Notes under the pieces: generated by a model
What the model was told of the DNA's origin: nothing
The model's input: only the letters and a program-made list of their open reading frames with translations
Database searches by the model: none
Shown here: positions 1 to 59,803 of the stretch, one piece after another
How the letters are laid out: every line of letters starts with the position of its first letter
Position numbering within the stretch: the stretch's first letter is position 1
Position numbers and translations under genes: made by a program
Virus record (IMG/VR): IMGVR_UViG_3300008261_000020
Span: 1 to 59,803 of that record
Source: a virus
Direction: 5' to 3' (one strand)
DNA length: 59,803 bases

Positions 1-37
1 ATATATTATTATTATTCTATAGAATATAAAGTAAAAT

Positions 38-98
38 AAAAATCGACATAATCGACAGCAAGTTAACAATCAATTACTTAGGTGACATAAAATCGACA
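38..98. repeat. AATCGAC repeat cluster upstream of the primase-helicase gene
   Basis: AATCGACATAATCGACAG at 41-58 is followed by another AATCGAC at 91-97, just before the ATG at 104. The same word, in the same setting (an AGTAAA stretch before it and an AAGTTA-like stretch after it), occurs at 51074-51084 and 51124-51134. The repeats could be binding sites for a replication initiator or transcription regulator. No TAnnTTTG box is visible here. The function is inference; the repetition is seen directly. Confidence 0.5.
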
Positions 99-103
99 CA
101 GCC

Positions 104-2509
104 ATGACGAATTTCGACATAACAATATTTCAAAACATCAAGGAGACAGAGACCCCGTTCTTCAGAGACGTGCGTGTGATACTTGATAGGATAAAGGAGG
201 GGGCTACCAAGGAACTTGTAAAGAAGATTAGACTTGAGAAGAGGAAGCCCGAGCGTAATGAACTTAAGAAGCAGTTGCCCGCCATCTGTTTCAGTGGTAA
301 GTTCAATAAGAGAACAGACTCGGCAATCACCGAGCATAGCGGACTCATTTGCTTGGACTTCGATGGGTATACCAAACAGAAGGAGCTACTACAAGACAAG
401 GAGAACCTAAGCAAGAACAAGTACGTGTTCTCAGTCTTCATCTCCCCTTCGGGTAATGGGTTAAAAGTATTGGTCAAGATACCCGCAGATGCAGACAACC
501 ACGTGAACTACTTTAATAGCTTAGAAAAGTACTTTAATTCGCCTTACTTTGATAAGACGAGTAAGAATATTAGCCGAGTATGTTACGAGTCGTATGACCC
601 TCTAATACACGTTAACGAGAACTCATCAGTTTGGGACCTGATTGAGGAGGCTGAGTACACAGAGGTGAACAAGAACAGAGACCAAGCTACTATACCAATC
701 ACTGATGAGAATAAGATAGTCGAGATACTTGTAAAGTGGTGGCAAAAGAAATACCCAATGAGTGAGGGTCAGCGAAATCAAAATGCTTTCATCCTCGCCA
801 TGGCATTCAATGACTTTGGAATTAACAAGAGCCTTGCATCGTATGTGTTAAATCAATTTGCTACTGATGACTTCACACTAAGGGAGATTCAGACAACGAT
901 TGACTCAGCGTACAAGCACACTGCTAACTTCGGTACCAAGTACTACGAAGACGAGGAGAGGGTAAATCAAATCAAAGCAAAGCTAAGAAGAGGTGTATCA
1001 AAAAAAGAGATTCGCTACCAACTGCAAGACTCCAACTTGGATAGCGACACGATAGACGCAGTGCTGTCTAAGGTGGAGGAGGAGAACGCAAAGCAAACCT
1101 TTTGGAATAAGAACGACAAGGGTATTATAAAGGTTATACATATTCAGTTCAAGCAGTTCTTGGAGGATAGCGGATTTTATAAGTACTGCCCCGAGGGTGG
1201 GAAGAACTATGTGTTCGTCAAAGTGACGAACAACTTGATTGACCACACGTCAGAGAAAGAGATTAAGGACTTCGTGCTGAATCACTTGCTTGAACTTGAT
1301 GACATTGCCGTATACAATTACTTTGCAGACAACACACGATTCTTTAAAGAGGAGTTCTTATCAATGCTATCAACGATTGACATCTACTTCATCGAGGACA
1401 CCAAGGAGTCTGCCTACCTGTACTACAGGAATTGTGCGGTCAAGATAACAATGGACGAGGTGGTTCCGATAGACTACTTGGACTTGGGAGGTTACGTGTG
1501 GAAAGACCACGTGATAGATAGGAACTTCACTATGTGTCAAGTGACACATAAGTGCGACTTCAAGAAATTTGTTAGGAATATTTGCGGTGATGATGACAGC
1601 AGGGTTAAAGCTATGGAGAGCACGCTTGGATTTCTTCAGCACGGATACAAGAACCTATCCTTCTGTCCTGCAGTCATCCTTAATGACGAGGTCATTAGCG
1701 ACAACCCTGAGGGTGGCACGGGAAAGGGACTATTCATGAACGCACTAAGTAATATGAAGAAACTTGTGGTGATAGATGGTAAGTCATTTACGTTTGAGCG
1801 AAGCTTCGCATATCAGTTGGTGTCAGCAGACACACAGATACTATGCTTCGATGACGTGAAGAAACACTTCGACTTCGAGCGACTCTTCAGCGTAGTCACT
1901 GAGGGTCTGACCCTCGAGAAGAAGAACAAGGACGCTATCAAGATACCATTCAGCAAGTCTCCTAAGATTGCCATCACTACGAACTATGCCATCAAGGGGT
2001 CGGGCAATTCATTTGCTCGTAGGAAATGGGAACTTGAACTACACCAATACTACTCGAAGGCGTACACGCCACTCGATGAGTTTGGTAAGTTGATGTTCGG
2101 GGATTGGAGCGATGATGATTGGTGTGAGTTTGATAACTACATGATAGGTTGTCTGAAGAGTTACCTGAGCACAGGTCTTGTCAAGAGTAAGTTCGTTAAC
2201 CTTAAGATTCGTCAGTTGTCAGCAGAGACTTGTCACGACTTTATTGAGTGGTGTGGATTGGTTGATGGTCAGCCAAGGAACACAAGCCTTGAGGTTGGTG
2301 CGAGGTTGTACAAACAAGACTTGTACTTTGATTTCATCAGCGAGTACCCTGACTACGGACCAAAGGCTAAGATGACAATAAGCAGAACAAGATTCTACAA
2401 GTGGTTAATATCTTATGCTATGTTCAAAGAGGGAACAATACCCGAGGAAGGAAGAGACTTGCAAGGAAGATGGATAATTATTCATAAGAAAAAAGATACC
2501 GATGATTGA
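104..2509 (+). CDS. primase-helicase (VirE_N/BT4734-like N-terminus, SF3/D5-like helicase C-terminus)
   Basis: An 801-residue replication protein. The N-terminal third has the layout of the VirE_N/BT4734-like primase family: CLDFD near residue 83, SPSGNGLK near 114 and SRVCYESYDP near 160. A helical PriCT-like linker follows (about 205-285). The C-terminal half has an ATPase core with a Walker A-like PEGGTGKG (about 535) and a Walker B-like ILCFDD (about 580), then ITTNYAIKGSG, as in SF3/D5-type phage helicases. It probably primes and unwinds phage DNA. The next gene overlaps its end by 8 nt, so the two are probably co-translated. No DNA polymerase gene was found, so it presumably feeds a host replisome. 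The ATG at 104 follows the AATCGAC repeats and gives the full family N-terminus. Confidence 0.85.
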   Translation: MTNFDITIFQNIKETETPFFRDVRVILDRIKEGATKELVKKIRLEKRKPERNELKKQLPAICFSGKFNKRTDSAITEHSGLICLDFDGYTKQKELLQDKENLSKNKYVFSVFISPSGNGLKVLVKIPADADNHVNYFNSLEKYFNSPYFDKTSKNISRVCYESYDPLIHVNENSSVWDLIEEAEYTEVNKNRDQATIPITDENKIVEILVKWWQKKYPMSEGQRNQNAFILAMAFNDFGINKSLASYVLNQFATDDFTLREIQTTIDSAYKHTANFGTKYYEDEERVNQIKAKLRRGVSKKEIRYQLQDSNLDSDTIDAVLSKVEEENAKQTFWNKNDKGIIKVIHIQFKQFLEDSGFYKYCPEGGKNYVFVKVTNNLIDHTSEKEIKDFVLNHLLELDDIAVYNYFADNTRFFKEEFLSMLSTIDIYFIEDTKESAYLYYRNCAVKITMDEVVPIDYLDLGGYVWKDHVIDRNFTMCQVTHKCDFKKFVRNICGDDDSRVKAMESTLGFLQHGYKNLSFCPAVILNDEVISDNPEGGTGKGLFMNALSNMKKLVVIDGKSFTFERSFAYQLVSADTQILCFDDVKKHFDFERLFSVVTEGLTLEKKNKDAIKIPFSKSPKIAITTNYAIKGSGNSFARRKWELELHQYYSKAYTPLDEFGKLMFGDWSDDDWCEFDNYMIGCLKSYLSTGLVKSKFVNLKIRQLSAETCHDFIEWCGLVDGQPRNTSLEVGARLYKQDLYFDFISEYPDYGPKAKMTISRTRFYKWLISYAMFKEGTIPEEGRDLQGRWIIIHKKKDTDD

Positions 2510-3932
2510 AAGAATACCGGGATATAGTAATGAGGATATGGTTGAATACTGCGAGACTCTTAAGAGGATTATACTATCCACTAAGGAGGTCAAGGTGGGC
2601 AGGGGTAAAGCCATTGAAACAATAAAAGTATCCAAATATGGAAACGACCCTGATGTTGTAAAGAATATTTTAGATAGTTGCGAATATTATAAATCACCTA
2701 AGATGGAGTTCAGAGATTATCAGATTGATATAATAAAGAAAGGTAAGAAGCTATTGCTTCAACACCGATTCCTATACCTTGCCATGGAGGTGAGGACGGG
2801 TAAAACCCTGACAAGCCTTGGAATATTAGACGGGATTGAGTTGGAGCATGTCTTGTTTGTTACAAAGAAGAAAGCCATCGGAAGTATCGAAGATGATTAT
2901 GAGATGCTCAAACCTTCTTATCAGTTGACCGTAATCAATTATGAAAGCCTTCACATTGTAATGAATGACCAAGTATGGGACGCTGTTATCTTGGACGAGG
3001 CTCATTCATTGGGAGCGTTTGCTAAGCCAAGTGCAAGGGCTGAACTTGTAAGAGATATTCTATGGAACGTAAACCCATTTGTTATTCTACTGAGTGGTAC
3101 ACCAACACCCGAGAGTTATTCTCAGATGTACCATCAGGTATATGGCATCAGGAACAATCCGTTCAGAGAGTTCAGAAGCTTCTACAAGTTTGCCGAGAAG
3201 CACGTAAAGGTTAAGCAGAAGAAAATAAATGGGCTGTACATGAACGACTACAGCAAGGGACTTGATAGTATCATTGAGGCTATGGCTCCTTATACCATCA
3301 GCTACACGCAACAAGAAGCGGGGTTCGTAACTAAAACAATTGAGGAGGTTATTGAGGTAGAGCTAAAGCCAAGCACCATTCAGCTTATAAACAGACTGAA
3401 GAAAGACTTAGTTGTGGAAGGTAAGAACGAGGTGATACTTGCGGACACCCCCGCAAAGTTGATGATGAAGGTGCATCAGTTGTGTAGCGGAACGATTAAG
3501 TTTGAGAGTGGTAATAGCATGGTGCTTGACACCACCAAGGCAGACTTTATTAAGGAGCACTTTGCAGGTTGTAAGATTGGAATCTTTTATAAGTTCAAAG
3601 AAGAACTTGAAGCACTTCGTCAAGTATTTGGTACAGAAAACTTGACAACTGAGCTTAGTGTCTTTGAAGACACTGACAAGAACATAGCACTACAGATTGT
3701 GTCAGGTAGGGAAGGCATCAGCCTGAAGCAAGCCGACTACCTTGTATACTACAACATTGACTTCAGTGCTACAAGTTATTGGCAAAGCAAGGACAGAATG
3801 ACTACAAAAGATAGACAATTTAACCAAGTTTTTTGGATATTTGCAAAGGATGGAATAGAGTATGACATATATAAAGCAGTAACCAAGAAGAAAGATTATA
3901 CTTTAAAACATTTTGAAAAAACATTTTTATGA
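2502..3932 (+). CDS. SNF2/DEAD-like superfamily 2 helicase
   Basis: A 476-residue SF2 helicase/translocase. After about 70 leading residues, FRDYQIDII (Q-like motif) precedes motif I EVRTGKT (about 95), motif II LDEAH (about 166) and motif III LSGTPTP (about 200). The C-terminal lobe has VSGREGISL and the motif VI-like KDRMTTKDR, where the second Arg of the usual QxxxRxxR is less clear. Phage SNF2-like helicases of this size often sit beside primase genes and are thought to remodel replication or recombination intermediates. The start overlaps the stop of the primase-helicase gene, and the stop overlaps the next ATG. One copy of the 16-bp near-palindrome lies in frame near residue 386 (SVFEDT). 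Confidence 0.85.
   Translation: MIERIPGYSNEDMVEYCETLKRIILSTKEVKVGRGKAIETIKVSKYGNDPDVVKNILDSCEYYKSPKMEFRDYQIDIIKKGKKLLLQHRFLYLAMEVRTGKTLTSLGILDGIELEHVLFVTKKKAIGSIEDDYEMLKPSYQLTVINYESLHIVMNDQVWDAVILDEAHSLGAFAKPSARAELVRDILWNVNPFVILLSGTPTPESYSQMYHQVYGIRNNPFREFRSFYKFAEKHVKVKQKKINGLYMNDYSKGLDSIIEAMAPYTISYTQQEAGFVTKTIEEVIEVELKPSTIQLINRLKKDLVVEGKNEVILADTPAKLMMKVHQLCSGTIKFESGNSMVLDTTKADFIKEHFAGCKIGIFYKFKEELEALRQVFGTENLTTELSVFEDTDKNIALQIVSGREGISLKQADYLVYYNIDFSATSYWQSKDRMTTKDRQFNQVFWIFAKDGIEYDIYKAVTKKKDYTLKHFEKTFL
3658..3673 (+). repeat. 16-bp near-palindrome GTGTCTT-TG-AAGACAC, copy 1
   Basis: GTGTCTTTGAAGACAC lies inside the SF2 helicase gene and encodes VFEDT on the sense strand. Immediate flanks extend the dyad by one pair (A...T). 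It is one of 13 copies in the window. Confidence 0.8.
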
Positions 3933-4240
3933 TTAGATGTGCTTGTGTAAATAGTAAGGACAGACCTAATGCGATACCAAAAGATAAGTGGATTAAGAAG
4001 GGTGAGATATACACCATCGTGTTCGCTATCGTGGTACTACCTCAGAGGGAGCTCGGCTTACAGCTTGATGAGATAACGCTTGATGAGAGTTGTGCACCAT
4101 ACGAATACTTCTTAGCTAATAGGTTTGCGTTTCTTAATGATGACCTATATAAGTTGCAAGAGTTTATAAGGGATTGTGCAAGGGTTAATATGTCCATAAA
4201 AGAATTAATGAAACAATCAAATATTTTAAACCATGCCTGA
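3929..4240 (+). CDS. hypothetical protein
   Basis: 103 residues with an ATGA start/stop overlap with the helicase gene. The N-terminus (IRCACVNSKDRPN, then KGEIYTIV) suggests a small beta-rich fold, followed by a helical C-terminus. I do not recognise a domain. The tight coupling to neighbours and plus-strand coding support a real gene in the early operon. Confidence 0.7.
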   Translation: MIRCACVNSKDRPNAIPKDKWIKKGEIYTIVFAIVVLPQRELGLQLDEITLDESCAPYEYFLANRFAFLNDDLYKLQEFIRDCARVNMSIKELMKQSNILNHA

Positions 4241-4397
4241 TATAACACTATGCCCGGGCAATAATTGCCCACTAAAAGAAACTTGCTATAGGTATAAAGC
4301 TGAACCAAGTGATTATCAATCTTACTTTATTGATACACCATACTATTCAGGGATATGCGAACATTATTGGGAGATAGAAGAATCAAATTCTAATTAA
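4233..4397 (+). CDS. small Cys-rich protein, possible zinc-binding
   Basis: A 54-residue ORF (MPDITLCPGN...). It has four Cys: CPGNNCPLKETC near the N-terminus and IC near residue 42, which could bind one zinc or cluster. Aromatic YYSGICEHYWEIEE ends the protein. It overlaps the previous gene by 8 nt and ends 1 nt before the next ATG, as real genes do here. I recall similar Cys-rich small proteins in Bacteroidota phages, but name no family. Confidence 0.65.
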   Translation: MPDITLCPGNNCPLKETCYRYKAEPSDYQSYFIDTPYYSGICEHYWEIEESNSN

Positions 4398-4398
4398 T

Positions 4399-4494
4399 AT
4401 GATAATAATTTTATTTTTAACTTTAATTTCAGCAATAATACTTGGGTATTATTTAGCAAAACTTCACGAAGGTGATGACCCATTTTTATTTTAA
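4399..4494 (+). CDS. 31-residue single-pass membrane peptide
   Basis: MIIILFLTLISAIILGYYLA forms one hydrophobic segment, followed by a short charged tail ending in DDPFLF. It sits snugly between two coding genes: 1 nt after the previous stop and 4 nt before the next ATG. The size makes it uncertain, but its placement and strongly hydrophobic composition argue for a real membrane peptide. Function unknown. Confidence 0.45.
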   Translation: MIIILFLTLISAIILGYYLAKLHEGDDPFLF

Positions 4495-4498
4495 AACT

Positions 4499-4702
4499 AT
4501 GAAACAACAAACAGCAGTAGAGTTTCTATTATCAGAATTAGATATAGCTAAATTGATTGAAAGAGAAAAGCTAACTATGGCAGCAGAAGTAGTAAGACAA
4601 TCCAAAGCAATGGAGAAAGAGCAAATAGAAAAAGCCTATGTAGATTCCCATATTTACTCACTTGATAGTGAACAATACTATAATTACAAATATGGAAAAT
4701 AA
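4499..4702 (+). CDS. small hypothetical protein (TAVEFL...MEKEQI family)
   Basis: 67 residues from the ATG at 4499. The pattern TAVEFL...L...AxxMEKEQIxxA...YY..xYxK matches a small helical protein common in Bacteroidota phages, of unknown function as far as I know. The following gene is a paralogue with the same pattern, so the pair looks like a tandem duplication. Its stop overlaps the paralogue's start region by 11 nt. Confidence 0.7.
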   Translation: MKQQTAVEFLLSELDIAKLIEREKLTMAAEVVRQSKAMEKEQIEKAYVDSHIYSLDSEQYYNYKYGK

Positions 4703-4892
4703 ACAAACTGCAATACAAGGATTTATAGAAGCATTAACAAGTAATGGTTATGTGATTATCAATCAAACATTGATAGATACTTATTTAGCAATGGAGAAGG
4801 AGCAAATAATAAATGCTCATGATAATGGTAAAAACATATTGCCTCCAAATGAAAATGGACAACAATACTACAATGAAACTTATGACAAATGA
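4692..4892 (+). CDS. small hypothetical protein, paralogue of the preceding gene
   Basis: 66 residues from the ATG at 4692. It shares NKQTAIQGFIEAL, AMEKEQIINAH and the YYNETYDK ending with the preceding protein (QTAVEFLLSEL, AMEKEQIEKAY, YYNYKYGK), so they are tandem paralogues. Mostly helical, no known domain. Four-nucleotide overlap with the next ATG. Confidence 0.7.
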   Translation: MENKQTAIQGFIEALTSNGYVIINQTLIDTYLAMEKEQIINAHDNGKNILPPNENGQQYYNETYDK

Positions 4893-5122
4893 AAAGAGAA
4901 GTACTACTTAGAATAAGAAGGGAGTTTACTGAAAAGGAAAAGTATAACATACTTATGGAAGATTACTTCAATATGATTAGGAAGGTTTCTCACATGGAAG
5001 AGTTGCAACAAAAGTATAACGACCTGCGTGAGCAACATAAGAATCTACAATCAAAGTATACTAAATTAAAAAACAAGTATGAAAAAAAAGATTCATGTGA
5101 ACCAACACAATATCAGGTCTAA
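4889..5122 (+). CDS. coiled-coil hypothetical protein
   Basis: 77 residues, almost wholly charged heptad-like sequence from about residue 12 to 68 (MEELQQKYNDLREQ, then KLKNKYEKK). It probably forms a coiled coil. The ATGA-type overlap with the previous stop and a 44-nt overlap with the next gene are unusual even for this dense cluster; the downstream ATG at 5079 could partly be translated by reinitiation. Confidence 0.65.
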   Translation: MKREVLLRIRREFTEKEKYNILMEDYFNMIRKVSHMEELQQKYNDLREQHKNLQSKYTKLKNKYEKKDSCEPTQYQV

Positions 5123-5315
5123 TAAAACAAAAGGTACAGAGCTACCGGTAATTACAATAAAGCAAGGAAGAACAAACACCTATTGTAATGAGGTTGAAAT
5201 ATTGGGACCATCTAAAGTTGTTTACTCAGGATTTGGATGTGATACCAAGGCGATACTTTCTTGCGGTGCAAGGGTTGTTATAGAAACAGATAGTGAAATT
5301 AAAATAATATCATGA
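5079..5315 (+). CDS. hypothetical protein, conserved in phages
   Basis: 78 residues, beta-rich. KKIHVNQHNIRSN at the start, PVITIKQG, then EVEILGPSKVVYSG and LSCGARVVIETDSEI form a pattern I recall from Bacteroidota phage small proteins without known function. It overlaps the preceding coiled-coil ORF by 44 nt in another frame and the following ATG by 4 nt. Confidence 0.7.
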   Translation: MKKKIHVNQHNIRSNKTKGTELPVITIKQGRTNTYCNEVEILGPSKVVYSGFGCDTKAILSCGARVVIETDSEIKIIS

Positions 5316-5506
5316 TGAGAGACAAGATACTTGACGCACTGATTGAGAAGTATAAAGAGAGAGCTGAGAAGGGTCAGCTTAAATATGGAACGACACTTGA
5401 CAGAGATGACCTACAGCTTTTGGATTGGATTAACCACGCACAAGAAGAAGCAATGGACTACTGTCTATATTTAGAAAAAATAAAACAAATGTTAAAACAT
5501 GAGTAG
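5312..5506 (+). CDS. small helical protein, possibly MazG/dNTP pyrophosphohydrolase-like
   Basis: 64 residues. KGQLKYGTTLDRDDLQLLDWINHAQEEAMDYCLYLEK has the KYG...WxxHxxEExxDxxxYL spacing of phage MazG-like NTP pyrophosphohydrolases, where the acidic EExxD helix binds magnesium. It is shorter than a full MazG module and lacks a second ExxD helix, so catalytic activity is uncertain. ATGA overlap with the preceding gene. Confidence 0.65.
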   Translation: MMRDKILDALIEKYKERAEKGQLKYGTTLDRDDLQLLDWINHAQEEAMDYCLYLEKIKQMLKHE

Positions 5507-5675
5507 ACTTTACGATTGGGTGTTTCACTACAACCATTTTACAGAATTGTGGCATGCTGTCCCAAGAGAAATGTATAACAGGTATTGGGACAATGATGAC
5601 ATTAAAGGTGTACTTAAATCAAAGGATATTAATACACTGATTGAAATAATAACAAAAGGTATAAAGGTTAAATGA
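5499..5675 (+). CDS. hypothetical protein (WVFHYN...PREMYNRYW)
   Basis: A 58-residue ORF beginning MSRLYDWVFHYN. The WVFHYN, ELWHAVPREMYNRYW and VLKSKDINTLIEII segments form a pattern I recall from small conserved phage proteins of unknown role. It overlaps the previous stop by 8 nt and shares ATGA with the next start at 5672, which supports translation. Confidence 0.65.
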   Translation: MSRLYDWVFHYNHFTELWHAVPREMYNRYWDNDDIKGVLKSKDINTLIEIITKGIKVK

Positions 5676-5920
5676 CTGAACAGCAGATACAAAGCAAGAG
5701 GATAAGAGAACTTGAGGCTCAAGGATATTACGTTATTAAACTTGTTAGGACAAACAAGAACGGCATACCTGACCTTATCGCAATCCCAAGGGATAGCGAT
5801 GTGTTGTTCTGCGAAGTTAAAAGACCTGATGGCAGACTATCTAAATTACAAGAGTACAGAATAAAAGAATTAAATCAACATGGAATCAACACAGAAATTT
5901 ATCGAGGAGAAAAAGAGTGA
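5672..5920 (+). CDS. VRR-NUC domain nuclease
   Basis: 82 residues covering one VRR-NUC (PD-(D/E)XK superfamily) domain. Key residues are visible: YVIKLVRTNKNGIPDLIAI (catalytic Asp in GIPDL, about residue 33), FCEVKR (E-x-K, about 48) and LSKLQEYRIKEL (Gln helix, about 59). Stand-alone VRR-NUC proteins of this size are known from phages and may resolve branched DNA. Located between small early genes; the next gene starts 41 nt inside it. Confidence 0.85.
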   Translation: MTEQQIQSKRIRELEAQGYYVIKLVRTNKNGIPDLIAIPRDSDVLFCEVKRPDGRLSKLQEYRIKELNQHGINTEIYRGEKE

Positions 5921-6428
5921 CATAGATACTTTAAAAAATATAATCGAGATGGTAATGTCAGTAGGTTTAATGGAGACCAATAGGAAAAGATGTGTTGTTG
6001 AGGCACGTATGATGTATGCATACATACTAAGAGAGCTCAACTACTCTTTAAGCAGAATAGGAATGTCTCTAAAGAAAGACCACACCACAATAATACACTA
6101 CCTAACTGCCTTTAGAAAACTGCTTGAGACTGACAAGGAACTGCTTAGAAACTATCATAAGTGCAGGGACATGTTCATGGAAGACAGGGACCCTGAGCTT
6201 ATTAAAAAAAGAGATGACCTAAAGAGCGAGGTCTTTAGGTTGAGTACAAAATTAGAGGTGATGATGATAGAGAATAAGAATTTACAAACTGAAATTAAAA
6301 AACTAAAAGAGGAATCAAAGGTGGGTAATAAAAGATTTAACAGAGTAATAAAGTTTATGGAAGAGAACGTACCTATAGGTCACGAATTTATATTTGAAAG
6401 AAAAATAATAAAGATGTTCGATGAATAA
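5880..6428 (+). CDS. DnaA domain IV-like DNA-binding protein with coiled coil
   Basis: 182 residues. Residues about 38-85 (RKRCVVEARMMYAYILREL, then SLSRIGMSLKKDHTTIIHYL) match the DnaA C-terminal DNA-binding domain, including the KDHTTIIHY signature that contacts DnaA boxes. A coiled coil (about 105-150) follows, and there is no AAA+ domain. It may bind the phage origin or act as a replication or transcription regulator. A second such domain is encoded at 57757-58059. The ATG at 5880 gives a 41-nt overlap with the nuclease gene; later in-frame Met codons are possible starts. Confidence 0.8.
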   Translation: MESTQKFIEEKKSDIDTLKNIIEMVMSVGLMETNRKRCVVEARMMYAYILRELNYSLSRIGMSLKKDHTTIIHYLTAFRKLLETDKELLRNYHKCRDMFMEDRDPELIKKRDDLKSEVFRLSTKLEVMMIENKNLQTEIKKLKEESKVGNKRFNRVIKFMEENVPIGHEFIFERKIIKMFDE

Positions 6429-6606
6429 CAAAGAAAAAGAAAGAGCACGCAGAATATCCTTCATGACCGAAGGCTTTCACATATCAATAACTACTATATA
6501 TGAAAACTTAGTAGACAAGGAATATGTTGAAGCAAAGAAGGATATAATTGATTTATTAAGAGACCTACGACAGGTAATAAAAATAATGGAAGACGATGAC
6601 TTTTGA
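6421..6606 (+). CDS. small hypothetical protein
   Basis: 61 residues, helical and charged (MNNKEKERARRISF... ending EDDDF). Overlaps the previous gene by 8 nt and the next by 11 nt. No recognisable domain. Confidence 0.65.
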   Translation: MNNKEKERARRISFMTEGFHISITTIYENLVDKEYVEAKKDIIDLLRDLRQVIKIMEDDDF

Positions 6607-7009
6607 AACAGACCAAGACAAGCTAAGAGAAAAGAAAGCAATCGAAACATTCGTGAATGTGTTCAATGGTTCATTTAAGAAGTTGGACCCGCACGATGTA
6701 GACTACAAGGTGTTCGACAAGGAGAAGAATCTTATAGCATACGTAGAAGTTAAGGGAAGAAACAAAACCATAAGAGATGCGTACCCCTTACCAATATCAG
6801 TAAAGAAACTGATTAAGCTCATAGACAAGAGGCTGACACCCGTAATAATATGGGCATGCGAGGATGGTATTATATATGGAAAGGCTGTTAATCTTGTGGG
6901 TCAAATCAAGTGGGGAGGGAGGGCAACACGTGAAGGTTCCTTTAATGATGTTGAGGTGATGGCTTACTACGACAAGCAAAAAGAGTTCAAGTATGTAAGA
7001 TACCTATAG
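6596..7009 (+). CDS. PD-(D/E)XK-like nuclease fold protein
   Basis: 137 residues. DYKVFDKEKNLIAYVEVKGR (about 37-56) has the D-x(n)-ExK arrangement of PD-(D/E)XK nucleases, followed by helix-rich VKKLIKLID and a beta strand PVIIWA. It resembles phage restriction-endonuclease-like proteins of unknown role. Last gene of the left plus-strand block, overlapping the convergent minus-strand gene by 6 nt. No hairpin terminator was seen at the junction. Confidence 0.7.
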   Translation: MTFETDQDKLREKKAIETFVNVFNGSFKKLDPHDVDYKVFDKEKNLIAYVEVKGRNKTIRDAYPLPISVKKLIKLIDKRLTPVIIWACEDGIIYGKAVNLVGQIKWGGRATREGSFNDVEVMAYYDKQKEFKYVRYL

Positions 7010-7273
7010 GCTACCATCTTGTAGTGGTTGTTCTTTATCCTCTTCAATTCTTCTGTATCTCTGATGCCATAGAGTGTTGCATAGTGCAACACTTTTTTTT
7101 ATTACATCCTCCTCGCTGTCATTCTCCCACAGCAGGTGTATACATTCGTGTATCAATATCTCTAATGCTTTCTTTCCTTTTAGCCTGCTGTCTATATACA
7201 CGGTACCGTTGGAGTCTGCCAAACCCCATGCCTTTTGCTTTCCCAACTTAGTATATTTAACTTTAATTTTCAC
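7004..7273 (-). CDS. putative zinc metallopeptidase (HExxH)
   Basis: About 89 residues. EILIHECIHLLWEND carries an HExxH zinc site, followed by a conserved-looking acidic helix (SEEDVIKKS), as in small SprT/ImmA-like metallopeptidases of phages. The beta strands GTVYIDSRL and the alpha helix before the HExxH fit a minimal gluzincin fold. The start is uncertain: GTG at 7273 (MKIKVKY) or TTG at 7285. It overlaps the upstream gene by a few nucleotides. Confidence 0.65.
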   Translation of the reverse strand: MKIKVKYTKLGKQKAWGLADSNGTVYIDSRLKGKKALEILIHECIHLLWENDSEEDVIKKSVALCNTLWHQRYRRIEEDKEQPLQDGSL

Positions 7274-7451
7274 CCTTGAGTTCAATTAAATCCATGCGTT
7301 CCCAATCGCTTGGCTCTATCTTGGTCTTGCCTCTAACCTTTGCAAGCGCCCTTCTATATATCTCTTCCTTCTTCTGCAGTTCAATTAACTTAGCTAACAA
7401 GTAGGACTCCTGTTGTTCAAGACTCATCTTTTCTAATTTTTTAGGTATCAT
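7263..7451 (-). CDS. small hypothetical protein
   Basis: 62 residues, helical (MIPKKLEKMSLEQQESYLLAK...). Starts inside the end of the exonuclease gene with a 4-nt overlap and ends inside the metallopeptidase-like gene. No domain recognised. Confidence 0.65.
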   Translation of the reverse strand: MIPKKLEKMSLEQQESYLLAKLIELQKKEEIYRRALAKVRGKTKIEPSDWERMDLIELKGEN

Positions 7452-8182
7452 TTAGTATCTATTTTACTTGTAAATTTACCACAATCGTTGCACCTATACT
7501 GAACTCTTGATGAGCCTGAGGCTGTTGTTATCTTTTGGTTTATGACCAAGTAGTCAGAGCCACACTCAGGGCAATTACCTCTGTCTCCACCTATTAAAGC
7601 ACCATAGTGAGTCTTAGCTGCGATGTGATTATTTATTTCTTTAAATACTTTCTCAAGCAAAGTAACATCTTTTTTGCAATAGGCTATCATCTTGCCCATT
7701 GCTTTTTTATCATTATTCAAAACAATCTGTCTCCATAGGTCAAAGTTTGTTTTTATCTTTTGACCTATACCCAAGTAGTCTGCTATGTAGTTTAGTTTAT
7801 TTGAGTTGAACTTAAACTTTCCCCTCGCTATCTTGAGTGTATCTATTACTGTATACCTTGGAAAGACTTCTATCCTGTGGAACAAACACCTTGTCCTAAT
7901 CCAAGCAAGGTCGAACCTATCACCGTTGTGACCAACCATTTCAGATGCTTGGTTTGCCACCTTAATAAATTTCTGAAGCAGTGCCTTGTCTGATTGCTTT
8001 GCATCCCAATGTAGTTCGTGAACCTCCTTTTCTCCCTCCCACTTATAGCAGATACAAATGATAGCCCGTTCCTTTATTATATTAGAATAGTCTATGTTCT
8101 TTTTGTATCCTGCCTCCCAAAAGAAACCAATATTAGGAGAGGTTTCTATGTCGAAAAATAATCTTTTTCTTTTTAAATTCAT
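7448..8182 (-). CDS. DEDD-family 3'-5' exonuclease with C-terminal zinc ribbon
   Basis: 244 residues. FFDIETSPN (Exo I, about 9), GHNGDRFDLAWI (Exo II, about 88) and MIAYCKKDVTLLE (Exo III, about 163) form an RNase H-like 3'-5' exonuclease domain of the DnaQ/DEDDy type. The C-terminal 40 residues hold CPECGS and CNDCGK, a four-Cys zinc ribbon typical of nucleic-acid contact. It has no polymerase domain and no polymerase is encoded elsewhere here, so it may repair ends or proofread in trans. Confidence 0.85.
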   Translation of the reverse strand: MNLKRKRLFFDIETSPNIGFFWEAGYKKNIDYSNIIKERAIICICYKWEGEKEVHELHWDAKQSDKALLQKFIKVANQASEMVGHNGDRFDLAWIRTRCLFHRIEVFPRYTVIDTLKIARGKFKFNSNKLNYIADYLGIGQKIKTNFDLWRQIVLNNDKKAMGKMIAYCKKDVTLLEKVFKEINNHIAAKTHYGALIGGDRGNCPECGSDYLVINQKITTASGSSRVQYRCNDCGKFTSKIDTK

Positions 8183-8192
8183 TTTGTTGAAT

Positions 8193-11100
8193 TTACCTGT
8201 ACATATCCTCTTTTATTTGCTTCTTTATTTTTTCTTGTTCTCTGTTTATTTCTTTCTTCATTTGTTCAACGTCATACAATGAACCACCGGGACCATACAA
8301 GTCGTTATACATATCAGGGAAGTACTTCTTCATATCTTCTTTACTCATCGAAGACCCTTTGCCACCCGTACCCTTTGTCTTCTCCAAGTCCTTGTACAAC
8401 TCAGCGTTTACTATTTTATGTATGTCTTTATATAACGGAACCATACCAATGTTACCAAAGAACTCAAGAGGAACACGGATGTTCTTTTCTTTTTCGCTAC
8501 GCTCAATCGCCTCTTCTTCCTCCTTTGGTTTCTCAAGTGCCTTCTTTGCAATAAGGTAGGCTGTCTTTGCAGAAGGAGAGAACGGACCCATCATATTAAA
8601 TAGTATCTGTTCAGGCTTTCCTTGCTTGTCTATTGGCAGTACACTGTATTGTATTGCGTCCTTGTATGGGTCGTACTCTCCCTCTCTTAAAAAGTCAAGG
8701 TACTCTTGGTTCACTTTCTCAACACCATAGTTTACAAGCGTCTTAGTAACGTTACCAAAGTCACGACCAAGAATCATTGACGAGAACGCAGACGCAAGTG
8801 CCTGACCAATTTTTTGGTAGAAGCTTTTCTCATCCTCTTCTTCATCATCCACAAACAATCCTGTCATAGCCGAGCCTAATACATTTACCAATAGTGTATA
8901 CAACACCATCCTTGCGGTAACACCTCCAAGCAATGCAACTCCCTGCTTCCTTGATATTTGCCCGCCCTTCATTGCTGCCATTATACCTGTTCTTGCAGTA
9001 ACATATTCATAAATCAAGAAGGTTGTCATAAAGTTATTGAACCTATTAAATGCCCTAATGAATCCACTCTGATTAGGTTTTGATGTGCCCTTTAAAATAC
9101 CCATAAAGGCATTGTCTGTTGCACCCATTAGAACACTCTTCTTGTCTGCAACCAACGTAGCCTTTTCAAGATTTTCTTTGTTTTCTGACATGTAGGCTTC
9201 ATCATTGTTTGCAATCTTATCAAAGTCAGGATTGGTTCCTGTAAGATTCTTGAACTCATTTGTAAACGCACCAAACCAAACGGGACGCATTGTTATTTTA
9301 TCAGGAGTGGATATGAGTGCGTCTGCTGTAAGCTCAACAGCATTTGTATACTTGCCCAATGAAAGGTTATATATCTGCTGTATCTTATTGGCAACATCAT
9401 TCTTGGCTCTGCTTCCTTTTACACCAACAGCATCACTCATCACAGATGTGTCAATCATTTTACCACTAAGCGTGTGATTGGGGAACAACCTATTCATCTG
9501 CTTACTGTTCAAATTAAATACAGCCTTTGCAGCATCAGAAGAAAATATAAACTTCTTCATTGATGCACCTGTAGAAAAATCTTTTGGTGCAACTATCGTA
9601 GCAAATGCTACGTTTGATGTAAGCTCAGACGCAAACCTTGGGATACTTGCAAGCACAGCTCTATATCCTTGCTTAGAAATATAATCAACAACATCGTCAG
9701 CAAGTGATGTTGACATGAATGCATTCGTCAATAAATTTTCTGTAGCCTCATCAAACGCACCTGATATTGCATTGAAAATATCACGCTGTTTTTTATCAGC
9801 CTTTCTCTCCTTTAACAACCTTGATGTTTCGTTGATTGTTTTTCTTGCTGTACGTATTGGCTCGGTAAGATAGTAGTCCATTAACACAAACTTAGCACCA
9901 CGCTGCGTAGCTGCAAACACATCAAAGTTTAATGGGGTAGCCTTACCTGTACGAGTAAGCAATGACTTCGCTCTTGTAGATGGTCTTAATGTATTTGAAT
10001 AAGTATTTAAAGATGACGCTCCTGTTATATCTTCCTGCTGACTGTCGTCAAGCAATGCATAGTGGTGAACGTAATCTGTCAGTGGAGAAATTTTATCACC
10101 ACGTATAATAGCCGATGTGTAAACAGCCTTATCACGCATGCTATCATTGATGTCTGATATTTCTTTTATTGCAGACTTCTCTGCTGAGTTAAATGAGTCA
10201 TATAGTTTCTTTGCATCTATCTGACCATCTGCATTTGAATACTTCTCTTGTATCTCCCTTAGCATCTCAACGTCTCTTTCAGTAAAGCTTGACTTCCCAT
10301 TTTCAATGTGGTCAATTGTAGACTCAAGAAACTTAGAAGCCGGGTTAACCTGTTTGTTATTGGGGTTGGACTCAAACTCACGCTGAAGCAGATATGCCAT
10401 CATCTTATACTTCGACATTGTCGTCTTGTTAGCGTTCATGTTAAAAGACTTAGCAACCTTTAACTCCGCCTCCTTTAACCTCTTGGCTATTTGCTTTTCT
10501 GAAAATGCAAACTTGGCTTGTGCCTCTGCAGCTTTTTCAAACAATGAATTAAATATTTCCTTTGTATTAAAGTTGCCAAACACTTGGTCAATATAATACA
10601 ATGGGTTCCTCCTTATGAGTTCAGAAAAGTTTTTATTCTTTGTAAACAGCGACTTAAATCTTGCATAAAGATTTGAAAAAGGGATAGGCTTTGCATTTGA
10701 TATAGCCTTGTCAAGAACAGCACTGTTGTCAAGTGCGGTTATTCTTTCGTAAAGCAATTGAGCGTAATGAGGTATGTACCCATTATTTATGTTGTCAATT
10801 ACTTTTAAAAGATTGTTCAGCTCTCTAACGCTTAACCTGTTTAAGTTCTTACTATTTAAAAGTTTAGAAAGATTCTTTGCCAAGTCACGCTCGTCTTTTG
10901 TTGGCAAATCATCAGCGTTTATCTTTGATGAATTTATTTGTTTTATAACATTTTGTTTCTCCTCTTCAGTGGACTCTTGCTCAGGCTCAACCTCCTCTGA
11001 TACTTCTTCCTGATACTTCATCATCACGTCAGCTTCCTTCTCGTCAATCTCTTTATTGTCGAGCATTGACTTTACTGTTTTGGAATAATCCAACTTGCCA

Positions 11101-14100
11101 TCTTCTTCTACTTTATTTTGAGAAGACTTCATTCTGTCAGCCAACTCAAGGACCTGTGACTGTTCAGCATTTATTTCGTCAAGAATTTCATTTACATCCT
11201 TTATTACCTTCTGCTTTTCCTCAAGGGTCAACACTGCCTTTCTCTCACCAAACATGTTAACCAACTCGGAATACCTGTCGAAATATTTCTGAGGTATTAG
11301 TGTTGGATTAATTGAAAATAATTTCTGCAATGGGACCATTAAGCCATCTGCTATACCAATTTTAGATACTATGTTTTTCTTTGCAGACTTTAGCTTTGAA
11401 TTGACCTCACTTATTTTTTGTGCGTATTCAGCATCATTAAATACCTTGGTCATGTAGTCTACAAACTTAGACACAGATACTTCGTTTAACATATTAACCT
11501 TTCCAAACCTTGCAATAATATTTGCGGCTTGCTTAACGGTTATCTTTCCTGTGTCAGCCAATGCTTTTATCTCTTTAGCTAAATCATTAGCGGCATCCTT
11601 TGACAGCTTCCTTATCTCACTTATTATTTTTAACTTATCTTTCCTTGATACATTGGTTATGTCTTTTAACGCTCCAAGAATCCTACCGATAGATGGTGCA
11701 CGTCTTGGTGATACTCCCATCTTACCACGAGCCTCACGCTCCATTATCTTTTTCTGTGCGTCATTTGCGTTTTGGTATACCTCAGAGTTCCTGACCAACG
11801 TATCTACGTTGCTTGTCATCCTACTCTGCTCAGTACCTCTTGCTGTCTGACGTTGTATCATCTCATCAACCTTGCCCATCAGCTCGTTGAAACCATCTTG
11901 AATAGGAGCAATGTTTAGTATATCCTTAACTGAATCCTGAGAGATATTATTATCAGCAGCCACTTTCCTTATTGCATCACGCAACTTCATACCACCCTTG
12001 ACTAATACTTTTGCAGCTTTTATTACTACTTGAACTGTGCTTAATGGTATAGCAAGAAGAGCTTCATTGGCTCCACTCCTTAATCTTTTTGTAATAGCTT
12101 TATCAACACTATCAAGAAAGTTAAAGACAACATTCATATTGTCTTCATTAGATACATCTAAATCTAAGACTTCGTCAATGCTTTCCCCTCCGGCAATTCC
12201 TCTACCCAATTCGGTATCGACTGTTCCCAAAATTCCCTCGGAGCGTCCCCGTAAATTAGATAAAGAGCTAATCCTTTGTTTAGCACGTAATTCCGCTCCT
12301 TGGCGAATTGAGTCACTAATGATTTGAGTTGTAATTCCTCCTGACTTTCCCCACTCAGGGTCTCCACTTCTGTTTCTTGCAATGAGTTCTGTTGCTCTTT
12401 CATAAGCTGATTTTTTGCTTGTTCTTGATTCGGATATATAATCGAATATTTCTTTTTTCTTTGATTCTGTTCTGTTCTTGTCGTTAATACCAACACGCTG
12501 TGCTTCCCAAGTTATTGACTGCATTTCCCTTGGTAGTATTCCTGCTATTTCAGAAGCCCTTATGTAAGCTTCTTTTACCAATGCGTATGTCGGCTCAAGA
12601 CTTCCGTTAAATAAACCAAATCCGCCTGCATCATTTGCTGATATTGGAGAATTCAAAGCTGCAGATAAAGCGTGAGTGTCTGCAGTTACGTAAGGAGTTT
12701 TTGAATTAGGGTCTACAATATTATTATAAAAGTTTCTAACCTTATTGCCGTTGCCTAAGTTTTCGTTTATGTTATTTACATCACCGTTTCTAAAAATATT
12801 TATTGCTTTTGATATTTCAGCTTCTGAGTTCCATCTTACAGGTGTTTTATCAAATCCAATAAATGCACCTGTTGGGTCTGTCATTGCAACTTTTGGAGAA
12901 TTTAATGCTTGGTCAAATGCTCTTAATATAGCAGCCTGAGTAGCTGTACTTTGACCTAAATTATTTAATTCATTTATAGAGACCTCTCCATACTGTTTAA
13001 ACAAATCAGCTATATCATTTGCATACCCGCTTGGCTCACCACCTCTTGAGTTATACTCAACAGCTTTGTCAACAATATCTTGAGTCAACTTAGTGTCAGC
13101 ATATTTGGTCATTACCTCTATGGTTCTTTCAGCAACAGAAACATTATTAAACCAATCATTCTGAGGACTAAGTGCAGCTATTATACCACCAACCTGTTCT
13201 ACAGATATATTATATTTATTAGCAATTGCATTAGCCATTCTATTAGCACCGACATACCACTCTTTACTATTCTTTATAAATTCAGGAGTAAGTGTATCAT
13301 ACAATGCTAATAGATTCTGAGACATTACGTCAGTAAAATCAGACAATATTCTTTTAGCAACCTTGTTTATATCCTTTTTAATCTTTTGCTTTTGCTCTGT
13401 TGCCTGCTTGCTTGCTCCTTTTATATTTCTATACTCTTCCCTAAGTGAAGATATTTTCTGATACAATGACTTGTTTATATACGGCAGTTTAAATTCTATT
13501 TTCTGACCGTCTTTATTATAACTGATTTGACCTGATGCAAGATTTGCAGCCACACTTACAACACGACTATTAGGTGCGTGTTCATTATCAAAAATATCAT
13601 TAGCACTATAGTCTTCCTTATATCCTTTTTCTGTTTTTACTGTTGGATTATTCTGTCCTTTAACAACATTCTCTTGTCCTGTTAGTTTAACACCAACACC
13701 TTCCGCTTGAAGGTCAGAAACTATACCTTCTTTAGACCTGTTAATTGCTTCAGTTAATTTATCTTCAGGTATATTATTATCTTTTGCTACTTTTCTTATA
13801 GCATCCCGAAGAATCATTCCTCCTTTTACTAAAGCTCTTACTGCTTTAATAGCTATTTGTATTGTAGATAGTGGTATGGCAAGTAATGCATCATTAGCTC
13901 CACTACGAAGTCTTCTGCCTATTGCAGCATCCCCTCTGTCGAGTGCGTTTAATACCCTCTGCATATTATCCTCATTCTCTACATCCAAGTCAAGCATTGC
14001 GTCTATCGAAGCAATATCCTCTGCAGTCGGTCCTTCTTCAGGTACTGCAGGTGCCGTAGGTTTAGGCTTCTTGGCAGCAGCTTTCTCAGCAGCCTTGGCT

Positions 14101-17100
14101 TTCTTTGCAGCTTCCTTTTCAGCAGCCTTGGCTAATATTTTAGCTTCTCTGTCAAATTCTTTTTTTCTTATTTTATTTGCCTTTTCAATTAGTGCCTTCT
14201 GAGCCTCTGCCTTTGTATCAAAGTCTTGCCTACCAACCTCAGTTCCATTTTCATCTTCTGCGTTCCAACTAACGACACCATCCTCGTCAACAATTTTAAC
14301 CAAGTTACCAATTGAATTTCCATCCTCGTCATTCAATGAAACCGATAGCCTTGATATGTATTCGTACTCCCTTCCATTGTCGCCCGTCTTGAAATCCGTT
14401 TCATAATCTACAGCATTGTCCCTTGTAAACTTATCATGGCTTACACTCTCTTCAGTTATTGGCACGTACTGCTCCTCCTCAACAACAGGAGCAGCCTCTA
14501 CAACAGGAGCAGCCTCAACGACAGGAGCTTTGTATATTGTAAATTGGTCAAAGTCTTCTCCTCCACCCGGAGCTTCTTGATAATATTTAAAATCTATATT
14601 AGCTAACTTGTCTTTATATTGTCCTAATATTTGATTGACTACTTTATCTAAGTTTGATATTTTATCAAGTGGGATAGAATCACTAAGGTCAACTATGTCT
14701 CCCTGCTTAGTATACACAAACAATTCAAATCTCCTATTACCATTCCTTCTTCTTGGTATAGAACGAACAGCATCCTTTATTTTTTCTTTTATCTTATCTG
14801 AAATCTTAACAGGTCCTTGAGCTACAGCAGATGCAACCTCCTGTGTCTTTGAAGACACTGTTGGAGCTATACCAAATATAGTGTCAACATCTTTAACCAA
14901 TTGTGACTCTACATTATTTCGCTTATCACTATTGTATGCATTAATTAATTCTGTAATATTTGCAAATTGTGATAATGGGCTGTTCGGGTCTAACAGTGAT
15001 TTGATATTTGTCAAGGCATCTTGTTTGCTTGCCTGTTCTTCATTTGCCCTGCTGCCAAAAGTAAATCCAAAAAAGTCATTTAACTTTTTAATTGCCTTAT
15101 TTGCCTTTGCAGTTGATGTTCTTTTCTCGCTTGTTGTTTGACCAACAGGAGCTTGAGAATAAGCTGTAGTAAAGTTCTCTACTAAATCATTTAATTGAGT
15201 AGCCATCCCTTCGGGAACTTCCTGTGTCTTTGAAGACACTACGGGATTATCTTTGAGGTCTGCTTCCAAATCAGCAATGTCTTGCTTTAATGATTCTATT
15301 AAATCTTGTGATGACTTCTTTGCTTCTTCGGGACTTCTTCCTCTTTCAATATCATTTTTTTCAGACTCTCCTGACTCAACCCACTTAATCAAATCTTTAC
15401 TACTTTGTAATGCCGCAAGCCTTGGGTCTTGGTCATATAGTTCTTTGTATTGGTATCCATATTTTTCAGATGAAGCAGTCTCATCGTAAATAATATATTC
15501 CAAATTGTCCTTAGCCCTTATCTTATCTCTTCTTTGCCTAACAGTCTCATCAAAATCTTCTAAGGTTTTCTTGGCTTTATTATATTCTTCTATTGCAGCT
15601 TCAACATCATCAGCACTACCTATTCTTTTTTGTGCATAAAATACTTCATCAGAAAGTTTACTTCTTTGGTAATCCTCTTCTATTTTTTTATTTCTTAACT
15701 CCTCTCTTTCTTTTATCTTTACTTCTTCTTCCGGGGTGATGACTTCTTCGACACCTTCTGTGGTAGTGACTTGAGGTTCTGCTTGGGGTTTTCCTTCCTC
15801 CACTTCTTCGCTAACTCCGGCTCCTGACTGTACAGATACTTCACCTGCTGCTTGCTTTTGAATGGCATTTTCTTGTATGGTTTTAATTTGTGAACGAATA
15901 GCAGCAGCCTTATCCTTGCCTGACTGCGTTTTATTATTTTCAAATTTCTTTAACTCTTTCTCTAATTCAACAAGAGTATTTAAACTTTCTTCATCAATAT
16001 CGGGATTAGCTTCTTTAACTTCTTTCCTTATTTGATTAGTTACAACTACATCTTGTATTTTATTATTATAACCCTTGTTGTCATTCTTTATTTCAATATT
16101 CATTTTTGAAATATCATCAGGTGTGCCCACCCTTAATATCTCCTCAATGTCTGCTTCAGTTCTATTCTCTCCATTAACCTTATACACAGGCTTTTTCATA
16201 ACCTCTGACACAATATCAATAGCTGCTGATGGTGTCTCTGATATACCTTCAAGAGCAATCTCAGACACGTCTAATGGTTGACCTGCAACTATTCTACCTG
16301 CTGCCTCTCCAACTGAACCGCCTACTCCTTCTATACCACCACCTGCAAGACCTGCCTTTACTTTTGACGCAGCAGTATTTCCAAGCATTTTTGCACCAAC
16401 CTTTCCCGCAAGCCTACCTGTCATGGCATCTATTATACCAATAGTAGCACCTCTTGCTGCTGACTTAACTCTTATTTCAGATAATGCTTTATCATCCTCA
16501 AGTATTTTCTTTACGTTTTCTTCTGTAAAGTCAAGTCCTTTTTCGTTTAATTTATCCTGCAATAGTTCTGAAAATGTAAGACCTGTCTCAAGTGTTGTTC
16601 CGGCAGCAGCCATTGCATAAGGTGCAGATGCTATAGCTGCAGGTGCCGCTCCTGCTCCTCCAAACAGTGCTCCTCCTGCTGCAGCTCCACCAACAACCGT
16701 ACCTGCAGATGCTAATGATGTTGGGTTTACCATTGCAGTATATGAACTCATAATAAGTTCAGGTATGGCTCCGGGATTTTTAACCAATCCTTTAAGCACA
16801 CCAAATATACCTTTACCTTCCTCCTCATAAATCTTTTGATAATTCATCATCTCATCAGAAGGTCCTGCGTTTTGCATTGCCTTAGATGCTGTGACAAATT
16901 TTTGTATTGTTTCAGGAGATGCATACTTGCCACTAACCATTAATTGATTTGATGGAGTAACAACAGCACCTTGCCTTCTTCCTGCGTCTACCGCCCTACC
17001 CATATCATCAATAAAGTCTCCAACTCCAAATGGTGATACCAAGTCCATTACTTCTAATGCAGCACCAAATTTTCCCGTAAAGAATGGCTTTTCTTTTGGA

Positions 17101-17435
17101 GTCTCGTCTATTGGGGCAACAGGCTTAGTAGGTTCGGGTGATACCGATGGACCAACTGCCGAAGGAAATTCCGTAAAATCTTGTACTTTTTCTGCGGGTA
17201 GTGGACCGACTTTTTTTTTAACAGGCTCTTCTACTGCAGGTGCTGCTTGAGACAGACCCATCAGTGCCTTATAATCTTCAATAGGTTTCTTGTATCCGTT
17301 CTGTACAAATAGATTGTATGAGTCATCTAAAGCCTGCGTGTTTGAGGCAATTAGTTTTTTGAATTCATCTATCGACTTGTTGTACCCGTTCTGTACAAAA
17401 AGATTATATGAGTCTTGTATCGCCTGTTCGTTCAT
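8193..17435 (-). CDS. giant 3080-residue virion-associated/polyvalent protein
   Basis: The largest gene, in the position of phage internal (ejected) virion proteins. Residues 1-60 hold two copies of an SYNLFVQNGYxK(P/S)I(D/E) motif. Residues about 225-320 are Ala/Gly-rich and hydrophobic. The middle is charged and low-complexity (APVVEAAPVVE, AAEKAAAKKPKP). A roughly 95-residue unit (DLDVxNEDNM...RRLRSGAN(D/E)ALLAIPLST) occurs near residues 1138 and 1750. Between them, WYVGANRMANAIA, IAALSPQNDWFNN and TADTHALSAAL resemble actinophage DUF7178, a fold I compare with HhH DNA glycosylases. Near the C-terminus a hydrophobic segment (about 2800) and SFYQKIGQALASAF occur. Two near-palindrome copies both encode VSSKTQEV. 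I infer a virion protein that may enter the cell with DNA. Confidence 0.75.
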   Translation of the reverse strand: MNEQAIQDSYNLFVQNGYNKSIDEFKKLIASNTQALDDSYNLFVQNGYKKPIEDYKALMGLSQAAPAVEEPVKKKVGPLPAEKVQDFTEFPSAVGPSVSPEPTKPVAPIDETPKEKPFFTGKFGAALEVMDLVSPFGVGDFIDDMGRAVDAGRRQGAVVTPSNQLMVSGKYASPETIQKFVTASKAMQNAGPSDEMMNYQKIYEEEGKGIFGVLKGLVKNPGAIPELIMSSYTAMVNPTSLASAGTVVGGAAAGGALFGGAGAAPAAIASAPYAMAAAGTTLETGLTFSELLQDKLNEKGLDFTEENVKKILEDDKALSEIRVKSAARGATIGIIDAMTGRLAGKVGAKMLGNTAASKVKAGLAGGGIEGVGGSVGEAAGRIVAGQPLDVSEIALEGISETPSAAIDIVSEVMKKPVYKVNGENRTEADIEEILRVGTPDDISKMNIEIKNDNKGYNNKIQDVVVTNQIRKEVKEANPDIDEESLNTLVELEKELKKFENNKTQSGKDKAAAIRSQIKTIQENAIQKQAAGEVSVQSGAGVSEEVEEGKPQAEPQVTTTEGVEEVITPEEEVKIKEREELRNKKIEEDYQRSKLSDEVFYAQKRIGSADDVEAAIEEYNKAKKTLEDFDETVRQRRDKIRAKDNLEYIIYDETASSEKYGYQYKELYDQDPRLAALQSSKDLIKWVESGESEKNDIERGRSPEEAKKSSQDLIESLKQDIADLEADLKDNPVVSSKTQEVPEGMATQLNDLVENFTTAYSQAPVGQTTSEKRTSTAKANKAIKKLNDFFGFTFGSRANEEQASKQDALTNIKSLLDPNSPLSQFANITELINAYNSDKRNNVESQLVKDVDTIFGIAPTVSSKTQEVASAVAQGPVKISDKIKEKIKDAVRSIPRRRNGNRRFELFVYTKQGDIVDLSDSIPLDKISNLDKVVNQILGQYKDKLANIDFKYYQEAPGGGEDFDQFTIYKAPVVEAAPVVEAAPVVEEEQYVPITEESVSHDKFTRDNAVDYETDFKTGDNGREYEYISRLSVSLNDEDGNSIGNLVKIVDEDGVVSWNAEDENGTEVGRQDFDTKAEAQKALIEKANKIRKKEFDREAKILAKAAEKEAAKKAKAAEKAAAKKPKPTAPAVPEEGPTAEDIASIDAMLDLDVENEDNMQRVLNALDRGDAAIGRRLRSGANDALLAIPLSTIQIAIKAVRALVKGGMILRDAIRKVAKDNNIPEDKLTEAINRSKEGIVSDLQAEGVGVKLTGQENVVKGQNNPTVKTEKGYKEDYSANDIFDNEHAPNSRVVSVAANLASGQISYNKDGQKIEFKLPYINKSLYQKISSLREEYRNIKGASKQATEQKQKIKKDINKVAKRILSDFTDVMSQNLLALYDTLTPEFIKNSKEWYVGANRMANAIANKYNISVEQVGGIIAALSPQNDWFNNVSVAERTIEVMTKYADTKLTQDIVDKAVEYNSRGGEPSGYANDIADLFKQYGEVSINELNNLGQSTATQAAILRAFDQALNSPKVAMTDPTGAFIGFDKTPVRWNSEAEISKAINIFRNGDVNNINENLGNGNKVRNFYNNIVDPNSKTPYVTADTHALSAALNSPISANDAGGFGLFNGSLEPTYALVKEAYIRASEIAGILPREMQSITWEAQRVGINDKNRTESKKKEIFDYISESRTSKKSAYERATELIARNRSGDPEWGKSGGITTQIISDSIRQGAELRAKQRISSLSNLRGRSEGILGTVDTELGRGIAGGESIDEVLDLDVSNEDNMNVVFNFLDSVDKAITKRLRSGANEALLAIPLSTVQVVIKAAKVLVKGGMKLRDAIRKVAADNNISQDSVKDILNIAPIQDGFNELMGKVDEMIQRQTARGTEQSRMTSNVDTLVRNSEVYQNANDAQKKIMEREARGKMGVSPRRAPSIGRILGALKDITNVSRKDKLKIISEIRKLSKDAANDLAKEIKALADTGKITVKQAANIIARFGKVNMLNEVSVSKFVDYMTKVFNDAEYAQKISEVNSKLKSAKKNIVSKIGIADGLMVPLQKLFSINPTLIPQKYFDRYSELVNMFGERKAVLTLEEKQKVIKDVNEILDEINAEQSQVLELADRMKSSQNKVEEDGKLDYSKTVKSMLDNKEIDEKEADVMMKYQEEVSEEVEPEQESTEEEKQNVIKQINSSKINADDLPTKDERDLAKNLSKLLNSKNLNRLSVRELNNLLKVIDNINNGYIPHYAQLLYERITALDNSAVLDKAISNAKPIPFSNLYARFKSLFTKNKNFSELIRRNPLYYIDQVFGNFNTKEIFNSLFEKAAEAQAKFAFSEKQIAKRLKEAELKVAKSFNMNANKTTMSKYKMMAYLLQREFESNPNNKQVNPASKFLESTIDHIENGKSSFTERDVEMLREIQEKYSNADGQIDAKKLYDSFNSAEKSAIKEISDINDSMRDKAVYTSAIIRGDKISPLTDYVHHYALLDDSQQEDITGASSLNTYSNTLRPSTRAKSLLTRTGKATPLNFDVFAATQRGAKFVLMDYYLTEPIRTARKTINETSRLLKERKADKKQRDIFNAISGAFDEATENLLTNAFMSTSLADDVVDYISKQGYRAVLASIPRFASELTSNVAFATIVAPKDFSTGASMKKFIFSSDAAKAVFNLNSKQMNRLFPNHTLSGKMIDTSVMSDAVGVKGSRAKNDVANKIQQIYNLSLGKYTNAVELTADALISTPDKITMRPVWFGAFTNEFKNLTGTNPDFDKIANNDEAYMSENKENLEKATLVADKKSVLMGATDNAFMGILKGTSKPNQSGFIRAFNRFNNFMTTFLIYEYVTARTGIMAAMKGGQISRKQGVALLGGVTARMVLYTLLVNVLGSAMTGLFVDDEEEDEKSFYQKIGQALASAFSSMILGRDFGNVTKTLVNYGVEKVNQEYLDFLREGEYDPYKDAIQYSVLPIDKQGKPEQILFNMMGPFSPSAKTAYLIAKKALEKPKEEEEAIERSEKEKNIRVPLEFFGNIGMVPLYKDIHKIVNAELYKDLEKTKGTGGKGSSMSKEDMKKYFPDMYNDLYGPGGSLYDVEQMKKEINREQEKIKKQIKEDMYR
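12164..12403 (-). CDS. possible overprinted gene inside the giant gene (79 residues)
   Basis: In the +1 frame of the giant gene, an ORF starting MKEQQNSLQETEVE runs for 79 codons. It reads like a folded protein (LVTQFAKERNYVLNKGLALYLI, then PREFWEQSIPNWVEELPEG), and the DNA here is visibly more C/G-rich than its surroundings, as dual coding could cause. The start follows an A-rich leader (AAAAAATCAGCTT). It could instead be chance or a relic of a fused gene. Confidence 0.3.
   Translation of the reverse strand: MKEQQNSLQETEVETLSGESQEELQLKSLVTQFAKERNYVLNKGLALYLIYGDAPREFWEQSIPNWVEELPEGKALTKS
14843..14858 (+). repeat. 16-bp near-palindrome, copy 2
   Basis: GTGTCTTTGAAGACAC within the giant gene; on the coding (minus) strand it reads GTGTCTTCAAAGACAC and encodes VSSKTQEV. 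Copy 3 lies 381 bp away with the same peptide, so this pair may partly reflect protein duplication. Confidence 0.8.
15224..15239 (+). repeat. 16-bp near-palindrome, copy 3
   Basis: GTGTCTTTGAAGACAC within the giant gene, encoding VSSKTQEV on the minus strand, 381 bp from copy 2 and in the same frame. Confidence 0.8.
15719..15868 (-). CDS. overprinted small basic phage protein (MPFKSKxQ family) inside the giant gene
   Basis: A 49-residue ORF in the +1 frame of the giant gene. Its sequence, MPFKSKQQVKYLYSQEPELA then KKWRKENPKQNLKSLPQKV with a Lys-rich tail, matches the pattern of a very common small phage protein (MPFKSKxQxxYLxxxxPxxAxxWxxKxxxxxxLPxKV). That match makes chance unlikely. An A-rich leader (CATACAAGAAA) precedes the ATG. 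The overlapping giant-protein segment is Glu/Gln/Pro-rich linker, which could tolerate dual coding. Function of the family unknown to me. Confidence 0.5.
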   Translation of the reverse strand: MPFKSKQQVKYLYSQEPELAKKWRKENPKQNLKSLPQKVSKKSSPRKKK

Positions 17436-17451
17436 TATTCAAATTTAAGAA

Positions 17452-19338
17452 TTAATAACCACTAATTCTGTTCTTTATACCTGCATCTTGTTTATTAGAA
17501 GATGATTTACTTTGTTCATCAAATACCCCTGTCTTCATAAGATTGCTTAAGAAAAATGCCTTGTCTTCCATTTTTGCTCCCGGTATATTTGAAAGTAAGA
17601 ATCCTCTAACTTGTTCTAAAGCATTAGGACTTTCAATATCTATCTTATCAGACTTTACACCATCTTTATTTTTAATAACAATATATTCTCCTGATGGGTC
17701 GTATGGTGAACTTACGCTAAATCCTATTGCTTTTAACTTTGGTGCTAAATCCTTTACAGCAGTTTCTTCATCTGTAGTTGAAAAAGACGGTATATTTTCA
17801 GCTACATATTTACCATAAAGTGCACTCGGGTCTTGTGTTCCCGCACGACCTCCACTTATTCCCTCCCAATCAATTCCTTGATTTCCAAATATATCTTTAG
17901 AAAATCTTGAGTATTTTCTTGTGTCGGTAATACCATGTAGCTCTGTTCCAAATGCAGCCCATTCATCTCCTGATACGGTGCGACCTGTCTCATCGTCAAT
18001 AATTTTAAACTCTCTATTTTTAGCCTTATCAGCATATATGAGTTTTACACTTTTACCATCCTTAGTATCAATGTCAATTAAACCTTGAGCTATTGCACGT
18101 GGAGAACCAAGTATACCTTGTTTAGCTGCTGACTTGCCACCTGTTGTTGTAGCTGAATAGAATTGCTGCCAAAGATTAAGTGCATCTTCCTGTTCTTTTT
18201 CCTTGTCTCCTCTCTCATATAAAAATGATGGAGCATATTCCTTACGTGGTTGGAAGAATGGCTCGACCTCAGTCTTCTGCTCAAGCATGCCACGCAATTT
18301 ATTTTTGGTATATTCTTCAGCGTTTTTATATTGCTCTCTACCATTTTCGGTAGACTCAAAGTCAGGCTGAAATATTCCCTTCTTATATGTCCAAAGAACA
18401 AAGTGAGAGCTTGAAGCAGCCTCAGTTTCGTCAGTAGTTACCTGATATGCCTTGCCTGTCTTAGGGTCAACACCACCTGCCCAATCAAAAAGAACTGAAG
18501 ATATATTAAAAGGGTTTGATAATTGAGCTTGCACTATTTTATTCTCAAGACCAATATATGCGTCAACAGCTTGCTGCCCTTCTTGTGCTAACCCTTTCCT
18601 AAGTGTTGGGTCAGTATATTTAGTTAAAAATCCTGCCTGAGTAGAACTACCTGTTTTGCTTACAAATTCTTTAACCACATCTCCCATCAACTTAGACTCA
18701 GCTTCTAATTGGTCATTAAGCTGATACTTATTAATTTTTTCTTTTATTCTATTTCTAAGTTGGTTTACAGTCATATAGTTATTAGAACCCTCAGCAAGAA
18801 CCCTAACACCATCTTTTCCCGTTGTCATCTTACCAACATTGATAGCACCCGTTGTTGGGTTTATTAATGCCTTTGTTTCATTAAGATTAGCAAACCCTTC
18901 AACCATTGCCATGAATTGAGTTTCAGACCCTGAAGAGATTCCATCTGCTCTTCTTTTTTGTTTCTCATCATATTCAGCTTGATATTCTTTGGCAAGATTG
19001 AAAAGATTCTTTGTGCCATCCACTGTGTTTTGACGAATTAAAGCATAGTCTTTTTCTTTTAACTTTCCTGACTTAAACAGTCTGTCAGTCATAAGTCTAT
19101 AGCTTTGCATATCACCTGAAAAGTCAGTCGTCCACTTGTTTACATCATCAGCATTTCCTTGTGGAGCATTTTCTAATTCTTCACCAAACTTACGAGATGC
19201 CTCATCGAGAGCTGCTTTCTTTTTTTCACGTGTCTCTACCTCTTTACTGAGCATGTCAGTAATATCCTTCCCAACTTGGAACCAATTTATTTGGCTATCA
19301 GCCTCCCGCTCAGCATATTTATAAAAAGTTCTTGCCAT
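17452..19338 (-). CDS. hypothetical virion-associated protein (628 aa)
   Basis: 628 residues, hydrophilic and mostly helical with no signal peptide or membrane segment. It starts MARTFYKYAEREADSQINWF and has charged helical stretches at about 30-60 and 120-150. It lies between the giant protein and a 292-residue Ala/Gln-rich protein, which is where podovirus-type genomes encode internal virion (cargo) proteins ejected with DNA. That position is the only functional evidence; I recognise no domain. Confidence 0.7.
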   Translation of the reverse strand: MARTFYKYAEREADSQINWFQVGKDITDMLSKEVETREKKKAALDEASRKFGEELENAPQGNADDVNKWTTDFSGDMQSYRLMTDRLFKSGKLKEKDYALIRQNTVDGTKNLFNLAKEYQAEYDEKQKRRADGISSGSETQFMAMVEGFANLNETKALINPTTGAINVGKMTTGKDGVRVLAEGSNNYMTVNQLRNRIKEKINKYQLNDQLEAESKLMGDVVKEFVSKTGSSTQAGFLTKYTDPTLRKGLAQEGQQAVDAYIGLENKIVQAQLSNPFNISSVLFDWAGGVDPKTGKAYQVTTDETEAASSSHFVLWTYKKGIFQPDFESTENGREQYKNAEEYTKNKLRGMLEQKTEVEPFFQPRKEYAPSFLYERGDKEKEQEDALNLWQQFYSATTTGGKSAAKQGILGSPRAIAQGLIDIDTKDGKSVKLIYADKAKNREFKIIDDETGRTVSGDEWAAFGTELHGITDTRKYSRFSKDIFGNQGIDWEGISGGRAGTQDPSALYGKYVAENIPSFSTTDEETAVKDLAPKLKAIGFSVSSPYDPSGEYIVIKNKDGVKSDKIDIESPNALEQVRGFLLSNIPGAKMEDKAFFLSNLMKTGVFDEQSKSSSNKQDAGIKNRISGY

Positions 19339-19349
19339 TTATTTTTTAT

Positions 19350-20228
19350 TTATTGAGGTCCATAGTTAGTTTCAAATGGAGCTACTTGAAATGGATTTAT
19401 TGAGAATGGTGATATTTGTCCTGCAGAACCAAATCCTGCTTGATTCATTGCTCTTAGGTTACCAACATCTTGCTTAATCATGTAGTCTTGGAACTGCATT
19501 GGATTCATAGCACCAACACCTGACATGTCAATACCAAACCCATTAATTTTTGACATAGCTTGTTGAAAGCTTAATGGATTGCCACTTGCGTCTTTAAATT
19601 GTGAACCCAATGTTCCTTCTTTTATAGCCCTATTATACCCCTTTTCAAGATTACCAAATTGCCTTGTGCCTGCTGTCTTTTGGTACAGTGGGACAAGGTT
19701 CATTACTTGCTGACCTATACTTGCAACACCTTGTATGCCTTGAGTTGTTGCAGCAGCAGAAGCTTTTTGAGCTTGAGCCGCAGCATCCTGAGCACCTGCT
19801 ACCTCTGTCAAGTTAATGCCTACTCCCATATCCCTCAACCTGCTCTCTTCTTGTGCTGTCAACTTTTCAAGTCCAAGCAATTCTTGACCCATTGCAGAAG
19901 CGATTTGTCTTTGTGCTTCATTCTGAGCCATCTGAACACGACCTGCTGTAGCAGCAATACCACGCTCGCTTTCTTTTCCCGCCTCAATAAGCTGTGCTCC
20001 TGAAGAAAGTGCAGCTTCACGCTCAAGCTCATACGGTTCTTTTTGAATACCTAATTGCTCATAATAGTTCACATCAAGCTTTTTCTTTGCTTCTGCCAAT
20101 GCTCTTTCTGCATCACTCTCAGCTTCACGCATAAGTTTATTTTGCTTAGATGCTTGAGCAAAAGACATTCCCGTAGTTGCTGCTGTTGTTGTAAGACCTA
20201 TTACTGCGGCTGTTGTTGCAAATCCCAT
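19350..20228 (-). CDS. internal virion protein-like (Ala/Gln-rich, N-terminal hydrophobic)
   Basis: 292 residues. The N-terminus (FATTAAVIGLTTTAATTGM) is hydrophobic and small-residue rich, like a membrane-inserting helix. A long helical region rich in Ala, Gln and Glu follows (about 25-180), then a Gly/Asn/Gln/Met-rich tail (about 225-292). This composition resembles T7-like internal core/ejection proteins. Positioned with the giant and 628-residue proteins, it may form part of a DNA-ejection complex. Role inferred from composition and context. Confidence 0.6.
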   Translation of the reverse strand: MGFATTAAVIGLTTTAATTGMSFAQASKQNKLMREAESDAERALAEAKKKLDVNYYEQLGIQKEPYELEREAALSSGAQLIEAGKESERGIAATAGRVQMAQNEAQRQIASAMGQELLGLEKLTAQEESRLRDMGVGINLTEVAGAQDAAAQAQKASAAATTQGIQGVASIGQQVMNLVPLYQKTAGTRQFGNLEKGYNRAIKEGTLGSQFKDASGNPLSFQQAMSKINGFGIDMSGVGAMNPMQFQDYMIKQDVGNLRAMNQAGFGSAGQISPFSINPFQVAPFETNYGPQ

Positions 20229-20229
20229 A

Positions 20230-20637
20230 TTATAATACTTTTATCATTTCTCCTGTATACTCATCGCCCTTTATGTACCCTAATTCTTCGTAGGTACCTA
20301 TCAGACTTTTGTTTTTAATTAAAGCATAACTATATTTATGCCCTGTATTTCTACATATATTGGTCAACTTGTTGACCAATAATGATATAGCTTCCTTTCT
20401 ATTGCCACCCCTGTATTCCTTATTGGATATAATCCAATCTACCCATGCCACCTTTGAGTTGGTGGTATATATAAACCCCGCACATATAGGCTCCTCACCT
20501 TCAAAAACTATTATACCACCCTTGCCGTCATCAGGGAGAAAGTCTCTTTGTGGAGGTTCCCATCCCCAATCTTTCCACCATCCTACAAGAATGGTATCGT
20601 AATCGGTTTCGTTTAATGGTCGTATATTAAATTCCAT
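20230..20637 (-). CDS. GNAT-family N-acetyltransferase-like protein
   Basis: 135 residues from the ATG at 20637 (an in-frame TTG lies 9 nt upstream). FNIRPLNETDYDTIL at the start, EEPICAGFIYTTNSKVAWVDWIISNKEYRGGNRKEAISLL in the middle (motif A-like acetyl-CoA loop, degenerate: YRGGNRKEA) and a C-terminal GTYEELGYIKGDEY follow the GNAT fold. Such genes embedded in phage structural blocks are known, with unknown substrates. Confidence 0.75.
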   Translation of the reverse strand: MEFNIRPLNETDYDTILVGWWKDWGWEPPQRDFLPDDGKGGIIVFEGEEPICAGFIYTTNSKVAWVDWIISNKEYRGGNRKEAISLLVNKLTNICRNTGHKYSYALIKNKSLIGTYEELGYIKGDEYTGEMIKVL

Positions 20638-20648
20638 TCTATACAAAA

Positions 20649-21455
20649 TTAAGGATAACTTTTCATAATTTCTGACTCCACAGCAAACAGTTCAACCTTC
20701 TCAGTATTGCTGTTTTCAAGGGTAAATACGCAGTAGTGACCCAAGACTCCATGAGACTCAGCAACCGAGTTTTTGATGTACATTATATATGCATCATTTA
20801 TTGGAGGAATTGTTGCACCAAATAAAGTTGTTGTATCAACTACTATATAGTTGTCACCCTGTGGATAATTAATTACAATGTCAGTCACCTCCCCAAATAA
20901 AAATGGTGATGAATAGGTTGGAGGCAGACAATAATAAACTATATCCCCAATACTAAGAATACTTCCTATGTCTATTGGAGTAGGAGTTATTTGAAAGTCT
21001 ACTACTATTGCTGCTGCAGGACCCGACACGTTAAGGCTTCTACCTATACCATTTACCGACCTAAGTGGGTACTCGGCAGCAGAAGCGGGAACAGTTCCTG
21101 AATTTCTAACAAATGCAAACCAAGACTGCTCTTTCTTTTCAAACCAATCCAATTGTATAAATCCTGTATACTGAAGGTCTGTTATCATCTCAGCAGACCA
21201 ACTGTCATCCCCTTCTAAATTTAGGGTTTTAAATAACTTATTTTCAAGAGGTGATACATTGAATACACTCTTAACCAATGAAGCAAACTGCTCTCCATAA
21301 AAATTATTTCTCACCTCATTTACATTATGCCTATAAAGATTTCCTCCTTTGAAGGTATAAAAGTAATTGTTCATCCCTATCATCCAATCAGGATAGAAAG
21401 AAAAGAATGAGGTCCATCCTTGAACACCTTCGCTATATGATAATGTATAATTCAT
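20649..21455 (-). CDS. tail-associated hypothetical protein
   Basis: 268 residues, beta-rich. The N-terminus (LSYSEGVQGWTSFFSFYPDW, then MNNYFYTFKGGNLYRHN) resembles a repeat I recall in tail proteins of crAss-like and flavobacterial podoviruses, where it may form a beta-propeller-like unit. It follows two other tail genes in the same direction with 1-2 nt gaps. Probably part of the tail or its appendages. Confidence 0.65.
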   Translation of the reverse strand: MNYTLSYSEGVQGWTSFFSFYPDWMIGMNNYFYTFKGGNLYRHNVNEVRNNFYGEQFASLVKSVFNVSPLENKLFKTLNLEGDDSWSAEMITDLQYTGFIQLDWFEKKEQSWFAFVRNSGTVPASAAEYPLRSVNGIGRSLNVSGPAAAIVVDFQITPTPIDIGSILSIGDIVYYCLPPTYSSPFLFGEVTDIVINYPQGDNYIVVDTTTLFGATIPPINDAYIMYIKNSVAESHGVLGHYCVFTLENSNTEKVELFAVESEIMKSYP

Positions 21456-21456
21456 A

Positions 21457-22374
21457 TTATGGACAAGTTGTTATTGCAATTACTACACCATTTGCATCAA
21501 CCTGAAGCAAGTTGCCTGATGTAGAAGCTGTTGTTTTATAATATCCTGCTCCTAATGGGAACTCTCCATTGGCATCCGAAAACACCAAGTCGTATATAAG
21601 CACGTTACCTGCAGAGCCCGTTACGTGAGCTACGTAATATGTTTGGTCTACAGTATCTGCACAGGCAGCAGTAGAGTCTACTCCAACTGTTGATGAGGCA
21701 AATGATGTTAGTGCAGCAGGGCAACTAACCTGTATATCAAATCCTGTAGTCACACATGGTCCAACAATTTTAACATTTAAAATAGATGGAGACGCTGCAG
21801 TTTTTGGTATAACCATTACGCAATTGCCCGGAGGATTTGCAGTAAGGTCCAACTGAGTGCTAAGTATTGTCACAGATTCTGTTCCACCCGATGGCACAAA
21901 AGAACCTCCTGAATAGTTATAAACATTTAATGTATGAGGACTTCCTGCAACAATACCACAATCATTACTTGAATCACCTATGTAAGTAGGTAAGCTTCCC
22001 AAAGCTCCTTCAAGCCATCCGTAAACGGGAGAAGAAACGCCATTATAGTATGTACTGTTATATGTAACAATTATACCATCAGGAACACTGAATGGGTCAA
22101 ACCTAACAATTACAGCACCTGTCGCTGAACCCAAGTCTGTATCAAGATAATAAACACCCTGATTACCCGAAGCAGTTATAACACCCCCACAAGGAGTAGC
22201 ACAAGATGGGCAAACTACTTGAGGAAGCAATACCCCTAATGATTGCTCTCTAACTATTGTACCGTCAGAATAAAACCCATCGGCAGCAAGTGTAGTTAAA
22301 TACACATCACTATATATGGCAGTAGCTGTTGATAGCGATGGAGAGTCTAAAAAAAATGTTGAACTAATAGCCAT
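21457..22374 (-). CDS. putative tail/virion structural protein
   Basis: 305 residues, Ser/Thr/Gly-rich and beta-strand dominated, with several Cys (VVCPSCATPCGG near residue 54, CP at the end). Beta-sandwich-like sequence with no membrane segment is typical of tail spikes or fibre adaptors. It sits directly after the 1501-residue tail protein gene. No named family recognised. Confidence 0.6.
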   Translation of the reverse strand: MAISSTFFLDSPSLSTATAIYSDVYLTTLAADGFYSDGTIVREQSLGVLLPQVVCPSCATPCGGVITASGNQGVYYLDTDLGSATGAVIVRFDPFSVPDGIIVTYNSTYYNGVSSPVYGWLEGALGSLPTYIGDSSNDCGIVAGSPHTLNVYNYSGGSFVPSGGTESVTILSTQLDLTANPPGNCVMVIPKTAASPSILNVKIVGPCVTTGFDIQVSCPAALTSFASSTVGVDSTAACADTVDQTYYVAHVTGSAGNVLIYDLVFSDANGEFPLGAGYYKTTASTSGNLLQVDANGVVIAITTCP

Positions 22375-22389
22375 TGTTTATATTTTATA

Positions 22390-25300
22390 TTAAGTAGGTA
22401 CTTCACATCCACAACACGCATCCTGCTCGTCAATATCTGAATAACACAAAGTTACTGCATCTCCCGTTTCTAAACATCCGCAACAAGCATCAGACTCACT
22501 AAATGATGAATAGCAAAGCTCTACAGGTAATGAGTTTCTGTAATCCCATATTAAGTACAGGTACTGACCAACAGAAGGGACCGTAAAGTCAGCGTAAAAA
22601 TATGGAGCACCACCCGATATTGGAGTAGCTGTAGATGCAGCAGAAAGTAAACTTGATATGTCTACAGGAGTATTAGTATATAATGTATTACTTCTATAAT
22701 ACAAGAATTTGTCCTGAAGTGCATCAAATTCAAAGTCATCAAAGTTTATCTTATTTGAAGCAAGCCTCATAGTGCTTCCTGCAGGAGGAAATCCTCCCGT
22801 TCCCGGAGAACCACTAACAGCATTATACCTTGATACAAGTGGAGTTGCTGTCCCCGATGCGAATGTAACCAAAGAAGATTGAAGAGGAGATACAAATGCA
22901 CCATCTGTATACCTATATTCATTGTGTATAAACTTACCCGCCTCAACATCGCTTGTTACACAAACCTCTATTATGGTAAGCTCATCCGACAAAGGACAAT
23001 CTGCTGTAACCGTAACAGACACATCTTCTACGGCAACAACTTGAATGTCTGCTGTTTGTACTGTATTTGAATCTTTGTTTATTGTTAGAGTTCCTGATGT
23101 ACTAACAATTCCTGATGTATATGTTACACCATTATATTCAACAGATATTTCAAAATCCCCTGTTAATAAAGGAGAAACTTCGTAATTGATATAAGAAGTA
23201 CCTACAATAGGACCCAAGTCAACACAATAATTAACTTCTTCCTCAGCAGGTATTGTGAGTGTTTGAGAAACTCCACAATCAACACACACCTGTGGTTGAG
23301 GTATACCTATATTGTTTGTGCTTAGTACGTATTCATCAAGATATGGGTCATACCCACCAAGCTTTTGAGTTGTCAAGGAAGTAATGAACGTATCCCTAAA
23401 CCAAGTCCTCATTCCGCTTTCAGATACCACCCTTATTTGGTCACTACTATATGAGTTACCTTTTATTTGTATAACAGCACCACGTTTCACGTCAGTAAAA
23501 TACCTATCATATCCCCACTGAACATAGCTCTCAGGATTAAAACTGATACCGTATTTTTCTACTCTTGCTATTTGTGTTCCCAATACCTCAGGTACAGATG
23601 TAATTGCACCACCTGCTGCAGCATCTGAAAGTAAATTCTTTCCTGCCAATACGTAAGAAATCTTATCCTCTTGAAGAGTAAGCACATCTGTCTCTCTTCC
23701 GTCCATTTTATATATTGGACCAAAAGATTGTTCAAGATTTTTAAAGTTTAATAGACCTAAGTTAAACTCGTTTAGTTTATTTACGTTGGATTCAGTATTG
23801 TATATACCACTATATGTAATATCTGAAAACCTATCTGCCTCTTTATAATCCTGTGCAGATACAGACGTAACCCTGTTACCAAGATTAAATGTCTTACCAA
23901 CTATAGAATCAAGTATCTTATAGCTTTCAGCTCCATTACCAAAACAAAAGCAGTTAAAGAACTCTGTGTCTACAATACCCGGTATAACTCCTGCTATGTT
24001 TTGATTTTGAACGTTACCACTGTGGTTTCCGTCATCATCAATTTCAAATGAAAGATTATTTTCAAAGAACACATCAGGCAATGCATCTTGTGGCTGAGTC
24101 TCAAATATTAATGTAGTCTCAGCTCTAAACACTTCTAAGCTTGCAATTATTGTTGACCTTCTTTTTTCTCTTGATAATACTCCTCCACACCTTACAGTAC
24201 CGCTCAATATAAGAACAAGCCTATTACTGTTTGGGTCTCCTAATATAGTTGGGTATCTATAAAATCTATAATAGTTTGTTGTGGCACTTGTAGATATGTC
24301 ATTGTTTGAAGAGGCTAATGTAGGGATGTATACATTTTCTATGTCAGCTCCACTTCCTCCAACGTCTTGTATCCCTTCTGTAATTACATTTTCAACATTC
24401 TCGCCATCCCACCAATCTTTCATATTAGGATAACTTGCAGAAGATACCAACGTTTTTTCTAATGTATATATTCTTTTTTCGCAAGCATTGTTCCCATCAC
24501 CTGTACCAAGACGTTGAAACTTAAAATTAATTTTAATCCTACTTCCTGCAGGCACGTCATAGTCGACCCATTCATTTGCTGCGGTATCAAACCTATTCAT
24601 ACTATAGTTCAGAATAGGATAATCACCCGGAGTATTTTCGTCAACCTGAACGGTTCCCGGTGCTATTATAGATAACTCATCCTTTACAACTGCAAAGTTG
24701 CTTGGATTCATTTTCATATAAACACCTGACGGGACATTAATATCTACAGTAGGGTCAAGCTCACTTGGTATTGTTATAAAACCTTCAGCCTTTGATTCCT
24801 TTTCAAGAACAGTAGCATATACACATCCTGTTGTTGCACCTCCTGTGTCTGCCTTTACAATAAGCCTATCACCCGTTTCAACCTTTCTTGAATTTTCTCC
24901 TTCAAGTAAAAAGTAAACATCATTTGAGTTGGGGTCATTAAAAAATATACTGCTATAAATAACGTCATAGTTCTCTTCATCAGGCTTAATAACAAACTTA
25001 TATCTCTTAGCCCAATATGGAGCCCTTTGTGTTGTAGGTATCGTTACCTGTATTGAATTCTTTGTACTTGAATTTGCACATGGTATATGTATTGTATTGT
25101 TTGGACTAACAAAAGCAGTAGATGCCCTGTTAAATTCGTCCATATAAACGATACCAATCTCATAACCTCTATTACTATGCAAGCTGCGAGGTGAATTTAT
25201 TTTTTGATACGTCACCTCAGCAAAAGCAACAGAGTAATACTCATACACGTTAAATGTTGGAGCGGCAGTATTGTCAACGTATCTCATTGCCACAAACTGT

Positions 25301-26895
25301 AAACCTATAAGTTGACTTCCGGGGGTTGTAAGTACAGTTATTGGTTGACCGCCTGAGCTAATACCGCTTGCATATTTTGTAAGTGCATCCAAGTTTAATG
25401 GCAATGCATCATTAAATTGGTCAGTTAAAGTTGTCCCACCGGGAGTAAATGGATAAACAGGGTTTATATTTGATATTGTTCCTATAGCTTGCTGAAACTC
25501 TACGCTTGTAGCCAAGTCGTAAACAGAACTATAATCTCTATTTAATATAAATGAAAGTGTAATGTTTATGTTTTCAGATTGCTCTGTAGGCGGAGGCGTA
25601 TCTCCTGAGAATGAATAATGATTAAGCCTTACTTCAGCACTTATAGAAGAGCCTGTTACAAGTTCTTTTCCTGTTAGGTCAAAATAAAGTATTGAATTTG
25701 GTATTGATTGAGCTCCATCTATATTGTAAGTTCCATTGCCTGTAGTGTCCACAAGCTGAGTTGTGTCTACAGATTCTGTAATTAAATTTGCGGTGTACTC
25801 AAATCTTACGGGTTGACCAAGCTTGTCTATCATGTCATACCCTTCAACATAATTACCATACATAAGCCTGTTGCCCATTATGGTTTGAGCTTTTGCAAGA
25901 AGGGGTACGTTGTCGTACAACCTCAATAACTCTGACTGAGGAAGAACAGTAAATATTTTACTATTTGTAAATACGTATGTGTAGTCAGTATTGTCAGCAA
26001 GTCCAAGGTCAGACTTATCAAGCTTTTCAATAACTTTAATTACATTGCTTTGAGCCTCCTTAAATAAAAGGTCTATTCCAACTACAAGTGGTCCACCTGA
26101 ATTATATGTTATAATAGCAGAGTTTGCAAGGTTCACCATGCCTTCATTCAAAAAGCTGTTGATACTAAACTCAAATGCCTTTGGTATAAATGCAGGTTCT
26201 GAAAATTGAGATGTTGCGGTATACTCACCATCTTGGTATCTATACCTATAAGCAAAACATATATACCTTTCCTCCATAAAATTATCCTGCCCCCCTGTAA
26301 CTATTGGCTGTACAGATGGTGCAGCAGTAGGTGGCTTCTTTATTACAAGAATAGACTCTGCTGAGAATTGGTCTATATTAAGTATAGGATTTGGATAGTT
26401 TCTTTTCCTGTTTATAAACCTTGGAGGATTGTAGTCGTCTGTAAAAAATATTAAATCTTCAACAATATCAACTCCTGTAATGAGATATTGTGGATTAAAA
26501 TTAAGTGTTGTATTTACACCATCTCCATCATCAATACTAATAACGTGATACGTTAGTATGTTTGTGTTGGTGTTATATGACACAATCATATCAAGCTTTC
26601 CTGTGGCTCCTATAGGAAACAATGAGTCGTGAATAAACCAATATAGTGTTTCATTTGCACTATCGTCAATCGCACCTATACATCTTGCAAACTCACTTAA
26701 TGGGGTCCCATCAATGTATGTAATTCTTGTTAATGGTAAATTACCTTTTGCGTTCTCAATAACACCTATTTCTGACTTCTCGGTAGAACCCATGCGAATA
26801 TTAATAGCATCAATATATTCGCCATCGGGTATAAGGCGTTCATCAACAACCTTATTCATTCTACCTGCCGTAAAGTTCCTTGTAATATTTGCCAT
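22390..26895 (-). CDS. large tail protein, crAss-like stabilisation/muzzle-type
   Basis: 1501 residues. The N-terminus (ITRNFTAGRMNKVVDERLIP, then DGEYIDAINIRMGSTEKSEIG and CIGAIDDSANETLYWFIHD) resembles the large tail 'stabilisation' (muzzle/nozzle) protein of crAss-like phages, related in role to P22 gp10 and T7 gp12. The C-terminus carries two near-identical Cys units (SDACCGCLETGDAVTLCYS and EQDACCGCEVP). It would extend the tail tube below the portal and connector rings. The next gene upstream encodes a ring protein-like product, in keeping with assembly order. Confidence 0.75.
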   Translation of the reverse strand: MANITRNFTAGRMNKVVDERLIPDGEYIDAINIRMGSTEKSEIGVIENAKGNLPLTRITYIDGTPLSEFARCIGAIDDSANETLYWFIHDSLFPIGATGKLDMIVSYNTNTNILTYHVISIDDGDGVNTTLNFNPQYLITGVDIVEDLIFFTDDYNPPRFINRKRNYPNPILNIDQFSAESILVIKKPPTAAPSVQPIVTGGQDNFMEERYICFAYRYRYQDGEYTATSQFSEPAFIPKAFEFSINSFLNEGMVNLANSAIITYNSGGPLVVGIDLLFKEAQSNVIKVIEKLDKSDLGLADNTDYTYVFTNSKIFTVLPQSELLRLYDNVPLLAKAQTIMGNRLMYGNYVEGYDMIDKLGQPVRFEYTANLITESVDTTQLVDTTGNGTYNIDGAQSIPNSILYFDLTGKELVTGSSISAEVRLNHYSFSGDTPPPTEQSENINITLSFILNRDYSSVYDLATSVEFQQAIGTISNINPVYPFTPGGTTLTDQFNDALPLNLDALTKYASGISSGGQPITVLTTPGSQLIGLQFVAMRYVDNTAAPTFNVYEYYSVAFAEVTYQKINSPRSLHSNRGYEIGIVYMDEFNRASTAFVSPNNTIHIPCANSSTKNSIQVTIPTTQRAPYWAKRYKFVIKPDEENYDVIYSSIFFNDPNSNDVYFLLEGENSRKVETGDRLIVKADTGGATTGCVYATVLEKESKAEGFITIPSELDPTVDINVPSGVYMKMNPSNFAVVKDELSIIAPGTVQVDENTPGDYPILNYSMNRFDTAANEWVDYDVPAGSRIKINFKFQRLGTGDGNNACEKRIYTLEKTLVSSASYPNMKDWWDGENVENVITEGIQDVGGSGADIENVYIPTLASSNNDISTSATTNYYRFYRYPTILGDPNSNRLVLILSGTVRCGGVLSREKRRSTIIASLEVFRAETTLIFETQPQDALPDVFFENNLSFEIDDDGNHSGNVQNQNIAGVIPGIVDTEFFNCFCFGNGAESYKILDSIVGKTFNLGNRVTSVSAQDYKEADRFSDITYSGIYNTESNVNKLNEFNLGLLNFKNLEQSFGPIYKMDGRETDVLTLQEDKISYVLAGKNLLSDAAAGGAITSVPEVLGTQIARVEKYGISFNPESYVQWGYDRYFTDVKRGAVIQIKGNSYSSDQIRVVSESGMRTWFRDTFITSLTTQKLGGYDPYLDEYVLSTNNIGIPQPQVCVDCGVSQTLTIPAEEEVNYCVDLGPIVGTSYINYEVSPLLTGDFEISVEYNGVTYTSGIVSTSGTLTINKDSNTVQTADIQVVAVEDVSVTVTADCPLSDELTIIEVCVTSDVEAGKFIHNEYRYTDGAFVSPLQSSLVTFASGTATPLVSRYNAVSGSPGTGGFPPAGSTMRLASNKINFDDFEFDALQDKFLYYRSNTLYTNTPVDISSLLSAASTATPISGGAPYFYADFTVPSVGQYLYLIWDYRNSLPVELCYSSFSESDACCGCLETGDAVTLCYSDIDEQDACCGCEVPT

Positions 26896-26896
26896 A

Positions 26897-27820
26897 TTAT
26901 TTTAGCCACTTGTCCATGCCACGTAGATTCATAAGAAGTCTACCCGGATGTATGTTACTCATTCTAATTTTAGCGTTTCTAAGTAAAGCACTCTTTTCTT
27001 TTCTTGCCCTATTAATTACGTATTCTTGTACACCCAACTTGGAGTTAAGAATTTCGTATTGAATATACGCATATATATACTTTTCAAATAATTTATTTAC
27101 AGAAACATTTGCATCATTACCATTCTCCATACCATCTGATATATACTCAAGTATTACAGATTGGTTGTACATGTCTGAATTAAAATTAATAACACCCGCC
27201 TTCTTGTCAATATTGAATGTCGGGTTAAAGTTTGCTGTCTCAGTATTTAAACCATACCTTTCGCCAAGGCTATAATCAAAATACCAAACACCATTTACAT
27301 CCCAACCGTATTGACCGTTATATCTGCTCTGAGGATTTAGGTATATACTTTTCTTAGTACCCCTAAGTCTATCGTAATCTATCTCAGAGTTTTCGGGCTC
27401 AAGCACATTACCATTTTGGTCAAATAATATATTGCCCTGTTGGTCCTGCAAATAGGCGGTTGATGAAAGGACTTGTATATTTTCGGTCAGTGGTCTTAGA
27501 TAGCCATCTTTGTAAAGGTTGACTCTAACCCAATTCACGAAATCAGAGGGTAAAACATACCTGAGTCCATCATCAACCGTAAGTTCCAATACCTTTATTT
27601 CTTTAAAGGCATCATAATTAAGTTCTTGTATTGCACGTTTTGCATGAAACAATATCTTGTACCTCTGCTCATTGTTAACAAGAGAGTGGTTCCCCGAATA
27701 CATCAATAAAAAATTATTGACAATATCATAAAGGCTTACATACTGATATGAACCCCAATTTTTATTTTCAGGAGTTACTCCATTATTTGTGTAATACTGA
27801 TACTGAGATATATATGCCAT
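26897..27820 (-). CDS. connector/ring protein-like (307 aa)
   Basis: 307 residues. An N-terminal helical part (KILFHAKRAIQELNYDAFKE, about 56) is followed by a beta domain (LELTVDDGLRYVLPSDFVNW, about 80) and a C-terminal helical region (FEKYIYAYIQYEILNSK). This order resembles crAss-like head-tail ring proteins and T7 tail tubular protein A. It lies between another ring protein-like gene and the large tail protein. Confidence 0.7.
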   Translation of the reverse strand: MAYISQYQYYTNNGVTPENKNWGSYQYVSLYDIVNNFLLMYSGNHSLVNNEQRYKILFHAKRAIQELNYDAFKEIKVLELTVDDGLRYVLPSDFVNWVRVNLYKDGYLRPLTENIQVLSSTAYLQDQQGNILFDQNGNVLEPENSEIDYDRLRGTKKSIYLNPQSRYNGQYGWDVNGVWYFDYSLGERYGLNTETANFNPTFNIDKKAGVINFNSDMYNQSVILEYISDGMENGNDANVSVNKLFEKYIYAYIQYEILNSKLGVQEYVINRARKEKSALLRNAKIRMSNIHPGRLLMNLRGMDKWLK

Positions 27821-27826
27821 AACTTA

Positions 27827-28585
27827 TTATTGTTGCTGACTAAATGTTGGTTGTTCATGCTGCTCTTGTGCAACACCAAATTGTACAGGAGCCATCTCTC
27901 TTATAGACACACCTGCATATTGTAATATTTTCATAACTAATTTATACTCATCCTCAATTGGAACCTCAAAGTCTTGATAGTCAAGTTGAGATTGGTCAAA
28001 TACAGGCTCGCCACTTCCAAGAGTAATATAGGTCCACTTAGGGTCTTTAGGATACCTGAAGTACTGTGCATCAACCTCATTAGGCAAGTTGATTGTAGAC
28101 GGATAAACAGTCATCACACCACCCTCTTGAATGTATGCAGGATATGTTTCTGTTGGAGCCGTAAGAAGAGAGTTGTTCAACATGGTTATTTTGCTGTGAT
28201 TAACCTTCTCAGCCTCTCCCATAAAAGTTCTTGTTATTCCTGATGCATCATAACAAAGAACTTTATTAATCATATAATAATCGTATCCTGTTGTAGATAC
28301 AGATGGAACATAATATCTATTTTGCCCAACAGCTACTTGAGATAAAGAAGACGTGACAGAGAATATCTCTATCGCCTCTTCTAAAACTTTTTTTAAGTCT
28401 GCATATTGGGTTCCCGACATGCGGGCATTTTCCATATTTATAATCTTATTGTATGAGGAAAAGTACTCCTCAAAAAATTCCATCTGTGCTTGTTTTGCAT
28501 ACAAATTAAAATCAGATGGAGATATATATCCATAGTTATTTTTATTCAAAATAGATAATACCGTATTTCTAACTGAATTAATCAT
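27827..28585 (-). CDS. connector/ring protein-like (252 aa)
   Basis: 252 residues. The start (NSVRNTVLSILNKNNYGYIS then PSDFNLYAKQAQMEFFEEYF) and the C-terminal Gln-rich tail (EQHEQPTFSQQQ) match the type of head-tail connector protein found beside the capsid genes of crAss-like phages. First gene of a sub-block after a strong terminator-like hairpin at 28611-28640. Confidence 0.65.
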   Translation of the reverse strand: MINSVRNTVLSILNKNNYGYISPSDFNLYAKQAQMEFFEEYFSSYNKIINMENARMSGTQYADLKKVLEEAIEIFSVTSSLSQVAVGQNRYYVPSVSTTGYDYYMINKVLCYDASGITRTFMGEAEKVNHSKITMLNNSLLTAPTETYPAYIQEGGVMTVYPSTINLPNEVDAQYFRYPKDPKWTYITLGSGEPVFDQSQLDYQDFEVPIEDEYKLVMKILQYAGVSIREMAPVQFGVAQEQHEQPTFSQQQ

Positions 28586-28610
28586 CTACGTTCTTTTTAC
28601 AAAGATAAAT

Positions 28611-28640
28611 AAAAAAAAGGAGGGTACAGAAGTACCCCCC
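28611..28640 (-). terminator. intrinsic terminator downstream of the 248-aa gene
   Basis: On the minus strand GGGTAC-TTCT-GTACCC (plus-strand 28622-28637) is extended by two further pairs and followed by eight U residues (28611-28618), a textbook intrinsic terminator. Confidence 0.8.
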
Positions 28641-28667
28641 GGACTTTAAACCATGAGACTACATAAT

Positions 28668-29414
28668 CTAAGATATGCTGTTTTCTAACATTTTTAAAGC
28701 ATCAATACCCTCATCAGTCCTTAAATAATTAGCCACTGAGAAGTATGGGTCTTCCCCATAAGGTACAGTAAGCATCTTCTTTTTATTTGATACCGTGTTG
28801 AACCACACCTCTTTGCGACCATTCCTAAACGTCAATAACTTGTTTTCAAAGAATACATGAACATTAGACTGAACCTTAAGCATTGGGTCGTTTAGCATAT
28901 TTAAAAACCCTTTAGGGTCTTTTTTAGCATAAATAAGTACATCCCTTTTTAATTCTGCTGTGGTATACCTTGACGGGTCTTTACCAAAAAGAACTCTTGA
29001 AACTATTTCAAGTTGTTCTATACTAAGCTGACGGGCTTCAACCAATGCATCTACTTCAGCAGTAAGATTCTCAACCTCTTTTGTAGCATCTTTTTCATAA
29101 TCAACCTCAACAAAGGTTCTCCCATTTAAAGGGTGATAATGAAGAAACTGCTGTAATACAGGGTTTGTTCTTTGAACTCTAAGAAATCCATTTTCAAATA
29201 TAATAGGCTCCACAATAGCGTTACCATCTTGCTCATCCTCGAAAGGAGACTTTTGATTGATGGCATACCTAAGAGGTCTATTTACGTTATTCTCTTCATC
29301 AAACCAAAGAAGAGGGTATCTTTTATTATTTCGTGATGGAAGTGTGTAAGATAATGGAGCTGCTTCTCCTTTAAGTTTATATATCTTATCCGTTGATAAC
29401 AAATTCTTTTTCAT
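28668..29414 (-). CDS. hypothetical head-associated protein (248 aa)
   Basis: 248 residues with N-terminal beta-rich part (LPSRNNKRYPLLWFDEENNV), a central helical section (about 105-175) and YFSVANYLRTDEGIDALKML at the end. It sits between the major capsid gene and the connector genes and is bounded by terminator-like hairpins on both sides. This is where crAss-like phages encode auxiliary capsid proteins. Role inferred from position only. Confidence 0.6.
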   Translation of the reverse strand: MKKNLLSTDKIYKLKGEAAPLSYTLPSRNNKRYPLLWFDEENNVNRPLRYAINQKSPFEDEQDGNAIVEPIIFENGFLRVQRTNPVLQQFLHYHPLNGRTFVEVDYEKDATKEVENLTAEVDALVEARQLSIEQLEIVSRVLFGKDPSRYTTAELKRDVLIYAKKDPKGFLNMLNDPMLKVQSNVHVFFENKLLTFRNGRKEVWFNTVSNKKKMLTVPYGEDPYFSVANYLRTDEGIDALKMLENSIS

Positions 29415-29430
29415 TTTATATAATTTGATT

Positions 29431-29470
29431 TAATTAAAAAATAAGGAGAGTGTCTTTAAAGACACTCCCC
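29431..29470 (-). terminator. terminator downstream of the major capsid gene, built on a near-palindrome copy
   Basis: The hairpin AGTGTC-TTTAAA-GACACT (29449-29466), extended by G-C pairs to GG...CC (29445-29470), is followed on the minus strand by a U-rich run (29431-29444) and on the plus strand by six T. The core is a TTTAAA-centred version of the 16-bp palindrome, so at least this copy very probably works as RNA. Confidence 0.75.
29450..29465. repeat. 16-bp palindrome (TTTAAA centre), copy 4
   Basis: GTGTCTTTAAAGACAC, a perfect palindrome, between the capsid and the 248-residue protein genes and at the core of the terminator hairpin. Confidence 0.8.
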
Positions 29471-29480
29471 TTTTTTATAT

Positions 29481-30902
29481 TTATGAACCGTAGCGGAACA
29501 ACACGAAGTTGTTAGCACCAAGAGTACATACGCAACGCTCAGAAAGGAAGTTAACCTCCATTGCATCGAGGTCGCTTGTTTGAGCACCTCCGGCAGAACC
29601 TGTAATCCAAGTCTTATACCTTCTGTCTTCTGTTTCAGAAGCACGGTATCTAACATGAAGGAATGGTCTCTTAGCATTCTTGCCAAGGATTTGGTCGTAC
29701 ACGGTTGTTGAACCTGCAGGAACCAAAAGACCTGTTACAGTACCTGAAGCAGAAGCTCCTGTTGGAAGACCACCACGCATAGTTGGGTCATTCAAGTATT
29801 TCCAATCAGACTTGTAGAAGTCATAACCCCTACGGAACCCTGTAAATCCAAGGTTAAGAGCCATGTCCTTATCGTTTTGGAAAAGACCATAAGAAGTACC
29901 ACCTGTACCGTAGCTGTTTTGAGCAGCAAGCATATCATCAATGTCAAAGCTGAACTGACGATTAACGAAGATTACGTTCTCTTCGATAGAACCTTGCTTG
30001 TCAAGACGAGAGATGATAGCATCGAAGTCAACCAATGTAGTTGGGTTACCGCCACCCCATACGTTACCACGGTCGTTAACAACGTAGAAGATACCTTCTG
30101 AACCTTTGTTACCGTAGATTGGGTTTAGGGCAGAGTTAGCAACACCTGAACCTGACTCAGCAGGAACAGCCTCAATCATTGCAGTCTCAAGATAATCCTC
30201 GAAACGAAGACGAGTTTCGTGCTCACTCTTTAGATACCAAAGATAACCTGTAGCACCATTCTCAGTTGTGATTTCAACCCAACCAATCTGTGCCATATCA
30301 GAACCGCTTACAGCGTATTTATCTTTGATGATGATTGGAGAGTTATCAAAAAACTCATCTTGAGCTTCAAGAGAACCAATCATTCCTACAGTTCCTTTTT
30401 TGAATTCAGAACCATAAATCCAAACAGAAAGTGTTGCACTAACTGCATAAGCTTGACCACCTGCTTCGTAGAAAGCAACATCAAACTCATTAGTTGTTAA
30501 ATCTACTGATGTTACGATACCCTTGTTAGATATACCTGTAGCATTATCAGAGATGTAAACTGTCTGTCCTGCACGGATAGCAATAGCTGTAACACCTGCA
30601 TCATTAACAGTGATTGTAGCTGAGTCATCACCTGCAACACCTGTTGTAGAACAATCTACATACTTAGTGTGAAGACGACCTTGTTCAGCCCACTTAATCA
30701 TGTCTGAGTTAGAAGGCATTTCAGCACCAACCAAACGAAGGAAAGATGCTACTGTACGATTACCATAACGCTCGAACTCCTTCTCGTAAGTATCAGGAAG
30801 ATACTGATTCAAGAAGTTAAAGTTGGTAATATAGTTTGTTGACAATGGGACCTGCTCCGCACTTGGCTGAAGCTGATACCCGGGATTTGGTAAAACTGCC
30901 AT
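29481..30902 (-). CDS. major capsid protein (crAss-like type)
   Basis: 473 residues. The N-terminus (YEKEFERYGNRTVASFLRLV then GAEMPSNSDMIKWAEQGRLH) resembles crAss-like major capsid proteins, which have the HK97 fold. A beta-rich insertion (about 85-165) carries Gly/Ala/Val repeats. RPFLHVRYRASETEDRRYKTW near the C-terminus fits the A-domain region. Neighbours are a scaffold-like gene (upstream) and a terminator (downstream), the usual head-gene order. Confidence 0.8.
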   Translation of the reverse strand: MAVLPNPGYQLQPSAEQVPLSTNYITNFNFLNQYLPDTYEKEFERYGNRTVASFLRLVGAEMPSNSDMIKWAEQGRLHTKYVDCSTTGVAGDDSATITVNDAGVTAIAIRAGQTVYISDNATGISNKGIVTSVDLTTNEFDVAFYEAGGQAYAVSATLSVWIYGSEFKKGTVGMIGSLEAQDEFFDNSPIIIKDKYAVSGSDMAQIGWVEITTENGATGYLWYLKSEHETRLRFEDYLETAMIEAVPAESGSGVANSALNPIYGNKGSEGIFYVVNDRGNVWGGGNPTTLVDFDAIISRLDKQGSIEENVIFVNRQFSFDIDDMLAAQNSYGTGGTSYGLFQNDKDMALNLGFTGFRRGYDFYKSDWKYLNDPTMRGGLPTGASASGTVTGLLVPAGSTTVYDQILGKNAKRPFLHVRYRASETEDRRYKTWITGSAGGAQTSDLDAMEVNFLSERCVCTLGANNFVLFRYGS

Positions 30903-30922
30903 TTTCTTTAATTTTTAAATTG

Positions 30923-32008
30923 TTATATTTTTTTTATACTTCGTATTTTCAGACTCCTTCCTGAGTCCGGTGTCACCGATTTCACCTGCATTCCTCCCTT
31001 ATTAATAACCTCAGGTGTTCTACGTTCTGACATATTTATATTTTTTGTCTTACGCATAACATCGTCAGTTGCATCTGCTAATCCTTGTTCATAAAAGAAC
31101 TTAGCAAATTTTTCAGGGTTCATAGCTATTGACAAAGACTTATGGTATCCTGCAGCATCTTTAATCAAGCCATTGTCATCCAAAAACTTACCTATAAAGT
31201 TCATTGGATTTGATTGTGCTTTCTTTAGTTCTGCAGAGTCACCGGGAGAAAAAGTAATCTTCTTGTCGTTAAGATTGAATTCAAAACCTTTAAAGTCTTT
31301 ACTAAAGACCTCGTCTGATTTTTGCTCAAACCATTTACGCTTACGGTCATTCTCCTCCTGTATCGTCTTTGACTGTTGGATGTATTGCTTATAAGCCTCA
31401 TATTCTTCCTTTTCACTTTCAGAGATGCCTATCCCGCTTGACTCAAGCGGCAGCTTATACTTCTCCTTTTGTTCAGTAAAGAACTTTTTAGCTTCAGCAA
31501 TAACCTTCTTCTTTGCTATTTTTACTTTTTTGATTTTTGACTCATCATCGATATCTTCATCGTATCTGTAGTCATCCATCAAAGCCTCAATGTCGTCTTC
31601 GTCAAGACCAACTTGAGTAACAGCAAGATATTCTTTTAAAAGACTATCAGGCTCCATAGTTTCAAAGTCCTTCTTCAACTTGAGGAAGTCTTCAAATCCA
31701 CGACCTGTTTCTTTTTTATATTTCATATAAGCGGCTACATCTTCAGGGAGCGGCTCGCTCTCTTTACGTTCAGCCATCAATTCATCAAATGAACTGATTT
31801 GCTTATTATATCTTTTACCAATATATGAAAGAACTTTATCTTCACTTAACTCTTCTTCAAGAGGTTCTTGCACAGGTTCTTGTACAGTTTCCTGTACATA
31901 TTCTTGCACATTATTAATTTCTTCTTCATGCTTTTGAAGTAGTTCCTTTTCTACTTCTTGAACACTTTTTGGTTCAATCGTTTCAATTGCCCTTACTTTA
32001 ATTTCCAT
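30923..32008 (-). CDS. scaffold-like capsid assembly protein
   Basis: 361 residues, very rich in Glu, Lys and Asp and mostly helical, with a repetitive N-terminal part (QEYVQETVQEPVQEPLEEEL, about 36-55). The C-terminal region (NPEKFAKFFYEQGLADATDD, then basic SLKIRSIKKI) resembles a capsid-binding end. The composition and the location between portal and capsid genes are typical of scaffold proteins. No protease motif seen. Confidence 0.65.
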   Translation of the reverse strand: MEIKVRAIETIEPKSVQEVEKELLQKHEEEINNVQEYVQETVQEPVQEPLEEELSEDKVLSYIGKRYNKQISSFDELMAERKESEPLPEDVAAYMKYKKETGRGFEDFLKLKKDFETMEPDSLLKEYLAVTQVGLDEDDIEALMDDYRYDEDIDDESKIKKVKIAKKKVIAEAKKFFTEQKEKYKLPLESSGIGISESEKEEYEAYKQYIQQSKTIQEENDRKRKWFEQKSDEVFSKDFKGFEFNLNDKKITFSPGDSAELKKAQSNPMNFIGKFLDDNGLIKDAAGYHKSLSIAMNPEKFAKFFYEQGLADATDDVMRKTKNINMSERRTPEVINKGGMQVKSVTPDSGRSLKIRSIKKI

Positions 32009-32029
32009 TTAATTAAATTTAATTTGTTA

Positions 32030-32037
32030 CAAAATTA
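32030..32037 (-). promoter_or_regulatory. possible -7 box for the scaffold/capsid genes
   Basis: TAATTTTG on the minus strand fits the Bacteroidota TAnnTTTG -7 box, 21 nt upstream of the scaffold gene ATG. No clear -33 element is seen, so this is tentative. Confidence 0.35.
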
Positions 32038-32056
32038 TACAAAAAATAATTAACTT

Positions 32057-34492
32057 TTATCGTGGCTCAAATTCAGCCATATCAAATCCATCCAAACTAT
32101 CTTCATTAGATTCAAAATTCATTGGAGGTAAATTATTTTTTCTTTGATTTATTAATTTAGATTGCTCAGTATTTTGCTGACTTATTCTTTTAGCTTTTGC
32201 TTTCTCTTTCATATCATCCCTTGAGGTAACTGCAGACTGTTCAATTCCTGCAAGTTGCATGCTGTAATTAAACTCTTCAGCCATTAACATCCTCTTAAGA
32301 TTTGCTTCGTTCTTCATCTTCTCAATTTCAAATGCAATCTCAGCTTGTTTAAGTTGCATCTTAGACTGTGTTTCTGTTTGTAACTTTTGCATAGCTACTT
32401 GTGCCGCCAACTCTTGAGACTTCAATTGTTGTTGTGCAATCATTGCCTGCTTTTGCATTGCCATCTTTTCTTCCCTATCCTGCTTTTTCACCCTCTTCAT
32501 TTTGAGTAATTGATTGGCAAGTTTAAGGTTTTTAATCTCACGAATGTCAATTGCATCTTCAAGATTAATGTCACCCTTGGATAAAGCCATTTGTATGTTG
32601 GCTTCAAGTTGTGCCTTCTGCTCTTCATCAGGAGAAATCTCTATGAAAATACCAAAGTCATATATGTATAAGTCTTTAATCTCTTCAAGTATTGATACAT
32701 TGTATTTACCAATCTTGTTTGCAAAGTCATCTTTGAAGTCAGCATACTGCAATATGTCACCAACTCTATATGTTAAAGCCTCAGCCAATGACCTATAAAT
32801 ATATAATCCTCCCTCAAGGATATGACGAGTTGCTGTATTAGAGTTAAGTGCTGCAAGTTTTTGCACACCAACCAATGAATTGGGGTCAGGCATAGAGCCA
32901 TCCCTTGCTTCATTAAGTCCTGTTACAGACCTAATCATGTCCATGTAATGATTATAGTTAGCTATAAGCATTTGAGTCTTGCTTGCTCCTGAGTTAGACG
33001 TAAGCTGCTGAATAGGAACTCTTGCATTATTAAACTCACCATCTTGCGTATAACTACGTCCAATTACACTACCTGTTTGGAAATAAAGACGCAATGCATC
33101 TTCAGGATTATAAGCTTGACCTGTACCCAAGTCAACCTCATTAAGTCCATCAGCATCAATGAATACCCCGTCAGGAACTGTACGAGCAATAACTTGTTGA
33201 AGCTTAAGATGAGTCAATTGAATTAGGTCTGCAAATGGAACCATTCTTCTAACTAAAGATTCTATAACACCCTTATACATTCTTGGTGCTACAGCAACAT
33301 AGTTTGGAAGTGCATGCTGTGATGCAGACTTTGGTCTAACCATATTCTCAGCCAACTCCCACTTAAGTAGAATATTGGTTCCCATGACCATAACACCATC
33401 ATACCATACATCAATGGTCTTCTCAATCTTTTCAAAATTACCTTCCTGCATCATTTCAACAGGAGGATTAAAGGTATCGTCTTTAGGAATTATACGAGTT
33501 CCACCATTCTCAAGAATCTTCTTCTTGTAGACCATCTTCTTGGTGGTCTTATAGTTGAAGTACAATAAAGTACATGTGTCCCTATAAAACAAACTGTTTT
33601 CGTAAAAACGAGCTACGTTATAATAATCATACCAACTCTGAGAATACATTGAAATTTCTTGCAACTGCTCTCTTGTTAGAGTTGGGTCTATCTTCATTAA
33701 CTCTGTTATTGGAAGTGTCTTAATCTCACCCCAATAAAAACAATCTTGGAAGAATGGGTCTTCTGTATAGCTATATACAATGTTTGCAGGGTCTACGTAT
33801 GACACTTGAACTCCTGCACCCGGAAGAAACTCATGCTTTGCAACACCAATACCAATAACAGTTAAGTCGTAGTCAATTCTTTTACGAGTGTCTTGGTAGT
33901 GATTCTCATCAAATATTGTATTGATAGCTTCCTCTTCAGCTATTTCAATTGCAGGCTTATAGTTAAGCTGCATATATAAAGACAATTCTTCATCAGTCTC
34001 AGGCAATTCTTCAGGGTCCATTATAAATGGATTGACTCCTGTCTCTTGCTGTATTGTAGAAAGAACATCCTTCGCAGCCATTTGACCCTCAAGCATGTCT
34101 TGATACTTGCTTCTCTTTGCTTGAGACATTGCATCTTGTGAATAAGCCTTAACCTTAAAGAGTCTGTCAGACATACCATTAACTACAATGTCTACAAACT
34201 TAGGAAGGATAGGAACAGGGGTCCAATCAAGATTTAAGTAAGACAGGTCTCCGTCTATAGCAAGTTCATTCTTGTACTTCTCTACAGACTGCTCACCTCT
34301 TGCATACAAACGCAGTCTATTAAAGTCTCTCCACTGAGAATAATACCTACATTGATTGCCGTCTTTTCTAAACCATTCGTATTGGATGGCTTGACCAACT
34401 TGAAGTCCAAAAGCATCAGAAGCCTTTTCGCTATCTGAAACAAATTGACCGGGGAAGCCGGTAGCTGATATGTTAACTACTACATCTTTCAT
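32057..34492 (-). CDS. portal protein
   Basis: 811 residues. NQCRYYSQWRDFNRLRLYAR (about 46-65) and WTPVPILPKFVDIVVNGMSD (about 91-110) match the large portal proteins of crAss-like and flavobacterial podoviruses. The C-terminal 150 residues form a long Gln/Lys/Met-rich helical barrel-like region (MQKQAMIAQQQLKSQELAAQ). It would form the dodecameric DNA entry ring at one capsid vertex. Its ATG overlaps the terminase stop by 4 nt. Confidence 0.8.
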   Translation of the reverse strand: MKDVVVNISATGFPGQFVSDSEKASDAFGLQVGQAIQYEWFRKDGNQCRYYSQWRDFNRLRLYARGEQSVEKYKNELAIDGDLSYLNLDWTPVPILPKFVDIVVNGMSDRLFKVKAYSQDAMSQAKRSKYQDMLEGQMAAKDVLSTIQQETGVNPFIMDPEELPETDEELSLYMQLNYKPAIEIAEEEAINTIFDENHYQDTRKRIDYDLTVIGIGVAKHEFLPGAGVQVSYVDPANIVYSYTEDPFFQDCFYWGEIKTLPITELMKIDPTLTREQLQEISMYSQSWYDYYNVARFYENSLFYRDTCTLLYFNYKTTKKMVYKKKILENGGTRIIPKDDTFNPPVEMMQEGNFEKIEKTIDVWYDGVMVMGTNILLKWELAENMVRPKSASQHALPNYVAVAPRMYKGVIESLVRRMVPFADLIQLTHLKLQQVIARTVPDGVFIDADGLNEVDLGTGQAYNPEDALRLYFQTGSVIGRSYTQDGEFNNARVPIQQLTSNSGASKTQMLIANYNHYMDMIRSVTGLNEARDGSMPDPNSLVGVQKLAALNSNTATRHILEGGLYIYRSLAEALTYRVGDILQYADFKDDFANKIGKYNVSILEEIKDLYIYDFGIFIEISPDEEQKAQLEANIQMALSKGDINLEDAIDIREIKNLKLANQLLKMKRVKKQDREEKMAMQKQAMIAQQQLKSQELAAQVAMQKLQTETQSKMQLKQAEIAFEIEKMKNEANLKRMLMAEEFNYSMQLAGIEQSAVTSRDDMKEKAKAKRISQQNTEQSKLINQRKNNLPPMNFESNEDSLDGFDMAEFEPR

Positions 34493-36735
34493 CTAATAAG
34501 TTGACTTGTACTGCCACTATTACTATACCTTGCGAAATTAATACTTATTTTTGATTCTTTTTTCTCAGGTAAATATACGTGTTTTTGATTTGCCATTATC
34601 GCCAAGCCCGAACTAATTGAAGCATCGAACTTTGTTCTGTCGTTTATATCGAACTTAGCCCAATCCTCAAGCGTTCTTGTAAAGGGCATAGTTCCCATCT
34701 CATCGGGGTCCCTATAAGTACCCGCTAAGTCCATTCCTATATATTTCTCAATGTAAGACTCAATAGCAGATGCGTGTGCCTGCTTAACATCTTCAGAAGA
34801 GTTTGGTATACCGCCAAGCTCACGCTCAGTCTTAGTAAGTTTTGAGTAATGTTTGTCGGGTCTGTTCATGCAAAATGCCCTATATCCCCTGTTCTTAAAG
34901 TGATACAATAGCCTTGGCTTATTGTTCTCTACAAGTATTGGCATGCCATAAAACACACAAGCCATAAGCACTTCCTCAAAAAATATCTCAGCAGTCTGAG
35001 GTCGAGCTACATACTCAAGGAAGAATTGATTTACGGGAGCCTCCTCCATGTGATACTTGGTCATACCGTGAAGCGAACCATTAGAACCCCTTCCTCCAAC
35101 GACAGCAGATATATCGTAAGAGTCGCATCCAAAGGTACCAAGGTGTTCATTGCCGGGATACTTCATGCCGTTTCGGGTGCTTACACTATTTTGTATTTTA
35201 CTGTTAGGTATCCAACTCACTAAAAACCTGCCCCTACTGTCAGGAGTCCATACTACCTTTGAGTCCTTTTCTCCATCCTTCCAATGGAATGAACCCCTTG
35301 TTACATGCTGCTCTTTTATCAATGAGTCATTGTAGTCAATCTGTTGATATATCTTGGTTAGATTAAATAAAGAAGACTTGCTCTCGTCCCTAAAAGCATG
35401 GCTTTCTGTACGAGGAAACTGTCTATAGAATTCATTTAATGCATCTGAATCATTCTTTAACGATTCAACCTCAGCCTCCCAATAGTCTATAGCACCATTG
35501 GTTATTATATTACCATCGACTCCCCTTATAGGAGATTGAGGCTTTCTATATACGGGCATTCCATGTATATCTATAAACCCTTCCATGTTCCATTCCATTG
35601 GAATAAAAAGGGAATACATGCCACTCTTGGTCTGTCCATTAGCATTTCGTGAATCAAGACGTGAGTCTTCATAAAGCTTCTTGTAGTTATCACCACCTTT
35701 GCTTAATGCATTTGACGTAGACCCCATCATACACTTGCCAATAATCTTACTACCCAACCTAAGACAAGTCTTAGTAACTCGCCAATTGTTTAATATGTTG
35801 TTTGGCTTAACCCACTTGGCACTCTCGTCATGAGCCAAGAACAATAACTTCTCTCCATCGTATGAGTTTTCTTCAGTATTTTTCCAATCTATTGTAGTAT
35901 CAAGACCTTTAACCTCTTCATTATCAACATCATACATATTCTTTTTTGTTATCTTTGATGCGGGAACCCTATACGCAAGCTCGGTCTTTGGCTTGTCCAT
36001 ACCATCCATAACGGGTCTAAAGAAAAAAGGCAACCTACTATTTATAGGAACAACCTTATCTGTAAACATTTTCTTCGCATCAGCACCCGTCTTTGATAGT
36101 ATGCCTACACGAGCATCCTTTGCAAGCGTGCCTATGTTCACGCACTCTGATGATGACATGAATGAAAATCCCGAACGTCTTATCTTCAGGTATATCATCC
36201 CAAAGCATCTTGGGTCAGCCTTGCATGCCTCCCAAAATATAAAGAATATTCTATTTGCTTCCCTGTAATCAGGATACCCTATGTCAATACTCGACCATTG
36301 CAGGTACATCCAATGAGACCCCGTTATGTAAGTAGGGACTCCATTGTTCATAAACCAAAAACCTTGTTCCCTATAGTCAAACTGTTTTTCAATGTAGTCA
36401 ACCCACTTGTCCTTAAATTCAGCAGGCATATCATTCCATTGGAATATAGATTGAATCCTATCTAACTCTTTAGGTGTTGATTCTCTCTGCCAATACTGTT
36501 CAGAGTCTTTAGAGTGTCTTTGAAGACACTCACTTGGTGCAAGCGGAAGTGCAATATATAGTCCTGAAATGTTTACAACCTCACCTATTTGACCCGTCTT
36601 AGATATAACGACCATATCATACTGTTCATTATATCCATACTTCCAAGACCGCACATTGTTTTTCTTTCCAATGGCTGTCTTTGGGATATAGTCTTTAACT
36701 ATTCTATATATACTATTTTGACCTTCGTTCTGCAA
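34489..36735 (-). CDS. terL: terminase large subunit
   Basis: 748 residues. The ATPase domain shows a variant Walker A (KIRRSGFSFMSS, about 191), Walker B (LLFLAHDES, about 302) and coupling motif (MMGSTSNAL, about 346). The nuclease domain starts near LGTFGCDSYDIS (about 540; acidic residue of the RNase H-like site) and includes a later acidic site near DVKQAHASAIESYI. It packages DNA into proheads through the portal encoded next to it. A near-palindrome copy is embedded near residue 70 and reads CLQRHS, a frame different from other copies. Confidence 0.85.
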   Translation of the reverse strand: MQNEGQNSIYRIVKDYIPKTAIGKKNNVRSWKYGYNEQYDMVVISKTGQIGEVVNISGLYIALPLAPSECLQRHSKDSEQYWQRESTPKELDRIQSIFQWNDMPAEFKDKWVDYIEKQFDYREQGFWFMNNGVPTYITGSHWMYLQWSSIDIGYPDYREANRIFFIFWEACKADPRCFGMIYLKIRRSGFSFMSSSECVNIGTLAKDARVGILSKTGADAKKMFTDKVVPINSRLPFFFRPVMDGMDKPKTELAYRVPASKITKKNMYDVDNEEVKGLDTTIDWKNTEENSYDGEKLLFLAHDESAKWVKPNNILNNWRVTKTCLRLGSKIIGKCMMGSTSNALSKGGDNYKKLYEDSRLDSRNANGQTKSGMYSLFIPMEWNMEGFIDIHGMPVYRKPQSPIRGVDGNIITNGAIDYWEAEVESLKNDSDALNEFYRQFPRTESHAFRDESKSSLFNLTKIYQQIDYNDSLIKEQHVTRGSFHWKDGEKDSKVVWTPDSRGRFLVSWIPNSKIQNSVSTRNGMKYPGNEHLGTFGCDSYDISAVVGGRGSNGSLHGMTKYHMEEAPVNQFFLEYVARPQTAEIFFEEVLMACVFYGMPILVENNKPRLLYHFKNRGYRAFCMNRPDKHYSKLTKTERELGGIPNSSEDVKQAHASAIESYIEKYIGMDLAGTYRDPDEMGTMPFTRTLEDWAKFDINDRTKFDASISSGLAIMANQKHVYLPEKKESKISINFARYSNSGSTSQLIR
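36514..36529 (+). repeat. 16-bp near-palindrome, copy 5
   Basis: GTGTCTTTGAAGACAC inside the terminase gene. The minus-strand sense reads CLQRHS, a third reading frame relative to VSSKT and VFEDT, showing that DNA and not peptide is conserved. One more pair on each side (GA...TC) extends the dyad. Confidence 0.85.
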
Positions 36736-36991
36736 ATCCTTGTTTTGTATCTGTTCTCTTAACTCCGTTATCTATCATGTCAAGGCTTTCCTTCTCTGCA
36801 TCAATACGGTTAAGTATTTCAAATGCATCAAAGATGGCAAGCTTCTTTGTAGCAGCAGCATTCTTTAGTCTATCTGCCGCAAGCTCATCATCAGGGTCAG
36901 GCTTAATAATGTCTTCCTTTGCAACCTTTATAAGTTGCTCAACAGCCTGTCTGCCCGCCTCTATTATTCTAAGCTTTATGTCCCTACTCAT
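36713..36991 (-). CDS. putative terminase small subunit or terminase-associated protein
   Basis: 92 residues, helical. It lies directly upstream of the large terminase and overlaps it by 23 nt, where the small subunit usually lies. KLAIFDAFEILNRIDAEKES is a clear amphipathic helix. No helix-turn-helix is obvious, so assignment rests on position. Confidence 0.5.
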   Translation of the reverse strand: MSRDIKLRIIEAGRQAVEQLIKVAKEDIIKPDPDDELAADRLKNAAATKKLAIFDAFEILNRIDAEKESLDMIDNGVKRTDTKQGFAERRSK

Positions 36992-37464
36992 TTGTCTTTC
37001 TTTAGAAATGCAACCTGTATTAAACGACTTAAATCTCCTTCACCAAAGTTTTCGTATATGTTACGAGAGTGTGGTAATGCAGAATCAAAAATAAGCATCC
37101 TATTAAATCTTGAGTAAGCAACAAACGCAGGTTTCATGTCGTGGTCATAAATTGTTGTGCCATCTTCAGGCGGAGCCTTTTCACTCAAATATAGAATAGC
37201 CGTTAAGTCTCCCATCATCTCATCGGTATGTACAAAGTTTGGCTCCTCTTGTCCCTTTGGAGACTTCCTAATAAAGTTCCAAACTACCTTATACTCAGGA
37301 AAAAAGTCATTTACGTATAAAGCAAACTCATCATTGTGGTCTCTTGGTTGAATGTTTTTAAATACATTAGCCCCATCATATATGTCCACAAACTCATTGT
37401 CGAGTATGTCTTGAACGTACTGTTCGGGGAATTGAATTACATTGTCTGATAAAATTAGATTCAT
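36988..37464 (-). CDS. 2-oxoglutarate/Fe(II)-dependent oxygenase-like protein
   Basis: 158 residues. The double-stranded beta-helix pattern is visible: FVHTDEMMGDLTAILYLSE (HxD iron ligands, about 77-79), GTTIYDH, a distal HSR (third His ligand, about 132) and RLIQVAF (Arg for 2-oxoglutarate, about 147). Such phage oxygenases hydroxylate proteins or nucleic acids; the substrate here is unknown. ATGA-type overlaps with both neighbours place it in the packaging operon. Confidence 0.75.
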   Translation of the reverse strand: MNLILSDNVIQFPEQYVQDILDNEFVDIYDGANVFKNIQPRDHNDEFALYVNDFFPEYKVVWNFIRKSPKGQEEPNFVHTDEMMGDLTAILYLSEKAPPEDGTTIYDHDMKPAFVAYSRFNRMLIFDSALPHSRNIYENFGEGDLSRLIQVAFLKKDK

Positions 37465-38024
37465 AGTTTTATGGTTATTTGGTGGTCAAACATTCTATAA
37501 AGCTTTTCTCCATCTACAGTAAACTCATATTCACTGTCAGGCTGAAAGCAAACCTTGTCCCCCATTTTGACCCCTTGGGTCAGCAAGTATTGATTAGGAT
37601 AGACCATCTCCCCCATTAATGGCTCGTCCGTAAAAGGTTTCTTGACGTACGAATCAATAGCAGGAATAGGCTTTACAAAGCAATATCTGTCGTAAGTATT
37701 CCATTTACCGTCATGACGGTAAAGGAAGAATTGGTCAGGCTCTATAAAGAATATGTCATCTCTGAAAAAGCTTCTACCGCTTTTCTGCTTTCCACGCATG
37801 TCGTTGTAAAACTTAAACACATTGTGGTGAACAAGAAGTATGTCCCCTACTTGAACAGGACCATTATACTTTAAAGGAACTTCTACGACTTCTGCGTATC
37901 TGTTTGAGAACTTGTGGTCTTCTTCTGACGTGCTTGTTATTATTTCAATCCCACCTATCTCTTTTGTATTGTCGTATCTTTTTCCATTTACCGGCTTCGC
38001 TATGAAGTTAAATGGTGATTTCAT
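37461..38024 (-). CDS. GroES-fold-like protein (possible large co-chaperonin)
   Basis: 187 residues. RYAEVVEVPLKYNGPVQVGD then ILLVHHN and the end LYRMFDHQITIKL resemble the beta-barrel of GroES/gp31 (GxVxxVG.........VGDxVL, and the C-terminal strand). It is twice the GroES length, with an intervening segment (FVKPIPAIDSYVKKP). A bona fide GroES is encoded at 48367, so this could be a second, capsid-specific co-chaperonin for the encoded GroEL, or a beta-barrel unrelated to GroES. Uncertain. Confidence 0.45.
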   Translation of the reverse strand: MKSPFNFIAKPVNGKRYDNTKEIGGIEIITSTSEEDHKFSNRYAEVVEVPLKYNGPVQVGDILLVHHNVFKFYNDMRGKQKSGRSFFRDDIFFIEPDQFFLYRHDGKWNTYDRYCFVKPIPAIDSYVKKPFTDEPLMGEMVYPNQYLLTQGVKMGDKVCFQPDSEYEFTVDGEKLYRMFDHQITIKL

Positions 38025-38251
38025 TAATAATTTATATTATATTCAATAGATACAGGAATTGTAGCATTAAACTCTTTCCAAAGAATTACTTCTTTGTTTT
38101 CATTGATAATGTAAATCTTGTAAGACTGTTTGGCGTCATCATACTTTATGAGATGAATCTTATTAGTCTCCCCAAGAACATCTTGACCAACAATGTAATG
38201 CATAGCCCCTCCCTTGTAGTCGGGACCAACAGATATTTTCCTTATATCCAT
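38024..38251 (-). CDS. small hypothetical protein
   Basis: 75 residues, beta-rich (MDIRKISVGPDYKGGAMHYI). Shares its last base with the next gene's start region. No domain recognised. Confidence 0.6.
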   Translation of the reverse strand: MDIRKISVGPDYKGGAMHYIVGQDVLGETNKIHLIKYDDAKQSYKIYIINENKEVILWKEFNATIPVSIEYNINY

Positions 38252-38263
38252 ATTAGATTAAAT

Positions 38264-38500
38264 TTAATGTACTACCCCTAAATAGTCCGTACCCGTTATC
38301 CTATATACATTACCTGCCACAAGACCCCCCGAAAGGGCAGCAGCATTGTTTGCATATACGGGAACATTTGGCAATGGCAATGATAGTATGTCTGCAATTA
38401 AAAAATTCTTAGTTGCATTAGCATCTTCTGCGTCTGTTCCTATAAGTTTGTCAGCAATAGTAACATTACCATCGGTGCTATAATTGTTTATCTTAGCCAT
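38264..38500 (-). CDS. short virion adaptor protein with the shared fibre N-terminal module
   Basis: 78 residues. The start, MAKINNYSTDGNVTIADKLI then GTDAEDANATKNFLIADI, is nearly the same as in the 1387-residue and 272-residue proteins encoded downstream. The rest (LPNVPVYANNAAALSGGLVA) is unlike theirs. It may be a short appendage or cap using the same docking site. Overlaps the next gene by 1 nt. Confidence 0.6.
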   Translation of the reverse strand: MAKINNYSTDGNVTIADKLIGTDAEDANATKNFLIADILSLPLPNVPVYANNAAALSGGLVAGNVYRITGTDYLGVVH

Positions 38501-38841
38501 TATACCAAAGTTAAAAGATAAAGAGTTTCGTGAACAAGACCAAGCATCTCGTCCATAATGTTTTGCAAATCAGAAGAGTAGTTGTCTCTTTCTGCTTCAA
38601 TGATAGCTTGCATGCTCTTCATGTGAGATGTAGCGTCTTGGTTCTTTGCCTCAGGTATAATAAGCTCAACCCTTCCATTAGCACCAAAGTACTTTTCAGT
38701 AAATGAGTCTGTTAGGTCAAGAATCTTGTCGTAGTACATGCCAAGAGCTTTATGCTCCGCAAATGAAGTAGTCTGAAGATGAGCGATATGCATCATGTCC
38801 CTTGACTGAAAAAGTGTTCCGATGAATTTTCCCGGTGCCAT
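38500..38841 (-). CDS. hypothetical protein resembling DUF5856
   Basis: 113 residues. FIGTLFQSRDMMHIAHLQTT, AEHKALGMYYDKILDLTDSF and EAERDNYSSDLQNIMDEMLG give a His/Glu-containing four-helix pattern like phage DUF5856 (ferritin-like). The residues HIAHLQ, EH and EAERD could bind a metal. Function in phages unknown. Confidence 0.65.
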   Translation of the reverse strand: MAPGKFIGTLFQSRDMMHIAHLQTTSFAEHKALGMYYDKILDLTDSFTEKYFGANGRVELIIPEAKNQDATSHMKSMQAIIEAERDNYSSDLQNIMDEMLGLVHETLYLLTLV

Positions 38842-38842
38842 A

Positions 38843-39076
38843 TTATTGTTTTTTTTGTGTTATTTCTCCTGTCTTCATATTTATTACGGCATCAACTCCG
38901 TACTTATCTATGAGATACTTCTCATTCTCATCAAACTCTTGTTTTAACTTATCTATCTCCTTGAGCATCTCATGCTTAGTTAGCTCTATATCACCAAGAG
39001 TCATCTTGGCTTTGCCATACTTTGTATTCATTTCATGAATCTTGGCAAGTTCTTCCGATGTAATTTTATTTGACAT
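38843..39076 (-). CDS. small coiled-coil hypothetical protein
   Basis: 77 residues from the ATG at 39076 (an upstream in-frame TTG at 39091 would add five unlikely residues). Charged helical sequence (ELTKHEMLKEIDKLKQEFDE) suggests a coiled coil, ending with AVINMKTGEITQKKQ. Confidence 0.6.
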   Translation of the reverse strand: MSNKITSEELAKIHEMNTKYGKAKMTLGDIELTKHEMLKEIDKLKQEFDENEKYLIDKYGVDAVINMKTGEITQKKQ

Positions 39077-39094
39077 ATTACAAATATACAATTA

Positions 39095-39352
39095 TTATAC
39101 GATTGGAGGTACTATTACTACCCCAATTGCTTCTGCTACATATCCATCAACTACGGTGTTATCCTGACCCCAAGCAGCAAATTGCTCTTCTGTCATCATG
39201 TAATTTCCTATGGCACACTGAAGTCCTTCAGCAGTATTTAAAGTCCAAGTCGTATCTGTAGTTAAAGCATTAGTTGGAAACGAAAAAACAGTTACATTTA
39301 GTACTGTTGCTTCTCCATAAATAGGAAAATTAATTGGTTCAATGTTTGACAT
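39095..39352 (-). CDS. small virion-associated hypothetical protein
   Basis: 85 residues. VLNVTVFSFPTNALTTDTTW and EEQFAAWGQDNTVVDGYVAE. Located immediately downstream of the long fibre gene in the direction of transcription. Possibly a fibre accessory or chaperone; no direct evidence. Confidence 0.6.
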   Translation of the reverse strand: MSNIEPINFPIYGEATVLNVTVFSFPTNALTTDTTWTLNTAEGLQCAIGNYMMTEEQFAAWGQDNTVVDGYVAEAIGVVIVPPIV

Positions 39353-39362
39353 AATTATTGTT

Positions 39363-42300
39363 TTATTCTATATATATTGTTGCATTAACTGCATATCCTG
39401 TATTAGACACAGGGTTTGTTGCCCAAGCAGGACTATTTAATCTAATCTGAACTGTATCACCAACAGCAACAGCAATACTTAATGAAGCGTTATTCCAATC
39501 TCTTGTACTTGTACTAACTGATATTGTTTCAATAAGTGTTGCAGTTGTTCCATTAATAAGAATATAAGCACTCCAATTCTCAGACGAACCAACTGTTGAA
39601 AATGATGCTACAACATGTGCGGCTTTTATTGTTCCTGCTTTTGTTATATAAATAGGATTTATGTTCAAATTACTTGAAAGTGCTAAACTTGGACCCATTC
39701 CAATATAATATAGTACGTTATCAGCCCAAGTAAAGTTGGCAGTTGCAATTGCAAATGCTTGAATAGTATATCCAAGAGGAGTACCGCTTAGTATATTTCC
39801 TGATGAGTCAAATCCAAGAAATCCTACAGCAGTTCCTGTAAAAGCTGACGTTGATGTGTAGTTGTTAAGCTGTAATTGCCCTGTGGTTTTTAAAACAAGT
39901 TGAGATGTAGATGAACCACCTGCCGCAAATTTAATAGTGCCTGATGTAAAGTCGTTTAGTATTCCAATATCTCCTGCAACAGCTCCATTATACAAATATC
40001 CATCCTTAGCTGCTATAATTTTATACGCTGTTGTTGTTGTTGAATATTTTCCAATTGAAGTAGCTCCTGATGTAGCGTCTGATATTGCTGAAATTTGTGA
40101 TGATGATGATGTCCCGCTTGTTGTGTTTGATGCTGATATTGAAGTTGCTGCATTTTGGTTTCTACTTAATGTCAATGTACCTGTTCCTGATAAAGACATT
40201 ATGTTGGTTGTGCCTGCATACCATTTATGAAAAGATGAAGCAGATGCATTAGGTACTGAATACCATAATGTAGATGATTCTATACCTAAAGCAAAATCAA
40301 CATCTGTTGCACTTACTCCCGGAAATAATACAATCTTTGTTCCTGTACTCCTTGTTGTAGTTGCAGGAGCAGCAACACCATTTGAGTTGAAGTCTATCCT
40401 ATTTGCTGTAGCTCCATTTAAGTAAATCTGTCCACCTCCTGTTGCTGTACTATTAGCTGCTGTAACTGTTAACGCTCCTGTAAATCTTCCTGTACCATTT
40501 GCATCAAGTATAAATGTACTCTCTGTTACTGTACCTAAGAGCAACCTACCTGCTGCTGTTAAAGACATTTGTGCTGTTGTAGAACCGCCTGCTGCAAATT
40601 TAATTCTTCCGGTTGAAAAGTTATTTGCAAATACCATGTGACCTGAAGAATAATTTGTTATAGAAAAATCACCTGCCAAAAGTGGTGCAACAGGTGCTCC
40701 AAAACTTGTAGATAATTTTTGCATTTGTGCAGTTTTGTTTGAATCTGCTATAAAATTCATAACTGCTTGTGCAGATGTTCCTGTGGTTGTATTTTTAATT
40801 TGATGAACTACTGCTGCATTTACACCTCTTGTTATGTCTATATCTGCTGTTGGTGTTGCAGTTCCAATACCTAATCTATTATTAGTATCATCCCAAAAAA
40901 AACTTGCATTGTCTTGAGCAAGAACACCTGATGTGCCTGCAAACAATACCGAACCTACTGTTGCACCTGTAATACTACCACCAATAGCCATGCTGCCACC
41001 ACCACTATACTGTGGGATATTAAGAGTAGAGCCAATTAATGTAGCAGCACCTGATGTACCCGTTGTAGTTAATGTAATTGCATCTTGTTTACCATTAAAT
41101 GTATTCCAATCGGTAGAGCTAAGGTAACCATCAGTAGATGTAGTAGCCTGATTAATTCCGATTGTACCCGTACTTGTTATTGTACCGCCCGTAATTGGTC
41201 CACTTGTTCCTATGCTTGTAACTGTACCAACCGACCACGTTCTATTTGCAGACAAATCATAAGTTGTACCATTGATAGTAAGCGTAGTGGCTTCATTAGC
41301 AGGAGTATATCCAAGTGCAGTAGCTATACTTTTATTTTCCCAAAGCTGAGTAGATGAAGTGTAGAATAATCCTTCGTTATTAAGAGGAGTGTCTATGTAA
41401 ACATTATGAAGCTCATCAAGCTCCCACCCGTTCATTATCTTAACATAAATCTTACCATTGTTAACGTGAGCATACTCAACGTATCCCATTACGACAATGT
41501 GCCCTGTAGACCCATTAGGTTTAATATTTGTTAATGCACCCGGAGTAGTTGGACTTAGATACAATACATCACCATCAGCCCATGTTTCACCCTGTAATGA
41601 CCCCGTTGTGTTAACATCTAAAAGTTGACCAACACATAAGATAAACCCTTCTTGATTAGTTGGTATTGTTTCGCATACCAATCCAAGAGTGTCTGCACTA
41701 TTAGGGTCATCATCAGCTTGAGCATAAGCAACAGCTAACCTTTGACCTTGTGCACCACTAACACGCACTGCAGCATATCCTGCTTTTGTTAGTGTAGTAT
41801 TAGGAGTAACTTTATTTACAACCCTTGCCACCAAGTCAACACCATTCTTTAATAAAACATCGCCACCCTTTAAGGTTGTTTCGCTACTTCCTATTGTATT
41901 ATTCCACCTTGTTGTACCAACGGTAGCAGTTCCTGTAGGAGATACATCAAGAGTTAATTGACCTGCTGTAAGCCCCCACTCCCCAAGATTTACATCTTGA
42001 GTAGCACCGGTATAAGGAACATACCCTGTAAGACTTGGACCTGAAACAGTTAATATATTTCCTGAAGCATCAAACCCAAGGTATCCTACTTGGGTTCCCG
42101 TAAATGAACTTGTTGTTGTGTAGTATGGTAAAACAAGTTGACCGCTTTGTAAATTTTGACTTACAACATTGCCATTAATCTGCTGTAATACGTTACCGTC
42201 TGTATATGCATGGTATGTTTGCCTTGGGCTACCTACATTATTCATCTGAATGGTGTAGGTATATGTAGTGCCACCTGTATTTGTGTAGTTTATTGTACCG

Positions 42301-43526
42301 CCTGATACAGAATTGTAGTTAAATGTTACAACGTTTGATGAGTAAGACAAGATGCTGTCGGTAAGAGCACTGACACCACTCCACATTGGAAGATAATAAA
42401 TGGTTCCCGTACCTGTAACAGGGTTTGTTAGTGCGTTTTGCTTGTTATTAAACGTATTCCAATCGGTGCTGCTCAGATACCCATCTGAACTGACACCCGC
42501 CTGCGTAATTCCTATGGTTCCACTACTCGTAATCGTACCACCTGTCAAAGGAGCTGAGGTCCCAACACTTGTAACCGTACCAACAGACCAAGACCTGTTA
42601 GCAGATAGGTCATAAGTAGTACCATTTATAGTTAACTCTCTTGTTGATGGTACACCACCAAGCCCTGAAAGCGTATAGTCAGGCACATTAAGTATACCCG
42701 TTAGATTACTGTAGGTAGAAGCACCACTATTTCCCGTGGTAGTCAAGCTTATAGCTTGGCGAGCTCTGCTGTCAGTGAAATAAAGGTTTGTTCCTTCAGC
42801 AATATTGGTAGTTGTAAGTACAACTACACCAACCTGACCGTTTACCGACACCACAGTGTCCGTATTGTCAACCTGTTGCCATGCAGTTCCGTCAAAAATA
42901 ATCCAATCGCCTACATTCCAATCTGTAATGCCATCAATGTTGGTACTTCCTGCAACATTTACTACATAGTACCAACCTTTTGTACCCACTCCACTTTGAA
43001 TAAGTGGATTATTTGTTGATGCATTCCACGTTCCCTTGTATACAACACCTCCAACAAGGCTATTTACTTGATTTTGTAGTTTACCAAAGGCTTGAAGTAT
43101 GCTATCCGTAGAAGAAACAGAGCCTCCTGTAATGGTAAGACCCGTAAGAACCTTGCCTATCACAGCACCGTTGCTTAATGTTACAGTAGCAACACCCGGT
43201 CCTGACCCTGTAGCCTCACCTGTAAGACTTGTTATATAGTTTCCTGCGGGTTGGTATACCGTTGAGTCAAGAGAACCATCAGCTTTTAGAAAGTCTGATG
43301 CTGTACCGTTACTATTAATTAAAGAATTTGCAGTTATATTAAACGCACCTAAGAAAGTATCTTGATTTGCTCCTACGTATGGCACATAATTACCTGTTAC
43401 TATCAAAGCACCTATGTCTCCTATAGTAAAATTCTTTGTCTCATTAACATTCTCTACATCAGTACCAATTAAAAGGTCGTTTAATGTAGGAACCGATATA
43501 ACAGGATATGTACTAATCTTAGCCAT
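39363..43526 (-). CDS. long tail/head fibre protein (1387 aa)
   Basis: N-terminal docking module (MAKISTYPVISVPTLNDLLI then GTDVENVNETKNFTIGDIGA) shared with two other proteins in the window. The shaft is Ser/Thr/Gly-rich and beta-structured, with two copies of a roughly 90-residue unit: LTINGTTYDLSANR(S/T)WSVGTVTS...SSTDWNTFN(N/G)KQ, near residues 298 and 748. The C-terminal 130 residues (from AIATANFTWADNVLYYIGMG) look like a compact beta sandwich that could bind receptor. No S74 autoprotease is evident. It probably determines host binding. Confidence 0.7.
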   Translation of the reverse strand: MAKISTYPVISVPTLNDLLIGTDVENVNETKNFTIGDIGALIVTGNYVPYVGANQDTFLGAFNITANSLINSNGTASDFLKADGSLDSTVYQPAGNYITSLTGEATGSGPGVATVTLSNGAVIGKVLTGLTITGGSVSSTDSILQAFGKLQNQVNSLVGGVVYKGTWNASTNNPLIQSGVGTKGWYYVVNVAGSTNIDGITDWNVGDWIIFDGTAWQQVDNTDTVVSVNGQVGVVVLTTTNIAEGTNLYFTDSRARQAISLTTTGNSGASTYSNLTGILNVPDYTLSGLGGVPSTRELTINGTTYDLSANRSWSVGTVTSVGTSAPLTGGTITSSGTIGITQAGVSSDGYLSSTDWNTFNNKQNALTNPVTGTGTIYYLPMWSGVSALTDSILSYSSNVVTFNYNSVSGGTINYTNTGGTTYTYTIQMNNVGSPRQTYHAYTDGNVLQQINGNVVSQNLQSGQLVLPYYTTTSSFTGTQVGYLGFDASGNILTVSGPSLTGYVPYTGATQDVNLGEWGLTAGQLTLDVSPTGTATVGTTRWNNTIGSSETTLKGGDVLLKNGVDLVARVVNKVTPNTTLTKAGYAAVRVSGAQGQRLAVAYAQADDDPNSADTLGLVCETIPTNQEGFILCVGQLLDVNTTGSLQGETWADGDVLYLSPTTPGALTNIKPNGSTGHIVVMGYVEYAHVNNGKIYVKIMNGWELDELHNVYIDTPLNNEGLFYTSSTQLWENKSIATALGYTPANEATTLTINGTTYDLSANRTWSVGTVTSIGTSGPITGGTITSTGTIGINQATTSTDGYLSSTDWNTFNGKQDAITLTTTGTSGAATLIGSTLNIPQYSGGGSMAIGGSITGATVGSVLFAGTSGVLAQDNASFFWDDTNNRLGIGTATPTADIDITRGVNAAVVHQIKNTTTGTSAQAVMNFIADSNKTAQMQKLSTSFGAPVAPLLAGDFSITNYSSGHMVFANNFSTGRIKFAAGGSTTAQMSLTAAGRLLLGTVTESTFILDANGTGRFTGALTVTAANSTATGGGQIYLNGATANRIDFNSNGVAAPATTTRSTGTKIVLFPGVSATDVDFALGIESSTLWYSVPNASASSFHKWYAGTTNIMSLSGTGTLTLSRNQNAATSISASNTTSGTSSSSQISAISDATSGATSIGKYSTTTTAYKIIAAKDGYLYNGAVAGDIGILNDFTSGTIKFAAGGSSTSQLVLKTTGQLQLNNYTSTSAFTGTAVGFLGFDSSGNILSGTPLGYTIQAFAIATANFTWADNVLYYIGMGPSLALSSNLNINPIYITKAGTIKAAHVVASFSTVGSSENWSAYILINGTTATLIETISVSTSTRDWNNASLSIAVAVGDTVQIRLNSPAWATNPVSNTGYAVNATIYIE

Positions 43527-43529
43527 CTA

Positions 43530-43985
43530 CTAAATGTTTTTCTTTACCGCACTTCCAAAATAATAACCGAATATAGAAAGAACTACTCCTTCAGCAATGC
43601 CTATTAAATGTATAAATATTTCCTTATTGTCCTTAGGAATTTCTAAGTAAACTATTGCATACACTATAAAAACAAAAACACCAAGTCCAATAAGACCTGT
43701 TAAGTTAAATAAGTAATCAATCTTGCCTGACTTACCAACCTCAATCTCACGATTTCTTGCAGAGTCCCTGTCTTTTACCTCTAACTCATACAATTCTTTA
43801 ATTTGCTCATGAGCTAACTTCTTATCTTCAGGGGTCAGATTAGGAGATGTGTCAATTAAATTTTTTACAATACCTAAAACTCCCGAATCAGGAAGCAAAT
43901 CACCAACTTTGTCCAAAATTTTTGGAGCTTTCGTCTTAAGGAACTGACCAACTTTGGTATCTTTAAATTTTTTTTTATCGCTCAT
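43530..43985 (-). CDS. holin-like membrane protein
   Basis: 151 residues. DRDSARNREIEV precedes two hydrophobic segments (YLFNLTGLIGLGVFVFIVYAI and LIGIAEGVVLSIFGYYFG) separated by a short loop, then a Lys-rich tail. This layout fits the 3TM holin family, with the first predicted helix poorly hydrophobic. It overlaps the M15 endolysin start by 4 nt, strong context for a holin. Confidence 0.75.
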   Translation of the reverse strand: MSDKKKFKDTKVGQFLKTKAPKILDKVGDLLPDSGVLGIVKNLIDTSPNLTPEDKKLAHEQIKELYELEVKDRDSARNREIEVGKSGKIDYLFNLTGLIGLGVFVFIVYAIVYLEIPKDNKEIFIHLIGIAEGVVLSIFGYYFGSAVKKNI

Positions 43986-44431
43986 ACCTTTAAGTATTGA
44001 GTTTTACCTTTTTCTTTTACAGCTTTTAAACACTGCTTTCTGTTTTTGCCTTCTGCATAGGACACATGAACCCATGAAGGCTCTGAGTCTGTACCAAACT
44101 CCCATATCAATTGGTCAAATTCAAGATTTTCTTTAATGAATTTAAACATCTCATGGTTTCTTCCTTCAACTTGCAGGTCAGCCGCTTGACCAAAACAATG
44201 TTGTGAGGTTGTCGACCCACCTATGATAGCATTAAGAGATGCAGCCCTGTATCCTGAAGTGACATTAATGCTACAATCCATGTGCTCACGTATTGGCTGA
44301 AGAACTTTTTCAGCAAGAATCTGCATATTTTTAATATGCTGCTCAGTAGGTTTGTTAGATATGCCCTTTTTAATGGCAGTAGGACTAAAAACCATTTCTT
44401 GAAGTGTAAAGTTTTTTGTTAAATTCATCAT
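43982..44431 (-). CDS. endolysin, peptidase M15A family
   Basis: 149 residues. GYRAASLNAIIGGS, SQHCFGQAADLQV (His and Asp zinc ligands, about 78 and 85) and WVHVSYAEGKNRKQC (His ligand, about 122) are the M15A signature. It would cleave peptide cross-links in peptidoglycan at lysis. No signal peptide, so it depends on the adjacent holin-like protein. The first or second Met could be the start. Confidence 0.85.
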   Translation of the reverse strand: MMNLTKNFTLQEMVFSPTAIKKGISNKPTEQHIKNMQILAEKVLQPIREHMDCSINVTSGYRAASLNAIIGGSTTSQHCFGQAADLQVEGRNHEMFKFIKENLEFDQLIWEFGTDSEPSWVHVSYAEGKNRKQCLKAVKEKGKTQYLKV

Positions 44432-44718
44432 TGAGCTTTTAAAAATTCAATAACAATCTTTATAACACCAAGGCTAATTAAAGTTACAAGAGCATAAAAG
44501 TATGACTTGTACTTTTTTAACTCAGCCTTTATGGCATATACTTCTCTCTTTATCTGCTTGAAATCACTTATCAATCCATTAGAATCCTTGTCAATAGGAT
44601 TACCTGCAAGTAGGTTATGCATGTCTTTAACAATAGCCTTTACCTCAGCCATGTCATTCTTAAGCGTGTCTAACTCTGCCGCCATATAATCAAACCTACT
44701 ATTTTCGTGATTGTTCAT
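44428..44718 (-). CDS. coiled-coil membrane protein, lysis-associated
   Basis: 96 residues. Charged helical heptads (about 10-70) end in a C-terminal membrane helix (FYALVTLISLGVIKIVIEFL). The ATGA overlap with the endolysin places it in the lysis cassette. It may be a holin-like (XhlA-type) or spanin-like component; topology alone cannot decide. Confidence 0.65.
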   Translation of the reverse strand: MNNHENSRFDYMAAELDTLKNDMAEVKAIVKDMHNLLAGNPIDKDSNGLISDFKQIKREVYAIKAELKKYKSYFYALVTLISLGVIKIVIEFLKAQ

Positions 44719-44737
44719 ATCTGTATGGAGATAGCAA

Positions 44738-45004
44738 TTACCATAGTGCTAAAATATTGGTTGCTGTTGTATCACTTGAAAATACTCTAAGTACTTGTAC
44801 AGGGATAAAGGTTCCATTAGCTACATTGTAAAATGTAACATCGTCTCCGCCTACAGTAAGAACACGAAGAACACCACCCGTTCCTGCTGTACCTACATAT
44901 AGAACGCATCCATTGTTTACCCCACCTGCCGGGTCAGGAATATTTACAGTGTCACTCTTGGTAACGACTGCTGCTCTGCCTGCTTGTAATTTTTGATATG
45001 CCAT
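44738..45004 (-). CDS. small beta-rich virion protein
   Basis: 88 residues. YQKLQAGRAAVVTKSDTVNIPD and LYVGTAGTGGVLRVLTVGGD and FIPVQVLRVFSSDTTATNIL match a widespread small phage protein found near fibre or lysis genes. I do not know an experimentally proven role; a trimeric spike or decoration function is plausible. Confidence 0.65.
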   Translation of the reverse strand: MAYQKLQAGRAAVVTKSDTVNIPDPAGGVNNGCVLYVGTAGTGGVLRVLTVGGDDVTFYNVANGTFIPVQVLRVFSSDTTATNILALW

Positions 45005-45189
45005 TATTGTGTTTTTTGATTGTTATAAGGGAACACACGATTAAGTGTGTCTTTTCTTTTTCCGCAACCACAGTCCTTACCTGTAACCTTAGCTACAGTC
45101 TCAACAACTTTTTTTATTCCCGTAACGGTTGTTAGTTTTTCTACCGTATCTCCGAGTCCTTTACTTTGTTCAGTTAATTTCATCGTCAT
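45004..45189 (-). CDS. small protein with CGCGKR motif
   Basis: 61 residues. VTGKDCGCGKRKDTLNRVFP includes a tight Cys-x-Cys pair. It sits between genes with overlaps on both sides (1 nt and 20 nt). I recall similar CGCGKRK-containing small proteins in phages of Bacteroidota, function unknown. Confidence 0.6.
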   Translation of the reverse strand: MTMKLTEQSKGLGDTVEKLTTVTGIKKVVETVAKVTGKDCGCGKRKDTLNRVFPYNNQKTQ

Positions 45190-45568
45190 TAATTTTTTCA
45201 GCTTCGATTCCCTCTACCCATTCCGCAAGGAATGTAAGGTCTTCAATGCCTTCTGTTGAAAATGTGAATTGATAAAACTCAAAAGTCTGCTCAAGAAGTT
45301 CTTTCAAATCTTGACCCAACTTCTTAGCACCTTCTTTAGTAAACTTATAGTCTCCCTTTTCATCTAACTCCAATATACCTTTCTCATTGGTATACGCATT
45401 GTCAAGTCTTACATCTGAACGCTTCTCATTAAACTCATCCAAGATTGGCTTAATCTTGTCAGCAATCTTTTTAAGTTTTAATTCTTTCTTGCTTCCCTTC
45501 TCAGCACCTGTAGCGTTTACATTTTTTACTAAGTCAAGAAGTTGTAAATACGTAAGTGTTACTTTCAT
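45170..45568 (-). CDS. hypothetical protein (132 aa)
   Basis: 132 residues, helical and acidic. TYLQLLDLVKNVNATGAEKG at the N-terminus and LGQDLKELLEQTFEFYQFTF near the C-terminus. A leader containing AAATCAAATCAAATG directly precedes the start, the same element as in the right-hand operon. No domain recognised. Confidence 0.65.
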   Translation of the reverse strand: MKVTLTYLQLLDLVKNVNATGAEKGSKKELKLKKIADKIKPILDEFNEKRSDVRLDNAYTNEKGILELDEKGDYKFTKEGAKKLGQDLKELLEQTFEFYQFTFSTEGIEDLTFLAEWVEGIEAEKINDDEIN

Positions 45569-45589
45569 TTGATTTGATTTTATTTATTA

Positions 45590-46408
45590 TTAATTTGTTG
45601 TTACTGTACATCCGTTTGATACAAGTGTAGCCACATATCCGGCACCCGTTACACTTGGTGCAGCATTTGTTCCTCCACTCAAATCAACACTTTTATTAGC
45701 AAGACCTACAACATTTGCAAGTTGGTCTAATATTGCATCTACTGTTACTTGAGTAAATGCGTTAACACTTCCATCAAAGTCTGAATCAAATGTTGTTAAG
45801 CTTGAAATGTCTAATGTAGTTAGTGCAATATTATTAAAAATACTTATTCTTGAATCAACCCTTTCTAAGTTACTTAAATTAAGTGTTGTTAAAAGAGGAC
45901 AATATTCAATTGTTAAACTTATAGAAGTATTAGAGTTGTATAATACTCTTAGTGAACTTAAGTTTAGTGTTTGTAAATATGGAAAATTACTTATATAAAG
46001 TGAATAATTTACAGATGCATCTGTTAATGATGATACTGTTTCTAAAGATGGTAAACTAATTGTATTTAGTATTGGGTCCCCATAACTTCCTGAACCCTCC
46101 ATATATATAGTACCATAAACTGTAACCAAATTAGGTGCAAGTATTTGCCTACTCCAAAAAACAATAGGAGAATATTCGCCTAACGAAATACCAATTCCAC
46201 CTGCAGTAGTTCCTGAATAAGTTATTACATCAGGCTGAAAGATTGGACTGCCAACAACTTCTTGCGGGTCAAGTTGAGACGCAAAAAGATTATATATGTC
46301 GCTTAACAAATAATTCTTTGTAGCATTAGTACTCTCAGCATCAGACCCTATTAGCTTGTCTGAAAGAGTTACGTTACCGTCAATACTATATGTACTAATT
46401 TTGCCCAC
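45590..46408 (-). CDS. fibre-type protein with leucine-rich-repeat-like region and shared docking module
   Basis: 272 residues from a GTG start at 46408. MGKISTYSIDGNVTLSDKLI then GSDAESTNATKNYLLSDI is the docking module shared with the 78- and 1387-residue proteins. The middle has repeated short beta units such as LQTLNLSSLRVL, LTTLNLSNLERV and LTTLDISSLTTF, about 22-24 residues apart, which resemble BspA-like leucine-rich repeats. The C-terminus ends with a beta-rich SLVSNGCTVTTN-like strand. Likely an alternative receptor-binding appendage. Its GTG overlaps the upstream small gene. Confidence 0.65.
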   Translation of the reverse strand: MGKISTYSIDGNVTLSDKLIGSDAESTNATKNYLLSDIYNLFASQLDPQEVVGSPIFQPDVITYSGTTAGGIGISLGEYSPIVFWSRQILAPNLVTVYGTIYMEGSGSYGDPILNTISLPSLETVSSLTDASVNYSLYISNFPYLQTLNLSSLRVLYNSNTSISLTIEYCPLLTTLNLSNLERVDSRISIFNNIALTTLDISSLTTFDSDFDGSVNAFTQVTVDAILDQLANVVGLANKSVDLSGGTNAAPSVTGAGYVATLVSNGCTVTTN

Positions 46409-46550
46409 TCTTAATTTCTTTTATTCTGTTTTCTGCTTGTTCTTTGGTTTCAAATTCCTCAACATGAGGTTGCCCACTCAATAGCTTAGCATTTGGTTTC
46501 AATTCAACCAAATGAAATACATCAATATTATTATGACAAAGTACAAACAT
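46395..46550 (-). CDS. small hypothetical protein (51 aa)
   Basis: MFVLCHNNIDVFHLVELKPN then AKLLSGQPHVEEFETKEQAE. 51 residues, overlapping the next gene's GTG by 14 nt. The EEFETKEQAENRI ending resembles small phage proteins in which a beta hairpin is followed by an amphipathic helix. Confidence 0.5.
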   Translation of the reverse strand: MFVLCHNNIDVFHLVELKPNAKLLSGQPHVEEFETKEQAENRIKEIKSGQN

Positions 46551-46565
46551 ATTTTTACGAAGGTA

Positions 46566-46901
46566 CTAAACTTTTGAAACTCTTTTTCCCATACCAACCC
46601 TGCCCTTCTCAGCTTTCTTAGCAGCAAGCTTGGATGGGCTCAACTCAGACTTGGTAGTTGGTGTCTTTGAAGACACTCTCTTTGTTGGACGACAGTACTC
46701 ATTCTTACCACCTGCACCACAAGCCTTACCACTTTTAGTATCGACCCACTTCTCTGATTGCCATCTTTTTAACGCAGTTCCGGACTCAGTCCTTCGGACA
46801 GAGCCTGATTGTTTCCTACATTTAGCAATAGCCTGCGAAGCCCTTGCAGATGGGAACACATCGTAAGATGCCTTTACCTTTCTATAGCAAGAGTCTTTCA
46901 T
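46566..46901 (-). CDS. small basic protein (KDSCYRKVKASYDVFPSA...)
   Basis: 111 residues. MKDSCYRKVKASYDVFPSAR and RWQSEKWVDTKSGKACG with YCRPTKRVSS follow a pattern I recall in phage and large-DNA-virus proteins of unknown function. Four Cys and a very basic composition suggest nucleic-acid or metal binding. One near-palindrome copy lies at residues 75-80 (VSSKTP). First of a run of small basic genes ending at 47911 in minus orientation. Confidence 0.65.
   Translation of the reverse strand: MKDSCYRKVKASYDVFPSARASQAIAKCRKQSGSVRRTESGTALKRWQSEKWVDTKSGKACGAGGKNEYCRPTKRVSSKTPTTKSELSPSKLAAKKAEKGRVGMGKRVSKV
46661..46676 (+). repeat. 16-bp near-palindrome, copy 6
   Basis: GTGTCTTTGAAGACAC within the 111-residue basic protein gene; reads VSSKTP on the minus strand. 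Confidence 0.8.
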
Positions 46902-46907
46902 TAATAT

Positions 46908-47150
46908 TTATTTTTTAGGAAATCCATTAGAATCATAACCGGGTTTTCCTTTAAGTTTTTGTCTATACCTATCTTGTTTTGCCTTCTCTGATTCTTTGAA
47001 ATACATATCCATTTGAGGTTTTGTATTTGAACCTAAAGCTTTAAGTTTAGAAATATATTCTTTAGTTCCGTAATAATCACTGCTATCAGCAGTTGGTTTT
47101 ACATTTTTACGAGGATTTGGAGTTTCTGCTAATGGATAATCTCTGTTCAT
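46908..47150 (-). CDS. small basic hypothetical protein
   Basis: 80 residues, Lys/Arg/Asp-rich (MNRDYPLAETPNPRKNVKPT). ATGA overlap with the gene upstream. No known domain. Confidence 0.6.
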   Translation of the reverse strand: MNRDYPLAETPNPRKNVKPTADSSDYYGTKEYISKLKALGSNTKPQMDMYFKESEKAKQDRYRQKLKGKPGYDSNGFPKK

Positions 47151-47257
47151 TTTTTCTTTTTTTTAGGTAGTGTTACATTGCCCTTCAAGAACTTCATCGG
47201 TCCGTCCAATGATTTCTTAGACTCGTACTTCTTAGCTTTTGCTTTTATTGCTTTCAT
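47147..47257 (-). CDS. 36-residue Lys-rich peptide
   Basis: MKAIKAKAKKYESKKSLDGP then MKFLKGNVTLPKKKKK. It fits exactly between two genes: start at the stop of the upstream gene, and ATGA overlap with the next. This suggests a genuine small basic protein. Confidence 0.5.
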   Translation of the reverse strand: MKAIKAKAKKYESKKSLDGPMKFLKGNVTLPKKKKK

Positions 47258-47490
47258 TATAAACCGTATTTTTTTAAGCCGCCTGTTTTTTTAAGAATAT
47301 CATATTTTGCTGTTGGAAATAAATCTCCATCTTTTTCCTTAAATAATCCTGCTTTAATTAATTCTTTTGCAGACATAGACTTACCTTCAGGACCTCTTTT
47401 TGCAACAATATCTGTTGGCATCCATTTGTTAATTAACCTACTTTCAGTTATTAACTTAGTTGAGTCTTTTGGTACGGGACCGTTTTTCAT
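47257..47490 (-). CDS. small hypothetical protein (77 aa)
   Basis: 77 residues. DIVAKRGPEGKSMSAKELIK and DLFPTAKYDILKKTGGLKKY. Shares single-nucleotide overlaps with both neighbours. Basic, no known domain. Confidence 0.6.
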   Translation of the reverse strand: MKNGPVPKDSTKLITESRLINKWMPTDIVAKRGPEGKSMSAKELIKAGLFKEKDGDLFPTAKYDILKKTGGLKKYGL

Positions 47491-47780
47491 TAGTATTTTC
47501 CTTTTCTTGATTTAGGTGATGATTGAGTTGAACCTCCCGGTCCTGCCCAAAGATTTTTGCAAGCCCAATAGCGTGGTGTCAACTTATTGTTAGCTTCGCT
47601 ACAACCATGACGAGCACGAAATGACGACCGTGCTGCTGCTGAATAGTTATGCCCATAGCCTTTAGCCCCAAAGTGGAGCAGCTTCTCCTGACCATTAGCA
47701 CAAGCTAAGACCATTCGTTTCTTGCCGGGTCTATCCGATGCAACAACACGGTTACATTTCATTTTTGATTTGTCTGCCAT
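47490..47780 (-). CDS. small basic protein with FGAKGYxxNY motif (DUF5754-like)
   Basis: 96 residues. KKRMVLACANGQEKLLHFGA then KGYGHNY and FRARHGCSEANNKLTPRYWA with NLWAGPG. This motif set (HFGA.GY....RA.FRARHxC) resembles small proteins in phages and large DNA viruses (I recall DUF5754). Cys/His residues could bind zinc. Function unknown. Confidence 0.65.
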   Translation of the reverse strand: MADKSKMKCNRVVASDRPGKKRMVLACANGQEKLLHFGAKGYGHNYSAAARSSFRARHGCSEANNKLTPRYWACKNLWAGPGGSTQSSPKSRKGKY

Positions 47781-47911
47781 TACTTCTTTAGCTTTTTTGC
47801 AGCTTTAGTAATCATCTTTACTGCTGCTTTCTTAGCAACTTTCTTTGCACCACCACTTGCAGGAGGTTGAAGCATTGAAGACTTTGGAAGATTTGGGATG
47901 TCTTTTTTCAT
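47780..47911 (-). CDS. 43-residue Lys/Ala-rich peptide
   Basis: MKKDIPNLPKSSMLQPPASG then GAKKVAKKAAVKMITKAAKK. Histone-tail-like AAKK composition. It is the first gene of the long minus-strand block and directly follows the divergent promoter region. Possibly DNA-binding. Confidence 0.5.
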   Translation of the reverse strand: MKKDIPNLPKSSMLQPPASGGAKKVAKKAAVKMITKAAKKLKK

Positions 47912-47918
47912 AATTATG

Positions 47919-47926
47919 TATTTTTG
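47919..47926 (+). promoter_or_regulatory. -7 box for the plus-strand winged-helix gene
   Basis: TATTTTTG fits TAnnTTTG, 23 nt upstream of the ATG at 47950. A TTTG at 47892-47895 is a possible -33 element. Confidence 0.55.
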
Positions 47927-47931
47927 TACAA

Positions 47932-47939
47932 CAAATGTA
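47932..47939 (-). promoter_or_regulatory. -7 box for the minus-strand block
   Basis: TACATTTG on the minus strand fits TAnnTTTG, 20 nt from the start at 47911. The two divergent -7 boxes are only 5 bp apart, so the promoters overlap and probably exclude each other. Confidence 0.5.
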
Positions 47940-47949
47940 ATAAAATAAA

Positions 47950-48405
47950 ATGAAATCAGATTACCTCAAGTTTTGGAGAGTCATCCGATATTACGTAAAA
48001 GCACGCTACGGACTCAGCCAAGCAGACCTTGATATTCTCCTTTTCTTGTACTCAGAGAAGTACTTCTCAAAAGATGACTTTGATAAGTTTGACGAACTCC
48101 TATCTTGGGATAAGGACAGGTTTGAAAGACTACGACAGGAAGGGTGGATTGAAAACTTCAGAGCAAAGATAAATGCAAGGAAAGCTATCTATGGACTCTC
48201 AATAAAAGCATCGAGAATGATTAAGTCAATCTACAATAAACTTGAAGGGGAAGAGATACCAATGAACCCAACTAATAACCCACTATATAAACGTAATGTT
48301 GGCTACAACGATAAGGTCTATCGTAATATGATAACGAGAATGAATAAGGCTATACGAGACCACAAACTAAAGCACAATAACGACGTCACGTTCTTGGATG
48401 ATTGA
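47950..48405 (+). CDS. winged helix-like regulator or DNA-binding protein
   Basis: 151 residues. YGLSQADLDILLFLYSEKYF, then FDELLSWDKDRFERLRQEGW and IYGLSIKASRMIKSIYNK have the spacing of a MarR/winged-helix fold (helix, helix, recognition helix, wing). This resembles common Bacteroidota phage proteins. It lies alone on the plus strand between two minus blocks, transcribed from a promoter overlapping that of the structural block, so it may control early/late switching. It overlaps the GroES gene end by 39 nt. Confidence 0.7.
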   Translation: MKSDYLKFWRVIRYYVKARYGLSQADLDILLFLYSEKYFSKDDFDKFDELLSWDKDRFERLRQEGWIENFRAKINARKAIYGLSIKASRMIKSIYNKLEGEEIPMNPTNNPLYKRNVGYNDKVYRNMITRMNKAIRDHKLKHNNDVTFLDD

Positions 48406-48624
48406 ATACTGCACGTCATGTATAATCATCGTATACCCATGTGCCTTATCGTAGTATATCTCGTCACCTTGCTGCAAGGTGAGCACATCTGTTCCCGGTT
48501 CTACAACGATGCCACGCTTATAGCGTAGCTGATTGGTGTCGTCACCTGACAGCATTAAGCCGGAAGCCGTTTTAACTTCCTCATCTACGTTCTTAACTAC
48601 TATGTTCTTCCCTATCGCCTTCAT
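48367..48624 (-). CDS. groES: co-chaperonin GroES homologue
   Basis: 85 residues from the ATG at 48624 (MKAIGKNIVVKNVDEE). It contains the barrel strands, a mobile loop (TASGLMLSGDDTNQLRY) and RGIVVEPGTDVLTLQQGDEI (V-x-x-x-G......GD), ending VQYSIIQERDVVIVL like Bacteroidota GroES. It would cap the phage or host GroEL and help fold capsid proteins. The groEL-like gene is 0.7 kb upstream with three small genes between, unlike the adjacent bacterial arrangement. Confidence 0.85.
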   Translation of the reverse strand: MKAIGKNIVVKNVDEEVKTASGLMLSGDDTNQLRYKRGIVVEPGTDVLTLQQGDEIYYDKAHGYTMIIHDVQYSIIQERDVVIVL

Positions 48625-48922
48625 CAGTTTTTTCTTTTTTGGTTCCAAAATAATATGAGAATATCATAAGTGTGAGTGTCTTTATCAAGTCAAACAGCTC
48701 AGCGTCTTGGTTATCAGATAGCAGTGGTATCTTGAATGCTACCACCTTGTCTACTATGTACACACCCACCAATGACGAGAATACAAGAAGAATAAACTTT
48801 ACAAGTATCTCCTTGGTATCATTGACAAATATCTTGTTGACGAAGTATACCCCCGCAACTATAAATGCAAGTGAACATATCACCGCTAATGCCGTAATAA
48901 ATATTGAACCCGTACTAAACAT
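48593..48922 (-). CDS. membrane protein, three segments, holin-like
   Basis: 109 residues from the ATG at 48922. Three hydrophobic segments: IFITALAVICSLAFIVAGVYF, EILVKFILLVFSSLVGVYIV and TLTLMIFSYYFG. It ends KKEKTDEGDREEHSS, hydrophilic. The terminal SYYFGTKKE resembles the GYYFGSAVKK end of the holin-like protein at 43530, so the two may be distant relatives. Overlaps the GroES start by 32 nt. Confidence 0.6.
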   Translation of the reverse strand: MFSTGSIFITALAVICSLAFIVAGVYFVNKIFVNDTKEILVKFILLVFSSLVGVYIVDKVVAFKIPLLSDNQDAELFDLIKTLTLMIFSYYFGTKKEKTDEGDREEHSS

Positions 48923-49100
48923 CTTCTCTTTCAATTTCAGTCCATCCACCACAGTTGGCACACTCAAGCAAATCACCATGGTGTAGTTCCACGTGGAACT
49001 CACTCCACTCAATCTTGCTCGCCTCTACCAATGCCAACCACTTGTATCCGCAGTGCTCGCATTTCATTGGGTATGCTACATTCTCAACGCCTACGTTCAT
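48915..49100 (-). CDS. small zinc-ribbon-like protein
   Basis: 61 residues with CEHC (about 14) and CANC (about 47), two CxxC knuckles for a single zinc ribbon. Between them lies an amphipathic segment (WSEFHVELHHGDLLE). Overlaps both neighbours. Similar ribbon proteins are common in phages. Confidence 0.65.
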   Translation of the reverse strand: MNVGVENVAYPMKCEHCGYKWLALVEASKIEWSEFHVELHHGDLLECANCGGWTEIEREDV

Positions 49101-49339
49101 AGCCTTGTGATGTATATAGGTGTTTTCTCGCCAACATAGGCTCCAACAATATTGTACCCATAATAGTCAATCGCCTCTTCCTCACTCATGTCCCTGCTAA
49201 GCACCTTGATGATTATCTCAGAGTCGTATACTACCCTGCCATCTTTTTCTTCAACACCAATTATCGCCTCGTCCATCCCATCAACCAATAAGGCATCGGG
49301 ATACATCTCAGCTATCTTATCGACTTTACTTTGCGTCAT
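49097..49339 (-). CDS. small conserved phage protein (MYPDALLVDGMDEAI...)
   Basis: 80 residues from the ATG at 49339, which overlaps the end of the GroEL gene in another frame. EMYPDALLVDGMDEAIIGVE, VVYDSEIIIKVLSRDMSEEE and NIVGAYVGEKTPIYI form a pattern widespread in phages and unnamed as far as I know. An upstream start would add unrelated residues encoded inside GroEL. Confidence 0.7.
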   Translation of the reverse strand: MTQSKVDKIAEMYPDALLVDGMDEAIIGVEEKDGRVVYDSEIIIKVLSRDMSEEEAIDYYGYNIVGAYVGEKTPIYITRL

Positions 49340-50927
49340 AGGTTCTTGCCATTGTGATGATAGCGTTAGTTGACAATATTGTCGTAGCAACACTGACTGC
49401 ATTCTGCAAGGCAGAACGAGTGACCTTAAGCGGGTCAACGACACCCATCTTGATTAGGTCCCCAAACTTACCTGTTTTTAAATTATATCCATCACCATCG
49501 TTACTTAATGAGCCATACACCTCACCATACTGAACCCCTGCGTTCTCAAGTATCTGAAGTAATGGTGCACGTAGTGCATTGGAGACTATTCTAACAGCAG
49601 CCTTCTTCTCATCAGACCAACTCTCATCAATTGCAATAAGACTCTCGCTGTATAGTGCCTTACCCGCTCCCGGCAGTATACCTTCCTCTAATGCTGCCCT
49701 TACCGCACATACCGCATCGTCAATCCTATCATACAACTCTTTTTGCTCAAGGTCAGTATTGCCACCCGCAAAGATGACACCAATCCCTCCTGTCAAGGAG
49801 GCAATACGCTCAAGCAAGAAATCTTTGTCAGCCTTCCTCTTGGCAGCCTTGTGTGCGTCCCATAGTTGGGTGACTCGTTCCTGAATTTTGACAGAGTCAA
49901 TCTTCAGGTCGGACTTGAGGATAATGGTCTTATCTTTACTCACTATCACCTTAGCAGCGTGACCTAAGTCAGCGTAAGTAATGTGAGATAAATCGTCTCC
50001 GGTCTTTTCTGAGAAGTAAGTGGCTCCAACGGAGACTGCAAGGTCTTGCATTAACTCGTGTTGCTTATACCCAAAACTTGGCGGTGGTATCGCACATATC
50101 TTCAAGTTGCCTTTCATCACATTCGCAGCCAATGTGTTTACCACATTAACGTGACAAGGAGCAACTATCAAAAGCTTCTTGCCTTCGGTAATGATTGGCT
50201 TCAGTATGTTCTCAATGTTTAGGATGTTCCCTATCTCAATATCAGCTACAAGAATCATAGTGTCCTCAAAGACACACTCATCTTTCTTTTGGTCGTTGAT
50301 AAATAGCGGACTCAAATACCCCCTGTCAATTTTCAATCCCATAGTTGTCTCGGCATAAGTCTCCGAAGTCTGAGACTTCTCTACCGTTACTATACCATTC
50401 TTCCCCACCTCTTTGTATACCTCGGCAATAATCTTTCCCAACTCTTTGTCATTGTTCGCTGATATAGTAGCCACGTCAGTTAAGGTGCTGCCTGAGACCT
50501 TCTTCGAACGTCTCCGGAGGTTCTCCACCACCTTGCCACTTATCTCCACCATGTTGCGTAGCACCTCGGTACGATTATGAGTTGGAAGAAGATGCTCAAC
50601 ACCACCCATCACCAATGCCTCTGTGAGCACAATAGCGGTCGTTGTACCGTCTCCGGCAGCAGTAGCTGTACGGTCGGCTGCCTCCTTCATCATCTTGACA
50701 GAAAGGTTCTCTACGGGGTCTAACAAGTCAACCGCTTTCGCAACAGTTACACCATCCTTGGTGACAGTGATACCATGAGTATGTGTTGGTGATTCTATAA
50801 CTACCGTGTTTCCATTGGGACCCAATGTACTCTTCACAGCATTTGCAATAGCATTAATTCCTTTGATTAGTTTAGACCTACCTTCCTCTCCGAAACGTAA
50901 GTCCTTAGGTGAATATCCGATTTCCAT
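49326..50927 (-). CDS. groEL: chaperonin GroEL homologue
   Basis: 533 residues from the ATG at 50927 (MEIGYSPKDLRFGEEGRSKL). Nucleotide-binding motifs are intact: LGPNGNTVVIE (about 35) and AGDGTTTAIVLTEAL (about 85). Apical residues (GYLSPLFIND, about 199) and the C-terminal equatorial part (ATTILSTNAIITMA) are present. The usual GGM-rich tail is missing and the protein ends ARTYDAK. It probably folds capsid or tail proteins with the GroES gene downstream. A near-palindrome variant lies at 50260. A GTG 21 nt upstream is a possible alternative start. Confidence 0.9.
   Translation of the reverse strand: MEIGYSPKDLRFGEEGRSKLIKGINAIANAVKSTLGPNGNTVVIESPTHTHGITVTKDGVTVAKAVDLLDPVENLSVKMMKEAADRTATAAGDGTTTAIVLTEALVMGGVEHLLPTHNRTEVLRNMVEISGKVVENLRRRSKKVSGSTLTDVATISANNDKELGKIIAEVYKEVGKNGIVTVEKSQTSETYAETTMGLKIDRGYLSPLFINDQKKDECVFEDTMILVADIEIGNILNIENILKPIITEGKKLLIVAPCHVNVVNTLAANVMKGNLKICAIPPPSFGYKQHELMQDLAVSVGATYFSEKTGDDLSHITYADLGHAAKVIVSKDKTIILKSDLKIDSVKIQERVTQLWDAHKAAKRKADKDFLLERIASLTGGIGVIFAGGNTDLEQKELYDRIDDAVCAVRAALEEGILPGAGKALYSESLIAIDESWSDEKKAAVRIVSNALRAPLLQILENAGVQYGEVYGSLSNDGDGYNLKTGKFGDLIKMGVVDPLKVTRSALQNAVSVATTILSTNAIITMARTYDAK
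50260..50275 (+). repeat. 16-bp near-palindrome variant, copy 7
   Basis: GTGTCCTCAAAGACAC in the GroEL gene: one base differs from the CA-centred form. The minus-strand sense reads CVFEDTM. Confidence 0.6.
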
Positions 50928-50950
50928 TTTAGTTAATTTAGTATGCACAA

Positions 50951-50958
50951 CAAAGTTA
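50951..50958 (-). promoter_or_regulatory. -7 box upstream of the GroEL gene
   Basis: TAACTTTG on the minus strand, 23 nt upstream of the ATG at 50927. A -33 element is not obvious. Confidence 0.5.
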
Positions 50959-51012
50959 ATAATAACGAATCAAAAATTCCAAAAATAGTTTTATGACAAT
51001 TTTATCCTTCCC

Positions 51013-51030
51013 TATATATATATATATATT
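51013..51030. repeat. AT-rich TATATA tract
   Basis: A run of alternating TA lies in the 336-bp gap between the GroEL gene and the 66-residue gene. Next to the AATCGAC repeats it could be an easily melted region, but nothing else supports an origin. Confidence 0.35.
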
Positions 51031-51073
51031 TACCTCCTTTTATTATTTATTTCCCATTAGAAAGTAAAGAAAA

Positions 51074-51134
51074 AATCGACATAATCTATCAGTAAGTTGA
51101 ATATCAATAAGTTAGAAAAGAAAAATCGACATAA
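51074..51134. repeat. AATCGACATAA direct repeats (second cluster)
   Basis: AATCGACATAA at 51074-51084 and 51124-51134 match the cluster at 41-97, with similar flanking A-tracts. The stretch 51061-51134 resembles 30-98 overall, suggesting a duplicated regulatory or origin element. Confidence 0.5.
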
Positions 51135-51146
51135 AATCTGTCATCT

Positions 51147-51167
51147 ATTACCTGATTTTCAGGTAAT
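51147..51167. promoter_or_regulatory. perfect 9-bp inverted repeat, possible operator
   Basis: ATTACCTGA-TTT-TCAGGTAAT in the gap between the AATCGAC repeats and a terminator. No gene starts right at it; it could be a repressor operator or a hairpin. Confidence 0.45.
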
Positions 51168-51201
51168 AAAGACAAACTTGGGGTTAGTGTTATAAGCACA
51201 C

Positions 51202-51236
51202 AATAATAAAAACAAAGCCCCTGTAAAGACAGGGGC
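51202..51236 (-). terminator. intrinsic terminator downstream of the 66-aa gene
   Basis: GCCCCTG-TAAAGA-CAGGGGC (51217-51236); on the minus strand it is followed by TTTGTTTTTATT. Placed 28 nt beyond the stop of the 66-residue gene. Confidence 0.7.
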
Positions 51237-51263
51237 AATGAATCACACTTTAACTAACCAAAA

Positions 51264-51464
51264 CTAAAATCTCATTTTCTCTTTAAGGTCTTCCATCATC
51301 TCGGCTTTTTGCATACCAAGAGATACTGCCTCTGACATCATCTGAATCTTCTCAGCCTTCTTCAAATCCTTTTTAATCTGAGCAGCCTGTTGGATTCCTG
51401 TCATACTATTTGGTCTGTTGTTTATAAGACGACCATTCTTAATTGTCAAGTCATTGTATTGCAT
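51264..51464 (-). CDS. small hypothetical protein (66 aa)
   Basis: MQYNDLTIKNGRLINNRPNS followed by a Met/Lys-rich helix. Flanked by its own promoter-like box (51481) and terminator (51217), so it is probably a monocistronic unit. Function unknown. Confidence 0.6.
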   Translation of the reverse strand: MQYNDLTIKNGRLINNRPNSMTGIQQAAQIKKDLKKAEKIQMMSEAVSLGMQKAEMMEDLKEKMRF

Positions 51465-51480
51465 ACTATATAGTTTGGTA

Positions 51481-51488
51481 TAAAGGTA
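51481..51488 (-). promoter_or_regulatory. -7 box upstream of the 66-aa gene
   Basis: TACCTTTA on the minus strand, close to TAnnTTTG, 16 nt from the ATG at 51464. Confidence 0.4.
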
Positions 51489-51971
51489 GGAAAAATTTTA
51501 TTCAGATAATAGTAGTGTGGGGGCTATATACCGGTTCTGCGTGGCGGGACCCGAACCGAAAGTGACTTTTTTTTGAGGGGGTGGGGGTCGCTTTTCGTCC
51601 GACCCTCAGCAAATTTTTGGCTTTTTGCCGTGGCAATTGTCCCCGTCCCCGTTCCCCATCCCGTATTCGCCCCTCCTTTGTTCGTTCTACGTCCCCCGTC
51701 CCGTTCAAGGTCCCACGTAATTCGCCCCCGTTCCCCCGTCTGTAGTGTCTTTGAAGACACAAAGCAAAGAGAGTAAGGAGGCTGACCCCGTCCCTTTTCC
51801 CCCGTGCTTAAACTTTCCGCCCAATTTCCCCACGCTGAAACCCTTTGTTTATCAATACTTTACAAAAATCTTTCCCTATTCAAAAAAATATTTGTAAAAA
51901 AATTTGGTAATGTCAAAAAGTTAGACGAGATTTGTCAAATAATTAATCAATCACTATTAAAATTTTAAACA
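51489..51971. other. non-coding divergent region with a C-rich tract
   Basis: Between two divergent genes. About 51530-51850 is strongly C/T-rich on the plus strand (repeats of CCCCGTCCC and TTCGCCCC types), unlike the rest of the AT-rich genome. It contains one near-palindrome (51745). Minus-strand ORFs here have low-complexity Gly/Thr/Arg sequences and are not convincing. After 51850 the sequence is AT-rich up to the ATG at 51972, where a degenerate -7 box (GAGATTTG) may serve the right-hand operon. No convincing RNA gene was found. Confidence 0.4.
51745..51760 (+). repeat. 16-bp near-palindrome, copy 8
   Basis: GTGTCTTTGAAGACAC in the C-rich non-coding region. Confidence 0.8.
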
Positions 51972-52634
51972 ATGAGCACACAATTACTTGCAATCGAGAC
52001 AGCCTTCCTTCGTCAGTCAGAAGTCGCATCAGCACTGAACTTGAACGAAATCAGGAGCCTTCAAAGGACAATTCAGAACGGACAGAAGAAGAAGTTCGAG
52101 CAGTCTCTTACTCTGAGCCAACACGTAAACAATGCCTTCGAGTGGTTCAAATCTGCTGAGGGTCAAAGGAAGTTAAACGAGGAGGGCATTGCTTGGACCT
52201 CTGAGCAATTCGCTCAAAAAGTATTTGGGTTTCAAAAATCTTATTTCTACAAATTGGTGAAGGTGGCGAACCTTGAGTCTGAGGTGGTTGAAACGTTCAA
52301 AGCGAAATGCGATGAACTTGAGGGTCAAGGATCTGAACCAATTCGCTCAGTGGAAAACCTCCTCAAATTTGCAAGGGCTTCTGAGGAGACGAACAACGAG
52401 GGGGAAAGTGAAGAGGCTGAGGTGGAAACCCGCACTCAAACAATTTTCACTTTGACCTTCAAACATCCCGATGGTAACATCTCGGTGCGAATAGATGAGG
52501 CGGGGCAGATGAAGACAACCAATAACACTACAGAGTTATTGAGTGCAATTAAATTTCTTCAGCACGCTATTGTTGACGCGGTGGGTCGTGAGAATATCGA
52601 GGGATGTCGTGAGTGCGGTGGTATTTACGAATAG
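51972..52634 (+). CDS. hypothetical protein with possible HTH (220 aa)
   Basis: 220 residues. FAQKVFGFQKSYFYKLVKVA (about 77-96) looks like a helix-turn-helix as in phage regulators and KfrA-like proteins. An acidic linker (about 136-157) and a beta-rich C-terminal half (FTLTFKHPDGNISVRID) follow. First gene of the right-hand operon; a near-palindrome and a hammerhead follow its stop. It may regulate this operon. Function unproven. Confidence 0.65.
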   Translation: MSTQLLAIETAFLRQSEVASALNLNEIRSLQRTIQNGQKKKFEQSLTLSQHVNNAFEWFKSAEGQRKLNEEGIAWTSEQFAQKVFGFQKSYFYKLVKVANLESEVVETFKAKCDELEGQGSEPIRSVENLLKFARASEETNNEGESEEAEVETRTQTIFTLTFKHPDGNISVRIDEAGQMKTTNNTTELLSAIKFLQHAIVDAVGRENIEGCRECGGIYE

Positions 52635-52643
52635 TCAAAGGTG

Positions 52644-52659
52644 GTGTCTTCAAAGACAC
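52644..52659 (+). repeat. 16-bp near-palindrome, copy 9
   Basis: GTGTCTTCAAAGACAC between the 220-residue gene and hammerhead 1. Flanks GGTG...CGCC pair, extending the possible RNA hairpin to 9 bp around TTCAAA. Confidence 0.85.
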
Positions 52660-52663
52660 CGCC

Positions 52664-52714
52664 TCCGTCCGAGAGTGATTACTCTCGCTGATGAGTCCAA
52701 TAGGACGAAACGGA
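52664..52714 (+). ncRNA. hammerhead ribozyme-like RNA 1 (type III)
   Basis: Stem III: TCCGT (52664-52668) with ACGGA (52710-52714), including the A15.1-U16.1 pair. Cleavage nucleotide C17 = 52669 (GUC). Stem I: CGAGAGT/ACTCTCG with loop GATT (52670-52687). Core CTGATGA (52688-52694). Stem II: GTCC-AATA-GGAC (52695-52706). GAAA at 52707-52710. All conserved core residues are present. Predicted cut is between 52669 and 52670, 65 nt upstream of the amidoligase ATG, leaving the ribozyme in its leader. Confidence 0.85.
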
Positions 52715-52734
52715 AACCAAAAAAATCTAATCAA

Positions 52735-53622
52735 ATGGAATTTAAAATGCATGGAGCAGGACCAAACAGATGGAATGACATCGTTTCACGTGGTGTGGTT
52801 CAAGGATACCACGACAAGCCTCACCCGATTGATATTTCGGGCGGAGCGAAAGCCTCAGACATTGCAAACCTCAAGAAAGCACAAAGGGGTAACCTTATTG
52901 AGTCTTTCGGTGACTATCGTTCAAGGTTTACCATCGGGTTTGAGGTGGAGAAAAACTCCCTTCATCGTGGAGCGGTGAGAGAGTACGAGCTACTTTGTGG
53001 GTTTGAGCGTGATGGGTCTTGCGGTTACGAAGCGGTTACCCACGTGTTACCCCTTGTTCCTAACTCTCAGTGGAGAACTGCCGTATTCGATATGATGTTC
53101 AAGGCTGAGAAAATTATTTCAGACAATTATAGCCCTTCAAATTCTCAGTGCGGTGGTCACTCAAACATCGGGGTTGAGGGGTTGACGGGTGATGAACTGA
53201 GGGTCCTTATTCGCTCTTACTCGGGCATTGTTATGGCACTCTTTCGCAATAGGTTGAAAAACTCTTTCTGCCGTCACAATTTACGTATGCAGGGGGGCAC
53301 TGAGACGGGCATTTATAACGGGTGGCACTCAAAGTATCAGATGTGTTTGGTAAAGAGCAACATCGTTGAATTTAGGGTGGTGGCTAAGTTTGAATCTGTT
53401 AAGCAGATGATGAGAAGGTACGAATTGTTCTATGAATTGGTGGACTATTCGTTGAACGTGAAGGGGTCGCATAGTGCCTTCCTTAAGCGTATCACCCCCA
53501 TCATCACCTCGATGTACAACGGGGACACTGACAAGGTGAACAAGGTATTAGGGTACGCTAAGCACTTTCAAAAGTTCATCAACGACGGGTCAATCCATCC
53601 CGACATCCGACAATATCTTTAG
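52735..53622 (+). CDS. amidoligase-like enzyme (COOH-NH2 ligase family)
   Basis: 295 residues. FTIGFEVEKN (about 66), FERDGSCGYEAVTHVLPL (about 90-107), CGGHSNIGVEGL (about 139) and SNIVEFRVVAKF (about 208) match the phage-type amidoligase (glutamine synthetase/ATP-grasp-like) pattern in which acidic and His residues bind ATP and magnesium and an Arg in EFR is catalytic. Such enzymes join amino groups to carboxylates, and their genes often neighbour class II glutamine amidotransferase and GGCT genes, as here. The likely target is a peptide, possibly in the cell wall. A longer reading would run through hammerhead 1 and is rejected. Confidence 0.75.
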   Translation: MEFKMHGAGPNRWNDIVSRGVVQGYHDKPHPIDISGGAKASDIANLKKAQRGNLIESFGDYRSRFTIGFEVEKNSLHRGAVREYELLCGFERDGSCGYEAVTHVLPLVPNSQWRTAVFDMMFKAEKIISDNYSPSNSQCGGHSNIGVEGLTGDELRVLIRSYSGIVMALFRNRLKNSFCRHNLRMQGGTETGIYNGWHSKYQMCLVKSNIVEFRVVAKFESVKQMMRRYELFYELVDYSLNVKGSHSAFLKRITPIITSMYNGDTDKVNKVLGYAKHFQKFINDGSIHPDIRQYL

Positions 53623-53649
53623 AGTGCGAAGGGGGTGTCCTTCGGGTGC

Positions 53650-53665
53650 GTGTCTTTAAAGACAC
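53650..53665 (+). repeat. 16-bp palindrome (TTTAAA centre), copy 10
   Basis: GTGTCTTTAAAGACAC between the amidoligase stop and hammerhead 2. GGG and CCC flanks at a few nt distance could extend an RNA hairpin. Confidence 0.8.
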
Positions 53666-53681
53666 CGCCCCGACACTCCCC

Positions 53682-53730
53682 CCGTCTCAGCGTGTGTACG
53701 CTGACTGATGAGCTCAAAAGAGCGAAACGG
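53682..53730 (+). ncRNA. hammerhead ribozyme-like RNA 2 (type III)
   Basis: Stem III: CCGT (53682-53685) with ACGG (53727-53730). C17 = 53686 (GUC). Stem I: TCAGCGT/ACGCTGA with loop GTGT (53687-53704). Core CTGATGA (53705-53711). Stem II: GCTC-AAAA-GAGC (53712-53723). GAAA at 53724-53727. Stems I and II differ in sequence from hammerhead 1 but keep pairing, i.e. covariation. Predicted cut 53686/53687. Confidence 0.85.
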
Positions 53731-53737
53731 AAATAGC

Positions 53738-53750
53738 CACGCGAAGCGTG
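53738..53750 (+). other. small hairpin after hammerhead 2
   Basis: CACGC-GAA-GCGTG. Stable GNA-type triloop hairpin between hammerhead 2 and the next ATG at 53790; could stabilise the cleaved leader. Confidence 0.4.
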
Positions 53751-53789
53751 TCTATCCCCCATCGGAATCACACTTTAAACCAAACCACT

Positions 53790-53876
53790 ATGTTGTTAGC
53801 AATCTTTCTCTTGTCTGTTATCGTATCATTTTTTTTAACCAACGAAATCTTACCTAAAAAAAGCAAACTACTATGA
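53790..53876 (+). CDS. 28-residue single-pass membrane peptide
   Basis: LLAIFLLSVIVSFFLTNEIL then a short basic end. The ATG follows an AAACCAAACCACT leader. Its TGA overlaps the ATG of the next gene (ATGA), supporting coupled translation. Might pair with the lipoprotein encoded next. Confidence 0.5.
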   Translation: MLLAIFLLSVIVSFFLTNEILPKKSKLL

Positions 53877-54028
53877 AACAATCAAATTCACTGAACGTCC
53901 TTTACTTAGTCATCATCCTTTGTATGTTCATCTTTGGGCTCACCTTGACCTCTTGCGGTACGCAAGGGTACGGGTGCAAGGGGAACCAATCTTGGAACAC
54001 TATGGTAAAGCGAATCAACCGAGGTTAA
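53873..54028 (+). CDS. small lipoprotein
   Basis: 51 residues. A hydrophobic signal peptide (LYLVIILCMFIFGLTL) ends in LTSC, a lipobox with Cys28 as the lipidation site, then YGCKGNQSWNTMVKRINRG. The GCKGxxSWxxMVKRINR ending resembles small Bacteroidota lipoproteins I recall from host genomes. Could be an outer-membrane lysis or superinfection factor. Its stop TAA lies in stem I of hammerhead 3. Confidence 0.6.
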   Translation: MKQSNSLNVLYLVIILCMFIFGLTLTSCGTQGYGCKGNQSWNTMVKRINRG

Positions 54029-54077
54029 CTGACGAGTCTTGAGTAGACGAATCGGGGGCATTGCCCCCGACTTAACC
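54023..54077 (+). ncRNA. hammerhead ribozyme-like RNA 3 (type I, variant)
   Basis: Stem I: GGTTAA (54023-54028) with TTAACC (54072-54077). Core CTGACGA (54029-54035; N7 = C is allowed). Stem II: GTCT-TGAGT-AGAC (54036-54048). GAA at 54049-54051. Stem III: T + CGGGGGC-ATT-GCCCCCG + A (54052-54070). C17 = 54071. The normal A15.1-U16.1 pair is U-A here, so the cleavage triplet is GAC and activity may be reduced. The predicted cut leaves 19 nt before the ATG at 54091. Confidence 0.7.
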
Positions 54078-54090
54078 AAACCAAATTACA

Positions 54091-54288
54091 ATGACGCTAA
54101 AAAAATCGTACGCTTTTGACTATGACAAATCACTTGTTGAGTTCTTGAATCAGAAGGGAATCAAGACCATCACCGGTGACGCTGACATCACGCTGATTGA
54201 ACTTGAGGTATTGGGCGGGTACAACGATACCCCGTTCATTGACCTCATCCTTGAGTTCAGTGCGTGGCTGAGGCACAATCAAGGTTAA
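54091..54288 (+). CDS. small hypothetical protein between two hammerheads
   Basis: 65 residues. LKKSYAFDYDKSLVEFLNQK, then KTITGDADITLIELEVLGGY and FIDLILEFSAWLRHNQG. A small alpha/beta fold, unrecognised. Its ATG follows hammerhead 3 by 13 nt and its stop TAA lies in stem I of hammerhead 4. Confidence 0.6.
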   Translation: MTLKKSYAFDYDKSLVEFLNQKGIKTITGDADITLIELEVLGGYNDTPFIDLILEFSAWLRHNQG

Positions 54289-54334
54289 CTGATGAGTCTT
54301 GAATAGACGAATCCCCCTTCGGGGGGACTTAACC
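54283..54334 (+). ncRNA. hammerhead ribozyme-like RNA 4 (type I, variant)
   Basis: Stem I: GGTTAA (54283-54288) with TTAACC (54329-54334). Core CTGATGA (54289-54295). Stem II: GTCT-TGAAT-AGAC (54296-54308). GAA at 54309-54311. Stem III: T + CCCCC-TTCG-GGGGG + A (54312-54327). C17 = 54328. Stem III is entirely different in sequence from hammerhead 3 yet pairs perfectly, and the U15.1-A16.1 swap is repeated. The predicted cut leaves 19 nt before the ATG at 54348. Confidence 0.7.
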
Positions 54335-54347
54335 AAATCAAATCACA

Positions 54348-54503
54348 ATGGAATCAAGCTACCTATTCAAAATCTATTACGACAAAAGGTTCGTCTGTCT
54401 GATGGTTGCCCACACTAAATGGGAAGCAGTTGACAGAGCGTACTTTAAGTACCTCTATTTGAATCCGAATCTGAATCGTAGCAGGTTCAGTGCCAAAAAA
54501 TAA
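54348..54503 (+). CDS. small hypothetical protein (51 aa)
   Basis: MESSYLFKIYYDKRFVCLMV then AHTKWEAVDRAYFKYLYLNP. Compact alpha/beta, basic C-terminus. Leader AACCAAATCAAATCACA follows hammerhead 4. No domain recognised. Confidence 0.6.
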   Translation: MESSYLFKIYYDKRFVCLMVAHTKWEAVDRAYFKYLYLNPNLNRSRFSAKK

Positions 54504-54505
54504 AT

Positions 54506-54536
54506 TTGGCGATGTCGAATTAATGTCGTACCTTTG
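54506..54536 (+). promoter_or_regulatory. promoter for the amidotransferase gene
   Basis: -33 TTG (54506-54508), 20-nt spacer, -7 TACCTTTG (54529-54536). Matches the Bacteroidota TTG-N19/20-TAnnTTTG consensus. Transcription would start near 54543, upstream of a near-palindrome in the leader. Confidence 0.6.
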
Positions 54537-54564
54537 TTTAAATTTAGTTCATTAATCGGGTTCT

Positions 54565-54580
54565 GTGTCTTCAAAGACAC
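54565..54580 (+). repeat. 16-bp near-palindrome, copy 11
   Basis: GTGTCTTCAAAGACAC in the leader of the amidotransferase gene. GGGT and ACCC flanks at a small bulge distance extend a possible hairpin ending at 54585, which leaves 18 nt to the ATG at 54604. Confidence 0.85.
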
Positions 54581-54603
54581 TACCCACAAATCAAATCAAG
54601 CCT

Positions 54604-55707
54604 ATGTGCGTAATCATTATCAAACAGAAGGGGAAACTGCTACCCAAGGAGGTCGCCAAGACCTCGGGCAGAATCAATCCACACGGGTTGGGAATTATAT
54701 GGTTGGATACCTTTGAGGTTGCCTACCATAAGTCGTCTGAGTACAAGGTATTGGACACAGAGCGTCCGTTCATTGCACACTTTCGTTATGCCACCATTGG
54801 TGCGGTAAACAAGGAGAATACTCATCCGTTCAGATGCGGTGCGAATCGCAACGAATGGCTGATGATGAACGGGACCATCGCTAAGTTGGGTGATGCCAAG
54901 AAGAGTGACTCAAGGGTTCTTGCTGAATCGTTGGGTGACATACCACGTCACACGTGGAAGAAGGAGTTGGAGAAGTACGATAGCAGGTTCGTGACAATCA
55001 ACACACGTAACCGCACGTATCAGATATACAACAGAGAGTTGTGGACACAGAGGGATGGGATATGGTATAGCAAGAACAATGTACTTGAGGATAATTTGGT
55101 TGCCGTGTATGGCACACTGAAGAAGGGGTATAGCAATTACAATCGGTTCCTAACCTCATCCAAGCACGTTGGCAAGGGACACACCGAGGACAAGTACCCG
55201 CTTATCATCAAGGGTTTACCCTACCTTCTTGAGATGAAAGGTATCGGGCACAATGTTGAGGTTGACGTGTTCAAGGTGAGTGATGTTGTGGTGAAGGAGT
55301 TGGACGCACTTGAAGGTCATCCCTTTTGGTATTGCAGAAAGCAGATACCTATCAAGATGAAAGATGGGAGGGTTCTTACGTGTTGGATATACTTTAATCT
55401 TGCCGAGAAGTACAAGGGCGAAGAGGTCCACGAGACATACACTCAGACGTTTAGCTTCATAAGTGAAGCTAAGAGTAAGAAGTGGTGGGAAGAGGATGCT
55501 GAGGAAGTATTGGAGGCTGAGCGTATAATTGGTAAGCAGTTATACCTTGACGAGTTCATTGACGATGATGAGTTCGATGTGAAGAATGAGAAGCCCGTCT
55601 GTATAAATTGTTTTCACGACCTTGAGTTCGATGGGTTCAGTAACTTTCATTGCAGTGGGTGTAATGATTGGTTCTCAGAGAACGAGGTTCTAAAGTATAG
55701 TGCATAG
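54604..55707 (+). CDS. class II glutamine amidotransferase fused to gamma-glutamylcyclotransferase (AIG2-like)
   Basis: 367 residues. The ATG at 54604 puts Cys at residue 2 (MCVIII), the N-terminal nucleophile of class II amidotransferases; GIIWLD, RYATIGAVNKENTHPF and MNGTI support that domain (about 1-160). A GGCT/AIG2 domain follows with the signature VAVYGTLKKGYSNYNRFL (about 165-182) and ALEGHPFWYC. Residues about 332-355 (CINCF...CSGCNDW) form a four-Cys zinc ribbon. With the amidoligase gene upstream this fits a known gene neighbourhood for synthesis or processing of gamma-glutamyl-type peptide bonds. A GTG at 54565 is in frame but would bury the nucleophile. Confidence 0.8.
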   Translation: MCVIIIKQKGKLLPKEVAKTSGRINPHGLGIIWLDTFEVAYHKSSEYKVLDTERPFIAHFRYATIGAVNKENTHPFRCGANRNEWLMMNGTIAKLGDAKKSDSRVLAESLGDIPRHTWKKELEKYDSRFVTINTRNRTYQIYNRELWTQRDGIWYSKNNVLEDNLVAVYGTLKKGYSNYNRFLTSSKHVGKGHTEDKYPLIIKGLPYLLEMKGIGHNVEVDVFKVSDVVVKELDALEGHPFWYCRKQIPIKMKDGRVLTCWIYFNLAEKYKGEEVHETYTQTFSFISEAKSKKWWEEDAEEVLEAERIIGKQLYLDEFIDDDEFDVKNEKPVCINCFHDLEFDGFSNFHCSGCNDWFSENEVLKYSA

Positions 55708-55720
55708 TGATTAGGTTTAC

Positions 55721-55744
55721 CTCCGAGCGTTTCCACGCTTGGAG
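55721..55744 (+). other. 10-bp hairpin upstream of tRNA-like RNA 1
   Basis: CTCCGAGCGT-TTCC-ACGCTTGGAG pairs over 10 bp (one G-U). TTTAC flanks it on both sides. It precedes the tRNA-like structure by 4 nt and follows the amidotransferase stop, so it may be a terminator-like or protective hairpin; no U-tract follows. Confidence 0.6.
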
Positions 55745-55748
55745 ATTT

Positions 55749-55802
55749 ACACGGGGTGCAGAATGGTCTGTCAAGTGAAGGGTTCGATTCCCTCCCCGTG
55801 TG
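55749..55802 (+). ncRNA. tRNA-like RNA 1, lacking an anticodon arm
   Basis: An 8-bp acceptor-like stem: ACACGGGG (55749-55756) with CCCCGTGT (55794-55801). A D-arm-like hairpin GCAG-AATGGT-CTGT (55758-55771) contains the GG expected to contact the T loop. A 7-nt linker replaces the anticodon arm. T-arm AGGG-TTCGATT-CCCT (55779-55793) has a typical T loop. Acceptor plus T stem total 12 bp, as in tRNA. Discriminator G55802; no CCA encoded. Only 19 nt separate it from the next ATG. Could be processed by RNase P or RNase Z. Confidence 0.65.
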
Positions 55803-55821
55803 CTCATCAAATTCAAATCAA

Positions 55822-56052
55822 ATGTCAAAAGCAAATGTTCTAACAATTCTCGTTGCATTATTCCCATCTTATGCTTCATTGTATTGCGACCAAGTTTCAT
55901 CAGGAATTTTATTGGTACTAAGTACTATAATTTTTGGTGTGGTAACGGGTGCTAATGAAGGAGAAGAAAAAATGAAAGACAAGATTCAAATGGGATGGAT
56001 ACTCCATATTGTAGGGGTGTTCATTGTCATCGGTGTAAAAAGTATTCAGTAA
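55822..56052 (+). CDS. small membrane protein (76 aa)
   Basis: Two hydrophobic segments: ANVLTILVALFPSYASLY and the broad SGILLVLSTIIFGVVTGA, then an acidic/basic loop and a third WILHIVGVFIVIGV. It follows tRNA-like RNA 1 with an AAATTCAAATCAA leader. Function unknown. Confidence 0.6.
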   Translation: MSKANVLTILVALFPSYASLYCDQVSSGILLVLSTIIFGVVTGANEGEEKMKDKIQMGWILHIVGVFIVIGVKSIQ

Positions 56053-56065
56053 TTTTAATAAGGCG

Positions 56066-56081
56066 GTGTCTTCAAAGACAC
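56066..56081 (+). repeat. 16-bp near-palindrome, copy 12
   Basis: GTGTCTTCAAAGACAC between the 76- and 56-residue protein genes. Flanks GGCG...TGCC extend the dyad to 9 pairs (one G-U), different bases from copy 9 but still pairing. Confidence 0.85.
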
Positions 56082-56110
56082 TGCCCATTTCTAAACCTAA
56101 ACGTAAACGT

Positions 56111-56281
56111 ATGTTATCAGAACAAGAAAGACTAATGTTATTGCAAGGCACAATTGATAGAATCCTCTACCTATCCGACAATGATAGGGAGGAGTTCCTT
56201 AACTACTTAGAGACACTCTATACCCTCTATCCTATACCAAAGAAGATAAGATATGGTGCTGAAATTTTCAATGAGGAGTAA
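56111..56281 (+). CDS. small helical hypothetical protein (56 aa)
   Basis: MLSEQERLMLLQGTIDRILY then LSDNDREEFLNYLETLYTLY. Helical hairpin-like. Its stop TAA lies in the loop of a 5-bp hairpin (56273-56286) preceding tRNA-like RNA 2. A GTG at 56066 is in frame but coincides with the palindrome. Confidence 0.6.
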   Translation: MLSEQERLMLLQGTIDRILYLSDNDREEFLNYLETLYTLYPIPKKIRYGAEIFNEE

Positions 56282-56286
56282 TCCTC
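56273..56286 (+). other. hairpin containing the stop codon, upstream of tRNA-like RNA 2
   Basis: GAGGA-GTAA-TCCTC; the TAA stop codon is in the loop. It ends 1 nt before the tRNA-like acceptor stem, which parallels the hairpin before tRNA-like RNA 1. Confidence 0.5.
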
Positions 56287-56287
56287 A

Positions 56288-56330
56288 GACTGCGATGGTC
56301 TCAGTTCGGGTTCGACTCCCGATGCAGTCC
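56288..56330 (+). ncRNA. tRNA-like RNA 2, minimal (acceptor stem plus T-arm)
   Basis: Seven-bp acceptor-like stem: GACTGCG (56288-56294) with TGCAGTC (56323-56329, last pair G-U). Five-bp T stem TCGGG/CCCGA with loop TTCGACT (56306-56322). An 11-nt linker (56295-56305) starting ATGGTCT replaces the D and anticodon arms; tRNA-like RNA 1 has the same ATGGTCT. The 7+5 bp stack and T loop are exactly those of a tRNA minihelix. Discriminator C56330; 18 nt to the next ATG. Confidence 0.65.
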
Positions 56331-56348
56331 TCATCAAATCAAATCAAA

Positions 56349-56573
56349 ATGCAAGTTTACAGAATCAACACAACAGCCTACGAAGAAGAAGACTTTTATC
56401 TATTAACTGACCTTACAGAGCAAGACATTGTTGAGGTAATCAATCCACTTGTCATGCAAGAGCGTGACGGGTACGAAGAGTATGACAATGACATACTTTT
56501 AAACGCCCTAAAGAAACGTTTTCACAAGGCAAAAATCTTTATGTTCACAGACTTTGAAACATTAACATTCTAA
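56349..56573 (+). CDS. small acidic hypothetical protein (74 aa)
   Basis: QVYRINTTAYEEEDFYLLTD then TEQDIVEVINPLVMQERDGY. Alpha/beta, similar in feel to small phage proteins with unknown function. Leader CAAATCAAATCAAA follows tRNA-like RNA 2. Confidence 0.6.
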   Translation: MQVYRINTTAYEEEDFYLLTDLTEQDIVEVINPLVMQERDGYEEYDNDILLNALKKRFHKAKIFMFTDFETLTF

Positions 56574-56578
56574 ATCAA

Positions 56579-56776
56579 ATGGCACACATAAAAATTGAGA
56601 AGGACGAAGAGAGGATAAGCGTACAAGTGGAGGGCGTAGCAGGAGAACTTGCTGAGATTATGTACAAGGCAATACTAACTGAGCCAATGCTTGGGCTAAT
56701 TCTTATTGATGCAATGGAAAGGATAAGCAAGTTAGCAGAAAGAGATAATTTATTTAACGACATAAATCTAAATTAA
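56579..56776 (+). CDS. small hypothetical protein (65 aa)
   Basis: AHIKIEKDEERISVQVEGVA then GELAEIMYKAILTEPMLGLI. Beta hairpin plus helix. Leader is short (TAAATCAA). No domain recognised. Confidence 0.6.
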   Translation: MAHIKIEKDEERISVQVEGVAGELAEIMYKAILTEPMLGLILIDAMERISKLAERDNLFNDINLN

Positions 56777-56777
56777 A

Positions 56778-57176
56778 ATGGAAGTAAACATCAAAACAAA
56801 AATCGAAAGAGAGGTGTTGGAGAACATCTTCGTAAATGCTCTTGAGGGTGGCAGTAACTATTGGTATTACATAACCGATAAGGAGTACAACAAGATAAGA
56901 CAAGCCGTACCAAAGAGCGAGGAGGAAGCATTCTCAATGGCTATGTTCAAGGCAATCTTTGACAAGGGAGTTGAGGTCTTTATCAATGACGCAGAGAATC
57001 CGGAGGAGGAGTTGGGTATGCTCAGTTACCAAATCATCAGTCAAAGACTTAATAGGTTGGCAAGCAATCCGCACTATGCCAAGTTCCTAACTGCTGAGAT
57101 AGAAGGCAACGGAGATGCTGAGACAAGCGATGCCATCTTCCAATTGTTAACCATGAACGACATCGTATTCGGATGA
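56778..57176 (+). CDS. hypothetical protein (132 aa)
   Basis: FVNALEGGSNYWYYITDKEY and DAIFQLLTMNDIVFG at the end; helical with acidic residues. The EGGSNYWYYI part resembles phage proteins of unknown function I have seen in Bacteroidota. ATGA overlap with the next gene. Confidence 0.65.
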   Translation: MEVNIKTKIEREVLENIFVNALEGGSNYWYYITDKEYNKIRQAVPKSEEEAFSMAMFKAIFDKGVEVFINDAENPEEELGMLSYQIISQRLNRLASNPHYAKFLTAEIEGNGDAETSDAIFQLLTMNDIVFG

Positions 57177-57394
57177 TACACGAATTCAAAACAGCAATAC
57201 CCGTCCACACTCCTCACGGAGAGGGACGGGCTATCCTTATCATTGACTACGGGTTGGATACCAATTCGGTGTGGATAGTAAGGCTATCGGGTGGACATAT
57301 CAAACACTATTACTCAGAAGACATACGCATGTATGACAATCCAATGAATGGTAATGAGTGGGATATTGACATACCAAAAAGTTGGAAGCAATAA
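57173..57394 (+). CDS. hypothetical protein, small SH3-like barrel possible (73 aa)
   Basis: VHTPHGEGRAILIIDYGLDT then SVWIVRLSGGHIKHYYSEDI. Strand pattern GxGxAxxIIDYG...WIVRLxxGxxxHYxxxDI suggests a small beta barrel. Function unknown. Confidence 0.6.
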   Translation: MIHEFKTAIPVHTPHGEGRAILIIDYGLDTNSVWIVRLSGGHIKHYYSEDIRMYDNPMNGNEWDIDIPKSWKQ

Positions 57395-57412
57395 AAAAAT
57401 GTACTATCTTTG
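57382..57412 (+). promoter_or_regulatory. promoter upstream of the 87-aa gene
   Basis: -33 TTG (57382-57384), 20-nt spacer, -7 TATCTTTG (57405-57412). A clear Bacteroidota-type promoter in the end of the previous gene; transcription would start near 57419, 16 nt before the ATG at 57435. Confidence 0.7.
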
Positions 57413-57434
57413 TACGAAACTAAATCAAATTAAC

Positions 57435-57698
57435 ATGAAAGAATTTACAATGGAAGTCCCCTCAATGACGGGGATAAACACAAAGGAAGAGTTCATAAAC
57501 ACGGGCAGAATAGTTCCACGTCTTGTGTTTGAGAGCAAGTATCCGACAGAGTATTTACACGTGAACACTACTGATGTAGTGGTATATGCGGGAGGTAGCT
57601 ACATTCAAATGCTTAAGACAAAGGGTTTTATGTTGGACCACAAGGTCTATGTTAAACTTGACTTGGCAGAGGATGTATTGTGGGAAAATATTTCTTAA
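57435..57698 (+). CDS. hypothetical protein (87 aa)
   Basis: TMEVPSMTGINTKEEFINTG then VNTTDVVVYAGGSYIQMLKT. Beta-rich. First gene after an internal promoter, possibly heading the recombination operon. Confidence 0.6.
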   Translation: MKEFTMEVPSMTGINTKEEFINTGRIVPRLVFESKYPTEYLHVNTTDVVVYAGGSYIQMLKTKGFMLDHKVYVKLDLAEDVLWENIS

Positions 57699-57756
57699 AA
57701 AAAAGTGACGAGTATTAAACATATTAACTATATTCGTACACACTAATTTAATCAAA

Positions 57757-58059
57757 ATGAAGCAAGATGTTTTTAATCAGTATGTTGACAGGATAGTTGA
57801 CCTGTTTGGGATAACTAAGGAAGAGTTGTTTTCTAAGTCTAAGAAGAGGGAGATAGTTGATGCGAGGTATCTACTATACTACCTATGCTTCAAGCGTCCA
57901 ATGACCATAGTATACATTCAAAAGTATATGAAGGAGAGGGGCTACGACATACAACACTCATCGGTTATTCACGGAATAAACGATGTGTCAGACAGAGTTA
58001 AGGAGGACGCAGACTACATGCAAATCGTTAAGGAAATAGACAAGGCAGTATTCATTTAA
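57757..58059 (+). CDS. second DnaA domain IV-like protein (100 aa)
   Basis: SKSKKREIVDARYLLYYLCF (about 28-47), RPMTIVYIQKYMKERGYDI and QHSSVIHGINDV follow the Bac_DnaA_C pattern (basic loop, then helix-turn-helix ending HSSVIHGI as in DnaA HTTVIHAV). The protein is just the DNA-binding domain. It may bind DnaA-box-like sites in the phage origin or control a gene. A degenerate -7 box (TATATTCG, 57729) precedes it. Confidence 0.75.
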   Translation: MKQDVFNQYVDRIVDLFGITKEELFSKSKKREIVDARYLLYYLCFKRPMTIVYIQKYMKERGYDIQHSSVIHGINDVSDRVKEDADYMQIVKEIDKAVFI

Positions 58060-58075
58060 ATCAAAATCAAATACA

Positions 58076-58660
58076 ATGGAATCAGTTTACGGAAAATTAT
58101 CAGCCATCAGTGTCAAGGACAAAATCGAAAGGAAGGGTAACCTTGACTACCTATCTTGGGCAAATGCTTGGGCTATGCTTAAGGCTATCTACCCCGATGC
58201 TCAGCGTAAGGTATACGAGAGCGACCACACGGGTCTTAATTACTTTACAGATGGTGTTACCGCCTACGTAAAGGTTGGTGTTATAGTGAACGACATCGAG
58301 CACATTGACTACCTACCCATCATGGACTTCAAGAACAATTCAATTCCTATCGGCAAGGTAACATCAACAGATGTAACCAAGTCTATTCAGCGTAGCACAG
58401 CCAAGGCTATTGCTATGCACGGATTGGGACTCAGCCTATGGACGGGCGAGGACGTTCCCGAAATCGTAAGCGAACCCAAGAAGGAGACGGCTCCTCAGTT
58501 GGTTGAACTTAAGAAGGGGACAGAAGCGTGGGACAGAGTTGTTGCATACGTAACAGCTAACAAAGGTCTTGGCATTGAGAAGATTGGTCAGCAGTTGAAT
58601 ACCAAGTACAAGATTAGCCCCGCCCTAAAGAAAGAGATTGTCGCACTACTAAAAGACTAA
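58076..58660 (+). CDS. single-strand annealing protein, DUF1071/Sak3-like
   Basis: 194 residues. NLDYLSWANAWAMLKAIYPD, YLPIMDFKNNSIPIGKVTS and DVTKSIQRSTAKAIAMHGLG follow the DUF1071 (Sak3) annealing protein family. These anneal homologous single strands with a partner exonuclease, which is the next gene. The C-terminal 50 residues (helical) are linked by a Pro/Lys-rich stretch. Confidence 0.8.
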   Translation: MESVYGKLSAISVKDKIERKGNLDYLSWANAWAMLKAIYPDAQRKVYESDHTGLNYFTDGVTAYVKVGVIVNDIEHIDYLPIMDFKNNSIPIGKVTSTDVTKSIQRSTAKAIAMHGLGLSLWTGEDVPEIVSEPKKETAPQLVELKKGTEAWDRVVAYVTANKGLGIEKIGQQLNTKYKISPALKKEIVALLKD

Positions 58661-58661
58661 C

Positions 58662-59396
58662 ATGCAAGACATAATAAATCAATTGAAAGATGACAACGAG
58701 TACTACAATGGTATGGGTAAATACTACCTATCCAATTCAGACATTGGTGTACTACTTAGTAACCCCAAAAATTTTAGGGTACAAAGAGAAGACAATAAAA
58801 GTTTTGCAGAAGGAAGACTATTCCATCAGCTACTCATCGAACCCGAGAAGGCGGAGGTTGTACCTAACGTGGACGTAAGCACACGAACTACGAAGGATTA
58901 CAAGAACTACTGTGCAGAGCACAGTGTTGACTTCTGTCTACTCACCAAGGAGGTCGAAGAGATTAAGAACCTTGTCAGCGTGATGAAAAGCAATATCTTA
59001 TTTTACGATGAGATATACAGACCCAATAACATCTACGAGCAACCAATGATAGCAGAAATAAAGGGGATGCAGTGGAAGGGCAAGGCTGATATAGTCACGG
59101 ATGATAGTATCATTGACCTCAAGACAACGTCTGACATAAACAAGTTCAGATATACTGCGAAGCAGTATAACTATGACTCCCAATGCTACATATATCAGCA
59201 GTTGTTCGGCAAGCCATTGGTATTCTATGTGATAGACAAGGCTACTGCACAGCTTGGGATATTCAGACCATCAGAAAACTTCATACGTGGCGGTGAGTTG
59301 AAAGTGGAGAAAGCTATTGAGGTATACAACAAGTACTTCAGCCCCAATCCAACGGACGACATCGCTAACTACTACATTGACGAGACACTTGATTAG
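58662..59396 (+). CDS. PD-(D/E)XK exonuclease (RecE/exodeoxyribonuclease VIII-like)
   Basis: 244 residues. FAEGRLFHQLLIEP (about 46-60), WKGKADIVTDDSIIDLKTTS (about 144-163; catalytic D and D-x-K) and QYNYDSQCYIYQQLF (about 170-184; QxxxY motif) are the RecB-type nuclease motifs of phage lambda/RecE exonucleases. It forms with the annealing protein a two-component recombination system. Starts 1 nt after the previous stop. Confidence 0.85.
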   Translation: MQDIINQLKDDNEYYNGMGKYYLSNSDIGVLLSNPKNFRVQREDNKSFAEGRLFHQLLIEPEKAEVVPNVDVSTRTTKDYKNYCAEHSVDFCLLTKEVEEIKNLVSVMKSNILFYDEIYRPNNIYEQPMIAEIKGMQWKGKADIVTDDSIIDLKTTSDINKFRYTAKQYNYDSQCYIYQQLFGKPLVFYVIDKATAQLGIFRPSENFIRGGELKVEKAIEVYNKYFSPNPTDDIANYYIDETLD

Positions 59397-59411
59397 TGTC
59401 TTTGAAGACAC
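59396..59411 (+). repeat. 16-bp near-palindrome, copy 13
   Basis: GTGTCTTTGAAGACAC begins at the last base of the exonuclease stop codon and is followed by CCTTTTATTTT, a weak terminator-like context. Confidence 0.8.
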
Positions 59412-59441
59412 CTTTTATTTTAACATTTAAAAAACAAAACA

Positions 59442-59723
59442 ATGGCAGAGCAAAAAGAAAAAACATTTGCAGATGGGTTCGTATTCAAGAGAAGAGAAGA
59501 CGCACCCGACTTCGTAGTTGGCAGAGTATCTGTTAAGGTGGACGAAGCCATCGCATTCCTACGTAACCATCAGAAGAATGGTTGGGTTAACTTGGACGTG
59601 AAGACTGCACGTAGTGGTAACTACTATATGGAGCTTGACACATTTGAACCAAAGGCTAAGGGTGAGGCGAAGCCTGAGCCAAAGGCTAAGAAAGAAGAGA
59701 TAGAAGAGAATCTTCCGTTCTAA
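59442..59723 (+). CDS. single-stranded DNA-binding protein-like (small, acidic tail)
   Basis: 93 residues. FADGFVFKRREDAPDFVVGR then VSVKVDEAIAFLRNHQKNGW and VNLDVKTARSGNYYMELDTF form an OB-like beta pattern. The end EENLPF resembles the acidic C-terminal peptide of SSB that binds partners. Placed after the recombination pair, where phage SSB-like genes often lie. The family is not certain. Confidence 0.65.
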   Translation: MAEQKEKTFADGFVFKRREDAPDFVVGRVSVKVDEAIAFLRNHQKNGWVNLDVKTARSGNYYMELDTFEPKAKGEAKPEPKAKKEEIEENLPF

Positions 59724-59742
59724 TCCATATTCTATACCAATT

Positions 59743-59768
59743 AAAGGGGGAATCTTCCCCCTTTTTTT
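59743..59768 (+). terminator. intrinsic terminator after the SSB-like gene
   Basis: AAAGGGGGAA-TC-TTCCCCCTTT followed by further T residues; a strong hairpin and U-tract ending the right-hand operon. Confidence 0.85.
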
Positions 59769-59779
59769 AGCTTAATCCT

Positions 59780-59803
59780 ATGACAGAAATGACAAAACAA
59801 TAC
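59780..59803 (+). CDS. start of a further ORF, cut by the window end
   Basis: ATG at 59780 (MTEMTKQY) runs off the end; if the sequence is circular it would reach a stop soon after base 1, so it may not be a gene. Confidence 0.2.

Follow-up and report, generated by a model that had tools for sequence, protein, structure and literature searches.

Our analysis revealed an array of hammerhead ribozymes in a phage genome, in which each ribozyme sits between two genes. The window, i.e., the whole stretch of 59,803 nt that was analysed (virus record IMGVR_UViG_3300008261_000020), contains at 52664-52714 what is, judging from its sequence, a genuine and complete type III hammerhead ribozyme, for which cleavage is predicted. 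Across a phage clade these elements occupy a stereotyped junction, made of the stop codon of the upstream gene, a hairpin, the cleavage site, and a start codon some 20 nt downstream of the ribozyme. We consider it probable that the array cuts a long phage transcript at the gaps between genes, and that this results in separate messages with protected ends. Overall, these are ordinary ribozymes in an unusually regular setting, and their role is testable.

Four hammerheads in the window

The descriptor scan of both strands of the window identified exactly four hammerheads, all on the + strand and within 1.7 kb, in the order III, III, I, I. The same scan found none in 60 Markov-randomised windows. 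The four elements lie between genes, on the gene strand, and the two type III copies flank one gene, at a distance of 1017 nt. The features of the region are the following:

51972..52634, +, upstream ORF, 220 aa, unknown; its stop codon precedes the hairpin by 5 nt; Pfam and PHROG gave no match
52640..52663, +, hairpin immediately upstream of hammerhead 1, GGUGGUGUCUUCAAAGACACCGCC; 10-11-bp fold ending against stem III
52664..52714, +, hammerhead 1, type III; predicted cleavage 52669/52670; identified by RF00008, covariation and centroid fold
52735..53622, +, downstream ORF, 295 aa, glutamine-synthetase-like fold (predicted); ATG 20 nt past hammerhead 1
53650..53665, +, palindrome GTGTCTTTAAAGACAC, upstream of hammerhead 2; can be prolonged to GGGUG/CGCCC, one C being bulged
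53682..53730, +, hammerhead 2, type III; predicted cleavage 53686/53687; RF00008 40.7 bits, E 2e-5
53733..53755, +, hairpin AUAG-C-CACGC-GAA-GCGUG-U-CUAU immediately downstream of hammerhead 2, similar to RiboJ in its arrangement
53790..54028, +, two small ORFs (28 aa, 53790-53876; 51 aa, 53873-54028); the second has its stop codon within hammerhead 3 (stem I)
54023..54077, +, hammerhead 3, type I, core variant U15.1-A16.1; predicted cleavage 54071/54072; RAGATH-1 19.1 bits
54091..54288, +, ORF, 65 aa; ATG 13 nt past hammerhead 3, stop codon within hammerhead 4 (stem I)
54283..54334, +, hammerhead 4, type I, core variant U15.1-A16.1; predicted cleavage 54328/54329
54348..54503, +, ORF, 51 aa; ATG 13 nt past hammerhead 4

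An earlier note, made from the letters of the window, had proposed a type III hammerhead at 52664-52714 with a full core and stems of 7, 4, and 5 bp, and this is confirmed by our reading of the sequence and by the Rfam match (E 1.8e-7). The sequence, UCCGU-C-[CGAGAGU GAUU ACUCUCG]-CUGAUGA-[GUCC AAUA GGAC]-GAA-ACGGA, forms stem I with 7 bp, stem II with 4 bp, and stem III with 5 bp. The product boundary that had been suggested, 52669/52670, is right as a predicted site, C17 being base 52669, and the proposal that the ribozyme would stay in the leader of the downstream mRNA after cleavage holds as well. The note had described a single element; the ribozyme is real, but it is one member of an array of four copies, of which three had been overlooked.

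In a search of both strands of the window, hammerhead 1 matched positions 1-54 of the Rfam model Hammerhead_3 (RF00008) with 47.9 bits, 0.6 bit below the gathering score of 48.5 bits, which is a curated convention and not a biological feature, and it is therefore missed by standard Rfam annotation. Hammerhead 2, with 40.7 bits, does not reach this score either. By the covariance-model check that the earlier note had suggested, hammerhead 1 would be refuted only formally: the score is just below the threshold, the E-value is low, and covariation in relatives is strong. Both type III copies have the core CUGANGA and GAA, an H17 that is not G, and the A15.1-U16.1 pair. The centroid RNA fold of hammerhead 1 contains all three helices, and in its minimum-energy fold stem III faces a competing pairing, favoured over the active fold by 0.2 kcal/mol; hammerhead 2, folded as a single sequence, has a broken stem III. 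These copies resemble RF00008 by the core CUGAUGA...GAAA, the triplet GUC, the open stem III, and full-model matches (E 1.8e-7 and 2e-5). Unlike the usual members of this family, they lie at gene junctions of a DNA phage, not in viroid or satellite RNA, with a hairpin set against stem III.

Hammerheads 3 and 4 have a type I core and three helices in type I order, and their minimum-energy folds are exactly the hammerhead, but in both of them the expected A15.1-U16.1 pair is inverted to U-A. Their best Rfam match is RAGATH-1 (RF03152), with 19.1 and 21.5 bits, which do not reach the gathering score of 56.3. A canonical A-U counterpart of hammerhead 4, with a nearly identical stem III, is found in a relative (L125:4159), and the U-A form can thus be seen as a double change that keeps the pair. 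A natural U15.1-A16.1 hammerhead was reported to self-cleave, with lower efficiency (PMC3088659). Since relatives are canonical and this natural variant is active, if slow, we class hammerheads 3 and 4, on sequence grounds, as core variants and not as canonical type I members. They share the inverted pair with the variant of Perreault et al. (2011), but here there are two copies in the one genome, both of type I, and the relatives have the canonical A-U.

Hammerheads in related phages

Relatives were defined as viral loci, found by protein, that encode homologues of the amidoligase-like gene at 52735-53622 (n=56). Hammerheads, from one to four each, occur in 35 of them. On the gene strand, the 56 loci have 86 canonical hammerheads and two with U-A; on the opposite strand they have none, a single hit with a G-C pair having been judged to be a chance match. 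Both U-A copies come from L123, which is a fragment of the virus of the window. The earlier note had tied the ribozyme specially to the amidoligase gene, and this does not hold: in the relatives a hammerhead precedes the start of the gene in only 6 of 49 loci, and follows its stop, in the position of hammerhead 2, in 30 of 49, which makes this the best conserved position.

Whole-record searches with our own models covered 29 metagenomic virus records, of which 25 have one to four type III copies, mostly grouped within a few kb, and some have type I copies. Because these models were built partly from window sequences, the window scores they give are circular; the Rfam scores are not. At the Rfam gathering level only one hammerhead in total was found across eight relatives, so that absence from Rfam is uninformative here. 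Every Elemovirus isolate has a type III copy and a type I copy, and a single type I is present in Cellulophaga phage phi19:3; whole-record model searches found no hammerhead in MW202828, phi13:2, Calle_2, and Gundel_1. The device is not essential, since MW202828 and several Cellulophaga and Tenacibaculum phages do without it. The cultured Elemovirus (host Flavobacterium sp. BAL314), with its two types, makes it testable in a real infection. Its hammerheads are unannotated in NC_062741 (16936-19080; L193), where the type III (19026-19078, minus strand) precedes gp62 and the type I (17213-17270, minus strand) is near the annotated start of gp69; this start overlaps the ribozyme, and its annotation may be wrong. 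A second group of viral contigs, unrelated-looking (L006, L031, L060, L082, and similar ones), also has type III hammerheads, with a UUCG- or GNRA-loop G-C hairpin before them and a Shine-Dalgarno-like AGAAGGGGA after them.

The alignments of these elements show strong covariation, with figures that are inflated because the descriptor required some stem pairing: of the pair cells in the 70 type III sequences of set A1, 97.9% are standard, with a score of 0.726 against at most 0.12 for slid partners, and in 26 type I sequences 100% are paired, with a score of 0.760 against at most 0.10. In set A1, double changes affect 12 of 16 pairs and support helices I, II, and III in type III order; the A15.1-U16.1 pair is present in 70/70, in a set whose selection demanded it. 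Two controls, the core pattern alone and the loop bases, are free of the bias from required pairing. When the core pattern was used alone, leaving stems I and II unconstrained, the stems were formed in 64 of 127 viral matches, against 2 of 118 in bacterial genomes. The matches in bacterial genomes were mostly due to chance and indicated no host. Chance matching as an origin of the window sites was rejected on these figures and on the absence of sites in the 60 randomised windows. Several type III loop bases that lie outside the search constraints are also conserved, U13 and A39 in 33/33 clade sequences and G14, U17, and A37 nearly so, as expected for the predicted contact between loops I and II. 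In type I copies (L161, L162, L042, L131, and others), stem I has 6 bp and hardly varies (GGUUAA/UUAACC), and loop II has 5 nt, mostly with U at both ends.

Layout of the junctions

The upstream ORF ends near the ribozyme in 112 of 117 type III cases, mostly 20-40 nt before it, and in all 26 type I cases, most of them within -1 to +6 of the ribozyme start. In type I copies, including both of those in the window, the UAA stop is often inside stem I (GGUUAA). As this strand often holds the upstream stop, translation of the upstream gene could interfere with folding of the ribozyme. The next start codon follows the ribozyme at a median of 22 nt (type III) or 17 nt (type I). Only 7 of 113 type III and none of 24 type I ribozymes lie inside an ORF, as opposed to 57% of random places.

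No Bacteroidota-type promoter motif was found in the gene gaps of 51000-54500, for a weak motif with about five chance occurrences per strand. The only good one, TTG...TACCTTTG, is at 54506-54541, after the array, and precedes a gamma-glutamyl cyclotransferase / glutamine amidotransferase gene (54604-55707).

Hairpins next to the ribozymes

A near-palindrome had been noticed just 5' of hammerhead 1; it is real and longer than stated, as it is part of a 10-11-bp hairpin that abuts stem III. This hairpin is the palindrome GTGTCTTCAAAGACAC (52644-52659), lengthened to a 10-bp stem. The arrangement is looser at hammerhead 2, with 21 nt between the palindrome and the cut and another hairpin downstream of the ribozyme. 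Of 114 distinct type III sites, 100 have a hairpin with 5 bp or more that ends at most 8 nt from stem III, and 76 have it directly at stem III, with a gap of 0 nt; the corresponding rates are 15% for shuffled sequence and 16% for the regions upstream of other genes. In the clade of the window, it is usually the phage's own repeated palindrome, GTGTCTTYRAAGACAC. In other phage groups, this place is taken by a G-C stem capped by a UUCG or GNRA loop, without palindrome repeat. In type I copies, stem III is itself the hairpin, and contains the phage palindrome in L125, L156, L161, L162, L165, and L169. Hence, the predicted cut falls just 3' of a hairpin in both topologies. By abutting stem III, the hairpin may help it to form by stacking. 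An intrinsic terminator was considered and rejected, because the hairpin is followed by stem III (CCGU...) and not by a U-run.

The 16-bp palindrome GTGTCTTYRAAGACAC has 12 exact copies in the window (at 3658, 14843, 15224, 29450, 36514, 46661, 51745, 52644, 53650, 54565, 56066, and 59396), both in gene gaps and inside genes, and almost no near-misses. Relatives have other versions, GTGTCGTTAACGACAC in MW202828 and GTCTGTTNNAACAGAC in L161/L162. By its sequence pattern, the repeat resembles a site bound by a DNA-binding protein of the phage, possibly as operator or stoperator.

Probable processing of phage messages

The one fixed layout of stop, hairpin, cut site, and start across the clade points to message processing and end protection. 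The cutting of a long transcript into separate messages has its basis in sequence, covariation, strand, junction position, and hairpin coupling, from which we infer transcription across the junction, cutting in the cell, and protection by the ends. Transcription would run through the junction, given that no promoter motif was found in the gaps, and the ribozyme would then fold and cleave itself, as its conservation and the precedent of tandem phage hammerheads suggest. The upstream message would end in the hairpin and a few bases with a 2',3'-cyclic phosphate, and the downstream message would start with a 5'-hydroxyl. Such RNA ends should resist exonucleases and 5'-monophosphate-dependent decay. 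In type III copies the downstream RNA would begin directly with stem I, thus giving a structured 5' end. The benefit would be gene-sized messages of independent stability, in the manner of RiboJ, plus a hairpin on the upstream side. If true, the array would be a natural counterpart of RiboJ and provide parts for synthetic biology. Some observations speak against cutting, namely the U15.1-A16.1 pair in both type I copies and the folds of hammerheads 1 and 2, in which stem III is competed for or broken. More tentatively, hairpin and hammerhead might form a modular cassette that replaces terminator and promoter without any protein, where the type and the core variant (e.g., the slow U15.1-A16.1) would set the completeness of cutting and hence the relative expression of the neighbouring genes.

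Parts of this picture are already known, i.e., the existence of phage hammerheads, the presence of several per single gene, and the idea of message processing (PMC3088659). Tandem hammerheads were described around single phage genes, with the proposal that long transcripts are cut into gene-length mRNAs; activity was found in vitro and, for one array, in E. coli as well, and a transcript 5' end of HF1/HF2 maps to the hammerhead site (PMC3088659). Conversely, 4 of 18 consensus-fitting hammerheads were inactive when assayed by Perreault et al. (PMC3088659). Compared with the arrays of Perreault et al. (2011), those studied here have a fixed stop-hairpin-ribozyme-start layout, clade-wide, and an adjoining hairpin that is not described in the searched text of that paper (PMC3088659). 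The new parts are the hairpin-ribozyme cassette and the cultured relatives (Elemovirus) with both hammerhead types. In a search of the open-access literature we found no report of hammerheads in Bacteroidota or Flavobacterium-type phages, nor of a hairpin-hammerhead cassette, and a paper on theta ribozymes in gut phages is silent on hammerheads. A review of 2017 regarded the role of hammerheads in prokaryotes and their phages as an open question (PMC6155905).

The ribozymes might instead act only as leader elements, insulating each gene from its context as RiboJ does. Each gene would then have its own promoter, and the ribozyme would trim a variable 5' leader. RiboJ is made of the sTRSV hammerhead and a hairpin, and in a leader it increases the transcript level about 2-fold and protein 2-10-fold (PMC6206723). 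The likeness lies in a leader hammerhead near the ribosome-binding region and, for hammerhead 2, in the hairpin that follows it, and the position of the window ribozymes relative to the downstream start codons fits such an insulator. Furthermore, the Elemovirus type III lies before gp62, with which a leftward operon begins, and is thus promoter-proximal. Unlike RiboJ, the window array is natural, between genes, and has a constant hairpin upstream, and this hairpin fills the gap from stop to ribozyme. Neither is there a promoter motif in the gaps of 51000-54500, where the good site, at 54506, comes only after the array, for a motif with some five chance occurrences per strand. A role restricted to insulation seems rather unlikely to us.

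Another explanation is that the hairpin is a DNA operator, i.e., a phage-specific palindrome that adjoins the ribozyme only because both collect in gene gaps. The 12 copies of the repeat in the window, also inside genes, and its different versions in relatives would fit this. Yet, only the palindromes beside ribozymes are lengthened, by about 4 bp, some of them G-U: they have 3.9 additional pairs on average against 0.9 elsewhere (p 2.5e-14, in related phages whose sites are not fully independent), and palindromes at intergenic sites without ribozyme also have 0.9 extra pairs. Moreover, UUCG and GNRA tetraloop hairpins occupy the same place in groups without palindrome repeat, and stem III of some type I copies incorporates the palindrome. 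The palindrome may well act at the DNA level too, but we find it improbable that the hairpin is nothing else.

The products of cutting could also be circles, if pairs of hammerheads released an RNA segment that is then ligated, as in retrozymes and viroid-like RNAs. This would suit the two type III copies 1017 nt apart around one gene. Cleavage ends are substrates for RtcB-type ligases. However, no RtcB was found in the window genome, 12 relatives, and one Elemovirus (14 records, with positive controls), although a host ligase is possible; a search for T4-type ligases (PF09511) had no match anywhere, controls included, and is hence uninformative. The array mixes type III with type I at unequal distances, and circular products of similar arrays were sought by Perreault et al. 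and none was found (PMC3088659), which makes circles very improbable. An inactive sequence, hammerhead-like by decay or by chance, is just as improbable, since the 0.6 bit missing to the Rfam cut-off and the U-A core variant of two copies are set against a flawless core, compensatory changes that affect all three helices in dozens of phages, occurrence on one strand only, and a fixed junction position.

The phage and its genes

The source virus record is 59.8 kb long. The window terminase shares 79.5% identity with that of MW202828 (podovirus-like; the record comes from Manatee Spring), 44.6% with those of cultured Flavobacterium Elemovirus phages, and 30-38% with those of Cellulophaga and Tenacibaculum phages. 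Given these similarities, the host is likely of the Flavobacteriia type, among aquatic Flavobacterium-like bacteria.

The name amidoligase, which the earlier note had given to the product of the gene at 52735-53622, is upheld by fold and not by family. The AlphaFold model of the protein (pLDDT 88.8) has glutamine synthetases as best Foldseek match (E 5e-4), and its comparison with the carboxylate-amine ligase YbdK by VIA gave a Z of 9.2, only moderately above chance matches, with an rmsd of 4.1 Å over 195 residues. Pfam has no useful match in 28 homologues. We regard amidoligase-like as a fair name for a product with this putative activity. Upstream of the array, the ORF at 49326-50948 (540 aa) resembles a phage-encoded GroEL chaperonin, and MW202828 has an annotated groeL at the corresponding place.

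Follow-up and report, generated by a model that had tools for sequence, protein, structure and literature searches.

The window, by which is meant the whole of the virus record IMGVR_UViG_3300008261_000020 (59,803 bases), carries terminase, portal, GroEL and recombination genes, with the phage-encoded GroEL at 49326-50948 on the minus strand (PHROG 5725, E 3e-130). At 52735-53622 lies a gene for a protein of 295 aa, which matched no Pfam or PHROG family and is followed by the element considered here (HH2), which the initial annotation took for a type III hammerhead ribozyme. Another type III element (HH1) stands 20 nt upstream of the same gene, at a distance of 1017 bp from HH2, and type I hammerheads and tRNA-like elements are found further downstream (Table 1). 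The gene order around the HH2 region is common to the window and MW202828, which in the 18.9-kb stretch examined has GTGTCGTTAACGACAC palindromes in place of the GTGTCTTYRAAGACAC palindromes of the window and no hammerhead. A near-match search with the HH1 region recovered no named phage record, and no genome contig that might point to a host was found with the upstream gene. The A-rich leaders, which are devoid of Shine-Dalgarno sequences, suggest a Bacteroidota host.

Table 1. Coordinates of the elements at and around the HH2 junction
Feature	Position	Strand	Basis and remarks
HH1, type III hammerhead	52664..52714	+	Rfam 47.9 bits; predicted cleavage 52669/52670; abuts GTGTCTTCAAAGACAC hairpin
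TAG stop of the upstream 295-aa gene (52735-53622)	53620..53622	+	ORF listing, sequence
Strong upstream hairpin with GTGTCTTTAAAGACAC palindrome (53650-53665)	53631..53680	+	Folding; palindrome family D3; ends 6 nt before the predicted cut
HH2, type III hammerhead ribozyme	53682..53730	+	Rfam RF00008 40.7 bits, geometric scan, orthologous covariation; predicted cleavage 53686/53687
Downstream hairpin AUAG-c-CACGC-gaa-GCGUG-u-CUAU	53733..53755	+	Folding, orthologue sequences
First downstream ORF, 28 aa (candidate)	53790..53876	+	Read from sequence, without homology support
Second small downstream ORF, 51 aa	53873..54028		Overlaps the stop of the 28-aa ORF
Type I hammerhead, swapped U15.1-A16.1	54023..54077	+	Geometric scan; predicted cut 54071/54072
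Second type I hammerhead, U15.1-A16.1	54283..54334	+	Geometric scan; 260 bp past the first
tRNA-like element with longer insert between acceptor stem and T arm	about 55748..55802	+	Sequence, folding
Mini tRNA-like element (7-bp acceptor stem, AUGGU, T arm)	56288..56330	+	Model R1 48.5 bits (copy in training set), folding

Read from its 5' end, HH2 is made up of one strand of stem III (CCGU, 53682-53685), C17 (53686), stem I (UCAGCGU, 53687-53693, with ACGCUGA, 53698-53704) around the loop GUGU, the core segment CUGAUGA (53705-53711), stem II (GCUC, 53712-53715, with GAGC, 53720-53723) around the loop AAAA, the core segment GAA (53724-53726) and the other strand of stem III (ACGG, 53727-53730). 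It thus has three helices that are open at stem III, with 7/7 pairs of stem I and 4/4 pairs of stem II perfect and 4 pairs in stem III. The invariant type III core (C3 U4 G5 A6 N7 G8 A9, G12 A13 A14, H17) is complete, and the A15.1-U16.1 pair is present (U53685-A53727), as it is in 152/152 type III matches of the scanner. The coordinates and architecture given in the initial annotation are exact, and the cleavage point that it named, between 53686 and 53687, is the one predicted from the intact core.

Against RF00008 (Hammerhead_3) the stretch 53679-53733 scores 40.7 bits (E 3.3e-6 for 9.8 kb and 4227 families). This is less than the curated cut-off (48.5 bits), a limit set conservatively for annotation and not by biochemistry. 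A default Rfam scan at the gathering cut-off returns zero matches because both HH1 (47.9 bits) and HH2 fall under 48.5 bits; in the E-value mode both type III copies are recovered. A phage-specific model gives HH2 74 bits, with HH2 itself in the training set, and the model R2, built only from HH2 orthologues with HH1 left out of training, gives HH1 74.1 bits. HH2 resembles the members of RF00008 in its CUGAUGA/GAA core, A15.1-U16.1 pair, C17, open stem III and short-looped stems I and II; it differs from the typical ones in its lower score, short stem III, 4-bp stem II with an AAAA loop and small loop I. A strict geometric scan of the window found 4 hammerheads (two type III and two type I), none of them on the minus strand, as against 3 in total over 100 Markov shuffles; a chance origin of the matches was rejected on the strength of shuffles.

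To compare true orthologues, an alignment of the gene upstream of HH2 (295 aa) with 13 relatives was made, and 80 viral contigs were fetched by this gene alone, blind to the hammerhead; these include the window's own genome (L124) and a few other near-identical contigs. With pairing ignored, the core motif CTGANG(A/T)-N7-17-GAAA occurs within 200 nt past the stop in 64/80 loci, as against 159/3687 control windows (4.3%) from the same loci. Strict pairing leaves 59 hammerheads at the HH2 junction, 51 of them distinct. Among the 47 distinct orthologous copies that were aligned, both-sided, compensatory changes are seen in 12 of the 16 pairs, the compensatory cells number 204, where shuffles have 60, and covariation scores 0.723, compared with 0.240 in shuffles and at most 0.13 with the partner slid; 96.8% of the cells are paired, a percentage inflated by the selection of this set for pairing. 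Because the aligned set was picked in this way, 64/80 is the figure without pairing bias. The closest orthologues (L127, L128) keep stem I and have two stem II pairs changed compensatorily (GCUC/GAGC to GUCC/GGAC), and across the alignment the loops are strongly conserved in sequence (GUGU/GAGU-type in loop I, AAAA-type in loop II). Certain hammerheads at this junction are variant: A9 is replaced by U in L163, stem II is very short in L188 and L196, and in L194 and L201 extra bases seem to be inserted after A9, ahead of stem II.

The initial annotation had argued for selection on RNA structure from HH1 and HH2 themselves, as two elements with different stems in the same relative location before a small gene. 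Stems I and II do differ between the two, and those of HH2 are perfectly paired; however, because the two sit at different gene junctions, they are not orthologues, and their comparison is no more than suggestive of covariation. Likewise, HH2 does precede small ORFs, of 28 and 51 aa, but what follows HH1 is the 295-aa gene. The selection itself holds in the true orthologues, and the sequence evidence supports 53682-53730 on the plus strand as a canonical type III hammerhead whose structure is selected.

The usual order at such junctions is stop codon, hairpin, hammerhead, A-rich leader and start codon, the last lying about 20 nt past the hammerhead. In a pattern scan of viral contigs, 116 of 119 distinct type III copies lie within 125 nt past an ORF stop, a distance that is no more than 59 nt for 115 of these, and an ATG is found 15-30 nt downstream of most of the 119. 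At the HH2 junction, 50 of the 51 distinct orthologous copies are preceded by a hairpin of at least 6 bp, which in 36/51 ends 5-6 nt before the predicted cleavage site; the hairpin of the window was overlooked by a simple hairpin finder because of its bulges. Downstream of HH2, the hairpin 53733-53755 shows a compensatory change in L127 and L128. The upstream hairpin frequently carries the palindrome GTGTCTTYRAAGACAC, which has six sites in the window (51743, 52642, 53648, 54563, 56064 and 59394), where it lies at gene junctions, and which in the relatives occurs alone, upstream of type III hammerheads, in stem III of a type I hammerhead, in a twister-P3 hairpin or in a tRNA-like element (L156). 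An intrinsic terminator was considered for the palindrome upstream of HH2 and rejected: the letters after the hairpin are CCCGUC, and without a U run behind it the hairpin does not qualify as a standard terminator. A terminator scan near HH2 returned only a sub-hairpin within the palindrome stem, at 53635.

The two type I copies of the window are near-identical to each other, and a pattern scan for both recovered them only in the same genome, as L122 (99.99% identical). The first has the stop codon of the preceding ORF inside its stem I, and its predicted cut lies 20 nt before the ATG at 54091. Both carry U15.1-A16.1; in the scanned loci the remaining 25 type I copies all have A-U instead. A natural hammerhead variant with U15.1-A16.1 cleaves less efficiently (PMC3088659), and the paired two-base flip in both window copies is expected to slow, rather than abolish, cleavage.

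At both junctions the hammerhead is exchanged for other elements. At the HH1 junction, a type III hammerhead is found in L127, L128 and L146, a type I hammerhead with the same palindrome hairpin as its stem III in L126, and a twister-P3 ribozyme in L156 (3856-3933, 61.8 bits against a cut-off of 39.9), again with the palindrome in its hairpin. Seven relatives (L158, L161, L168, L177, L180, L186 and L190) have tRNA-like elements there, and the others have the hairpin alone or neither, the bare hairpin being the state of most phages of the group. At the HH2 junction, a tRNA-like element stands in place of the hammerhead in 7-8 of the 80 contigs. Further elements are seen at the HH2 junction of individual contigs. 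In L155 (after 4930) and L184 (after 4900) there is a conserved element consisting of CAGAAACGG, a short spacer and GATTTGGTGGTAGAAAC, which a search found in just these two contigs and which is perhaps another cutting element. L192 (after 4993) and L195 (after 4996) have a candidate H-type pseudoknot in place of the hammerhead, GUGG-AA-GGUACGA-CCAC-GUUAU-UCGUGCC, in which the two differ by a G-U to A-U change. DUF805b RNA motifs (RF02914) score above cut-off in L187 (924-956 and 4881-4913) and L192 (3169-3203), both of which have no hammerhead at the HH2 junction.

The tRNA-like elements are about 43 nt long, with a 7-bp acceptor stem, a near-invariant AUGG(U) at the place of the D-loop and a T arm with the loop UUCGANU; they have no D stem and no anticodon arm, and fall below detection by ARAGORN and the Rfam cut-offs. 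A covariance model from 20 of them recovers 28 convincing copies in 85 sources, and the stems show covariation, with 93 compensatory cells (29 in shuffles) in a set selected for pairing. Where a stop codon is assignable they lie 6-31 nt past it, with one exception at 88 nt, and they precede an ATG by 18-49 nt; a hairpin ends within 4 nt of the acceptor stem in 12/25 distinct copies, compared with 15% of control windows. In the window, the copy at 56288-56330 has a hairpin ending at its 5' edge and a start codon 18 nt later, and is conserved in L084 and L126; the longer one follows a strong hairpin and precedes the ATG of an ORF at 55822-56052 (folding z -4.16 for the stretch 55715-55806). Such elements are also present in L180, L167, L177, L190 and others, with as many as four in a single locus, and they replace hammerheads at orthologous junctions. 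RNase P is known to cut structured sites within polycistronic mRNAs (PMC10731613), and by analogy cutting at these elements is plausible.

With a probability of about 0.8, HH2 can be seen as an active canonical type III hammerhead that provides an intercistronic cut site in the early operon of a tailed phage of roughly 60 kb, with a host that is probably a member of the Bacteroidota. Upon transcription of the region, the RNA would fold and break itself between 53686 and 53687. The upstream message, that of the 295-aa gene, would then end in a stable hairpin and about 6 nt with a 2',3'-cyclic phosphate, and the downstream message with the small genes would have a 5'-OH at its start, on stem I, and run on through stem II, the further hairpin and the leader to the start codon. 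Hairpin-capped 3' ends and shielded 5' ends would in this way arise without a U-tract terminator, and the stabilities of neighbouring genes' messages would be uncoupled. The same outcome, a hairpin ending the upstream message, would follow whether the cut here were made by a type III or a type I hammerhead or by RNase P, and because these would share one result HH2 may be read as a self-cutting punctuation mark. The present support comes from the structure, the selection on its pairing, the orthologous position, the spacing of the hairpin and the replacement by elements for which RNA cutting is known or expected; from these we infer cleavage in the cell, an effect on mRNA stability and a benefit to the phage. 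Against this stand the stem III of HH2, with only 4 bp, and the competing folds: in context, the full hammerhead fold has a probability of 0.002-0.02 for HH2 and 0.16-0.38 for HH1, with competing structures favoured, in nearest-neighbour models that ignore contacts between loops I and II. Cutting at a given junction does not seem to be essential, because most phages have a bare hairpin at the HH1 junction and MW202828 has no hammerhead in its 18.9-kb stretch. The wider proposal, that HH2 is one instance of a modular cut site, at which a conserved early-operon junction hairpin docks exchangeable, unrelated cutters (a hammerhead of type III or type I, a twister, or a tRNA mimic of 43 nt that host RNase P and/or RNase Z would cut) and is left at the new 3' end, we favour by a small measure over its negation.

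Type III hammerheads are also able to ligate, and the bracketing of one gene by two of them at similar spacing in the window, L127, L128 and L146 could be taken to mean that HH1 and HH2 excise the 295-aa message, which would then be ligated into a circle like those of retrozymes and viroid-like RNAs. This is improbable: by strict scan those four, the window (L124) included, are the only ones among the 80 loci with hammerheads on both sides, the common state being a single hammerhead after the gene, and the gene in between is an ordinary conserved phage gene. No RNA ligase was found among the 19 window proteins scanned against PHROGs, which also counts against circularization. A retrozyme or viroid-like unit, repeated and flanked by near-identical hammerheads so that a circle results, was rejected, because stems I and II are not the same in HH1 as in HH2 and the first copy is missing from most relatives.

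A regulated switch, with a ligand, an ion or the phage cycle controlling cleavage and hence the expression of the small genes, is unlikely, if somewhat less so; HH2 does lie in a leader with competing folds, and other phage hammerheads have been proposed to be regulated (PMC3088659), but its loops are only about 4 nt long and conserved in sequence, therefore leaving no space for a sensor domain, and its replacement by constitutive cutters and tRNA-like elements points to selection on cutting as such. The small unconserved ORFs downstream of HH2, together with the gene order that MW202828 keeps with no hammerhead in the stretch examined, might instead speak for hitch-hiking with small mobile genes and inheritance of HH2 with no benefit to the phage. 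This is the least probable of the alternatives, given that the element is kept at its junction in 64/80 divergent phages despite changing stems and downstream genes, and that compensatory changes maintain the fold.

Several hammerheads per operon were reported in phages and prophages by Perreault et al. 2011, who proposed the processing of long transcripts to gene-length mRNAs and found three hammerhead arrays to cleave themselves in vitro; a halovirus mRNA 5' end also maps within 3 nt of a hammerhead cleavage site (PMC3088659). The window is like those clusters in having several hammerheads that flank genes on one strand, but here the junction is orthologous in tens of phages, the hairpin keeps a set distance of 5-6 nt from the predicted cut, and other cutting elements take the hammerhead's place. 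Twister-P3 (RF03154) and other ribozymes occur near hammerhead-associated phage genes (PMC4604425). Twister-P3 would share with HH2 self-cleavage at phage gene junctions; it has an unrelated fold, and a single example is seen here (L156). A parallel might also be struck with mitochondria, in which tRNA punctuation divides the transcripts. As there, and as in the RNase P cuts of mRNAs (PMC10731613), structured intergenic elements would serve as points of transcript division; in contrast to mitochondrial punctuation, HH2 would be enzyme-independent, and the tRNA-like elements of the sister junctions are without D stem and anticodon arm. In the literature, the function of hammerheads in bacteria and their viruses has been treated as an open matter (PMC6155905). 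Transcript processing by phage hammerheads is thus a proposal known since 2011 (PMC3088659), and what looks new is the junction-level conservation, the hairpin docking and the tRNA-like exchange; the literature searched, which under-represents subscription journals, has no report of junction-level conservation, fixed hairpin spacing or tRNA-like exchange.

Hairpin-hammerhead cassettes of this kind might find use as terminator-free insulators in multi-gene constructs. With one ribozyme tied to a defined junction and natural replacements at hand, the transcript-processing idea becomes directly testable, as it predicts an identical 3' end whichever element occupies the junction. If RNase P or RNase Z does cut the tRNA-like replacements, tRNA punctuation would have a prokaryotic counterpart in phages.

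Follow-up and report, generated by a model that had tools for sequence, protein, structure and literature searches.

A tRNA-like minihelix family in phage mRNA leaders, exchanged with hammerhead ribozymes: a candidate processing site for host tRNA enzymes

The viral DNA analysed here (the window: all 59,803 nucleotides of IMG/VR record IMGVR_UViG_3300008261_000020) carries, in the gap that separates one gene's stop codon from the following gene's ATG, an element that is built like the acceptor/T-arm half of a tRNA and belongs to a family of minihelices found in many phages; in the leaders of the same genes of related phages, minihelix and hammerhead ribozyme take each other's place. The family and this exchange are the new observations of this study. 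We consider it probable that the minihelix acts in cis as a site at which host RNase P, and perhaps RNase Z, process a polycistronic early transcript of the phage.

The minihelix and its surroundings

The element, termed TLS2, lies in the following context:

56272..56287, + strand: hairpin TGAGGA-GTAA-TCCTCA, from the fold of the leader; contains the TAA stop codon (56279-56281) of upstream gene 56111-56281
56288..56330, + strand: TLS2, tRNA-like minihelix, identified by sequence, fold, covariance model matches, covariation and conservation in L006
56288-56294 / 56323-56329, + strand: acceptor of 7 bp, GACTGCG/TGCAGTC, with one G-T pair
56295-56305, + strand: linker ATGGTCTCAGT, 11 nt, with GG
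56306-56310 / 56318-56322, + strand: T-stem of 5 bp, TCGGG/CCCGA
56311-56317, + strand: T-loop TTCGACT
56330, + strand: discriminator-like base C, directly 3' of the acceptor
56331..56348, + strand: A-rich leader TCATCAAATCAAATCAAA, preceding ATG 56349
56349..56573, + strand: gene 3' of the minihelix, 74 aa; in relatives the leaders of its homologs hold a minihelix, a hammerhead-like element or nothing

Read 5' to 3', TLS2 runs GACTGCG, ATGGTCTCAGT, TCGGG, TTCGACT, CCCGA, TGCAGTC and C, with 18 nt between position 56330 and the ATG. The sequence-only reading had described a minimal acceptor/T-arm minihelix of 7+5 bp with a TTCGACT loop in a leader, preceded by a hairpin that includes the stop codon; all of these parts are present, and RNAfold predicts exactly the 7+5 bp arrangement (−15.6 kcal/mol). 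The stability itself is unexceptional (27 of 200 shuffled sequences fold equally well in RNAfold; z about −1), and as weak evidence it was left unused; what is exceptional, unlike stability alone, is the combination of features in TLS2, which has the 7-bp acceptor on a 5-bp T-stem and the 7-nt T-loop TTCRANY of an acceptor/T-arm minihelix.

TLS2 is neither a tRNA gene nor a ribozyme of the hammerhead type: ARAGORN and Rfam find no tRNA gene (anticodon arm, cloverleaf) in the window, the linker being just 11 nt long; none of the 4227 Rfam models matches TLS2, either by gathering score or with E as high as 5; and the hammerhead core (CUGANGA...GAAA, three-helix junction) is absent from 56288-56330. 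A 3' RCCA, helpful and not strictly required for RNase P, is not encoded, the 3' flank reading C-TCATC in the window and N-C-[TAG] in most other family members. At pair 3-70 the window has C-G, and across the family 36 of 38 cells are C-G or G-C and none is G-U; the alanine identity element G3-U70 is therefore absent, and an alanine-type minihelix was ruled out. Neither gene 56349 nor gene 52735, to which we return below, receives an annotation from Pfam or PHROGs.

A larger tRNA-like element, TLS1, lies upstream in the window:

55720..55746, + strand: hairpin 5' of TLS1; L006 has a different sequence with the same pairing
55749..55802, + strand: TLS1, with acceptor, D-arm-like hairpin GCAG-AATGGT-CTGT and T-arm, without anticodon arm

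As had been read from the sequence alone, TLS1 and TLS2 have ATGGTCT and the near-identical leader CTCATCAAAT in common; the GG inside this ATGGTCT may be able to form the D-loop/T-loop contact of a tRNA elbow (G18-U55, G19-C56). The further proposal that the two are a local pair, reduced or expanded independently, found no support in this form: minihelices of 42 nt make up a separate and widespread family, the nearest matches of TLS2, leader included, lie in other phages (L182, L322 and L354), and the leader similarity extends across these phages generally, regardless of the preceding element; A-rich leaders in the style of 56331..56348 also follow hammerheads and hairpins. In close relatives, TLS2 is kept with the same gene order in L005 and L006, and in L006 it differs by two linker bases and nothing else, its pairing intact; TLS1 is identical in L006, even though that phage has lost most of the gene behind it.

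A recurrent minihelix family

We searched 80 related phage contigs, found via the glutamine amidotransferase/GGCT gene 54604-55707. A strict scan (7+5 bp, T-loop TTCRANY, linker of 8-14) gave five matches in 1.48 Mb, all five on the coding strand, against 0-2 on both strands of shuffled sets. A relaxed scan, for which six of seven acceptor pairs sufficed and the linker sequence was ignored, gave eight distinct matches, every one on the + strand; although these were chosen regardless of the linker, all eight carry GG 1-2 nt 3' of the acceptor strand. The covariance model R1, built from four 42-nt members, found 13 matches in 1.5 Mb of relatives, again exclusively on the + strand (13/13). Among relatives only, we counted 44 double-change cells compared with 12 after shuffling, counts that are biased towards pairing because the covariance model selects for pairing.

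The form of about 42 nt recurs in many phages, with stems that vary freely yet pair, a tRNA T-loop and a D-loop-like GG after the acceptor. A pattern of GGTCT plus T-loop was used in viral contigs, and many of the matches among those listed are minihelices before a start codon; one such pattern occurs in just 39 stretches of 257 Gb of bacterial and archaeal genomes. In a set of 90 matches picked by a pattern blind to acceptor sequence, 20 of those listed have at least six of seven acceptor pairs at the fixed offset, where permuted sets average 1.9 and reach 7 at most. Across 41 distinct sequences, 181 double-change cells stand against 56 ± 6 in shuffled alignments and at most 35 when slid. These compensatory changes in the stems show that it is the structure of the minihelix, and not its sequence, that is under selection.

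Further minihelices precede a start codon in L107, L110, L125, L134, L157, L164, L173, L182 and L354, and some phages hold several copies: three identical ones in L209, five in the L170 record. The ATG of an open reading frame of at least 40 codons lies within 60 nt in 28 of 35 examples, compared with 8 of 35 on the opposite strand and 30% of random positions; about one fifth of the wider set has no nearby ATG. The Streptococcus phage copies (Javan288, L389) sit in a noncoding stretch preceding the terminase genes and not before a start codon, and the class thus extends beyond Bacteroidota phages and beyond start-codon sites. In that stretch (L389, 2954-3225), two minihelices and a tRNA-like element stand in tandem; the equivalent of the last of this series in pneumococcal phage phiARI0462 is annotated as tRNA-OTHER. 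A conserved C at position 74, considered as a mark for RNase P, was discarded: most members have C, many have T, and the window has T.

So far, acceptor/T-arm minihelices have been known from laboratory work, as substrates, and from the proposal that they were an early form of tRNA; to our knowledge, no recurrent natural family of them with a fixed genomic place had been recognized, and the literature searched, which took in few subscription papers, yielded no published description of a phage minihelix leader.

Exchange with hammerhead ribozymes at genes without their own promoters

Four hammerheads lie in neighbouring leaders of the window:

52664..52714, + strand: type III hammerhead, leader of gene 52735; Rfam RF00008 47.9 bits (gathering 48.5), E 1.8e-7; predicted cut after 52669
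53682..53730, + strand: type III hammerhead; Rfam RF00008 40.7 bits (gathering 48.5), E 2e-5; predicted cut after 53686
54023..54077, + strand: type I hammerhead-like ribozyme, leader of gene 54091; U15.1-A16.1, GAC^ site
54283..54334, + strand: type I hammerhead-like ribozyme, leader of gene 54348; U15.1-A16.1, GAC^ site

Hammerhead cores with stem II occur 133 times on the coding strand of the 80 relatives and never on the other strand, at 62 loci, and L025 has two hammerheads above the Rfam gathering score. The two type I elements of the window have the unusual U15.1-A16.1 and the cleavage triplet GAC instead of GUC; type I hammerheads of L006, L023 and L024 have a normal pair in place of U15.1-A16.1.

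The leader of gene 56349 holds the minihelix in the window, L005 and L006 and a hammerhead in L015; in L017, L019, L020, L021, L026 and L083 it holds hammerheads whose stem II is weakened, six variants that a simple hammerhead scan misses and that were found by reading the leaders. All seven hammerheads and variants follow a GTGTC hairpin and precede the A-rich leader. Ten of 19 relatives have neither element before this gene, and processing is therefore not essential there. The exchange recurs before gene 52735, where nine phages including the window have a hammerhead, three (L017, L034 and L074) a minihelix, one (L064) an element of the D-arm type, and 27 of 64 a simple hairpin only. Neither element was found in the recombination-operon leaders (SAK, 0 of 64; EXO, 0 of 73; g57757, 0 of 73) or in the leaders of g56778 (0 of 28).

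Promoters are distributed differently. The Bacteroidota promoter motif is TTG-N17-23-TAnnTTTG, and the window has one instance of its −7 part in a leader without a cleavage element:

54529..54536, + strand: TACCTTTG, Bacteroidota-type −7 promoter motif, upstream of gene 54604

This motif, which points to a Bacteroidota host, lies at most 150 nt from gene 54604 in 50 of 81 leaders (background 2.7%), and none of the 81 holds a minihelix or hammerhead. It was found in none of the leaders of gene 52735 (0 of 70) or gene 56349 (0 of 19), nor in any of 16 minihelix, tRNA-like or hammerhead leaders examined. The elements therefore sit at genes that depend on read-through transcription, where cutting a long message makes sense.

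Other structures accompany these leaders. Near-palindromic GTGTC..GACAC hairpins stand in window leaders at 51743, 52642, 53648, 54563, 56064 and 59394, six in the early region, among them:

56064..56081, + strand: GTGTC..GACAC hairpin

In other leaders such a hairpin is often found just 5' of a cleavage element, and other phages swap it as a block for other palindromes (GTGTCGTTAACGACAC in MW202828, GTCTCTTTGAAGAGAC in L034); these hairpins are perhaps stabilisers of 3' ends. A third leader element combines a stem AACTGN/NCAGTT, then GAG-N7-CGAA together with a short stem that covaries, then a hairpin followed by C; this three-way junction resembles a hammerhead but lacks CUGANGA, and its outer stem and leader are those of minihelices in the same phages. 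It occurs on the − strand in L134 (1008-1053 and 1572-1615) and L173 (83-128), and further in L373, L427, L450, L458, L464, L470 and L498; it is possible that it represents a new or altered ribozyme. A larger tRNA-like element, AGTCAGG..CCTGACT (L012, 13660-13815), is directly followed by a likely H-type pseudoknot, GCCTCAG/CTGAGGC, both sides of which are changed in L062 (GCCTTAG/CTAAGGC). It occupies the leader of a gene resembling window 59442-59723, 3' of the annealing-protein and exonuclease genes, and has equivalents in L008, L009, L013, L016, L017, L019, L020, L022, L026, L030, L062 and L083; a pseudoknot likewise precedes T4 gene 32.

A processing role, its alternatives and related systems

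We propose the following mechanism. TLS2 folds as the acceptor/T-arm half of a tRNA, and the GG of the linker may contact the T-loop in the manner of a tRNA elbow; host RNase P would cut on the 5' side (A56287|G56288), and RNase Z, possible as second enzyme because the window element encodes no CCA, might cut on the 3' side, after C56330, leaving the A-rich leader 56331..56348 as the presumed 5' end of the message. The upstream message would be freed with its 3' end closed by the stop-codon hairpin, and the downstream message would start at or just after the minihelix and the A-rich leader. Host enzymes acting on the minihelix would thereby do the job of the cis-cutting hammerheads in equivalent leaders of the same or related phages. 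The proposal builds on the structure, conservation, position and orientation of the minihelix, on its exchange with hammerheads and on the missing promoters, all documented above; from these the cleavage, the enzymes and the benefit are inferred. That TLS2 has the parts recognised by RNase P, as proposed from the sequence alone, agrees with what is known of the enzyme: in bacteria it makes its contacts with the acceptor and T-stems and can bind without the remainder of the tRNA (PMC11221534). Phage M3 RNA, C4 RNA and T4 gene 32 mRNA are known substrates (PMC11143913), and an earlier proposal has prophage hammerheads dividing long transcripts into messages for single genes (PMC3088659). The main points against a processing role are the lack of an encoded 3' RCCA and the many relatives without any element; the family members far from an ATG, the noncoding location of the Streptococcus phage copies and the ordinary stability of the fold also count against it.

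It is unlikely, in our estimate, that the minihelix is an uncut structural leader, staying on the mRNA and protecting its 5' side or aiding ribosome binding as a stable hairpin would. Among leaders of the genes concerned, many do hold a plain hairpin (27 of 64 at gene 52735), and a type III hammerhead likewise leaves an mRNA with a folded 5' end; however, any stable hairpin would serve this purpose, yet the tRNA-specific parts (TTCRANY loop, GG 1-2 nt past the acceptor, 7+5 bp) are conserved, and the exchange with self-cutting ribozymes is left unexplained. That exchange is equally unexplained if the minihelix were a regulatory mimic, bound by a synthetase, CCA-adding enzyme, tRNA modification enzyme or phage protein that controls downstream translation. 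We regard this as less probable still: several tRNA enzymes bind acceptor/T-arm minihelices (PMC11221534), but acceptor sequences vary freely among family members, and the alanine identity element and CCA are missing.

The start-codon placement and the one-for-one exchange with ribozymes indicate a role in cis, which makes us doubt strongly that the excised minihelix is itself the product, a small stable trans-acting RNA that might, for instance, serve host tRNA enzymes or tRNA-targeting defences as a decoy, even though some phages, L209 and the L170 record among them, carry multiple copies. Descent from a decayed tRNA gene or an attachment-site fragment would account for the tRNA-like T-loop and acceptor; we rejected it as extremely improbable. 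Covariation extends to both strands of the acceptor, the linker follows a consensus of its own, several copies occur per genome and the elements are sense-only in relatives; moreover, an attachment-site fragment would carry the 3' half only, and the 5' acceptor strand, checked for lost pairing, remains paired in the close relative L006.

The proposed processing role has parallels in known systems. In mitochondrial tRNA punctuation, tRNA structures mark the cuts between messages, made by RNase P and RNase Z; full functional tRNAs are used there, whereas the phage minihelices are stubs without anticodon. The hammerhead clusters of phages and prophages (Perreault et al. 2011, PMC3088659) share leader positions and phages with the minihelix, but they self-cleave, whereas the minihelix lacks a ribozyme core and would need host enzymes. 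Among non-tRNA substrates of RNase P, phage M3 RNA, P1/P7 C4 antisense RNA, T4 gene 32 mRNA and plant-virus tRNA-like ends (PMC11143913) are likewise phage or viral RNAs cut by the host enzyme; these are single cases, whereas the minihelix is a recurrent mRNA-leader family of about 42 nt with conserved T-loop and GG, interchangeable with hammerheads. Engineered RNase P minihelices (pATSer, MD1 and relatives; PMC11221534) also stack acceptor and T-stem into 12 bp, but are laboratory constructs, whereas the phage minihelix is natural, encodes no CCA and has a D-loop-like GG linker. Theta ribozymes beside phage tRNAs (PMC10879173) likewise combine ribozymes and tRNA structures in RNA processing by Bacteroidota and Bacillota phages; they are HDV-like and proposed to trim tRNA 3' trailers, whereas the minihelix sits in mRNA leaders.

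On balance we lean, by a little, towards a broader view: that phages of several host phyla share an unrecognised class of natural tRNA minihelices, exchangeable leader cassettes that would use host tRNA-trimming enzymes to cut messages and that would be equivalent to, and swapped with, self-cleaving ribozymes. If an enzyme substrate and a ribozyme can stand in for one another at a given gene, selection would act on the cut and not on the cutter; the exchange would offer a direct test for the old question of why phages have so many hammerheads, and the minihelix would be a compact natural processing tag.
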